From: Draconibacterium orientale
GTDB taxonomy: Bacteria; Bacteroidota; Bacteroidia; Bacteroidales; Prolixibacteraceae
Assembly (NCBI GenBank): GCA_020726265.1
Contig: DYSZ01000020.1
Coordinates: 1-34,230, forward strand
DNA: 34,230 nucleotides
Direction: 5' to 3'
The position numbers and the translations under genes are program-made. Position 1 is the stretch's first letter, and every line of letters begins with the position of its first letter. Below the pieces are notes generated by a model that saw only the letters and a list, made by a program, of their open reading frames with translations, did no database searches and had not been told where the DNA came from. Shown here piece by piece: positions 1 to 34,230 of this stretch.

Positions 1-67
1 GTCCGCGTGCATGGTAATTGGCAATGTATCCGGCGCCAATGAGCGCAACTTTAATTTGTTTCATCAT
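1..67 (-). CDS. Gfo/Idh/MocA family oxidoreductase, N-terminal fragment
   Basis: Only the first 22 codons are inside the window; the gene continues past the left edge. The minus-strand reading starts MMKQIKVALIGAGYIANYHA, a beta strand followed by the glycine-rich GAGYIA turn that binds the dinucleotide in Gfo/Idh/MocA dehydrogenases. No Tat or Sec signal is present, so a cytoplasmic NAD(P)-dependent sugar dehydrogenase is expected, unlike the Tat-signal paralogue at 15498-16856. It lies downstream of and co-directional with the DegT-type aminotransferase, separated by a 141-bp repeat-rich linker, so the two may act on the same keto/amino sugar (inference). Family assignment rests on a short segment; substrate cannot be said. 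Confidence 0.75.
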   Translation of the reverse strand, partial: MMKQIKVALIGAGYIANYHARG

Positions 68-78
68 TTTTTGTTTAA

Positions 79-208
79 AGTACTTAGTACAAAGTATTGA
101 GTACAGAGTAAGGTGATACTGGATTCTGGATTCAAAAATTGAGACTGGTTGTGATTGATTGAAACTGATTGTGTTGTCTGAACTTGAAACCTGTAACCCG
201 TAACTCTG
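79..208. repeat. Degenerate tandem heptamer repeat linker
   Basis: The gap between the aminotransferase stop and the Gfo/Idh start is built of 7-bp units. At 79-113 there are five consecutive AGTAnnn heptamers (AGTACTT, AGTACAA, AGTATTG, AGTACAG, AGTAAGG). At 119-132 CTGGATT occurs twice in tandem. At 181-208 four AAC-initial heptamers follow each other (AACTTGA, AACCTGT, AACCCGT, AACTCTG), ending exactly at the stop codon of the aminotransferase gene. The middle part (about 133-180) is GATTG-rich but less regular. Function unknown. Confidence 0.6.
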
Positions 209-1486
209 CTACATCAACTCTTCCGCATTATCATAAATCTTCCGAATGGCTGCGGCAATCATTTCCACATCGGCTTTGGTACCCATCAGTACTTTGTGGT
301 GAATGCAAACCGATTCTTCGAAATGAATCCTGTCGCAAACCGGCAAATCAAAACGTTTGGGGTCGATAGCTGCCCAATATTCATCGTTTAATTTATGTTT
401 CGATGGTTTTGTGTGTGGCACATACAACGAACATTTATTCAGAGGCTCGTAACTTCCGGAAACCGAAATTCCGATTTCAGCAGTTAATGCTTCGCGGAAT
501 TTAGCGACGGATAAACCTTTGAATTCGTCTTTAAAATAACGGAAAGCAAAATTGAAATAGGCTTCCTTTGTTTCGCGTTCATCACGTTTCATCGGTTTGA
601 CACCCGGAATATTTGCAAGCAGCGAATTGAGATAAATACCGTTTGCATCCCGGTTTGCATTTTGTTCCGGCATTCTTTTTAATGCTTCAACCAAAATGGC
701 AGCCTGAAATTCGGTAATCCTGAAATTACCCGACTGATAAAAATTACCCTGGTCGGAGTATAATCCGGCACCTTTATCAACTTCAACGCTCAATCCTTCG
801 GGACGGCGGCCGCAGTTGCGCAAAGCATCAAGTTTTTCGGCCAGTTCGAAATTGTTGGTGGTAACAACACCGCCTTCACCTGCAGTTAAATGTTTCGATA
901 ACTGAAAGCTAAAACTGCCAATATCGCCAATGCTACCAGCCTTTTTACCGTTCCACTCGCCACCATGTTTGTGGGCGCAGTCTTCAATCACAAACAGGTT
1001 GTGTTTTTTGGCGATGCGCATAATTTCGTCCATGTTGGCAAAACTGCCGTACAAATGAACCGGTACGATTGCTTTTGTTCGTGGTGTAATAGCAGCTTCG
1101 ATTGCTTTCGGGTCGATACACCAGGTATCTTCGCAAACATCAACAAGAATTGGAGTTGCATTTACATCGAGAATAGTTGCAGCAGTAGCCTGCCAGGTAA
1201 GTCCGGGAAGAATCACTTCATCGCCAACACCCACGCCACAGGCTTCGAGCGCCATTTGCAAGGTAACCGTTCCGTTGGCCGCCGAAATCGCATATTTCAC
1301 GCCGGTATATTCAGCAAAATTTTTGTTGAACTCCATTTCTTTCGGTCCGTTGTAGGACCAAACGCCGCTGTTTAAAACTTCAAGCAGCGCTTTTTCTTCT
1401 CTTTCATCCCAAACCGGCCATTTTTGCCAGGGATTTACTTTTGCATCGCGCTGGGGGGCTCCGCCATTAATAGCTAATTTGTTCAT
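209..1486 (-). CDS. DegT/DnrJ/EryC1/StrS-type (AHBA-synthase-like) PLP aminotransferase
   Basis: The 425-aa protein is a full-length fold-type I aminotransferase of the DegT/DnrJ/EryC1/StrS family. Its N-terminus (LAINGGAPQR, then WPVWDEREE) resembles the 3-amino-5-hydroxybenzoate-synthase/inosamine-aminotransferase branch. The SAANGT phosphate-binding region lies near residues 68-73, the PLP-pyridine Asp in VIEDCAH at D169, and the Schiff-base lysine in SFQLSKHLTAGEGG at K198. Such enzymes move an amino group between glutamate/glutamine and a keto sugar or keto cyclitol. There is no signal peptide, so it is cytoplasmic. It sits after the permease and before a Gfo/Idh dehydrogenase, suggesting a dehydrogenase/aminotransferase pair working on an imported (amino)sugar. 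In a catabolic cluster it may run in the deaminating direction (inference). Exact substrate unknown. Confidence 0.88.
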   Translation of the reverse strand: MNKLAINGGAPQRDAKVNPWQKWPVWDEREEKALLEVLNSGVWSYNGPKEMEFNKNFAEYTGVKYAISAANGTVTLQMALEACGVGVGDEVILPGLTWQATAATILDVNATPILVDVCEDTWCIDPKAIEAAITPRTKAIVPVHLYGSFANMDEIMRIAKKHNLFVIEDCAHKHGGEWNGKKAGSIGDIGSFSFQLSKHLTAGEGGVVTTNNFELAEKLDALRNCGRRPEGLSVEVDKGAGLYSDQGNFYQSGNFRITEFQAAILVEALKRMPEQNANRDANGIYLNSLLANIPGVKPMKRDERETKEAYFNFAFRYFKDEFKGLSVAKFREALTAEIGISVSGSYEPLNKCSLYVPHTKPSKHKLNDEYWAAIDPKRFDLPVCDRIHFEESVCIHHKVLMGTKADVEMIAAAIRKIYDNAEELM

Positions 1487-1529
1487 GTTGCTTTTATTTA
1501 TAAATTCTTAATCATTTATTGTTTTATTG

Positions 1530-1716
1530 AACCCACTTCGGGGTTCGGGTATTACCCTTATTGTATCCCCGCACTTCGTACGGGGTTATTCAGAGTAAAC
1601 CACATTCGTGGTTTCAAGCAACTAATCCTGAAGGGATTTAATTTGAATAACCACGGGCGTAACCCGTGGCACAAATAGCGATATGTTCCGGAACCCCAGA
1701 GAGGGTTCAATATTGA
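1530..1716. repeat. Array of clustered short palindromes (composite REP-like element)
   Basis: The gap between the permease and aminotransferase genes holds at least eight short inverted repeats of different sequence, nearly back to back: AACCC/GGGTT (1530-1545), GGGT/ACCC (1547-1557), an imperfect CCCCG/CGGGG stem (1567-1585), AACCAC/GTGGTT (1598-1613), AATCC/GGATT (1624-1638), CCACGGG/CCCGTGG (1651-1669), GTTCCGGAAC (1685-1694), GAACCC/GGGTTC (1691-1708) and TCAATATTGA (1707-1716). Many stem ends are closed by TTCG-like loops. A 61-codon minus-strand reading frame crosses it, but its composition is set by the palindromes. I see it as a non-coding repetitive element of a type found between genes in Bacteroidota genomes. 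It might terminate or process the mRNA between the two genes. Confidence 0.65.
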
Positions 1717-1743
1717 ATACATATTTCTACTCTTGATTCGCAT

Positions 1744-2997
1744 TTATGTACTGTCAGCTTTAAAACTGATGGTTTTGTTTTTAATCAATGGTTTTGCCCA
1801 GAAAGTTATACTCAGTAAATAACTGAGTGTGAGAAACACAAACGCCATCCCGACTCTCAATCCGAATTTTTCGCCAATAACGCCTACAATCAGCGGTACG
1901 ATTGCGCCGCCAATTATACCGGAGCACAAAATTCCGGAGAAAGCGCCATGGTTGTTGGGCAGCGAATTCAATGCAAGCGAAAACACCACCGACCACATTA
2001 CCGAGGCAAAAAAGCCAACCATGATAAATCCGTAGTAAGCGACTTGTCCGTTGGGAGTAAATAATGCGGTTGCCAGCGAAATCATGGCTGCAAGAACGAA
2101 AATCCTCAGTACAAGTTTACTGTCCATCAGTTTCAGCAAACCCAACCCGAGAATACACCCTACGGTGAGTAGTCCCCAAAACCACGAAATGGCTTTTGCA
2201 CCTTCCACCTCTGGATTCATCCCGTGGTAATCCTGCAAAAACTTCGAAATCCAGCTTGCAACGCCTTGTTCGGTTCCCACGTAGGCAAAAATTCCGAAGA
2301 AAAACAGGATTACAGTTTTGTTTTTCAGCAGCTCTTTTACGGTTGAAAAACTACCTACTTTTTCCTCTTCGTTCAGTTCCACTTTCGGAAATCTTGAAAT
2401 CAATACAATGATGATCATCGCAGCAGCTATCACGGCAAAAATCCAGTAAATCGAAACCCATTTCAGGTTTTCGGGAACTATTCCGTTTAAAGTTGAAAGC
2501 AACGCGTTTGATAAATTTCCTTCAGAAAGATTGGTGACGAGGTAGGAGTACATCAGCGGACTCAGAAATGAAGCGCCACCGAAAAACAACTGCGCCAGCA
2601 CCGAGGTAAAGGCAAAATGCTCTTCGCCACCCGAAACACGCAGTAACGGGTTAATTGCCACCTGCAAAATCGCCATCCCCATCCCGATTAAAAACAATGA
2701 AATAAGATAAATGCCAAAACTTGAATTGAGTGAAAAAAGCAGCGCACCTGTAGTTGCCAGCAGAAATGCCGCCGTAATCACTTTTTTTTCCTTGTATCTT
2801 TCAGTCAGAATACCGGCCGGAACCGACATCACTCCGTAGGCAATAAAAAACGAGAAATTCAGCAGTCCTGCCATTCCTTTGCTCACGCTGAAACCCTTGA
2901 TTACCTCGGGCACCAGCGGGCCAATGATGTTCGTCAGAAACGAGATGACGAAGAAGATAAAGAAGATGAGAACTACGATAAAATAATTTCTTTTCAT
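1744..2997 (-). CDS. MFS sugar permease, FHS (fucose/glucose/galactose:H+ symporter)-like
   Basis: The protein is a 417-aa polytopic membrane protein with about 12 hydrophobic segments, from FIVVLIFFIFFVISFL at the N-terminus to the last helix before a short basic tail. The loop between helices 2 and 3 (GILTERYKEKKV) fits the MFS G-x-x-x-D/E-R-x-G/K-R/K signature. The general layout, including PAGILTERY and the central cytoplasmic loop with acidic and lysine residues, resembles the FHS family whose type member is the L-fucose:proton symporter FucP. It starts 5 bp after the GH2 gene stop, so translation coupling and a common transcript are likely, and it probably imports the sugar released by that enzyme. 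The exact sugar cannot be read from sequence. The start MKRNYF is the only reasonable one. Confidence 0.85.
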   Translation of the reverse strand: MKRNYFIVVLIFFIFFVISFLTNIIGPLVPEVIKGFSVSKGMAGLLNFSFFIAYGVMSVPAGILTERYKEKKVITAAFLLATTGALLFSLNSSFGIYLISLFLIGMGMAILQVAINPLLRVSGGEEHFAFTSVLAQLFFGGASFLSPLMYSYLVTNLSEGNLSNALLSTLNGIVPENLKWVSIYWIFAVIAAAMIIIVLISRFPKVELNEEEKVGSFSTVKELLKNKTVILFFFGIFAYVGTEQGVASWISKFLQDYHGMNPEVEGAKAISWFWGLLTVGCILGLGLLKLMDSKLVLRIFVLAAMISLATALFTPNGQVAYYGFIMVGFFASVMWSVVFSLALNSLPNNHGAFSGILCSGIIGGAIVPLIVGVIGEKFGLRVGMAFVFLTLSYLLSITFWAKPLIKNKTISFKADST

Positions 2998-3002
2998 GAT
3001 TA

Positions 3003-5702
3003 TTAGTTAATCGTTGTTTTTTCAACATTCCAGCCGCGAACTTCCAATACTGGTTTTTCTCCTTTCATATCTGTAAGGAAGAATTTTGCTTCGTAAGTTC
3101 TTTCTTCTCCCGGCAGCAGCGAAACATAGTTGTCGTTCCAGTAAATTGGCAAAACAGGTTGCTGTGTCTGCGGGTCGATAACATCCATGAAGTTGAAGAA
3201 AGCAACAGTTTCAGTGGGGTTTTTCACTTTCAGAGTAACTATTCCAAACTGGTCGTCTTTGCCATATTGGTAATTGTATTCAAGCTTGATTTTTGACAAC
3301 TTATCGAGTGCTTTGTAATCGGCAAACGATTTGGTAGGTGTGTAATATGGCCAGGGTAATTTTTTAGAGCCTTCGTAATCGAGCACATCTTTTTTAGTCG
3401 AAAGCCAGTAAAAATTATTGTCCACTTCCTGTCCTGCGTCATTTAAAATGCGCAAATCGAGAAAATAAACCGGTGTCAGGTTTTTGATTTCGGACATTTT
3501 ATAAATGAATTTCGAAATGTTCGACGGAATTTCGCCTTTCCATTCATCCGCAAAAATCTCTTTTGAGTTGATATCGAAAACCCTGATTTTCACGGTCAGG
3601 TTTTTAGCATCGTTCAAGTCTTCATTGGCAAGGTAAATATCATCGAACCCATAACGATAAATGGCATGAAGCGGGGCACAGGCTTTTTTCACACCATAAA
3701 ACGAACCATTTGGCTGCAGATAAGTATCGTACAATTGCCAGATAAGTTTTGGCCATGCCGAGTTGAGCTGCCACTGCACAAGTCCGGTGCTTTTTGGTTT
3801 GTGGGCCATAAAAGCCTCAAACTGCGGGCGCATAATTTCGTAATTGTTTACCTGTGCTTTGTAAGAAAATTCCTCAACGTTCGACGATTTTCCATAACGC
3901 TCGTTAATGGCAGTAATATCGCGGTCGAGCGAGGTAAATTCGTTGCGTCCTGTGTGGTATTCCCAGTAAGTTTTGTCAATGGGCCAAAGCGCTTCTTCGG
4001 GCATCATTTTTTTCAGCGAAGCCAGCGGGGCAATGGTTGCACCCGGGCAGGTTTCTGTATTAAACCCGTAAGCGCCACCCAGCACAGTGTCGGTAAACCA
4101 GTAATGAGGGGGAGTCCAGGCGTACGGGCCTAACATTTTCATACCGGTCGGTCCGCTGATTTCGCTCACCAGCGGAACTTCGGCCACCACATTGTTATTT
4201 TCTGTTCCGGCGCCACCTGCCGATGTTGAATAAGAACGTGAAGGGTCGTATTTATCAAACAAAGCCACGTATTTTCTTTCGAGGTCGGGGTGCGGAAGTT
4301 TGTCGCTGCCCAGCATCCAGATGTAAATACTCGGGTGGTTTCTGAGCCACAACATCTGGTCTTTCCACATGGCAGCCAGCAGGTCGATATCTTCGGTGGT
4401 AACAGCACCGCCGTATTTTTCGTGACAGGATTTCAGCAGATATTCTTCCCATTCCCAGATGCAGTTCCAGCCAACCATAACAAGGATTCCGTATTCATCG
4501 CAAAGGTTGTACAGGTCTTCATCTTTTCCCCAGAATCCTTCGGCTCGAATGCTGTTCAATCCCATGTGGCGGATGTAACGCATCTGTGCTTCAACCGATT
4601 TGCGAGTGTCGCGCAGGAAAATATCATCGGCCCAGCCACCGCCTTTTGGCATCACAAATTTTCCGTTGATGGTAAAAGAACGGTTTTTATCTTCGTTCAG
4701 ACGGCTGGTGATTTCGCGGATACCATATTTCTTTTCTACTGAATCATAAATTTTATTTCCTACAGTAAACTCAGCTTTCAGATTGTAAAGTTTTGGTTTT
4801 CCCATTCCATTGGGCCACCACAATTCCACATTTTTTACCGAAAGCTGGCTGAAATCCTGCGGACTGAGCCTGATTGAAAGAGTGTCGTTTGCTTCAACAG
4901 TTACTTTTTGCTCCAGTTTGCCCACCTCGTAATCGAGACTGATAATACCTTCAACAGCTTTGTCGGTGCTGTTTACAATTTCTGCCTGAACAAACAAATC
5001 GGCGGCGCTTTTCGAAACCGTATCCACTTTGGCATAAATAAACGGACTTCTGATTTTAACGCCTTCGTTGATTTCGAGGAAAACTTCGCGGAAAATTCCC
5101 ATGCTGCGGTCGGCCGGCAGCGGATTCCAGTCGCAGAAACCCAGCAGATATTCGCCGTTGGCATATTGAGTAACCTTCAGTGCCAGCGTGTTTTCACCTT
5201 CCTGAATAAACGGATTGATGTTGAACGAAAATATCCGGTAAGTTCCGGTAATTTCGTTGCTTCCGGCCACTTTTTTTCCGTTTACCCACAGGTCGGCGCG
5301 GTTGCTGATCCCGTTCAGCCTGAGCGAAACATTCTTTTTTAAATCATCGGCTGAAATCTGAAAAGTACTGCGGTACCACCACGGTTTCTGAAACTGCGTG
5401 GGGGCCATATTTTTCATGTTAATCCCAAAAGTAGGGTCTTCAATTACCTTGAAATCGGTAAGCGCGCCCAGCACTGTTCCCGGAACAACACCTTCATACC
5501 AGCCCGAAACATCAAATCCGTTTTGCGAAACGGATGCTTCATCGGTACCGGCAAGTTTTTCACTCGACTGAATTTTCCAGTTGGAGTTGATTGAAATAAC
5601 TTTCGATTCAAGCGTGGGCTCTTGTTTTGTGCACGATGCCAATAAAAACATCCCTGAAAACATCAGCCAGAGACCATTTAAAAAATATTTTTTCAGTGCC
5701 AT
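3003..5702 (-). CDS. GH2 lipoprotein, exo-beta-D-glucosaminidase / endo-beta-mannosidase-like
   Basis: The 899-aa protein is a surface or periplasmic lipoprotein: hydrophobic leader, lipobox LLASC with Cys24. It has the GH2 layout of a sugar-binding jelly-roll (about 35-215), an Ig-like domain (about 220-330), a TIM barrel (about 335-700) and C-terminal beta domains. The usual GH2 Asn-Glu acid/base motif is replaced by WMLGSD with Asp467. The nucleophile motif is FNTETCPG with Glu550. An Asp acid/base paired with a Glu nucleophile is the hallmark of the CsxA-type exo-beta-D-glucosaminidase branch, to which plant mannosylglycoprotein endo-beta-mannosidases are related. Beta-glucosaminides or the Man-beta-GlcNAc core of N-glycans are therefore candidate substrates; the second would suit the neighbouring GH92 alpha-mannosidase (inference). 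It heads the permease operon and diverges from GH92 across a 184-bp intergenic region. Confidence 0.88.
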   Translation of the reverse strand: MALKKYFLNGLWLMFSGMFLLASCTKQEPTLESKVISINSNWKIQSSEKLAGTDEASVSQNGFDVSGWYEGVVPGTVLGALTDFKVIEDPTFGINMKNMAPTQFQKPWWYRSTFQISADDLKKNVSLRLNGISNRADLWVNGKKVAGSNEITGTYRIFSFNINPFIQEGENTLALKVTQYANGEYLLGFCDWNPLPADRSMGIFREVFLEINEGVKIRSPFIYAKVDTVSKSAADLFVQAEIVNSTDKAVEGIISLDYEVGKLEQKVTVEANDTLSIRLSPQDFSQLSVKNVELWWPNGMGKPKLYNLKAEFTVGNKIYDSVEKKYGIREITSRLNEDKNRSFTINGKFVMPKGGGWADDIFLRDTRKSVEAQMRYIRHMGLNSIRAEGFWGKDEDLYNLCDEYGILVMVGWNCIWEWEEYLLKSCHEKYGGAVTTEDIDLLAAMWKDQMLWLRNHPSIYIWMLGSDKLPHPDLERKYVALFDKYDPSRSYSTSAGGAGTENNNVVAEVPLVSEISGPTGMKMLGPYAWTPPHYWFTDTVLGGAYGFNTETCPGATIAPLASLKKMMPEEALWPIDKTYWEYHTGRNEFTSLDRDITAINERYGKSSNVEEFSYKAQVNNYEIMRPQFEAFMAHKPKSTGLVQWQLNSAWPKLIWQLYDTYLQPNGSFYGVKKACAPLHAIYRYGFDDIYLANEDLNDAKNLTVKIRVFDINSKEIFADEWKGEIPSNISKFIYKMSEIKNLTPVYFLDLRILNDAGQEVDNNFYWLSTKKDVLDYEGSKKLPWPYYTPTKSFADYKALDKLSKIKLEYNYQYGKDDQFGIVTLKVKNPTETVAFFNFMDVIDPQTQQPVLPIYWNDNYVSLLPGEERTYEAKFFLTDMKGEKPVLEVRGWNVEKTTIN

Positions 5703-5913
5703 ATAAGTTGATGTAAATGATTAATTATTAACAATATTGCATAAAGATAGACAGTAACAAAGAAATATATGCGGACGTATAAAAACTTCGGTTATTTTAA
5801 TCAGTTTGCATTATCTTTTAACCATTCAAATAGTTTTTAAAATATATTTTCGCAATTCAGGTTAAGATTTGTAAAGTCTAACCGCAATGATTCATGAACT
5901 AAAAACATTTATT
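5703..5913. promoter_or_regulatory. Divergent promoter region GH2 / GH92
   Basis: This AT-rich gap lies between two divergent glycosidase genes and must hold both promoters. On the plus strand TTTG at 5805-5808 is followed 22 bp later by TAGTTTTT at 5831-5838, an imperfect fit to the Bacteroidota -33/-7 pattern (TTTG, TAnnTTTG). On the minus strand only imperfect candidates such as TATCTTTA were seen. No clear operator palindrome was found. Confidence 0.3.
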
Positions 5914-8292
5914 ATGAAAACTGGATTTTCTACTTTAATTTTTGCCATTTTAATGTTGGGTTTTTGTGTTTCGGGTACTGCCCAAACCGAAAAGCAACCC
6001 GCCGATTTTGTCAACCCTTTTCTGGGGACTGATTTTTTCGGGCACACTTACCCAGGATCAGGTTTGCCGTTTGGATTGGTGCATTTGGGACCCGATACGG
6101 GAACCGAAGGCTGGAGCCACTGTGCGGGTTATGTGTATGGCGATAATACCATCATCGGGTTTAGTCACACGCACTGGAGTGGCGTTGGCATGGTAAACGG
6201 TGGCGAAATTATGCTCATGCCTACTGCCGCCGACCAATTGCAGATTGTTCCGGGAACAGCTAAAAATCCGGAAGAGGGTTACCGCTCGCGCTTTAGTCAT
6301 GCCGATGAAACTGCAACACCGGGTTATTATTCTGTTATGCTGAAAGATGAAAACATAAAAGTGGAACTAACTGCTACAAAACGGGCTGGTTTTCACCGAT
6401 ATACATTTCCAAAAACCGAAAATGCCAGGATAATTCTTGACCTTGGTCACCAGATTGGGGCCATGAAATCGGAAGAACTTTCGGAGTTTAAAATCATCGA
6501 TAATAACCGAATTGAAGGAGCAAAAAGAGCCAACCTTGGAAAAGTTTATTTTGTGGCTGAGTTCAGCAAACCGTTCAGGTATTACGGAACTTTCGATACC
6601 GAGTATGTTACTCCTGAGTCGGGCGGGAGTTACTGGCCTTATAAAAGCGGTGAAAACGGCAATAAAATAGGGGCGTTTGTCACTTACAAAACCTTGGAGA
6701 ATGAAGCTATTCTGGTAAAAGTTGGAATTTCGTACACAAGTATTGAAGGCGCCCGTAAAAACCTGGAAGCTGAGATTCCCGACTGGGATTTTGAAAGGGT
6801 AAAAAACGAAGCCCGCGAAACCTGGAACCGTGAGATTTCAAAAATTCAGGTTGACGGCGCCACTGACGACCAGAAGGAAATCTTCTACACAGCTTTGTAC
6901 CACTCATTTCTGGCACAATATATTTCAAGCGATGCGGATGGAAAATATATCGATTCTGACGGGCAGATTCATGTCGCCAAGGATTTCGATTTTTATGGTT
7001 CATTTTCGTGCTGGGATACCTACCGTTCGCAGCACCCGCTGCTTACATTAACTGCTCCGGAACATGTTGATGATTTTATTAAATCGATTGCCGCCAAAAC
7101 CGAACATTACGACTGGCTGCCGGCGCAACATTTTCTGAATGTTTTTGGTGAATCGATGGTTGGCGACCACCTGATTCCGGTAATTGTGGATGCTTATATG
7201 AAAGGGTTCCGCGATTTCGATGTGAAATTTTTGTACAAAGCGATGAAACGGAAAGCGCTCGAAACACCCACAGAACCACGGTTGGCACACGCTGGCCGCT
7301 CGGGGCTGGAGTTCTACAAAACACTGGGTTACACACCGGTTGACAAAGTTGCCGAGTCGGTGCCCAACACACTCGAACTGGCGTACGACGACTGGTGCAT
7401 CGCTCAATTAGCCAATGCTTTAGGCGAAAAATCAGACTACGAATTGTTTATGAAACGTGCCGGAAATTATGCCAATTTATGGGATGCCGAAACCCAATTC
7501 ATGCGACCGAAAAAAGCCGACAGAAGTTTTCTGGAAGCTATGAACGGTCGGGAACAGGAAATTGTAACCGAAGGAAATCATCATTATTATAAATATTTCG
7601 ACCCGCTGCTGGTAGGCCGACGACCCAACCGTCATTACACAGAATCGAATGCCTGGCAGTACATCTGGTCGGTGCAGCATGATGCACAGGGCCTGATTAA
7701 CTTGTTTGGAAATAGCGAAGCTTTTGTAGCCAAACTCGACACTTTTTTTGGCATGGATGTAAACATCACTCCCCCGAAATATGTGGGCGTTGTGGGAACC
7801 ATCGGACAATATGTTCAGGGAAATCAACCGTCGCATCATGTAGCTTATTTATATAATTATGCAGGCCAGCCATGGAAAACCCAGCAACGCGCCCGCCAGG
7901 TGTGCGAGGAGTTGTACCGCAGTGGTCCCGGCGGATTGTGCGGCAACGAGGATATGGGTTCGCTTTCGTCGTGGTATGTTTTAAGTGCCATTGGCATTTA
8001 CCCGGTTACTCCCGGATTGCCGGTTTATGCAATCGGTAGCCCTGTTTTGGGTGAGGCAAAAATTTCGCTTGCAGGCGGAAAATCGTTTGCAATCAAAGCG
8101 CATAACAATTCAAAAGAGAATAAATACATCCAGTCGGCCACCTTAAACGGACTGCCTTTTGACAGAACATGGATTACACATGAAGAAATTACAAAAGGTG
8201 GCGAACTGGTATTCAAAATGGGCTCGCAACCGAATAAAAAATGGGGAACTGGTAAAAACGCTGCTCCGCCTTCGATGACTTTTGTGAAATAG
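5914..8292 (+). CDS. GH92 family alpha-mannosidase, secreted
   Basis: This is a full-length GH92 exo-alpha-mannosidase (792 aa from this start), a calcium-dependent inverting enzyme class that removes terminal mannose from alpha-mannans or high-mannose N-glycans. An ATG 27 bp upstream (5887) is in frame, but starting at 5914 gives a clean signal peptide (MKTGFSTLIFAILMLGF, cleavage after GTAQ). The family N-terminal motifs VNPFLGTD, PFGLVHLGPDT and FSHTHWSGVG are present. The catalytic-acid region is YTESNAWQYIW with Glu577, and the base/calcium region is CGNEDMGSLSSWYVLSAIG with Asp680. No lipobox is visible, so it is probably periplasmic. It lies alone on the plus strand, divergent from the GH2 operon, suggesting joint degradation of a mannose-containing glycan. 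Specificity (1,2 / 1,3 / 1,4 / 1,6) cannot be told from the sequence. Confidence 0.95.
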   Translation: MKTGFSTLIFAILMLGFCVSGTAQTEKQPADFVNPFLGTDFFGHTYPGSGLPFGLVHLGPDTGTEGWSHCAGYVYGDNTIIGFSHTHWSGVGMVNGGEIMLMPTAADQLQIVPGTAKNPEEGYRSRFSHADETATPGYYSVMLKDENIKVELTATKRAGFHRYTFPKTENARIILDLGHQIGAMKSEELSEFKIIDNNRIEGAKRANLGKVYFVAEFSKPFRYYGTFDTEYVTPESGGSYWPYKSGENGNKIGAFVTYKTLENEAILVKVGISYTSIEGARKNLEAEIPDWDFERVKNEARETWNREISKIQVDGATDDQKEIFYTALYHSFLAQYISSDADGKYIDSDGQIHVAKDFDFYGSFSCWDTYRSQHPLLTLTAPEHVDDFIKSIAAKTEHYDWLPAQHFLNVFGESMVGDHLIPVIVDAYMKGFRDFDVKFLYKAMKRKALETPTEPRLAHAGRSGLEFYKTLGYTPVDKVAESVPNTLELAYDDWCIAQLANALGEKSDYELFMKRAGNYANLWDAETQFMRPKKADRSFLEAMNGREQEIVTEGNHHYYKYFDPLLVGRRPNRHYTESNAWQYIWSVQHDAQGLINLFGNSEAFVAKLDTFFGMDVNITPPKYVGVVGTIGQYVQGNQPSHHVAYLYNYAGQPWKTQQRARQVCEELYRSGPGGLCGNEDMGSLSSWYVLSAIGIYPVTPGLPVYAIGSPVLGEAKISLAGGKSFAIKAHNNSKENKYIQSATLNGLPFDRTWITHEEITKGGELVFKMGSQPNKKWGTGKNAAPPSMTFVK

Positions 8293-8381
8293 TTGGGTAT
8301 CATGCGAGTGTCGCGTCCCGAAATCAGGAGCGGGGTTAGTCAAAAATTATATTTTCACACATTCAATTTTATCAAAGATAT

Positions 8382-9178
8382 TTACTTTATCTTCCTGATT
8401 TTAATGTTTTTGTACCACGATTCGTAACTGTGGTTGGTGATAACAATATGTCCGCTGCGTTTCAGTTCAAAATCAGGGTATTTTGCATATTTACTCAGCC
8501 TGAAAAGCGAATCAAACTCAGTAGTGGCAAACTCAAAATTAAACACTTTTACGCCGTTCACCCAATGCTCCCCGTGATTTCTGTCTATCAGAATCCGGCC
8601 CTGGTTAAATTCCCCGGCAGGATTCAGCTGAACATTTTGTGGGGGATACATTTCGTAAAGTGCTCCGGTGTATTGCGTTGGTTTCAGGTCTTTGTAAATT
8701 TGAGCTGAATCGTCGAGAATCTGGTATTCAAAACCCAATGCATTAAACCCTGAACCGTAGGATTTCGAGATTTTTCCGACACATTGTATTTGATTCCGCT
8801 GTTTCCGCCACCCAGAATTTTCCATTCAAAAGACAGTTCAAAACTGTCGAAAGTATCGATGGTCATCAGGTCGCCGCCATTAATTTTTTCACCGTTTGCC
8901 AAAGCAGGACCATCATCGTTTTTCAATTTATGAATCATTCCGTTTTCCACTTTCCAATGGTTGGTTTCCACTGTGTCACGCCCCAATCCGCGCCAGCCTG
9001 CGAAACTCTTTCCATCGAAGAGCAGTTCCCAGCCCTGCTCTTTTTCTTCTTTGCTTATAATTTCGCCCTGATTTTTCACACCGGGTTTACAACTGATAAA
9101 AAGAACCAGCAAAACAAGCAGCAACAATGGAGTGCGGATTGTTTTGTTTGACTTCGCGTTCTCCTGTTTTTTCATCAT
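8382..9178 (-). pseudogene. DUF1080 / 3-keto-disaccharide hydrolase family lipoprotein, frameshifted
   Basis: Two overlapping minus-strand frames together make one DUF1080 protein of about 265 aa. The first frame (from 9178) gives a lipoprotein leader (LLLLVLLVLFISC, Cys30), then WELLFDGKSFAGWRG, HWKVENGMI and FEWKILGGGNSGIKYNV, all typical of the family. The second frame resumes with YGSGFNALGFEYQILDD and runs to HGEHWVNGVKVFNFE and the stop at 8382. One base added to the TTT run at 8763-8765 (AAA on the coding strand) joins them as SEKSRKSYGSGF. This is either a true single-base deletion or a sequencing/assembly slip in a short homopolymer. Otherwise the gene looks intact and under selection in both halves, favouring an error or a very recent loss. 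DUF1080 proteins bind or cleave sugars, including 3-keto glycosides. Confidence 0.85.
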
Positions 9179-9314
9179 TTTTCATTATTCCGACAGGTTG
9201 AAATTACACTAAAAAAAACATTGCGACTGTTTAAATTTATGAAATGACCGACAAAATTGTATTAGTATAAGTTTCGAAAAATGAGGAGTTTCGGACAATT
9301 AAAAACGACAGCTA

Positions 9315-9917
9315 ATGAGACATTTTTTTGTGATAACAGTTGTAATGGCAATGGTACTTTTTGTTAGTGCCGCCAAACCCGAACCCAAATGGAAATCGTT
9401 ATTCAACGGTAACAATCTGGATGGCTGGACTGTTCGCGGAAAAGCAACTTGGGTGGTAAAAGACGGGGCACTTGTTGGCGAAGGCGCTAACGGACATATT
9501 TATGCTGCCCCTGAACTGACCAATCTTGAGGTAAAGGGGAAATTCCGCATAACCAGTACCGGCAAAGATGCCAACAGTGGTTTGTATTTCAGAGCCAATC
9601 CGCCGGCCGATAATCCGGATAGTTATCCGCGTGGTTACGAAGCCCAGATCTGCAACAGCCAGGAAGCCCACACCGGCTGGCTCTGGAAACCAGGTACCCC
9701 AACCGGAAAAGCAACCGTCAACCTGACAAAAGATGGCGAGTGGTTTGATTATAGGGTGAAAGCTGTAGGAACGCATATCGAATTCTGGATTAACGAACAA
9801 TTGGTGATGACTTACGATGATAGTGAATACACAAAAGGTTTTTTTGCTATCCAATGCCATAATCCCGGCATGGTTATCGAGGCAAAAGAATTGTATTACA
9901 GGGATCTCAGCAAATAG
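9315..9917 (+). CDS. DUF1080 / 3-keto-disaccharide hydrolase family protein, secreted
   Basis: This 200-aa protein has a Sec signal (MRHFFVITVVMAMVLFVSAA) followed directly by one DUF1080 domain, a concanavalin-like beta sandwich: WKSLFNGNNLDGWTV, TWVVKDGALVGEG, the SGLYFRA strand, PRGYEAQICNS and EFWINEQLVMTYDD. DUF1080 (PF06439) is annotated as 3-keto-disaccharide hydrolase, and members act with Gfo/Idh-type oxidoreductases in C3-oxidative glycoside breakdown. It is divergent from the frameshifted paralogue at 8382-9178 across 136 bp, so both may share control. Transcription probably ends at the strong hairpin at 9957-9991. Whether this copy is catalytic or only carbohydrate-binding cannot be decided here. 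Confidence 0.88.
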   Translation: MRHFFVITVVMAMVLFVSAAKPEPKWKSLFNGNNLDGWTVRGKATWVVKDGALVGEGANGHIYAAPELTNLEVKGKFRITSTGKDANSGLYFRANPPADNPDSYPRGYEAQICNSQEAHTGWLWKPGTPTGKATVNLTKDGEWFDYRVKAVGTHIEFWINEQLVMTYDDSEYTKGFFAIQCHNPGMVIEAKELYYRDLSK

Positions 9918-9956
9918 AACAAATTAGTTTAGTTCATACTATAATTTCAAAAACAA

Positions 9957-9991
9957 GAAATCCGGTTCATCGTAAGATGCAACCGGATTTC
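9957..9991. terminator. Bidirectional intrinsic terminator
   Basis: An 11-bp perfect stem (GAAATCCGGTT / AACCGGATTTC) is extended by an inner CATC/GATG stem closed with a GTAA tetraloop, with one unpaired C. T-rich sequence follows on the plus strand (CAATTTTTAT), and A-rich sequence precedes it, which gives a T-run for the minus strand. It lies between the convergent DUF1080 and rhodanese genes and can serve both. Confidence 0.8.
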
Positions 9992-10012
9992 AATTTTTAT
10001 ATCAGTGCTATA

Positions 10013-11041
10013 CTATTTTACAACAGGGAAGTTTTTTGTATCAGCCTTTTGGTATGGCTGCCACGACATGGTATTTTCTTCACGAACCATTTTATCGTGC
10101 ATAAATGAGTTGTTACCAAAACGAAGTGTTTTTGCATTGTACCCGAACAAGCGCAGGTAGGCAGTTACAAAAGCTGAATTATGCCCGGTTCCGCAATAAA
10201 CAACCACTTCTTTATCGGCCGGAATGGTTTGCATCTCAGCGATAACTCCCAACGTTCCACCCGGTTTGTAACGAATGGCACCCGGAATATGGCCTGTGTC
10301 ATATTTATCTTTTCGTTCGTAATTAATGATGTAGTATTTTTCAGAATTGCTGAAAACTGCGTCGGCAGAAATGGCGGCATTTTCATACTCGCTGAAAAGC
10401 AGGGTGACCCTTGCATCGAAGATTTCGACTCCTGTGGTTTTGCCTGTATTCAGCAACGGAAAATCACCGGCAGGAGCTTTGGTATAAGTTACAGTATCAA
10501 GTTTTGATTCATATTCCGACGAAATTCCGGCAGCCCATTTGTTGTTCATTTTCGGGTTCCAGCCACTCATACCAAGGCGAAGTGAAAAAACATTTCCATA
10601 ACCCATTAAACGCAGCAGCAAGGTTGCGTAGCTTGAACTCTGCCCCGAATAGGAGACAAGAATGATTTTGTCGTATTCAAAAGGTTTAATTTTGCCGGTT
10701 AAAAATTCAGGAAGTCCCGGTATTTCAACATTCACGGCACCTTTGATATGACCTTTTTTGTAAACCTCCGGTCTTCGCATATCGATTACAAGTGTTTTTT
10801 CACCCAGCGCTTCAAAAGCGGGTTCGACGCTGATAAGCGAAGGAAATTCACGACTGTTTACATAGTCGCCGTTTTTTGCGAGGTAATTGAGCAGCAATTT
10901 TGCCTCGTTATTAATCTCAACCTGTTTTTCAACAGGAGGAGTTGTGCCTTCATTTGCAGGAACCGTTTGTTTCTGTCCTCCTGAGCAGGCGCTCAGAAAT
11001 ATCACTGCAGCCGATATTAATATTGATATGATTCTTTTCAT
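10013..11041 (-). CDS. Tandem rhodanese-domain lipoprotein
   Basis: This 342-aa protein has a lipoprotein leader (IFLSAC, Cys19), a Pro/Thr-rich linker, and two rhodanese-like domains at about 70-175 and 205-335. Both domains show the CDC25/rhodanese signatures: VIDMRRPEVYKKGHIKGAVNV in the first and KYDTGHIPGAIRY in the second. The active-site loop of the second is VVYCGTGHNSA with Cys283. In the first it is VSYSGQSSS, where the Cys is replaced by Ser132. As in many two-domain sulfurtransferases, only the C-terminal domain keeps the persulfide cysteine. It is expected at the inner face of the outer membrane or in the periplasm. The role may be thiosulfate/sulfane-sulfur handling or simply binding. 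It is single in its transcript, between two terminator hairpins. Confidence 0.88.
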   Translation of the reverse strand: MKRIISILISAAVIFLSACSGGQKQTVPANEGTTPPVEKQVEINNEAKLLLNYLAKNGDYVNSREFPSLISVEPAFEALGEKTLVIDMRRPEVYKKGHIKGAVNVEIPGLPEFLTGKIKPFEYDKIILVSYSGQSSSYATLLLRLMGYGNVFSLRLGMSGWNPKMNNKWAAGISSEYESKLDTVTYTKAPAGDFPLLNTGKTTGVEIFDARVTLLFSEYENAAISADAVFSNSEKYYIINYERKDKYDTGHIPGAIRYKPGGTLGVIAEMQTIPADKEVVVYCGTGHNSAFVTAYLRLFGYNAKTLRFGNNSFMHDKMVREENTMSWQPYQKADTKNFPVVK

Positions 11042-11093
11042 TTCAAAAATCAGATTTAAAGGAAATATTAATTGAAGAACCCCTTAAAAATAG

Positions 11094-11135
11094 AAAGTTT
11101 TACTCCGGATTGAAACAAACCTGAAGTAAAACTTT
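11094..11135 (-). terminator. Intrinsic terminator between the YD-like lipoprotein and rhodanese genes
   Basis: The 11-bp perfect stem AAAGTTTTACT / AGTAAAACTTT encloses a 20-nt loop. On the minus strand it is followed by CTATTTTT, so it would end transcription of the lipoprotein gene at 11156-12214 before the rhodanese gene. Confidence 0.65.
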
Positions 11136-11155
11136 AGCAAAGTGAATAAAATTTA

Positions 11156-12214
11156 TTATTGTTTGTTCTCAACAGCTTTGCCGTCTTTGTCTAAACGCAG
11201 GGTTTCAACTCTGCGACCAGCCTCGTCGTATTTAAATTCAATAATGGCAACGCCACTGTTTGTGTCATTTATCACATTGCGGTCTTTATCCATCGAGGTT
11301 CTTTTAACCGGGGCACCATGATCATCATATAAGGTTTGTGTAATCGGAACGCCTTTGCCGCCAAGGTATTCATCATCCTGGTCGAACATGGTAGTTTCGG
11401 TAACATAACCATTTGCATCGATTGTGTTTACCCTTATTGCCCAACCCCAGTAAAGGTTCGATATGCGGCCTGTGGTATTGTGCACCGAAAATATTTTTAA
11501 ATCGCCAGCCCCATTATTTTCAAATTTGAAATAAGAAACACCAACATCGCCGCAGTTTTCAGCTGTACAGTTGTAAAGTGTGTCGTTGTCGTAGTTGGCC
11601 ATGCGGGTCAGGTATCCTTTTTCGTCATACGAAAAACGCAATTCATAGAATGGGCAAAACGGATTCATCACCACCGAATCGCCTGCAAGGTTGTACCTGA
11701 GCTCGCGAATCATTCCATCATTTGTTTTCGACCATACAAAATTGTGAATTTTGTTGCGGTTTTCTGCTGGTTGTCCAGTGTCATCAAGAAACCTGAGTGC
11801 AACACGCATACCGGCAGTATCGAGTTTGTACTCATAAACCGAAGCACCGTCATCCTGCACAGGCAGATCCTTTTCGTCGAACGAATGCTTTACCTGCATG
11901 TCGCCTTCGTAGGTGTATGTAATTTTTGCCGGACCCATGGGCGAATAATTCAGCAACGAGTCGTTGCGGTTGTATTCAACCGAAACAAGCTGGTTGTTTT
12001 CGTTCCAGGTAAATTTGAAATTGTTAATGGTTTTTGCTTCTGCGGCAGTAATTTCGTGTGAGCCGCGTTCGGTATCCCAGGGCGATTCGCTGAAAAGCAG
12101 ACCCCGGTAATATTTCATATTGTTTTGTTCCAGGGGCTGTGCCGGTTTTGGTGAACAGGAATAAAGCACCGCAACAAACACAGCAAAAAACATTAAATTG
12201 TACAGTTTCATCAT
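11156..12214 (-). CDS. Lipoprotein with YD/RHS-like repeat segments, unknown function
   Basis: This is a 352-aa lipoprotein (leader ending VLYSC, Cys20) with no recognised enzymatic domain. The mature part is mostly beta-rich and contains degenerate 20-30 residue units with Tyr-Asp/Gly turns, such as LRFSYDEKGYLTRM, VNTIDANGYVTETTMFDQDDEYLG, TLYDDHGAPVKRTSMDKDRNV and EFKYDEAGRRVETLRLDKDGK. These are like single YD/RHS repeats or the WG/MORN-like outer-membrane repeat proteins of Bacteroidota. Three Cys residues sit in the middle (NPFCPF, NCTAENCGD). The protein is probably anchored in the outer membrane. A function cannot be assigned; the neighbours (rhodanese, truncated hemoglobin) are not obviously related. 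Confidence 0.7.
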   Translation of the reverse strand: MMKLYNLMFFAVFVAVLYSCSPKPAQPLEQNNMKYYRGLLFSESPWDTERGSHEITAAEAKTINNFKFTWNENNQLVSVEYNRNDSLLNYSPMGPAKITYTYEGDMQVKHSFDEKDLPVQDDGASVYEYKLDTAGMRVALRFLDDTGQPAENRNKIHNFVWSKTNDGMIRELRYNLAGDSVVMNPFCPFYELRFSYDEKGYLTRMANYDNDTLYNCTAENCGDVGVSYFKFENNGAGDLKIFSVHNTTGRISNLYWGWAIRVNTIDANGYVTETTMFDQDDEYLGGKGVPITQTLYDDHGAPVKRTSMDKDRNVINDTNSGVAIIEFKYDEAGRRVETLRLDKDGKAVENKQ

Positions 12215-12325
12215 TAATTATTTATGAGTTGATAAATTTTCAAGCGGTTTCAGTTAGTAAACACCTGATTAGGTTTATTGTTTGTAACAAAATATGAATT
12301 GCCACAAATCGATAATGCTTTTTGC

Positions 12326-12754
12326 TCAGCACGAATTCACCATCCATTTCGAAAAAATATCGAGATATAGCCAAAAAGTTAGTAAAACGGGTTCGGGCAG
12401 ACCGGTTTTCAGCAGCGGCTCGCGGTAACAATCCAGCCACACTTCCCGCCCTTTAGCGGTAATCGAAAAAGGCAGGTGCCGGCGGTTAAGCATCGGTTTT
12501 CCCCGGTGTTTGTTAAAATACATGGGGCCACCACAAATCTGAATAAAAAAATCGGCAGCATGTTCTTTTGCCTTTTCAAGTGCAATCGGATTTTTTGGGA
12601 ATAACTCCTTAATTTCGCTTTGAATAAGCAAATCGTAATGATTGCTTACAAGATTTCTGATTCCCTCCTCTCCGAGTAAAGTGAGAATCTGTGTTGAAGG
12701 CAGCTGGACATTGGGTTTTTCTCCCCAGCTATATTTACTGATTGTAAGTTCCAT
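12326..12754 (-). CDS. Truncated hemoglobin (group II-like)
   Basis: This 142-aa protein has the 2-on-2 globin pattern. GGPMYFNKHRGKPMLNRRHLPFSI carries the proximal His93 in the RRHLPF motif, and REVWLDCY has Trp106 at the G8 position that is conserved in group II (GlbO) globins. A Tyr at residue 40 is near the B-helix distal pocket. There is no signal peptide, so it is cytoplasmic. Expected roles are O2 or NO binding and NO detoxification. An N-terminal extension of about 25 residues before the first helix is longer than in minimal truncated globins. It is separated from both neighbours by about 60-110 bp, with no hint of a shared pathway except possible redox/NO stress. Confidence 0.85.
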   Translation of the reverse strand: MELTISKYSWGEKPNVQLPSTQILTLLGEEGIRNLVSNHYDLLIQSEIKELFPKNPIALEKAKEHAADFFIQICGGPMYFNKHRGKPMLNRRHLPFSITAKGREVWLDCYREPLLKTGLPEPVLLTFWLYLDIFSKWMVNSC

Positions 12755-12814
12755 TATCCAAATTATTAATCACAAAAGAATAACAAAGCAATCCCAAAGA
12801 GGTTGATGGTCGTT

Positions 12815-13516
12815 TTAATAATCGGCGAAAGCAAGCGTGGCAATACTCACGCGCGTACCCTGAATTTTCAGTAATTCAGTGGCACAGGCTTCGAGAGTTG
12901 AACCTGTGGTTACCACATCATCGGTCAATAAAACAAGTTTTCCGGCAAATGCTTCGGGATTTTTAATCTCGAAAATATTTTCCACGTTTTCCCAACGTTC
13001 GAACCGGGTTTTGCGGGTTTGTGTTGATGTATGAATTCTTCTGACAAGGTTATTTACTGAAACTGGTTTTTGCATCGAATTTCCCAGCCCGCGGGCAATC
13101 CATTCGCTTTGGTTGTAACCGCGCTGCTTTTCTTTTTCGGGGTGTAGCGGAACAGGTACAATAATGTCAACATCGCCAAAATTTGCAGTGTTCTTCAGCG
13201 CATGGCCAAATCGCAGAGCGGTTTCAAAACCAAGTTCTTTTAATCCTTTGTACTTTATAAAATGAATCAGGTGCTGGAAATTACTTCCTTTGTTAAAGGC
13301 AAAAAAAGCTGTTGCATTTTCAACCTGAACCCTGCCCCAGAAAAGTTTTGCAACCCTGTTTTCGGGTGAAAGATGAAAATTTGTAACCGGCAAATCCTGC
13401 CAGCAATGCATACACAGAAATTTTTCCTGCGATACCAGCCTGTCGCTGCAAGCGATACATAAATTCGGGTAAAACAACTCGGCCAGATTTTTTATTTCCC
13501 GGGTCAACCATTTCAT
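12815..13516 (-). CDS. comF: ComF family phosphoribosyltransferase-like protein
   Basis: The 233-aa protein matches ComF/GntX. An N-terminal zinc-ribbon has four cysteines (C20-x2-C23 ... C35-x2-C38, in LCIACSD and LCMHCW). It is followed by a type I phosphoribosyltransferase domain with the PRPP-binding loop LLTDDVVTTGSTLEAC. The motif PVPLHPEKEKQRGYNQSEWIARGL is also characteristic of ComF. Family members take part in DNA uptake in naturally competent bacteria, but in Bacteroidota the role is unproved. It is cytoplasmic. The start MKWLTREIKNLAELFYP agrees with family N-termini. Confidence 0.93.
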   Translation of the reverse strand: MKWLTREIKNLAELFYPNLCIACSDRLVSQEKFLCMHCWQDLPVTNFHLSPENRVAKLFWGRVQVENATAFFAFNKGSNFQHLIHFIKYKGLKELGFETALRFGHALKNTANFGDVDIIVPVPLHPEKEKQRGYNQSEWIARGLGNSMQKPVSVNNLVRRIHTSTQTRKTRFERWENVENIFEIKNPEAFAGKLVLLTDDVVTTGSTLEACATELLKIQGTRVSIATLAFADY

Positions 13517-13681
13517 AGATTGAAAAATACAAATAAATTTTAAAACTTACTCCAGTTAATTGATTAAACTTTAACCTGCCATTAACAGGATTGTGACTTG
13601 AGTGGGGTAACATTGCAGCAGAAATAGTTTTTAGATTTCAAAAATTAAGTTTTATTCTCATTCTCTTGTATCTGTTCCCTG

Positions 13682-13704
13682 GGTTGTCTTTGTGCAAGAC
13701 AACC
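13682..13704 (+). terminator. Orphan intrinsic terminator (possible small-RNA 3' end or leader attenuator)
   Basis: GGTTGTCTT and AAGACAACC make a perfect 9-bp stem with a TGTGC loop, followed by TTTTCTCTTT. It points along the plus strand, while the upstream gene (comF) runs the other way. It either ends a short non-coding RNA starting within 13520-13680, or attenuates a long leader of the cytochrome gene at 13921. Confidence 0.65.
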
Positions 13705-13875
13705 TTTTCTCTTTATGGCAAAATAGTCACCTCAAAGGTGGTGAGGTAATAATCACAGTTTATGCGTCTTTAAACTGAATTAACTAAAAATGTATTGCTG
13801 AATCTGCGTCGGTTTTTATTGTTTCTAAATTTTCGAGAAATAATAAGTCAGGTGAACTACATTTTAAGAAATTAC

Positions 13876-13883
13876 TATTTTTG
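13876..13883 (+). promoter_or_regulatory. Candidate Bacteroidota -7 element upstream of the cytochrome/SUMF1 gene
   Basis: TATTTTTG matches the TAnnTTTG -7 consensus exactly, 37 bp before the ATG at 13921. No matching TTTG was found near -33, so the call is tentative. Confidence 0.35.
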
Positions 13884-13920
13884 GTGCAGTTTCAATTATA
13901 CCTAAAAAACTAAGCGATTT

Positions 13921-15459
13921 ATGCTGAAAAAAATTCTGAATTATCTGAGATCTAAAATTCTGTTGCTTTTACTTATTAGTTTTGTGATTGGAATTACAGT
14001 TACAGTGATGTCGAACAAGGCACTCGAAGCCACATCAACAAATAAATCATGCGAAATGTGTCATGTACACCCACATGTTTTCGATTCATGGAAAAGGTCG
14101 GTGCATTACGAAACCCGCTCCGGAATCCGCATCGGATGTGTCGATTGCCATCTTCCCCCGAAAGGAGAAGGTTATCTGCCTGAAAAAATCAAAGCTTCGG
14201 CTCGCGATTTATATGGATTGATTTTTAAAGACAGCGCCGATTTTAACTGGGAAGAAAAATCGACTTTGGAATATGCACAACATCATGTTTTTCAGGAATC
14301 GTGCGATAAATGCCACCCGAATCTTTTCCCGCTCACGCTCACAAAAGACGGTCAGAATGCGCATCTGTACTATTCACAGAACAAAGACACGAAAGGATTG
14401 CTTTGCATTAATTGCCACCTCAATGTGGGTCACTACAACCCGAATGCCTTGCACGCCAAAAACGTAAGTTTTGGGAGTGCAGGGGGTGCAGAAAAAGCAA
14501 AATTCGATTCGGCGGCAATTGTTACCGGGCACAAAGATTTTACAGAAAATGTACCCGGGACAACCGTATCGTTCAACATGAAAGCCATCCCGGGCGGTTC
14601 GTTTAAAATGGGCAGCCCCGAGAGTGAGCCTTTACGAAAAGCAGATGAAGGCCCGCAAAAAGAGGTAAAAATCAGTCCTTTCTTTATGGCCGAAATTGAA
14701 GTGAGCTGGGAAGAATACCTTGCTTTCTACTCTGCCACTGCTGCTGAAGGCCGTTCAACCGACACCGAAGGAAGCCGCACGATGGCTGATGTTGATGCGA
14801 TTTCGGGGCCAACCCCGCCTTACGGACAACCCGACCAAAACTGGGGAATGGGTAAACGTCCGGCCATCACAATGAGTTATCATTCAGCTGAAACCTATTG
14901 CAAATGGCTTTCGCAGGTTGCCGGCAAAACATACCGTTTGCCCACCGAAGCAGAATGGGAATATGCAGCCCGCGGCGGCACACAAACTCCGTTTTACTTC
15001 GAAGGAAATCCGAAAGATTTTGCTCAAAAAGGATTCCTCGGGAAACTTTTTGGAAAAGATAGTGACGTGATTAACAAATACGTTGTTTATGGTAAAAACA
15101 GCCGTAGCAAAACGGAGGAACCTCAAAAAGTGGAAGCCAACCCGTTTGGATTGAAAAATATGTTGGGTAATGCAGCAGAATATTGCTCAGACTGGTACAC
15201 TGAAGATGCTTACGCACAACTGCAGGAAGGCACAACCGACCCGAAAGGTCCTTCGGGGGGCAATGAACATGTGGTTCGTGGCGGATATTTTAAAAGCGAT
15301 ATAGCCGATGTACGCAGCGCTTCAAGACGTGCAACACAAAACGAGGCCTGGTTGAAAACCGACCCACAAATGCCCAAAAGTATCTGGTGGCTTTCAGACT
15401 GTAATTATATAAGCTTCAGGGTGGTTTGCGAATTCGATGAAAAAACTGGAAATAAATGA
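13921..15459 (+). CDS. NapC/NrfH-type tetraheme cytochrome c fused to SUMF1/FGE-like domain
   Basis: This 512-aa fusion begins with a membrane anchor (about residues 12-30, ILLLLLISFVIGITVTVM). Then come four CxxCH heme c sites: C44-C47-H48, C73-C76-H77, C128-C131-H132 and C162-C165-H166. This is the layout of NapC/NrfH quinol dehydrogenases, which take electrons from menaquinol in the inner membrane. From about residue 219 to 505 follows a formylglycine-generating-enzyme/SUMF1-type domain: IPGGSFKMGSPESE, ISPFFMAEIEVSWEEYLAF, YRLPTEAEWEYAARGG, NMLGNAAEYCSDWY and VVRGGYF. The Cys pair that binds copper in true FGEs is missing after RGGYF, so sulfatase maturation is unlikely. The fused domain may be a binding or oxidoreductase module served by the hemes. 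It is followed after 38 bp by a Tat-signal Gfo/Idh oxidoreductase, probably in one operon. The whole protein after the anchor is expected in the periplasm. Confidence 0.9.
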   Translation: MLKKILNYLRSKILLLLLISFVIGITVTVMSNKALEATSTNKSCEMCHVHPHVFDSWKRSVHYETRSGIRIGCVDCHLPPKGEGYLPEKIKASARDLYGLIFKDSADFNWEEKSTLEYAQHHVFQESCDKCHPNLFPLTLTKDGQNAHLYYSQNKDTKGLLCINCHLNVGHYNPNALHAKNVSFGSAGGAEKAKFDSAAIVTGHKDFTENVPGTTVSFNMKAIPGGSFKMGSPESEPLRKADEGPQKEVKISPFFMAEIEVSWEEYLAFYSATAAEGRSTDTEGSRTMADVDAISGPTPPYGQPDQNWGMGKRPAITMSYHSAETYCKWLSQVAGKTYRLPTEAEWEYAARGGTQTPFYFEGNPKDFAQKGFLGKLFGKDSDVINKYVVYGKNSRSKTEEPQKVEANPFGLKNMLGNAAEYCSDWYTEDAYAQLQEGTTDPKGPSGGNEHVVRGGYFKSDIADVRSASRRATQNEAWLKTDPQMPKSIWWLSDCNYISFRVVCEFDEKTGNK

Positions 15460-15497
15460 TAATTTTAAAGTCCTAAATTCAACTAAAATTTAATAAT

Positions 15498-16856
15498 ATG
15501 AGTAACAATCCGTTTTCAAGAAGAAAATTCCTTGCTGGCGCAGCCGTTGTTGGTGCAGCTGGTTCGATGGGTGCAGGAGTTCTTACTTCATGCACAGGTG
15601 GTGGAAAAAAAACAACTGGCGCTTATGATTGGGTCCCGCGTGAGTATAAATTCCCGCCGATGCCCGAAAAAGCGCCCGAAGGCGCTGAGCTGAAAGCCGG
15701 TATCATTGGCTGTGGTGGCCGTGGGTCGGGTGCAGCCATCAATTTTCTGAATGCAGGTACAGGTTTAACAGTTACTGCACTTGGCGATGTTTTTCAGGAC
15801 AGGGTTGACAGCTGTCGCGAAAAAATTAAAACCGAAAAAGGTGTCGAAGTACCGGTTGAAAACTGTTTTGTTGGTTTCGATGCTTTCCAGAAAGTAATTG
15901 ACGCCGGCGTTGATATTATCATTCTGGCCACTCCGCCAAAATTCAGACCAGAACATTTTGAAGCCGCTGTAAAAGCACGTAAACACGTGTTTATGGAAAA
16001 ACCAGTTGCCGTTGATCCGGTTGGTATCCGCCAGGTAATGGCTGCAGCCAAAATGGCCGACTCAATGGGTTTGAAAGTGGTTACCGGGACGCAACGTCGT
16101 CACCAGCACAGCTATATCAGCCTTTATAAGGAAATCGCCAATAATAGCATCGGAAATATTGTTTCGGCCAATGTGTATTGGAATGGTGGCAAACTTTGGC
16201 ATCGCGACAATAAACCCGAATGGAGCGAAATGGAATGGATGATCCGCGACTGGGTAAACTGGTGCTGGCTCTCGGGCGACCATATTGTTGAACAGCATGT
16301 TCACAACCTCGATGTGGCCATGTGGTTCTTTGGTGAGGCTCCGGTAAAAGCCGTTGGTTTTGGCTCACGTCAGCGCAGGCCCACTGGCGACCAGTTCGAC
16401 AACTTCAGTATCGACTATACTTTTGCAGACGGAAGACAAATGCACAGCATGTGCCGTCAGATTAACGATTGCGCCAACGGTGTTTACGAAGTTTTTCACG
16501 GAACAAAAGCAATTGCCCGTACCGACGAAAGTGCGAGGAGAATTGTAGATCCAACGGGGAATGTACTGTTTACAACCGATGATAAAGAAAAAACAGACCC
16601 TTACGTTCAGGAACATATCAATCTGGTTACCTGTATCCGTCAGGATATTCCCTGGAACCAGGCAGAAGAAACAGCCATGTCAAACTTAGTGGCAATGATG
16701 GGTCGTGTTTCGGCATACACTGGCAAAGCAGTAACATACGAAGAAATGATGAACTCAGACCTTAAACTGGGTCCGGAAGTTTATGTAATGGGTAACGTTG
16801 GCTACATTGAAAAGGCCACTGTACCGGTTGCCGGTTCATACAATAAAGAAGGATAG
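15498..16856 (+). CDS. Tat-exported Gfo/Idh/MocA family oxidoreductase
   Basis: The 452-aa protein starts with a twin-arginine signal (FSRRKFLAGAAVVGAAG). A possible lipobox at LTSC (Cys32) suggests a Tat-dependent lipoprotein. The Rossmann motif GIIGCGGRGSG lies at residues 68-78 and the conserved EKP (MEKPVAV) at 167-169. The C-terminal alpha/beta half contains EQHVHNLDVAMWFFGE, the catalytic-His segment of this family. Exported members carry tightly bound NAD(P) and oxidise or dehydrate sugars, as in periplasmic glucose-fructose oxidoreductase and C3-oxidising enzymes. The gene is 38 bp downstream of the tetraheme cytochrome/SUMF1 fusion and followed by two hairpins, so the two form a short operon. 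The inferred role is periplasmic sugar oxidation, perhaps with electrons passed through the cytochrome. The substrate is unknown. Confidence 0.92.
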   Translation: MSNNPFSRRKFLAGAAVVGAAGSMGAGVLTSCTGGGKKTTGAYDWVPREYKFPPMPEKAPEGAELKAGIIGCGGRGSGAAINFLNAGTGLTVTALGDVFQDRVDSCREKIKTEKGVEVPVENCFVGFDAFQKVIDAGVDIIILATPPKFRPEHFEAAVKARKHVFMEKPVAVDPVGIRQVMAAAKMADSMGLKVVTGTQRRHQHSYISLYKEIANNSIGNIVSANVYWNGGKLWHRDNKPEWSEMEWMIRDWVNWCWLSGDHIVEQHVHNLDVAMWFFGEAPVKAVGFGSRQRRPTGDQFDNFSIDYTFADGRQMHSMCRQINDCANGVYEVFHGTKAIARTDESARRIVDPTGNVLFTTDDKEKTDPYVQEHINLVTCIRQDIPWNQAEETAMSNLVAMMGRVSAYTGKAVTYEEMMNSDLKLGPEVYVMGNVGYIEKATVPVAGSYNKEG

Positions 16857-16865
16857 CAACTCAGT

Positions 16866-16894
16866 GCAGAAAACCGGTTTTGCCGGGTTTCTGC
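16866..16894 (+). terminator. Hairpin downstream of the Gfo/Idh gene
   Basis: GCAGAAA and TTTCTGC form a 7-bp stem, continued after one mismatch by CCGG/CCGG with a TTTTG loop. It lies 10 bp after the stop codon. No T-run follows, so it may protect the mRNA 3' end, with the actual stop at the next hairpin. Confidence 0.5.
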
Positions 16895-16929
16895 CCATTA
16901 CCCGAAAGGGATTAATCAATCAATCCGGT

Positions 16930-16971
16930 AAACCACCTGTCAGCTTTTGCTTTCGGGTGGTTTCTTTTTTT
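16930..16971 (+). terminator. Rho-independent terminator of the cytochrome-oxidoreductase operon
   Basis: AAACCACC and GGTGGTTT form an 8-bp stem extended by TG/CG pairs, with an inner AGC/GCT hairpin, followed by TTTCTTTTTTT. It is a classic intrinsic terminator on the plus strand. Confidence 0.8.
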
Positions 16972-17031
16972 ACCAATTCGTAAATAATGGCATAATTTAA
17001 TTTGCATCCAACTCATTTTCATTTAAAAATT

Positions 17032-17039
17032 TACTTTTG
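17032..17039 (+). promoter_or_regulatory. Candidate -7 element of the asnS promoter
   Basis: TACTTTTG matches TAnnTTTG exactly about 48 bp before the chosen asnS start. A TTTG is present at 17001-17004, but 27 bp away, which is wider than usual. Confidence 0.4.
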
Positions 17040-17086
17040 TAAACTTCAATTTTGAACTTATACGATTGAATCAAATGATTATGAGT

Positions 17087-18523
17087 ATGAAACGAATTAA
17101 AATTAAGGATATTCTGAAATCGGGTGTTGCCGGACAAACAGTGGTTGCCAAAGGGTGGGTGCGTACAAAACGAGGAAGTAAAAATGTAATTTTTATTGCG
17201 CTGAATGACGGGTCAACCATCCATAACCTGCAGGTTGTGGCCGAGGTAAGCAATTTTGATGAGTCGCTTTTGCGCGAAATTAATACAAGCGCAGCTTTAT
17301 CAGTTACCGGAACTTTGGTTGAGTCGTCCGGAAGCGGGCAGAACATTGAACTTACTGCAACCGAAATTGAATTACTTGGTGCTGCCGACCCTGAAAAATA
17401 TCCGATTCAACCTAAAAAACACTCGCTCGAATTTTTGCGCGAAAATGCCCACCTGCGTTTTCGTACCAGCACATTCAGCGCAATTTTCCGCATCCGTCAT
17501 GCCATGGCTTTTGCCATTCATAAATATTTTAACGAAAAAGGGTTCAATTACCTGCACACCCCGATTATTACGGGCAGTGATGCTGAAGGCGCCGGGCAAA
17601 TGTTCAGGGTGAGCGTTCTTGACCCGAAAAATCCGCCACTTACCGAAACAGGCGAAATTGATTACAGCCAGGATTTTTTTGGCAAACCAACCAATCTTAC
17701 TGTTTCTGGTCAATTGGAAGGCGAGCTTGGTGCAATGGCTTTGGGCGAAATTTATACTTTCGGGCCAACTTTCAGAGCCGAAAACTCGAATACAACCCGC
17801 CATCTTGCAGAGTTCTGGATGATTGAACCCGAAATGGCTTTTTATGATTTGAAAGATAATATGGATTTAGCCGAGGAGTTCCTGAAATCGCTGATTAAAT
17901 ATGCACTCGATAATTGTATGGACGACCTTCAGTTTCTGGCCAAACGCCTGCAGGAAGAAGAAAAGGATAAACCGCAGGACCAGCGCTCGATGGAACTGAT
18001 TGAAAAGCTGAACTTTGTTTTAAACAACGATTTTATCAGGCTTACTTACACCGAAGCCATCGAAATTCTGAAAAACTCACCGTATTATAAAAAGAAGAAA
18101 TTCCAGTTCCCTGTGGAATGGGGAATCGACTTGCAAAGCGAACACGAACGTTATCTTGTTGAAAAACATTTTAAATGCCCTGTAATTCTGACCAACTACC
18201 CGAAAGACATCAAGGCATTTTACATGAAACAGAACGACGACGGCAAAACCGTTGGCGCGATGGACGTTTTGTTCCCGCAAATTGGTGAAATTATTGGAGG
18301 CTCACAGCGTGAGGAAAACCTCGAAAAGCTGGAAACCCGCATGAGGGAAATGAATATTCCGGTTGAAGAAATGTGGTGGTACCTCGATACCCGCCGGTTT
18401 GGGTCGGTGGTACACAGTGGGTTTGGTCTTGGTTTCGAGCGTTTTATCCTGTTTGTAACCGGCATGGGCAATATCCGCGACGTGATTCCATTTGCACGCA
18501 CACCTAAAAATGCCGAGTTCTAA
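17087..18523 (+). CDS. asnS: Asparagine--tRNA ligase
   Basis: This class IIb aminoacyl-tRNA synthetase charges tRNA-Asn with asparagine in the cytoplasm. The N-terminal OB-fold anticodon-binding domain ([24 protein letters not shown]) is followed by the catalytic core. Motif 1 is around [20 protein letters not shown], motif 2 is [27 protein letters not shown], and motif 3 is [17 protein letters not shown]. The product is about 478 aa, normal for the bacterial enzyme. In-frame starts exist at 17066 (TTG), 17075, 17081 and 17087; I chose the last because [10 protein letters not shown] fits family N-termini, but MSMKRI at 17081 is equally possible. rpoN follows 55 bp downstream on the same strand. 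Confidence 0.96.
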
Positions 18524-18578
18524 GGCATTGCTTATTTACTTCGCAAAAAAATGTAAATTTATGAGGTAAAACAGGGTT

Positions 18579-20033
18579 ATGAAGCAAAAACTATCGTTAC
18601 AACAAAAACTACTTCAAAAGCTTTCACCACAACAGATTCAGGTGATTAAGCTTTTGGAGATTCCTGCTTTACAACTCGAACAACGTATTAAAAAAGAACT
18701 TGAAGAGAATCCAGTACTTGAAATTGAATCTGAAAACGGTTCCGATGAACAGGATAATGAAAATCAGGAGGATACCGAGCCGGAAACTGATGTGGATAAC
18801 GACGAGTTTACCTTCGATGATTATTACGACGAGGACGAAGATATTCCTTCCTATAAACTGAATGTAAATAATTATTCAAAAGACGATAAGTACATCGACA
18901 TCCCTTTTTCGGTAGGAACCACATTTCATGAGTACCTGCTGGAACAACTCGGGGTTGCTGATTTGACCGATGAAGAACAGCAATTGGCGGAGTACATCAT
19001 CGGAAACATTGACGACGATGGATACCTGCGCCGCGATTTACCTGCTATCAGCGACGACCTGGCATTTAACCTTAACATGGAAGTAACGGAGCAGGAATTA
19101 CAAAAAATTCTGAATGTTGTTCAGCAGTTTGATCCGCCGGGGGTAGCAGCCCGCAACCTGCAGGAATGCCTGCTGATTCAGATCAACCGCATGAACCGTG
19201 AACATTTTGCCACAGCACGCGAGATTGTAAAAACGTATTTCGATGAGTTCACAAAAAAGCATTATTCAAAAATCCAAAATAAGCTTGAGCTCGACGATCA
19301 ACAAATCAAAGATGCAATTGACCAGATTCTGAAACTAAACCCAAAACCAGGCAGCTCGTACAGCAACCCGATGAATAAAGCCAATCAGCACATCGTGCCC
19401 GATTTTATTCTTGAAAATATTGATGGGGAATTAATACTATCGTTAAACCAACGCAATGTTCCTGAACTGAAAATCAACGATACTTACCTCGATATGCTGC
19501 GCTCAATGGGTGAAACCCAAAGAAACAAGAGCCGCAAAGAAGCACTGGTTTTTGTAAAGGAAAAACTTGATTCGGCTAAATGGTTTATCGATGCTTTGCA
19601 ACAACGCCAGACTACACTAATGCAAACCATGTCGGAGATTGTGAATTACCAGAAAAATTACTTTATCGATGGTGATGAAACCAAAATGAGGCCAATGATT
19701 CTGAAAGATATTGCCGAACGCACCGGGCTTGATATTTCGACCATTTCACGCGTTTCGAACAGCAAATACATTCAAACCCATTTTGGCATTTACCCACTGA
19801 AATTCTTCTTTTCTGAAGGAATGCAAAAAGATGACGGTGAAGAAGTTTCGACCCGTGAGATCAAGAAAATTTTACAGGATTGTATTGAAGGAGAAGATAA
19901 GAAACGACCGCTGACCGACGATAAACTGGCTGCAATTCTGAAAAAGAAAACCTATAATATCGCCCGCCGCACAGTTGCCAAATACCGTGAACAACTGGGA
20001 ATTCCGGTAGCCCGACTGCGAAAGGAGTTATAA
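18579..20033 (+). CDS. rpoN: RNA polymerase sigma-54 factor RpoN
   Basis: The 484-aa protein has the three regions of sigma-54. First is a Gln/Leu-rich activator-interaction region at the start (KQKLSLQQKLLQKLSPQQIQ). Second is a strongly acidic region II (about residues 45-85, with runs such as EQDNENQEDTEPE). Third is the core-binding and DNA-binding part, ending with the RpoN box ARRTVAKYREQLGIP at 462-476. It directs transcription from -24/-12 promoters with AAA+ activators, none of which is encoded here. It lies between asnS and a PAP2-like membrane protein gene that starts 1 bp after its stop, so the latter two are probably co-transcribed. Confidence 0.97.
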   Translation: MKQKLSLQQKLLQKLSPQQIQVIKLLEIPALQLEQRIKKELEENPVLEIESENGSDEQDNENQEDTEPETDVDNDEFTFDDYYDEDEDIPSYKLNVNNYSKDDKYIDIPFSVGTTFHEYLLEQLGVADLTDEEQQLAEYIIGNIDDDGYLRRDLPAISDDLAFNLNMEVTEQELQKILNVVQQFDPPGVAARNLQECLLIQINRMNREHFATAREIVKTYFDEFTKKHYSKIQNKLELDDQQIKDAIDQILKLNPKPGSSYSNPMNKANQHIVPDFILENIDGELILSLNQRNVPELKINDTYLDMLRSMGETQRNKSRKEALVFVKEKLDSAKWFIDALQQRQTTLMQTMSEIVNYQKNYFIDGDETKMRPMILKDIAERTGLDISTISRVSNSKYIQTHFGIYPLKFFFSEGMQKDDGEEVSTREIKKILQDCIEGEDKKRPLTDDKLAAILKKKTYNIARRTVAKYREQLGIPVARLRKEL

Positions 20034-20034
20034 T

Positions 20035-20640
20035 ATGACCCAGAAAACTGCCAAAATACTTTCGTTTTTATTTCACCCCATTTTACTACCGGCACTGGGC
20101 TTTTTTCTTTTGCTGAATACAGGTTTATACGATTTTCTGTTATCGGTTCAGGCAAAAAGATATATACTGTTGGTTATTTTTTTTACAACCGCTACACTAC
20201 CCATGCTTTCCATTGCCATGATGGCACTGAATCCAAAATTTGATTTTCTGATGAAAGAGAACCGTGACAGGATTTTGCCATTGCTTCTGACTTCAGTATT
20301 TTATTATATCGGGTTTATTTTATTAGGGCGAATTCATTTTTTACCTGTTTTCAAGCTTTTTATGATTGCATCGGTGCTTTTGATTGTTGCCCTTTTACTG
20401 ATTTCGGTGAAATGGAACATCAGTATTCATATGGCCGCTGCCGGAGCGGTAACAGCAACATTTTTTGCCGTCTCGTTCAGAGGGGGTGTAAATCCGGTGG
20501 GAGCCCTTGTCGTTATGGTGTTGGTTTCCGGATTAACCGGAACTGCCCGCGTTTTACTCGAAAAAAATAACCTGCAGCAGTTAACAGCAGGTTACTTATT
20601 GGGTTTTATTACTTTGTATCCTGTTATTTATTTCTTCTGA
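20035..20640 (+). CDS. PAP2-like integral membrane protein, probably lacking phosphatase residues
   Basis: This 201-aa protein has about six hydrophobic helices. Its C-terminal part follows the topology of PAP2 lipid phosphatases: KWNISIHMAAAGAVTATFF at the position of the PSGH motif, and SGLTGTARVLLEKNNLQQLTAGYLLGF at the position of the SRxxxxxHxxxD motif. The catalytic His and Asp of the last motif are replaced (Asn/Gln/Gly region), and no KxxxxxxRP motif is evident, so it may be non-catalytic. It begins immediately after the rpoN stop codon (TAATATG). Bacteroidota genomes often carry such a protein next to rpoN. Its role is unknown. Confidence 0.65.
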   Translation: MTQKTAKILSFLFHPILLPALGFFLLLNTGLYDFLLSVQAKRYILLVIFFTTATLPMLSIAMMALNPKFDFLMKENRDRILPLLLTSVFYYIGFILLGRIHFLPVFKLFMIASVLLIVALLLISVKWNISIHMAAAGAVTATFFAVSFRGGVNPVGALVVMVLVSGLTGTARVLLEKNNLQQLTAGYLLGFITLYPVIYFF

Positions 20641-20670
20641 ACGATCGGGCATTTACTGCCAATAAAGGTT

Positions 20671-21369
20671 TTAGTTTACAAATTTGTACCCGATTCCCTT
20701 AAGCGTTTTAATATGATCGTTGCCAATTTTTTCGCGCAGTTTGCGGATATGAACATCAATAGTGCGGTCTCCAACCACTACATTTTCGCCCCAAACCGAG
20801 TGATAAATCTCTTCGCGTGTAAATACTTTCCCCTGTTTCGAAACCAGCAGCGAGATTAATTCAAACTCTTTGCGCGGCAAAATCATCTCCTCGTTGTTGA
20901 TTTTTATCAGGTATCTTTCCTTGTCGATAATGAGATTGCCAACACTTACGGTATTTTCGTCCTGAACTACAGGTGCTGCAGTTGTTTCGCCCTTACGTTT
21001 CAACAATGCTTTAACACGACTGACCAATACTTTTGGTCTCACAGGTTTTGTAATATAATCGTCGGCACCGGCTTCAAACCCTGCAATTTGCGAGTAATCT
21101 TCGCCCCGGGCGGTTAAAAATGCAATTACAGTATTATCAAGTGCTGGTATTTTTCTCATTTCTTCACAGGCTGCAATGCCATCCATTTCGGGCATCATCA
21201 CATCGAGAATTACCAGATGAGGCAGGTTTTTTTCAGCTGATTTTAAAGCCTCAATACCATTTTTTGCAGTAAATACTTTGTATCCTTCTTTTTCGAGGTT
21301 GTAACTTATAAATTCGAGAATGTCTTCTTCGTCGTCAACCAGCAGAATTTTAAAAATTGTATCCTCCAT
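20671..21369 (-). CDS. PhoB-like OmpR-family response regulator
   Basis: This is a two-domain response regulator: receiver domain (VDDEED acidic pocket, phosphoacceptor Asp56 in LVILDVMMPEMDG, switch Lys in ITKPVRP), linker, then an OmpR/PhoB winged-helix domain (KEFELISLLVSKQGKVFTREEIY, VGDRTIDVHIRKLREKIG, LKGIGYKF). I take MEDTIFKILLVDDEED as the start; an ATG 12 bp further upstream is also in frame. It is 93 bp downstream of the sensor kinase gene on the same strand, and that kinase gene is divergent from a PiT phosphate transporter. A phosphate-response role (PhoB) is therefore the best guess. It converges with the PAP2-like gene with a 30-bp gap. Confidence 0.93.
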   Translation of the reverse strand: MEDTIFKILLVDDEEDILEFISYNLEKEGYKVFTAKNGIEALKSAEKNLPHLVILDVMMPEMDGIAACEEMRKIPALDNTVIAFLTARGEDYSQIAGFEAGADDYITKPVRPKVLVSRVKALLKRKGETTAAPVVQDENTVSVGNLIIDKERYLIKINNEEMILPRKEFELISLLVSKQGKVFTREEIYHSVWGENVVVGDRTIDVHIRKLREKIGNDHIKTLKGIGYKFVN

Positions 21370-21462
21370 AATTTTCAGCATTTATGAGTTGGTAAATATA
21401 CCGATTACATGGAAACCGTCTGTTACAATACAGCTAATTTTCAGCGCCTTTAAAAATGTTTA

Positions 21463-22503
21463 TCATTTGGCTTTTTCGAGGGTGAAAGTAAAGGTGGTTC
21501 CTTCGTTGAGTACACTTTGCACATTGATGGTTTGGTTGTGTGCTTCAATGATATGTTTTACAATTGAAAGCCCAAGTCCTGTTCCGCCCTGTTCGCGCGA
21601 ACGGGATTTATCGACCCTGAAAAACCTTTCAAAAATACGCGAAAGGTCTTTTTTATGGATCCCAATTCCATTGTCAGAAACTTCAATCATAATTTTATCG
21701 TCGAAATCATAAAAACCCACTTTCACAAAACCATTCATTTTCCCGTATTTAATACCGTTTACAACAAGATTGGTCAAAACTTCAATAATTCGTTTACGGT
21801 CGGCTTGTACCATCAATGGTTTGTCAGGGCGGTAACTGTACATCAGCGAGATCTGTCTTTCTTTCGATAACCGCTGTTCAAGTTCAAAAACCTCGTCAAC
21901 AATTTTTACAATATCGAAAATACCAAAAAGTGGTTTTAACTCACCGGTCTCGAGTTTATTAATCGATTCAAGGTCTTCCACTATCGAAATCATCCGGTCG
22001 ATACTTTTTTCGGCACGGTTAAGGTAAAGTTTGTTAATGTTCGGGTCCTCAAGTCCGCCTTCGAGTAAGGTTAATATGTAGCCCTGGATATTAAAAATCG
22101 GTGTTTTCAGCTCGTGTGAAACGTTTCCCACAAAATCTTTACGGTAACGCTCCATTTCTTTTAAACGTTCAATTTCCTGTAACTGGTTTTGCGCCCAGGC
22201 TTCAACATCATGTTCAACCTGTCCAAGTTCCACAAAACCAGGAGTGAGTCTTATCTTCGATTCGTTTTCCTTATGGGGTACAAAATCTATAATCTTGTAC
22301 AAAGGTTTGATTTTTTCTAGAAGAAATGTATTTATGGCAAATTGGATAATGTAAAATACAAATACAAGATAAACCACCAGTCCGATTGCCATAAACAGAA
22401 ACGAAAAGCCGGTTAAAAGGAGGTAATACCATCCAATCCCAACAACCAGTGTAAGCACCAGCGATAAAAACACCACTACCTGTTTCGAAGTAAGTTTTTT
22501 CAT
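21463..22503 (-). CDS. PhoR-like sensor histidine kinase
   Basis: The 346-aa kinase has two N-terminal membrane helices (about 8-30 and 33-57) with almost no periplasmic loop. A short linker follows, then a HisKA domain with His130 in FVGNVSHELKTPIFNIQGY, and a HATPase_c domain with the N box (LVNGIKYG), G1 (DNGIGI), F box (IFERFFRVDKSRSREQGGTG) and G2 (GLGLSIV). This minimal two-helix design without an input domain is that of PhoR-like kinases, which sense through the phosphate-transport machinery. It is transcribed ahead of the response regulator and diverges from pit, supporting phosphate signalling. The predicted start follows a -7 element TAATTTTG on the minus strand (22522-22529). Confidence 0.92.
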   Translation of the reverse strand: MKKLTSKQVVVFLSLVLTLVVGIGWYYLLLTGFSFLFMAIGLVVYLVFVFYIIQFAINTFLLEKIKPLYKIIDFVPHKENESKIRLTPGFVELGQVEHDVEAWAQNQLQEIERLKEMERYRKDFVGNVSHELKTPIFNIQGYILTLLEGGLEDPNINKLYLNRAEKSIDRMISIVEDLESINKLETGELKPLFGIFDIVKIVDEVFELEQRLSKERQISLMYSYRPDKPLMVQADRKRIIEVLTNLVVNGIKYGKMNGFVKVGFYDFDDKIMIEVSDNGIGIHKKDLSRIFERFFRVDKSRSREQGGTGLGLSIVKHIIEAHNQTINVQSVLNEGTTFTFTLEKAK

Positions 22504-22521
22504 AAAGGTTTTATTTCAGTA

Positions 22522-22529
22522 CAAAATTA
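22522..22529 (-). promoter_or_regulatory. Candidate -7 element of the phoR-like gene promoter
   Basis: Read on the minus strand this is TAATTTTG, an exact TAnnTTTG match 18 bp before the kinase start codon. A TTG lies 23 bp upstream of it (CAA on the plus strand at 22553-22555), giving a reasonable -33 element. Confidence 0.5.
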
Positions 22530-22544
22530 GGAAATTATTATTTG

Positions 22545-22606
22545 CACCTCTGCAATAGATATTTAATCGCATTGTAATATAATTTTAATATCTTAACACA
22601 CCTCTG
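22545..22606. promoter_or_regulatory. Paired CACCTCTG boxes in the phoR/pit divergent promoter region
   Basis: The 8-mer CACCTCTG occurs at 22545-22552 and again at 22599-22606, 54 bp (about five helical turns) apart. The first is 15 bp from the kinase -7 element and the second 14 bp from the pit -7 element, so both occupy the -27 to -34 area of their promoter. They are candidates for binding by the neighbouring response regulator. Confidence 0.4.
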
Positions 22607-22620
22607 ACTTTACATAAAGG

Positions 22621-22628
22621 TATCTTTG
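22621..22628 (+). promoter_or_regulatory. Candidate -7 element of the pit promoter
   Basis: TATCTTTG is an exact TAnnTTTG match 32 bp before the pit ATG. There is no TTTG at -33; its place is taken by a CACCTCTG box, and a CTTTAcaTAAAG palindrome (22608-22619) lies between. This fits an activator-dependent promoter. Confidence 0.5.
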
Positions 22629-22660
22629 AAATGTGAATAAAAACTTAATACACTAACCAA

Positions 22661-24934
22661 ATGGAAAATTTCTATTTAATTCTGGTGGTTGTTCTGTTTG
22701 CACTCGCAGCATCCGACCTTGTAGTTGGCGTGGCCAATGATGCGGTAAATTTTCTGAATTCGGCAGTTGGTTCCAAAGCAGCACCCAAATGGCTTATTTT
22801 CACGATGGCAGCTTTGGGTGTTTTGATAGGTGCTGCATTTTCGAATGGGATGATGGAGGTTGCCCGAAAAGGAATATTTCATCCCGACATGTTTTTCTTT
22901 TCCGAAATTATGATCATTTTTCTGGCAGTAATGATTACCGATGTGGTAATGCTCGATACCTTTAATGCTTTCGGGATGCCGACTTCCACAACGGTTTCGG
23001 TGGTTTTCGAACTTTTGGGCGCATCGGTTGCCGTTGCTGTTGTTAAAATTAAAATGGCTGGAGGATCGGCCATAATCGAATTGTCGAATTATATTAATTC
23101 TGAAAAAGCACTTGCAATAATAACAGGAATTTTAGTTTCTGTTGTTATCGCATTTACAGTAGGAACCTTGGTGCAATATATTGCACGGCTGATTTTCTCG
23201 TTTAATTATCGCGGGCCAATGCGCTATTTCGGTGCCATTTACGGCGGAATTGCCATTACAACTATTACCTATTTTATCCTGGTCAAAGGTATCAGCGACT
23301 CTTCATTTGCTGATATTCCGTTAAACAATGGAGAAACATTAAGCAATTGGATAAAAGGTAATACTTCGCTGGTTTTACTTTATAGTTTAATTGGTTGGAC
23401 TGTATTAATTCAGTTGTTTAAATGGATTTTCAGGATAAAAATACTGAAACTGGTTGTTTTGGTTGGAACTTTCGCACTCGCCATGGCATTTGCCGGCAAC
23501 GACCTTGTTAATTTCATTGGGGTTCCATTGGCCGGTTATCATTCATTTTTAGCCTGGATTGGTGCAGGTACTCCCGAACCAGGGGGTCTTGCCATGGGAA
23601 TGCTTGCCGGGGAGGTTGATACTCCCGGTTACCTGTTATTGATGTCGGGTCTGATCATGATAACCACACTTATTTTTTCGAAAAAGTCAAGAATTGTAAT
23701 TGCCACATCGGTCGATTTATCAAGGCAAAATGAAGGGACAGAGAAATTTGATTCATCGCCGATTGCGCGGATGATTGTGCGGTCAACTTCGCAGTTCAGT
23801 AAGAAAGTTACTGCAATAATTCCGCAACGGCTGTTACAGACTATCGACAAAAGGTTTTTGCCTTTCGATTTAGCAACACCAGCTGACCCTGAACCACCCG
23901 CATTCGACAAAGTGAGGGCCTCGGTTAACCTGGTAGTTGCCAGTGCTCTTATTGCACTGGGAACTTCGCTGAAACTGCCACTTTCTACAACTTATGTAAC
24001 TTTTATGGTGGCGATGGGAACCTCGTTGGCCGACCGCGCCTGGGATCGCGATAGTGCTGTTTTCCGTGTTTCGGGAGTTATCGCTGTAATTGGCGGCTGG
24101 TTCTTAACCGCTGTGGTGGCATTCACAGGTGCGGCATTAATTGCCTTACTGATTTCGTTGGGTGGCAAGCTGATGATTTTTGTTTTTATCGCCCTTGCCA
24201 TTTTTGTGGTTTTACGCACTCATTTTATGTTGAAAAAACGTTCGGAAAACACGCAGGTTGAGGCTGAAGATTTAATTGATGTAAAAGATACATTTGATGT
24301 TATCATTTCGAAAAGCCAGAAGCAGATTATTAAAGGGATTGTGTCGTCAAACTACGTGGTTTCTTTAGGAATTGAGGGATTTTTAAGCGAAGACAGAAAC
24401 AAACTTAAACTTGCAGAAAAATCGAGTGCAGATTTTCTCAGGCGATCGAAACGAAATAAGGAAAAATGCTATTCCACCGTACAGGTTTTAAGCGGTGGGC
24501 AGGTTGAATCGGGGCATTTTTACCTGCAAATGATGAATTACAAACGCGAAATGGCCCATGCCGGTCATTTTATGCTCGAACCTATAATGGTTTACACAAA
24601 AAATAACCACAAACCATTTGTAGCAGAGCAACATTCAGAGCTCATGAAACTTGTATCACAAATAGATGGTTTCTTTAACTTGGTGCTCAGCACAATCAAA
24701 GAATTCAAATTTGAAGAAATTGAGAATATTTCGGCTGAACGTGACAAGCTGTTGGAAGTTTTGGCCAAACTCGAAAAAAACCAGATAAAACGAATCAAAA
24801 ACAAAGAAGTGAATTCGCGCAATTCGGTGCTTTATTTTAAACTGATTGCCGAAATAAAAGTGCTTTTATTACAAACCGTAAACATGATTAAATCGGAACG
24901 CGACTTTGTTTTAAATACACGGAAAACATTATAA
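22661..24934 (+). CDS. pit: PiT-family inorganic phosphate transporter with PhoU-like C-terminal domain
   Basis: The 757-aa protein has the duplicated PiT/PHO-4 core. The first signature is VGVANDAVNFLNSAVGSKAA (GxxNDxxN, residues 23-30) and the second FAGNDLVNFIGVPLAG (GND at 279-281). Further hydrophobic helices run to about 525. PiT proteins are low-affinity symporters of phosphate, often as a metal-phosphate complex, in the inner membrane. After the last helix a charged, helical cytoplasmic tail of about 220 residues (from about 535) resembles PhoU/DUF47 helical bundles, which in other bacteria are separate regulatory proteins. The gene diverges from a PhoR/PhoB-like pair, suggesting that the tail and the kinase form a phosphate-sensing unit (inference). 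A hairpin at 24947-24999 follows. Confidence 0.93.
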   Translation: MENFYLILVVVLFALAASDLVVGVANDAVNFLNSAVGSKAAPKWLIFTMAALGVLIGAAFSNGMMEVARKGIFHPDMFFFSEIMIIFLAVMITDVVMLDTFNAFGMPTSTTVSVVFELLGASVAVAVVKIKMAGGSAIIELSNYINSEKALAIITGILVSVVIAFTVGTLVQYIARLIFSFNYRGPMRYFGAIYGGIAITTITYFILVKGISDSSFADIPLNNGETLSNWIKGNTSLVLLYSLIGWTVLIQLFKWIFRIKILKLVVLVGTFALAMAFAGNDLVNFIGVPLAGYHSFLAWIGAGTPEPGGLAMGMLAGEVDTPGYLLLMSGLIMITTLIFSKKSRIVIATSVDLSRQNEGTEKFDSSPIARMIVRSTSQFSKKVTAIIPQRLLQTIDKRFLPFDLATPADPEPPAFDKVRASVNLVVASALIALGTSLKLPLSTTYVTFMVAMGTSLADRAWDRDSAVFRVSGVIAVIGGWFLTAVVAFTGAALIALLISLGGKLMIFVFIALAIFVVLRTHFMLKKRSENTQVEAEDLIDVKDTFDVIISKSQKQIIKGIVSSNYVVSLGIEGFLSEDRNKLKLAEKSSADFLRRSKRNKEKCYSTVQVLSGGQVESGHFYLQMMNYKREMAHAGHFMLEPIMVYTKNNHKPFVAEQHSELMKLVSQIDGFFNLVLSTIKEFKFEEIENISAERDKLLEVLAKLEKNQIKRIKNKEVNSRNSVLYFKLIAEIKVLLLQTVNMIKSERDFVLNTRKTL

Positions 24935-24946
24935 ATACTGGAAATC

Positions 24947-24999
24947 AGCCAGGTTCAAAGTGTAGGTTTTATCCCGAAACCTGTACTTTGAACCCGGCT
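24947..24999 (+). terminator. Long imperfect hairpin overlapping the end of the convergent radical SAM gene
   Basis: AGCCAGGTTCAAAGTGTAGG and the next TTT pair with the matching arm at 24977-24999 (23 bp, three imperfect positions, two of them GT wobbles) around a TATCCCG loop. T-rich sequence follows (TCTTTTAG). The right arm is the last codons of the minus-strand gene, so the terminator of pit uses coding sequence of its neighbour. Confidence 0.6.
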
Positions 25000-25748
25000 T
25001 CTTTTAGCTTCCCGGCAATGATATTTAATTCGGCAAGTGGCACTTTTTGAAGTGTATCAAGTGGCGTATCGCGGTCGATGGTGTAAATCATCACCTGCGA
25101 AGGCTTAATTTTTCTGATGAGTTCAATCCACGCCGAAACTTCAGGTTCGGTAGTGTTATCAACCTTTGCATTTTTGAAATTACCGCGTACAAACATGGTT
25201 TGAATAATAACCTGCCCTTTAAAGGCAGTCAACTGCTCAATCACTTTTTGCAGGCTGAAATTGCCCTTTGGGCAATCGAGCAAACGTACTGTTTCTTCAA
25301 AAGCCGAATCAAGTTTCAGAATATTATCATCTATTTTCAGCAGCGCCCCGAAAACAGGTTTTTTGTGGAGCATGGTTGAATTTGAAAGCACGGCAATCCG
25401 GGCTTTGGGGGCAAACCGGGTTCGCAGACTAATTGTATCGTCAATTATTTCTGCAAATTCAGGATGAAGTGTGGGTTCTCCGTTTCCTGCGAATGTTATC
25501 ACATCGGGTAGTTCGCCAGATGCTCCCATCTCCAGCAATTTCTCTTCTAATTTTTCGCTTACCTGTTTGCGTGTGGGTAATACCGCCTTTACTTCCTGTT
25601 TTTTAGGTGTCCAGCCACATTCGCAGTAAATACAATCGAACGAACACAGTTTTACGTTGGTGGGCAACAGGTTGATTCCCAGCGAAACACCCAGCCGGCG
25701 ACTTTTCACCGGGCCAAAAATAATTTTATCAAATAGAAATGTTGACAT
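24969..25748 (-). CDS. Radical SAM protein (COG0731-like)
   Basis: This 259-aa protein has the radical SAM cluster motif with cysteines 35, 39 and 42 (LCSFDCIYCECGW, C-x3-C-x2-C). The preceding GPVKSRRLGVSLGINLLP is typical of COG0731 Fe-S oxidoreductases. The SAM-binding GNGEPTLHPEF follows at about 108. The length is only a core barrel without SPASM or TRAM extension. The reaction is unknown; related archaeal proteins are linked to wyosine-type tRNA modification, but this should not be transferred. Its ATG overlaps the amidohydrolase stop (TAATG), so the two are translationally coupled, and a DUF4296 lipoprotein gene precedes them. Confidence 0.85.
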   Translation of the reverse strand: MSTFLFDKIIFGPVKSRRLGVSLGINLLPTNVKLCSFDCIYCECGWTPKKQEVKAVLPTRKQVSEKLEEKLLEMGASGELPDVITFAGNGEPTLHPEFAEIIDDTISLRTRFAPKARIAVLSNSTMLHKKPVFGALLKIDDNILKLDSAFEETVRLLDCPKGNFSLQKVIEQLTAFKGQVIIQTMFVRGNFKNAKVDNTTEPEVSAWIELIRKIKPSQVMIYTIDRDTPLDTLQKVPLAELNIIAGKLKEAGFKVQVSG

Positions 25749-26938
25749 TAGACTAACCGCTTTACCTTACTTTTTTCTGTGAGTTTCATGTTTTTAAAAT
25801 CAATACCTGAAATCAGGTTTACTCCCGGCTTTCTTCCTGGCTCAAAACTGCCAAACCTGTTTGCAACCTGTAAAGCTTTCGCGCCATTGAAACATGCCCA
25901 GTTTACGAGTTCTTCCAATTGAATATCTGGAAAATTTCCCTGCAATATTATCATTTCAGCCAAAACAGAAAGCTGATGGTTTGACGCAAGACTATCGGTT
26001 CCGAGACAAATATTGAGGTTGTTTTGCCTGAACAGTTCAACCGGTGGCAACTGGTTTTCGATGTATAAATTTGAGTTGGGGCACAACACGAAAAAGGTGT
26101 TTTCCAGGGCGCGCTGTTGCAGCAAAACATCAATATCGGCTTGTGTCGTAAAAGTGTTGTGCACCAGCAACAGCGGGTTTTCTGCCGGCAAATATTTCAA
26201 TACCGAAACCAGCGAACTTTGTCCGGTGGGGTTCCAGTGAGAAGTGTCGATTCCAAGGGTTTCAGAAATATGTGTTGCAATTGCACCGGTACCATTGGTA
26301 AAAAATTCGGCCTCGCCTTCACTTTCCTGGTTGTGCATGCAAACAATGCTGTTTACTTCAACCGCATTTTGAGCGATTTTTTCGAACAATGGCTGCGAAA
26401 CCGAATAAGGTGAATGCGGTACGACAGAACATTTCAGATTTTGTGAGGCAAATTGTTGCTGTACAAAGAGTGCGTAATCAAAAGCTTTATCAGCACGCGA
26501 CGGATGAAACCCGAACGACTCGATAAACGTGTGATAAAAAATCCGGCTTTTCAGTTTTGTTTCAACCGAAAGCGCTGAATTAGAAATATCGCCAACCACC
26601 GAGATTCCGGCAGCCCACATTTTGCGGTCGGCCAGGTGCATTATTTTTTCCGGATCGCCAAAGTCGAGGTTACGCAGCTGGTTGATTTGTCCAACAAAAC
26701 CGCTGATGCCGGTTTTCTCTTCAATTTTCCCTTCGAGTTGCGAAAGTTCGAGATGACAATGTGTATTTACAAAGCCCGGAACTAAAATTCCGCTGTAATA
26801 TTCGAGACCATGTTGTTCGGTTAAATATTTCTGACTGTCGATTTCCAGAATTGTTCCGTCATCATCAACTGTCAGAATTCCGTTTTTTATTGGTGGCTGG
26901 TTTCCGGTGAAAATATAGGCTGCGGCAATTTTTCTCAC
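25748..26938 (-). CDS. Amidohydrolase-superfamily deaminase-like protein
   Basis: The 396-aa enzyme belongs to the metal-dependent amidohydrolase superfamily (TRZ/ATZ or SAH-deaminase-like). It has an N-terminal beta segment (VDDDGTILEI), the HxH metal motif in VPGFVNTHCHLELS (His60, His62), HSPYSVS (near 175), the CMHNQESEGE metal-His region, LVHNTF, and a late metal Asp in LGTDSLASNH. Members hydrolyse or deaminate purine-like or guanine-like compounds; aminofutalosine deaminase of the alternative menaquinone pathway is one possibility, not proven. The start is GTG, overlapping the DUF4296 stop (GTGA). The stop overlaps the radical SAM start, giving a tight three-gene unit. It is cytoplasmic. 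Confidence 0.88.
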   Translation of the reverse strand: MRKIAAAYIFTGNQPPIKNGILTVDDDGTILEIDSQKYLTEQHGLEYYSGILVPGFVNTHCHLELSQLEGKIEEKTGISGFVGQINQLRNLDFGDPEKIMHLADRKMWAAGISVVGDISNSALSVETKLKSRIFYHTFIESFGFHPSRADKAFDYALFVQQQFASQNLKCSVVPHSPYSVSQPLFEKIAQNAVEVNSIVCMHNQESEGEAEFFTNGTGAIATHISETLGIDTSHWNPTGQSSLVSVLKYLPAENPLLLVHNTFTTQADIDVLLQQRALENTFFVLCPNSNLYIENQLPPVELFRQNNLNICLGTDSLASNHQLSVLAEMIILQGNFPDIQLEELVNWACFNGAKALQVANRFGSFEPGRKPGVNLISGIDFKNMKLTEKSKVKRLV

Positions 26939-27324
26939 TGCGCATCTTTGGGTTTAAATTCAAGTTCATCCAGTTTTCTGCCCGAAAAATCCTGTTCAAT
27001 TTCAACTAATTTATTCACTACTTCGCGGTACATTTTTTCGAAATTTTTCGGGTCGCTGGCGTAAAAAACATACGATTTTTCGAAAACCGAATCAGGAACA
27101 TGGTATCTTTCAAGAACAGAATAATAAAAATTTACCGAGCTGCTGTTTCTTATAATCGAATCATAACGCATGTGGTTAAAAGTGGCTTCAGCCAGGTGAA
27201 TATCAACCAGCATGTCAATCATTTTCTTTTCTTTTACCAGAGGTCTGGGTTTTTCAATCACCGGCTTATCGCACGAAATCAGTGCAACAAAAAGTAAAAC
27301 GAGTGGTATAAATTTCTTCTTCAT
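26935..27324 (-). CDS. DUF4296-type lipoprotein
   Basis: From the chosen start (MKKKFIPLVLLFVALISC) this is a 129-aa lipoprotein with Cys18 as the acylation site. An in-frame ATG 39 bp upstream exists but would break the signal peptide. The mature part is mostly helical and charged, with the DUF4296 pattern MIDMLVDIHLAEA near the N-terminus followed by YYSVLERYHVPDSVFEKSYVFYASDPKNFEKMY. The function is unknown. The gene overlaps the amidohydrolase start codon by 3 bp. Why a small lipoprotein is coupled with two cytoplasmic enzymes is unclear; it could be simple operon packing. Confidence 0.8.
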   Translation of the reverse strand: MKKKFIPLVLLFVALISCDKPVIEKPRPLVKEKKMIDMLVDIHLAEATFNHMRYDSIIRNSSSVNFYYSVLERYHVPDSVFEKSYVFYASDPKNFEKMYREVVNKLVEIEQDFSGRKLDELEFKPKDAQ

Positions 27325-27393
27325 ATTAATTTCAGCGGGCCAAATTATGAATTGTTGCACCACAATTCAAAGAAATTGAAGTTAAAAAACATT

Positions 27394-28752
27394 TTACGAG
27401 AAGATTTTGCGAAACACTTCCTCCACACGGGCGGCTTTCACAATTTCAATTTTGAATTTCGCGTGGTCGAAACTTTTGTTGTGCGCCGGAATAAAGATAC
27501 GGCTAAAGCCCAGTTTTTCGGCTTCGGCAATGCGTTGTTCCATCCGGTTCACTGCCCGAATTTCGCCAGTAAGTCCCACCTCGCCGGCAAAACACCATTT
27601 GTGGTTAATGGGGACATCGAGGTTCGACGAAAGAATCGCACTTATTACCGAAAGATCGGTTGCCGGATCGCTGATGCGAAGTCCGCCAGCAATGTTCAGA
27701 AACACATCTTTTTGAATGAGCTTAAAACCAGCCCTTTTTTCGAGCACTGCCAGCAACATATTCAGTCTGCGCAAATCGAACCCGGTGGTTGAGCGTTGCG
27801 GTGTTCCGTAAACCGCCGAACTTACGAGCGACTGAATTTCGATGAGAAAAGGCCTCGCACCTTCGATAGCGCTGGCAATGGCAGTGCCACTCACATTATC
27901 GCTCATTTTCGAAATCAGCAGTTCCGAAGGGTTGATAATTTCGCGCAACCCATCGCTGCCCATTTCAAAAATCCCGAGTTCGCTGGTTGAGCCGAAACGG
28001 TTTTTGTTGGAGCGTAAAATGCGGTACATATAATTGGTGTCGCCTTCAAACTGCAACACCACATCAACCATGTGTTCGAGCACTTTCGGGCCGGCTAGGC
28101 TGCCTTCTTTGGTGATGTGACCAATTAGAATTACAGCAGTCCCGGTTTTCTTGGCCAGTTTTAAAATCACCGACGTACACTCGCGCACCTGCGAAACCGA
28201 ACCGGGCGATGATTCAATGGTTTCGGTTGAAAGTGTTTGAATGGAATCGATAATCAGAATTTCGGGTTGCACCTGTTCTGTTTGTGCAATGATATTTTCG
28301 AGCGAGGTTTCGCTTAAAAACAAACAGTTGTTGTTTACTGTTTTCAGTCTTTCGGCCCTGAGTTTTATTTGTTGCAGACTTTCTTCGCCCGATGTATAAA
28401 GAATTTTTCTGTCGCTTAACTCAAGTGCTAATTGCAGGGCGAGTGTCGATTTCCCGATTCCGGGGTCACCCCCCAGCAAAATAAGTGAGCCGGGAACAAT
28501 TCCACCACCAAGCACGCGGTTAAATTCTTCAATTTTTACTGAAATACGTTTGTTATGAACGGTTTCAATTTTATCGAGGGTGAGCGGCTGGTTGCCTGCA
28601 ATTTGTGCTGAAAGTTTTCCGGAGACCTGTTTTTTGCTTACCACCTCTTCAACAAAAGTATTCCACTCGTTGCACGACGGGCATTTTCCCAACCATTTCG
28701 GCGATTGTGTTCCGCAATTCTGACAGGTGTAAATACTTTTAATCGGTGACAT
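27394..28752 (-). CDS. radA: DNA repair protein RadA
   Basis: This full-length (452 aa) RadA/Sms is a RecA-like helicase that promotes branch migration in recombination. A zinc finger with Cys10, 13, 24 and 27 (YTCQNCG, KCPSCNEW) is followed by the ATPase: Walker A GDPGIGKST (95-103), Walker B ILIIDSIQTL, and the RadA-specific KNRFG motif at 250-254. A C-terminal Lon-protease-like domain without the catalytic Ser/Lys dyad completes it (LPINHK-type region: DVPINHKWCFAGEVGLTGE). The ATG overlaps the stop of the upstream nucleotidyltransferase gene (TAATG). It is cytoplasmic. Confidence 0.97.
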   Translation of the reverse strand: MSPIKSIYTCQNCGTQSPKWLGKCPSCNEWNTFVEEVVSKKQVSGKLSAQIAGNQPLTLDKIETVHNKRISVKIEEFNRVLGGGIVPGSLILLGGDPGIGKSTLALQLALELSDRKILYTSGEESLQQIKLRAERLKTVNNNCLFLSETSLENIIAQTEQVQPEILIIDSIQTLSTETIESSPGSVSQVRECTSVILKLAKKTGTAVILIGHITKEGSLAGPKVLEHMVDVVLQFEGDTNYMYRILRSNKNRFGSTSELGIFEMGSDGLREIINPSELLISKMSDNVSGTAIASAIEGARPFLIEIQSLVSSAVYGTPQRSTTGFDLRRLNMLLAVLEKRAGFKLIQKDVFLNIAGGLRISDPATDLSVISAILSSNLDVPINHKWCFAGEVGLTGEIRAVNRMEQRIAEAEKLGFSRIFIPAHNKSFDHAKFKIEIVKAARVEEVFRKIFS

Positions 28753-29246
28753 TATTCATCGAGTTCTTTTATGCGGCGGATGACTTCGCTTGTTGAAATA
28801 TCGGGAACGAGGTCAAGAGTTTCAACTCGTCCGCCATTGGCCAAAACTGTTTCGTGACCTGCAATTTCGTGAACTTCGTATTGTTTTCCTTTTACAAGAA
28901 AATCAGGATTGATAAGTGCAATGAGGTCAGCTGGCGTATTATCGGCAAAAACAACAACAGCATCAACAAAAGCAAGTGCTGCAATCATCATTGCCCGCGC
29001 TTCCTGGTTGAATACCGGACGGTTTTTCCCTTTTAATATCTCAACCGACTTATCAGAATTCAGCCCGACAATGAGTTTTGATCCAAAAGCTGCCGACTTT
29101 TGCAGCGAATCGACATGCCCGTGGTGGATGATATCGAAGCAGCCATTGGTGAAAACAACTGTATCTCCAGCAGCCCTCCATGCTTTTAGTGTTGGCTTAA
29201 ATGTTTTAAAGTCAGCGTATATCTTCGACTGAATATCGTAGTTCAT
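28752..29246 (-). CDS. RfaE2/HldE-like nucleotidyltransferase
   Basis: The 164-aa protein is a cytidylyltransferase-like enzyme with the HxGH motif (NGCFDIIHHGHVDSL, His41-His44). The conserved NSDKSVEILKGKNRPVFNQEARA region and the C-terminal STSEVIRRI (ISSTxxR-like) match the D-glycero-beta-D-manno-heptose-1-phosphate adenylyltransferase domain (RfaE domain II). That enzyme makes ADP-heptose for LPS inner core. It is a stand-alone domain: the kinase half (HldE domain I) is not in the window. It could also be another sugar-1-phosphate or glycerol-phosphate nucleotidyltransferase. It overlaps radA by 1 bp (TAATG), a common arrangement in Bacteroidota. Confidence 0.88.
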   Translation of the reverse strand: MNYDIQSKIYADFKTFKPTLKAWRAAGDTVVFTNGCFDIIHHGHVDSLQKSAAFGSKLIVGLNSDKSVEILKGKNRPVFNQEARAMMIAALAFVDAVVVFADNTPADLIALINPDFLVKGKQYEVHEIAGHETVLANGGRVETLDLVPDISTSEVIRRIKELDE

Positions 29247-29309
29247 CTGGTGTAATGTTGATTCGCTAAAAATAGAAAAACCTTGTCGTTTTAAAACTGA
29301 TTTATGCGA

Positions 29310-30152
29310 TTAATATTCATTTGGTTCTGAAAGTTTATACTTTGCTGTTGCCTCAAATCCTTTTTCAGTGTGGGCTACCGTGCAACATTTGGAGTAAAAG
29401 TCGTGCTCAAAAAACAGAATATATCTTTGTTTAACCGATTCAGCTAAAAAAATTTCTTTTTCTGACATCACTTTTACGGGGTACAAATCATAAGCTGCAA
29501 TCCATTGCAACGGAACATTTGCCATTGTGGGAACAAGGTCTGAAGTATAAACAATGGTTCTCCCTTTGTGCTGAATAAAAGGAATTGCCAGCCCGGGTGT
29601 ATGACCGTGAAAAAAACGGACTGACAATCCGGGAAAAAGTTCTCCTTCATTGTCAATCAGCCGGAGTTTTCCGCTTTCAGAAAAGAATCTGAGGATTTCG
29701 CTGTGATAAGCAGTTTTTTCGCGTGGGTTCGAGATTTTGGCATGTTCCCACTGTATTTTGCTGCACCAGTAATTTGCATTCGGAAAAACCGGAGCCAGCT
29801 TTTCGTTTTCGGTTTTTACAGCGCCGGTGCAGTGGTCCCAATGTAAGTGGGTGAAAAACACATCGGTAATGGCGTTCACCGAATACCCGTTTTGCTGAAG
29901 TGATTTTTCAAGGTGATTGCCGGGTTTGTAACCGTTGTTCTCAAAATGTTTCTCCGAGTAGTGATTTCCGATACCGGCTTCGATGAGGATTTTCTGTTCA
30001 CCGAGGTCAACCAGCAGGCAGCGCAGTGCGAGTTTGGTGAAATTATTATCGTCAGCCGGGTATTGTTTGTTCCAGAGTTTTTTTGGAATTACGCCAAAAA
30101 GCGCGCCTCCATCACAATGAAAATTTCCGGCAGAAATAGGAATGAGTTTCAT
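29310..30152 (-). CDS. MBL-fold metallo-hydrolase
   Basis: With start MKLIPISAGNFHCDGG (an upstream in-frame ATG at 30179 gives a less likely extension), the protein has 280 aa and the metallo-beta-lactamase fold. It shows FTHLHWDHCTG with the metal-binding HxHxDH (102-107), a later GHTPGL His, TSDLVPT with the bridging Asp, and a final His (FEHDFY). The N-terminal GALFGVIPKKLW segment resembles lactonase-like (AHL lactonase / quorum-quenching type) or general N-acyl hydrolase members. The substrate is not predictable. It is cytoplasmic. It stands between two genes on the same strand with gaps of 50-60 bp. Confidence 0.87.
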   Translation of the reverse strand: MKLIPISAGNFHCDGGALFGVIPKKLWNKQYPADDNNFTKLALRCLLVDLGEQKILIEAGIGNHYSEKHFENNGYKPGNHLEKSLQQNGYSVNAITDVFFTHLHWDHCTGAVKTENEKLAPVFPNANYWCSKIQWEHAKISNPREKTAYHSEILRFFSESGKLRLIDNEGELFPGLSVRFFHGHTPGLAIPFIQHKGRTIVYTSDLVPTMANVPLQWIAAYDLYPVKVMSEKEIFLAESVKQRYILFFEHDFYSKCCTVAHTEKGFEATAKYKLSEPNEY

Positions 30153-30202
30153 AATTAAATCAGGGTCTGCTGATAACAAATTTTACAACGAATTTCTGAA
30201 AA

Positions 30203-31414
30203 TCACCAATCATCGTCTTCTCCAAATTCCTCACTGATAATCCGGTTTATCTCCACAAGATCAAATTCATCCGGGTTCCAGGTTTCATTTCTTTTCAGAC
30301 CAAGCCATTTAGCAGTTTCTTTGTATTCAGGATGTTTTTTGTCGGCCATGATTTTCTTAAAGTTTTCAAAACCCCAAATTCCCCCGCAATTTTCGGGCGG
30401 GCATTTCCCTTTACCAGCGGTACATTCGGGGAAATATGACGGCTCCTCTATTATTTTTTCAAGTGTAATTTTATGTTCCCACGAATCACCAAAATCGTAA
30501 ATATATGAGAAGTGCTGTTTCTCTGTTTTGAAAATTTCGGAAAGAAGCACTGAATCAGCATCGAGTCGCCTGCCCTGTTCATCATCATCGTCATCGTCAT
30601 CGTCATGATATTGCGTATCGGTAATTACAAGTGAGCTTCCAACACCAAGGGGCGAAAACTGAAACAGGTGCGAGTTGGTCCAGCCAAATGTAAGTTGAAT
30701 CGTCTCATGGAGGTCATAAAAAGTAAATCCGGCGGGTACTTTTATACCTCGCCATACTGGTGGATTTTTAATATTGTTCAGTTGTATTTTAAACTGAAAG
30801 GTAACATCAGAATTTTGATCGTCATCATCCAATTCATCCCAATCCTCTAAGTTTTCAATAAGTGTATAATTGCCGGGGCCTGCCACTTTTTCAAGCTGTG
30901 CAATTACCTGCGCTGCTTTGGTATCTGTGTCGAGCGGCCCTCTGATGTAAGCGGGTTTTCCGTTGATTCCACATTCAACGTCAATCAGTTCTATATCTTC
31001 GGTGTCTTCATCAAGAATAAACTGTGCCACATTAAAATCTTTGTGGGGTTTAAATCCGTATTCTTCGGCAAACTCAATACCCGAATAAACAATGTTGTGT
31101 GCAAGCGTGTATGAAATCTTTATCAACTCCATCGATTGACTGGCCTTATCAAGAATTTCCAGGTATTCATTTTCGTAAATATTGAACCAGAATGTTGCGG
31201 TTTTTATACCGAGGCATTTTAAATCGACAAGGTACATTCCGGCGGTAATGTTTCCGTTGGTATGTTTGCGGGCAACAATAAGGTTTCCAAGGCTGGTTTC
31301 TTCCCAGTCATCATTAATGCGGCATTCGTATATTGGCAATGTTCGTGCCTTTTGCCTGATATAGTTTTCGGGACTCAGCATCTGAATTACTTTCCCTTTA
31401 TTTTTCTTTGTCAT
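30203..31414 (-). CDS. Plasmid pRiA4b ORF-3-like protein with poly-Asp tract
   Basis: This 403-aa protein (start MTKKNKGKV; longer frames to 31510 lack support) has an N-terminal uncharacterised region. Its C-terminal half matches the pRiA4b ORF-3 family (PF07929): FQFKIQLNNIKNPPVWRGIKVP, FYDLHETIQLTFGWTNSHLFQF, FGDSWEHKITLEKI, and the terminal YFPECTAGKGKCPPENCGG with three Cys and WGFENF. Between the core segments lies a run of eight Asp coded by an alternating GAT/GAC trinucleotide tract (30580-30609). The molecular function of this family is not known; it often sits in accessory regions. The N-terminal part (GVYxVDLKCLGIKTATFW-like) is also seen in SEC-C-motif-associated proteins, but no claim is made. 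Cytoplasmic. Confidence 0.8.
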   Translation of the reverse strand: MTKKNKGKVIQMLSPENYIRQKARTLPIYECRINDDWEETSLGNLIVARKHTNGNITAGMYLVDLKCLGIKTATFWFNIYENEYLEILDKASQSMELIKISYTLAHNIVYSGIEFAEEYGFKPHKDFNVAQFILDEDTEDIELIDVECGINGKPAYIRGPLDTDTKAAQVIAQLEKVAGPGNYTLIENLEDWDELDDDDQNSDVTFQFKIQLNNIKNPPVWRGIKVPAGFTFYDLHETIQLTFGWTNSHLFQFSPLGVGSSLVITDTQYHDDDDDDDDEQGRRLDADSVLLSEIFKTEKQHFSYIYDFGDSWEHKITLEKIIEEPSYFPECTAGKGKCPPENCGGIWGFENFKKIMADKKHPEYKETAKWLGLKRNETWNPDEFDLVEINRIISEEFGEDDDW

Positions 31415-31536
31415 TTTAAGCGATCTGTTTTTGTTGTGAATATAAGAAATCAGGAGATTAATCAGACAAACCAAATTCTGAAATTTTGCTGTTTCCGACT
31501 TGGTCTTCATTTTTCGACTCCAGCCTTCGGAATTCC

Positions 31537-31620
31537 ACCTTCCCCTTTTTCTCTTCTCTCACCTCTCCATTTTTCCATAGTTCTCCGCAATCACCCGTTT
31601 ACCCAATCACTTATCCCCCA
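31537..31620. repeat. Pyrimidine-rich degenerate tract
   Basis: In the gap before the Spy-like gene the plus strand is almost wholly C/T, with CTCTTCTCTC-type runs followed by three CAATCA cores spaced about 15 bp apart. No gene is visible in it. A similar tract occurs at 33539-33630. Confidence 0.5.
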
Positions 31621-31638
31621 ATCAACCGCTAAAAAAAG

Positions 31639-31666
31639 TTAACAGCCTGTTAAAGAAATCTTAAAG
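31639..31666. promoter_or_regulatory. Candidate regulator-binding repeats upstream of the Spy-like gene
   Basis: TTAACA-GCC-TGTTAA (31639-31653) is an inverted repeat. It merges into a direct repeat TTAAAG-AAATC-TTAAAG (31650-31666) with 11-bp periodicity. This resembles response-regulator half-sites of the CpxR type (GTAAA-N5-GTAAA) in form, not in exact sequence. It is about 85 bp before the gene. Confidence 0.35.
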
Positions 31667-31750
31667 TCTTCCAGATGGTTAAACCTTGCATGCTGGAATC
31701 ACTCAAAGCGTAGATTAAAACAATTTCAGAAACAATTTAAATTTTTAAAA

Positions 31751-32236
31751 ATGAAAACAAGAGCAATGATTTTGGTAGTGTTGATTGGTTTGGCAACAGT
31801 TGTAACGGCACAACCCAACAGAAAAGGAGAAGGAAAAGAACGTAAAGGAGACAATCGGGAAATGCGTGCTGACAACCAGCGGGGTCCCGGCAATGAACTG
31901 GATTTAACCGATGCCCAGAAAGAAGCTTTTCAAAAAAGCCGTACTGAAACAGAAAAACAGGTACAACCACTCCGCAACCAGTTGGGAGAAGCCCGGGCTC
32001 ACCAGAAAACACTCACTACTGCCGAAAAACCCGACAGGGATGCCATTCACAAAAACATCGAAAAGATGGATACCTTGCGAACCGAAATCGGAAAAATTCA
32101 GACAAAACACCGTTTGGAAATGCGCGCCCAGCTTACCGATGAACAACGTTTGAAAATGGACAATGCAGGTCACAAAAAAGGTGGCGAAAGAGGCGAAAGA
32201 CGCATGGAACATCGTGGCGACTTTTCGATGCGGTAG
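31751..32236 (+). CDS. Spy/CpxP-like periplasmic protein
   Basis: The 161-aa protein has a signal peptide (MKTRAMILVVLIGLATVVTAQ) and a mature, extremely charged, helical chain. Two LTxxQ motifs mark the Spy/CpxP/LTXXQ family: LTDAQKEAFQ (about residue 52) and LTDEQRLKM (about 129). Long charged helices lie between them (TETEKQVQPLRNQLGEARAH). Such proteins are periplasmic chaperones or envelope-stress sensors. The tail is rich in Gly, Arg, Lys and Glu, and a basic stretch follows the signal (NRKGEGKERKGDNREMR). It is monocistronic with a strong terminator at 32254-32293. No kinase gene lies next to it, so its regulator is unknown. Confidence 0.85.
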   Translation: MKTRAMILVVLIGLATVVTAQPNRKGEGKERKGDNREMRADNQRGPGNELDLTDAQKEAFQKSRTETEKQVQPLRNQLGEARAHQKTLTTAEKPDRDAIHKNIEKMDTLRTEIGKIQTKHRLEMRAQLTDEQRLKMDNAGHKKGGERGERRMEHRGDFSMR

Positions 32237-32253
32237 TCAGTGGTCAGGCCATT

Positions 32254-32296
32254 GAACAAAGGCTGCCTGAATAATTTCTTACAGCCTTTGTTCTTT
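32254..32296 (+). terminator. Intrinsic terminator of the Spy-like gene
   Basis: GAACAAAGGCTG and CAGCCTTTGTTC form a perfect 12-bp stem around a 16-nt loop, followed by TTTAAAAAA. It lies 18 bp after the stop codon. Confidence 0.75.
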
Positions 32297-32331
32297 AAAA
32301 AATCTAACAAACAAAATATCACATTTCCAAT

Positions 32332-32357
32332 CCCCCTGAATCCCTCCCGTCAGGGGG
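32332..32357. repeat. G/C-rich palindrome (CCCCCTGA / TCAGGGGG)
   Basis: An 8-bp perfect stem encloses the loop ATCCCTCCCG. It is in the 348-bp gap 32237-32584, which otherwise holds only the Spy terminator, a short pyrimidine-rich patch at about 32388-32425 and AT-rich sequence before the next gene. It resembles dispersed intergenic palindromes of Bacteroidota. Confidence 0.5.
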
Positions 32358-32584
32358 GACGCATTTCAAAAAACTCAGGAGCAGCTTAATCTTCCGTCTC
32401 CCGTTTCCCAACTTTTTCCCATTCTCAATTTGATAATGAAAAATCGTTTTGATAGCATTGTGGGATGACCATTCATTTGTAATTCGCTGTTTTATTGTGC
32501 ACTGCAATAATAAGTATTCAATTGCACCAAATTTGTCTGTTGTTATGTGTTTAGTAAATTATTAATCTTAAACAGAGAATAGAA

Positions 32585-33325
32585 ATGAAAAGCAGAATTT
32601 TGATTGCCATTATTTTTGCGGTATCCATCGGGTTTCCCGCTTGTCAGAAAGACGACCTTGGAGTAAAAGGACCGTCGTCGCTTGATGTAAAAATTGAAGC
32701 CATTAACAAAAGCTACAATCTGCCGGTTTCCGATGGAACAAAATCGGTAGCTATAACCAATGCCTCAGTTGCCTGGGACTCAGTTCAACTGGTAGTTTCG
32801 CAGATTAAGTTTGAAGCCGCTTTAAAAAGCCTTGTCACCCACCGCGACTCCATCGAAATTGAATACAAATGGACCGGGCCGACTGTTGCCAATTTGCTCA
32901 ACAGCAAAGTCGTGCTGGGAAACTTTATGCTGCAACCCGGCTATTACGACGAAATTGAACTGAAAGTGTATGGCAATAAAAAAGACGCCGGGAATAAACC
33001 TGTGTTTTATATGGCCGGACATTACACAAGTACACAAAACTCAAAAATACCGATTGTGGTTCACGTTTATAACGACATTCAGTTTAAAACTGAAAAAGAT
33101 AGTGTTACGGTTACCGAGGAAAGTGTTGACATTACCAGCTATATTCAGTTGTACCTCGATAAACTGATGGTTGATATCGATCCTGTGATGCTCGACAACG
33201 CCAAACTTACCGACGGCGTAATTGTGATTTCGGACGACAGCAACCGGCAGATTTACTACACAATGGTGTACAACCTCATTAAAAATCATTACTGCTATTA
33301 CAAGTCAAAGCACAAGGGGAAATAG
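32585..33325 (+). CDS. DUF4382-like lipoprotein
   Basis: The 246-aa lipoprotein (leader MKSRILIAIIFAVSIGFPAC, Cys20) is beta-rich. The mature chain shows the pattern of DUF4382-type Bacteroidota lipoproteins: an N-terminal strand region with VAITNASVAWDSVQLVVSQIKFEA, a middle NSKVVLGNFMLQPGYYDEIELKVYG (the L-x-x-G-x-Y segment), and a C-terminal VDITSYIQLYLDKLMVDIDPVML. No enzymatic motif is evident. The end is Tyr/Lys-rich (YYTMVYNLIKNHYCYYKSKHKGK). The function is unknown, probably in the outer membrane. A 29-bp perfect hairpin lies 39 bp after the stop. Confidence 0.65.
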   Translation: MKSRILIAIIFAVSIGFPACQKDDLGVKGPSSLDVKIEAINKSYNLPVSDGTKSVAITNASVAWDSVQLVVSQIKFEAALKSLVTHRDSIEIEYKWTGPTVANLLNSKVVLGNFMLQPGYYDEIELKVYGNKKDAGNKPVFYMAGHYTSTQNSKIPIVVHVYNDIQFKTEKDSVTVTEESVDITSYIQLYLDKLMVDIDPVMLDNAKLTDGVIVISDDSNRQIYYTMVYNLIKNHYCYYKSKHKGK

Positions 33326-33363
33326 CAAAATAGCTGCGTTTGACCTTTTATTGCACAAAAAAA

Positions 33364-33392
33364 CAGAGACGTACCCTTAGGGTACGTCTCTG
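33364..33392. repeat. Perfect 13-bp-stem palindrome (CAGAGACGTACCC / GGGTACGTCTCTG)
   Basis: A 13-bp perfect stem with a TTA loop. The GAGACG...CGTCTC type of palindrome is widespread between genes in Bacteroidota and some other bacteria. An A-run precedes it, so it could also act as a terminator on the minus strand. Confidence 0.7.
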
Positions 33393-33426
33393 CTGTTGTG
33401 TAGTGGCCGGTTGTTTGCAGGCAAAG

Positions 33427-33529
33427 CCGCGATGCATAGCGGTTCTACGGTCTTTTGATTTTTGGTTTTGCTTCGGCGCAATCGTCACAAGGTTTCACCC
33501 TGCGCTTTTACATTTCGTCCTTTCAGGAC
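33427..33529. repeat. Second cluster of small palindromes
   Basis: Within 103 bp there are CCGC/GCGG (33427-33442), TTGC/GCAA with a TTCGGC loop (33468-33481) and GTCCT/AGGAC with a TTC loop (33517-33529), separated by AT-rich spacers. It is similar in style to the array at 1530-1716. The stretch 33326-33660 has no gene that I can support. Confidence 0.45.
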
Positions 33530-33538
33530 TGTACCGTT

Positions 33539-33648
33539 TCCAAACCTCTTTCACTTTCCTTCCTCATCTTTCACCTCTCATCCCCACAATTAATCTCCAT
33601 CAATCTCCTTTTCCAATTCTTCTTCCTCCTCCCTCCCCACGGGGAGGG
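33539..33648. repeat. Pyrimidine-rich tract ending in a CCCTCCCC/GGGGAGGG hairpin
   Basis: From 33539 to 33638 the plus strand is mainly C/T with CTCC and TTCC runs. Read on the minus strand it shows heptamer phasing (TGAGAGG, TGAAAGA, TGAGGAA). The hairpin CCCTCCCC-AC-GGGGAGGG (33631-33648) is followed by TCGGGGAGGGG. It abuts the end of the decayed aldo/keto reductase. Confidence 0.5.
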
Positions 33649-33660
33649 TCGGGGAGGGGC

Positions 33661-33936
33661 TTACGTCCACTCCGGAAACTGGGTTTTGTTTAAATCGAAG
33701 GGTGCGATGGTGGCAAGATATTTCTTGTCGAGTTAAAAATCGAAGATGTTCAGGTTCTCGATAATGTGTGCTTTGTTTTGCGACCGCGGAATGGCGACAA
33801 CACCCCGCTGGAAATGCCACCTGAGGCAAACCTGAGCAATGGTTTTGTTGTGCTTTTTGGCGATGCCGGCCAGCACCGGGTTGCTGAAAATGTTGTTGCG
33901 TCCGGCGGCAAACGGCGACCAGGCTTTGTGTTGCAC
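33661..33936 (-). pseudogene. Aldo/keto reductase, C-terminal remnant
   Basis: On the minus strand a 92-codon frame reads VQHKAWSPFAAGRNNIF, then NPVLAGIAKKHNKTIAQVCLRW, RGVVAIPRSQNKAHIIENLNIFDF. After an in-frame TAA at 33733-33735 it continues LDKKYLATIAPFDLNKTQFPEW to a second stop at 33661. This is the C-terminal third of an aldo/keto reductase (NADPH-dependent TIM-barrel). The segment RGVVAIPRSQNKAHIIENL is the cofactor 2'-phosphate-binding region. The barrel with the catalytic Asp-Tyr-Lys-His tetrad is absent: a stop lies just upstream of VQHKAW, and no N-terminal part is seen to the right. It is thus both 5'-truncated and interrupted, a gene remnant in a repeat-rich stretch. Confidence 0.85.
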
Positions 33937-34074
33937 CGACTCGTTTTAATGCAACTTTGGTCTCATTTACGATAAATCCGAAACTGATTCTATTTCTTTG
34001 GCACAAATCCGAAACATTTTAGATACGAATAAGAAAGGGTAATTGTTCTGCCCACACCCTTGAACCCGCAACTA

Positions 34075-34174
34075 AAAAAGTGCTTCCTCACCTATCGTCC
34101 CTCCGGCACCCAATAACAATATTGTTGGAAAAAATGAGTTTCCTCGCCCGTCGTACCTCCCGGGTTCGGAATGA
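34075..34174. repeat. Two diverged direct copies of a GAGGAA-type intergenic repeat
   Basis: On the minus strand two related units occur: one ends GTGCCGGAGGGACGATAGGT then GAGGAAGCACTTTTT, the other starts GTCATTCCGAACCCGGGAGG then TACGACGGGCGAGGAAACTCATTTTT. They are separated by an AACAATATTGTT palindrome (34115-34126). The GTCATTCCGA...GAGGAA pattern is a familiar dispersed intergenic repeat of many bacteria. No gene is seen from 33937 to 34230. Confidence 0.55.
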
Positions 34175-34197
34175 CAAGATGATTGATTTAAATGGCG

Positions 34198-34230
34198 GCA
34201 GGTCAAAGCGGCGCAGCCGCTTTGACCTGC
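34198..34230. repeat. Perfect 15-bp-stem palindrome at the right edge
   Basis: GCAGGTCAAAGCGGC and GCCGCTTTGACCTGC are exact reverse complements around a GCA loop. The element reaches the window end and may be longer. It could be a terminator for a gene outside the window or a mobile REP-like palindrome. Confidence 0.7.

Follow-up and report, generated by a model that had tools for sequence, protein, structure and literature searches.

The fusion gene and its exported partner

The window is a stretch of 34,230 nucleotides from Draconibacterium orientale. It contains on the forward strand a gene (13921..15459) for a protein of 512 amino acids in which a NapC/NirT domain and an FGE/SUMF1-fold domain are both matched by Pfam in a single frame; the assignment rests on the open reading frame listing, the Pfam matches and a 73-row alignment. 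The NapC/NirT domain (PF03264, 13951..14445, E 1.6e-29) covers residues 11-175 and contains four CxxCH motifs, which begin at residues 44, 73, 128 and 162 (codons at 14050, 14137, 14302 and 14404). Residues 13-38 (13957..14034) are hydrophobic and helical in the predicted structure, and are presumed to anchor the protein in the membrane. The initial annotation had described a single frame with a membrane anchor and four CxxCH sites, and this description holds. Exactly four CxxCH are found in 109/109 distinct fusions, which had been chosen for at least three.

The fusion resembles NapC, NrfH and CymA in its hydrophobic N-terminal helix, its four CxxCH and its equivalents of NrfH Lys82 and Asp89, which are named as a feature of NrfH-type quinol dehydrogenases (PMC4683180). 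The aligned residues, K89 and D96, are invariant in 73/73 rows. The fusion departs from these proteins in its attached SUMF1-fold domain and at the first heme, where H50, also invariant in 73/73 rows, aligns with the NrfH ligand Met49. The heme-1 motif of NrfH and CymA, CxxCHxM (PMC10654088), is therefore absent from the 73 aligned fusions, and their quinol chemistry may differ. In a profile search the fusion scored far below the cut-offs of the NapC, TorC and NrfH models.

In the genome of this organism PF03264 matches just two proteins, both of them fusions (the window copy and a paralogue), and no full-length NrfA protein (PF02335) was found in it, so that a classical NrfHA role does not readily suggest itself and NrfHA-type nitrite reduction is disfavoured. 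The window proteins scanned include no member of the NrfA or NapA families. Elsewhere, the genome encodes a protein with eight CxxCH.

The FGE/SUMF1-fold domain (PF03781, 14584..15348, forward strand) spans residues 222-476 and matches positions 7-242 of the 255 in the profile (E 1.1e-40). Its top structure match is PvdO (5hha), followed by FGE. The domain shares its fold and the PF03781 match with the FGE/SUMF1, PvdO and EgtB family, but differs in a C-terminal signature, DPQxPKSxWW (residues 481-490, 15361..15390, forward strand), and in lacking both the FGE cysteine pair and conserved histidines. The pattern used for the active-site cysteine pair, which does match the corresponding stretch of Thermomonospora curvata FGE, is present in 0/109 distinct fusions and in 0/25 proteins that have the SUMF1 domain only. 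Across the SUMF1 parts of 73 fusions no histidine exceeds 70% conservation; EgtB-type non-heme iron enzymes use conserved histidine ligands, and these are not seen there. Sulfatase maturation, and FGE or iron-oxidase chemistry in general, are disfavoured on these grounds. For the same reasons the domain looks, from its sequence, like an adaptor rather than an oxidase. The SUMF1/FGE-like domain had initially been called complete, which is right for the near-complete fold and not for the cysteine pair; the suggestion that the cytochrome drives this module is not borne out, since the domain lacks that pair and any conserved histidine.

The gap to the next gene is 38 nucleotides. This gene (15498..16856, forward strand) encodes a Gfo/Idh/MocA oxidoreductase of 452 amino acids with a Tat signal, as had been proposed, and is assigned by the open reading frame listing, alignment and Pfam (PF01408, 6.9e-14; PF02894; PF22725). 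The Tat motif, SRRKFL, is followed by Cys32 in a lipobox-like LTSC (15516..15593, forward strand). The match to the TAT_signal family (PF10518) has an E-value of 1.6e-4 and 21.9 bits, with a cut-off of 22.7. The lipobox cysteine is invariant in the 11 rows of the Gfo alignment, and a lipobox pattern is present in 69/73 gfo reading frames downstream of fusions. Three of the four frames missed by the pattern have the cysteine in place (MNSC, MNSC and LHSC), and the fourth started upstream of its gene. TatC is encoded in the same genome. The partner thus looks like a Tat lipoprotein, as far as motifs can tell.

The product has the features of the Gfo/Idh/MocA family, a Rossmann domain with an EKP lysine and a C-terminal His-Asp helix. 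K168, H269 and D272 are invariant in the 11 rows; we take K168 to be the EKP lysine and H269 and D272 to be the pair of the His-Asp helix. Its best sequence matches are inositol dehydrogenases and DgpA, and its structure matches include Zymomonas glucose-fructose oxidoreductase and Caulobacter aldose-aldose oxidoreductase. It shares the Gfo/Idh fold with these exported enzymes and with BT2158, a periplasmic glycoside 3-dehydrogenase (PMC11300592), but differs from them in the lipobox after the Tat signal and in its conserved cytochrome neighbour. It scored 20 bits against the NCBIfam BT_2158 model, which has a cut-off of 750 bits.

An intrinsic-terminator-like hairpin with a T run follows at 16925..16972 (forward strand, -20.1 kcal/mol, z -5.0, 0/200 shuffles as good), in agreement with the shared terminator of the initial annotation. 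It was not listed by a simple promoter and terminator consensus scan, probably because that scan accepts at most 8 bases inside a stem and the outer stem here surrounds more; the scan gave 6 and 7 sites, where shuffled sequences gave means of 5.7 and 4.5.

Pairing across genomes

The gfo gene adjoins the fusion in 29/29 loci of the best-scoring relatives, one of them cut by a contig end. Among the best 80 of 553 loci it lies directly downstream of the fusion in 72; one more ends with its contig and seven lack adjacency. In four of these seven the fusion is followed by a SusC-like gene, and gfo is absent from the range covered. The fusion is solitary in locus L044. In a sample of 295 genomes from the order, the gfo subfamily is present in 38/38 genomes with a fusion and in one without, a count uncorrected for kinship. 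The adjacency in 72/80 loci and the co-occurrence in 38/38 genomes indicate that the pairing is not due to chance; the initial annotation had allowed for fusions that are never next to gfo genes, and this is not what the genomes contain. The D. orientale genome also encodes a second fusion-gfo pair, about 50% identical in both proteins.

The SUMF1 domain keeps this neighbour when it occurs without a cytochrome. Cytochrome-free relatives elsewhere in Bacteroidota, which have the DPQxPKSxWW signature in common with the fusions, have a Gfo/Idh neighbour within 700 nucleotides on either side in 23/27 loci and none in four (the 27 are those of 32 SUMF1-only matches for which DNA was examined). All 23 neighbours have a Tat-like start.

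The tree distances of Gfo correlate similarly with those of the NapC part (0.84) and the SUMF1 part (0.85), so that neither is singled out as its partner; the two parts correlate with each other at 0.82. In the Gfo tree, which includes samples of 8 paralogue and 8 SUMF1-only rows chosen by motif filters, the fusion-linked rows do not form one clade and unlinked paralogues fall among them. A read-through model of both proteins was poor (pTM 0.54) and says nothing on an interface.

Sugar context and a flavin-like motif

The sugar links of the unit are to 3-keto-disaccharide hydrolases and a TIM-barrel protein. One hydrolase gene (PF06439, 9315..9917, forward strand) lies about 4 kb upstream of the fusion and is not operonic with it, and a second (8382..9178, reverse strand) is split over two overlapping reading frames. 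With 19 matches to PF06439 in the genome, their presence in the window proves little. A gfo paralogue adjoins PF06439 in loci L225 and L226. The TIM-barrel family is found within 8 kb in 35/80 fusion loci; in D. orientale its gene is unlinked to the fusion pair. In locus L230 gfo lies beside a cytochrome with nine CxxCH and a GMC protein. The lactose 3-dehydrogenase LacABC is bound to the membrane, oxidises glycosides in the periplasm and is accompanied by a DUF1080 protein (PMC9007349). The window unit would be similar in these respects on the reading proposed here. LacA is a GMC flavoenzyme whereas the window enzyme belongs to Gfo/Idh, and we know of no SUMF1 fusion for LacABC.

The fusion alignment also reveals a conserved loop, D292-A-I-S-G296-P-T298 (14794..14814, forward strand), in a low-confidence part of the structure model. 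D292, G296 and T298 are invariant in 73 rows. The loop is similar to the flavinylation motif of ApbE, which is [S/T]GA[S/T]-like (PMC8238504). Of 109 fusions, 27 read [ST]GAT and 76 have P in the A position, including the window fusion, which reads SGPT and so lacks the strict motif. R stands at the G296 position in 22/26 SUMF1-only rows (the 25 proteins and one fragment of a broken fusion in locus L047). An ApbE gene is present in 7/20 SUMF1-only regions. No ApbE target with an acidic residue before the motif was found in 8 loci, part of them with ApbE. Within 5 kb of seven ApbE genes the bare motif was matched only twice, both times in Gfo proteins, at the nucleotide-binding start and in the signal region.

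Proposed mechanism

The presence of this fusion in many Bacteroidales, mostly beside the gene for an exported Gfo, suggests an undescribed route by which electrons from extracytoplasmic sugars enter respiration; no publication on a NapC/NrfH-SUMF1 fusion is among the literature matches listed, in which subscription journals are mostly lacking. We put at about even the chance that electrons pass from sugar to NAD(P) bound in Gfo, then to the tetraheme domain and to menaquinone, in a respiratory unit on the membrane. Gfo would fold with its nicotinamide cofactor, be exported by Tat, as its motif indicates, be lipid-anchored through its lipobox and oxidise a hydroxyl on a sugar or glycoside, which gives a keto group. 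The SUMF1-fold domain would be a non-catalytic adaptor on which Gfo docks, given its pairing with Gfo without a cytochrome and its lack of known catalytic residues. The tetraheme domain would hand electrons to menaquinone at the Lys/Asp site, and the products may be handled by exported enzymes acting on 3-keto-sugars or by the TIM-barrel protein, which are associated in some loci. The respiratory link is plausible from the NapC/NrfH-type domain with its Lys82 and Asp89 equivalents and the exported Gfo with its lipobox. That the cytochrome regenerates the Gfo cofactor we infer; direct hydride-to-heme transfer has to our knowledge no precedent and would need an unseen step.

Electrons could instead flow in reverse, the tetraheme domain oxidising menaquinol and Gfo reducing a keto-sugar or its bound nicotinamide. 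CymA and NrfH are quinol dehydrogenases (PMC10654088). Ordinary NapC/NrfH proteins feed periplasmic reductases, and K89 and D96 are kept in the fusion. By textbook potentials, however, transfer from menaquinol to NAD(P)+ is uphill, and the change of Met49 to His departs from the quinol-dehydrogenase pattern, so we regard this direction as unlikely. Somewhat harder to credit is a general hub, in which a CymA-like quinol dehydrogenase serves several periplasmic acceptors and Gfo is one client or a mere neighbour. Apart from its paralogue, the fusion is the sole NapC-type protein that the genome encodes, a protein with eight CxxCH is present as well, and some fusion loci have no adjoining gfo; against this stand the near one-to-one co-occurrence with one Gfo subfamily and the Gfo neighbours that SUMF1-domain relatives retain without a cytochrome.

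The SUMF1 domain might itself act. Covalent FMN attached by ApbE to Thr298 would make it a two-to-one-electron switch from NAD(P)H to heme, as the invariant D292, G296 and T298, the 27 fusions with [ST]GAT and the ApbE genes in SUMF1-only regions would fit. The P of 76 fusions, the R of the SUMF1-only rows and the two bare motifs, both in Gfo, make such a flavin very improbable. We give still less credence to the domain being a working FGE-, EgtB- or PvdO-type oxidase or modifying enzyme that is fed by menaquinol and acts on Gfo or its substrate: PvdO and FGE are its nearest folds, but the cysteine pair (0/109 and 0/25) and a histidine conserved above 70% are absent, and the fusion occurs in Alistipes (among the best 80 of 553 loci), which is an anaerobe. 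Equally slight is the prospect of the full flavin route, in which an exported, lipid-anchored Gfo keeps its NAD(P) and docks on an FGE-fold domain, no longer active as an FGE, with FMN bound covalently to Thr298, and electrons pass from sugar to FMN, four hemes and menaquinone. If true, a periplasmic keto-sugar pathway in Bacteroidota would discharge its electrons by this FMN-tetraheme route, and a nicotinamide-dependent dehydrogenase would serve respiration from beyond the cytoplasm.

We know of no route for the reoxidation of a periplasmic Gfo/Idh with bound nicotinamide. A conserved membrane cytochrome that shares its chain with a likely docking domain, and an adjacent gfo, make this question directly testable in cultured species, D. 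orientale among them. If true, the route from sugar through Gfo and the tetraheme domain to menaquinone would extend the NapC/NrfH family by a branch linked to sugars and would suggest a function for SUMF1-like proteins without the FGE active site.

Organisation and distribution of the fusion-gfo unit

The tetraheme NapC/NirT-SUMF1 fusion is encoded at 13921-15459 (+ strand, 512 aa), and the gene for a Gfo/Idh/MocA oxidoreductase (gfo) follows on the same strand after a gap of 38 nt, at 15498-16856 (452 aa). Pfam places PF03264 (NapC/NirT) at residues 11-175 and PF03781 (FGE/SUMF1) at residues 222-476 of the fusion, and finds PF01408, PF02894 and a Tat signal in Gfo. A hairpin and then a T run lie 3' of gfo at 16925-16972 (-20.1 kcal/mol, z -5.0). 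This is the two-gene layout described in the initial annotation. The unit is flanked by a phosphoribosyltransferase-domain (ComF-like) gene on the opposite strand and by a class II tRNA synthetase gene. The genome assembly (3.86 Mb, 346 contigs) holds a second fusion-gfo pair on contig C148, with about 50% identity in both proteins.

Among the best 80 loci listed, the nearest named relative of the fusion is on a Prolixibacteraceae MAG contig (89%), followed by Draconibacterium, Maribellus, Mariniphaga and Tangfeifania. The first search for relatives matched the fusion at E 1e-100 or better in 34 of 36 genomes of the same genus and 5 of 24 others of the same order. That gfo is its neighbour across genomes is strongly supported: the two adjoin in 29/29 loci from that search, one of them clipped by a contig end, and gfo is directly downstream on the same strand in 72 of the best 80 of 553 named-genome loci. 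One of the other eight reaches a contig edge and seven have no adjacent gfo; gfo lies 3 kb beyond the fusion in L090 and 9 kb beyond in L085, is convergent with it in L129, and is out of range in L092, L093, L097 and L101, in which a gene labelled SusC-like from its sequence follows the fusion. A further fusion copy in genome G031 (L044) is solitary within its 18 kb.

Of 295 genomes in the order, 38 match the fusion profile (E up to 1e-120) and 39 match the gfo profile (E up to 1e-80). All 38 fusion genomes also have gfo, and G588 alone carries gfo without the fusion; these are raw counts that ignore kinship. The full fusion was found in 3 of 395 genomes sampled across the phylum, one of them outside the class. 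The best 80 named loci are mostly labelled Bacteroidales or kin, and a few fusion-bearing MAGs carry the labels Chitinophaga, Chlorobiota or Gemmatimonadetes.

Four of these 80 loci (L089, L100, L103, L104) have cytochrome bd oxidase genes upstream and divergent to the fusion, assigned by Pfam on the L089 pair. ATP synthase genes, assigned by Pfam on one L130 gene, precede the pair in the Alistipes loci L125 and L130. In L047, the locus of the second pair in G017, both the fusion gene and gfo are split into two frames.

The SUMF1 domain and its cytochrome-free relatives

The structure model of the fusion has a pLDDT of 78.8 and a pTM of 0.73, and the top structure matches of its SUMF1 domain are PvdO (5hha) and FGE structures. 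The FGE cysteine-pair pattern is present in 0/109 distinct fusions and 0/25 SUMF1-only relatives, which are cytochrome-free proteins elsewhere in Bacteroidota. No histidine of the domain is conserved above 70% in 73 fusions, and the only cysteines above this level are C327, C422 and C503. C422 is near-invariant in fusions (68/73) whereas 23/26 SUMF1-only rows have Thr; C503 (72/73) is replaced by Arg in 21/26. C422 and C503 may form a fusion-specific disulfide. The domain would act as a docking or adaptor module.

Fusions and SUMF1-only relatives have the signature DPQxP[KR]SxWW in common. The association of SUMF1 with Gfo does not need a cytochrome, since 23 of 27 SUMF1-only loci keep a Gfo/Idh gene within 700 nt, with a Tat-like start in 23/23. 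A lipobox Cys follows the Tat signal in 0/5 SUMF1-only Gfo partners listed. A 68-row Gfo tree places the eight sequences of SUMF1-only loci together, with full support, and separate from the fusion-linked rows, among which unlinked paralogues are interspersed. ApbE is found in 7 of 20 wider SUMF1-only regions (PF02424 confirmed in six of the seven), and several of the 20 contain a TIM-barrel gene.

A conserved cytochrome-free cluster of SUMF1, Tat Gfo/Idh, ApbE and Tat TIM barrel occurs in L171 (3026-10359), L181 and L184 (9598-13845). Pfam adds an MFS transporter and a GMC oxidoreductase in L171, and L181 has similar gene starts. In L183 a Tll0287-like protein with one CxxCH (8207-8950) is directly upstream of a cytochrome-free SUMF1-Gfo-TIM cluster. 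L166 and L167 are of another type: here SUMF1-only lipoprotein-like genes occur without gfo and cluster with YceI (assigned by Pfam in L166) and with a gene for a large two-CxxCH protein; ApbE is present in the L166 cluster.

Putative quinone site, probable substrate and proposed electron path

Aligned with Desulfovibrio NrfH (2j7a; E 0.0016 single-sequence, 4e-10 profile), the fusion has K89 at Lys82, D96 at Asp89 and H50 at Met49, all invariant in 73/73 fusions. Passages of PMC4683180 tie Lys82 and Asp89, and passages of PMC10654088 Met49 and Asp89, to the quinone role of NrfH. The change from Met49 to His50 is a real departure from NrfH. In this genome PF03264 matches nothing but the two fusions, and the only PF02335 match found covers 62 positions of a protein with eight CxxCH. 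In L230 (5002-9233) a gfo paralogue of the same subfamily converges with the gene for a nine-CxxCH cytochrome, which matches NapC/NirT weakly; a GMC oxidoreductase gene comes after the cytochrome, and the arrangement may be a separate link to a cytochrome.

The nearest solved proteins to Gfo by sequence include inositol dehydrogenases and DgpA, and its best 50 structure matches include these, aldose-aldose oxidoreductase and glucose-fructose oxidoreductase. Same-subfamily paralogues adjoin a 3-keto-disaccharide hydrolase gene (PF06439) in L225, from the same genome, and L226. PF06439 genes also lie 4-5 kb upstream of the pair, near GH92 and GH2 genes, although the 19 PF06439 matches in the genome count against their weight. 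A TIM-barrel family member is within 8 kb in 35 of the best 80 of 553 loci; the one in this genome is unlinked to the pair. Together these relatives and neighbours suggest that the substrate is probably a sugar or glycoside; a keto compound is a reasonable guess for the product. One hydrolase gene (8382-9178, - strand) extends over two overlapping frames, through a frameshift or an assembly error.

Electrons would pass from the substrate to NAD(P) bound in Gfo, then to the tetraheme domain and menaquinone. This path builds on what was observed: the domains, the signals for export and lipidation, the pairing and co-occurrence of the two genes, and the quinone-site residues. The cofactor of Gfo, the electron direction, the docking and the substrate are inferred. 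Its weak point is the transfer from hydride to heme. An FMN bound covalently to the conserved D-x-x-x-G-[AP]-T loop would bridge this step, but this has a low probability because P replaces the A of the ApbE motif in 76/109 fusions, and a strict match to the motif is seen in only 27/109. No paper on a NapC/NrfH-SUMF1 fusion was found in the literature searched; we rate the fusion as a variant within the NapC/NrfH kind, with a partner of a new type.
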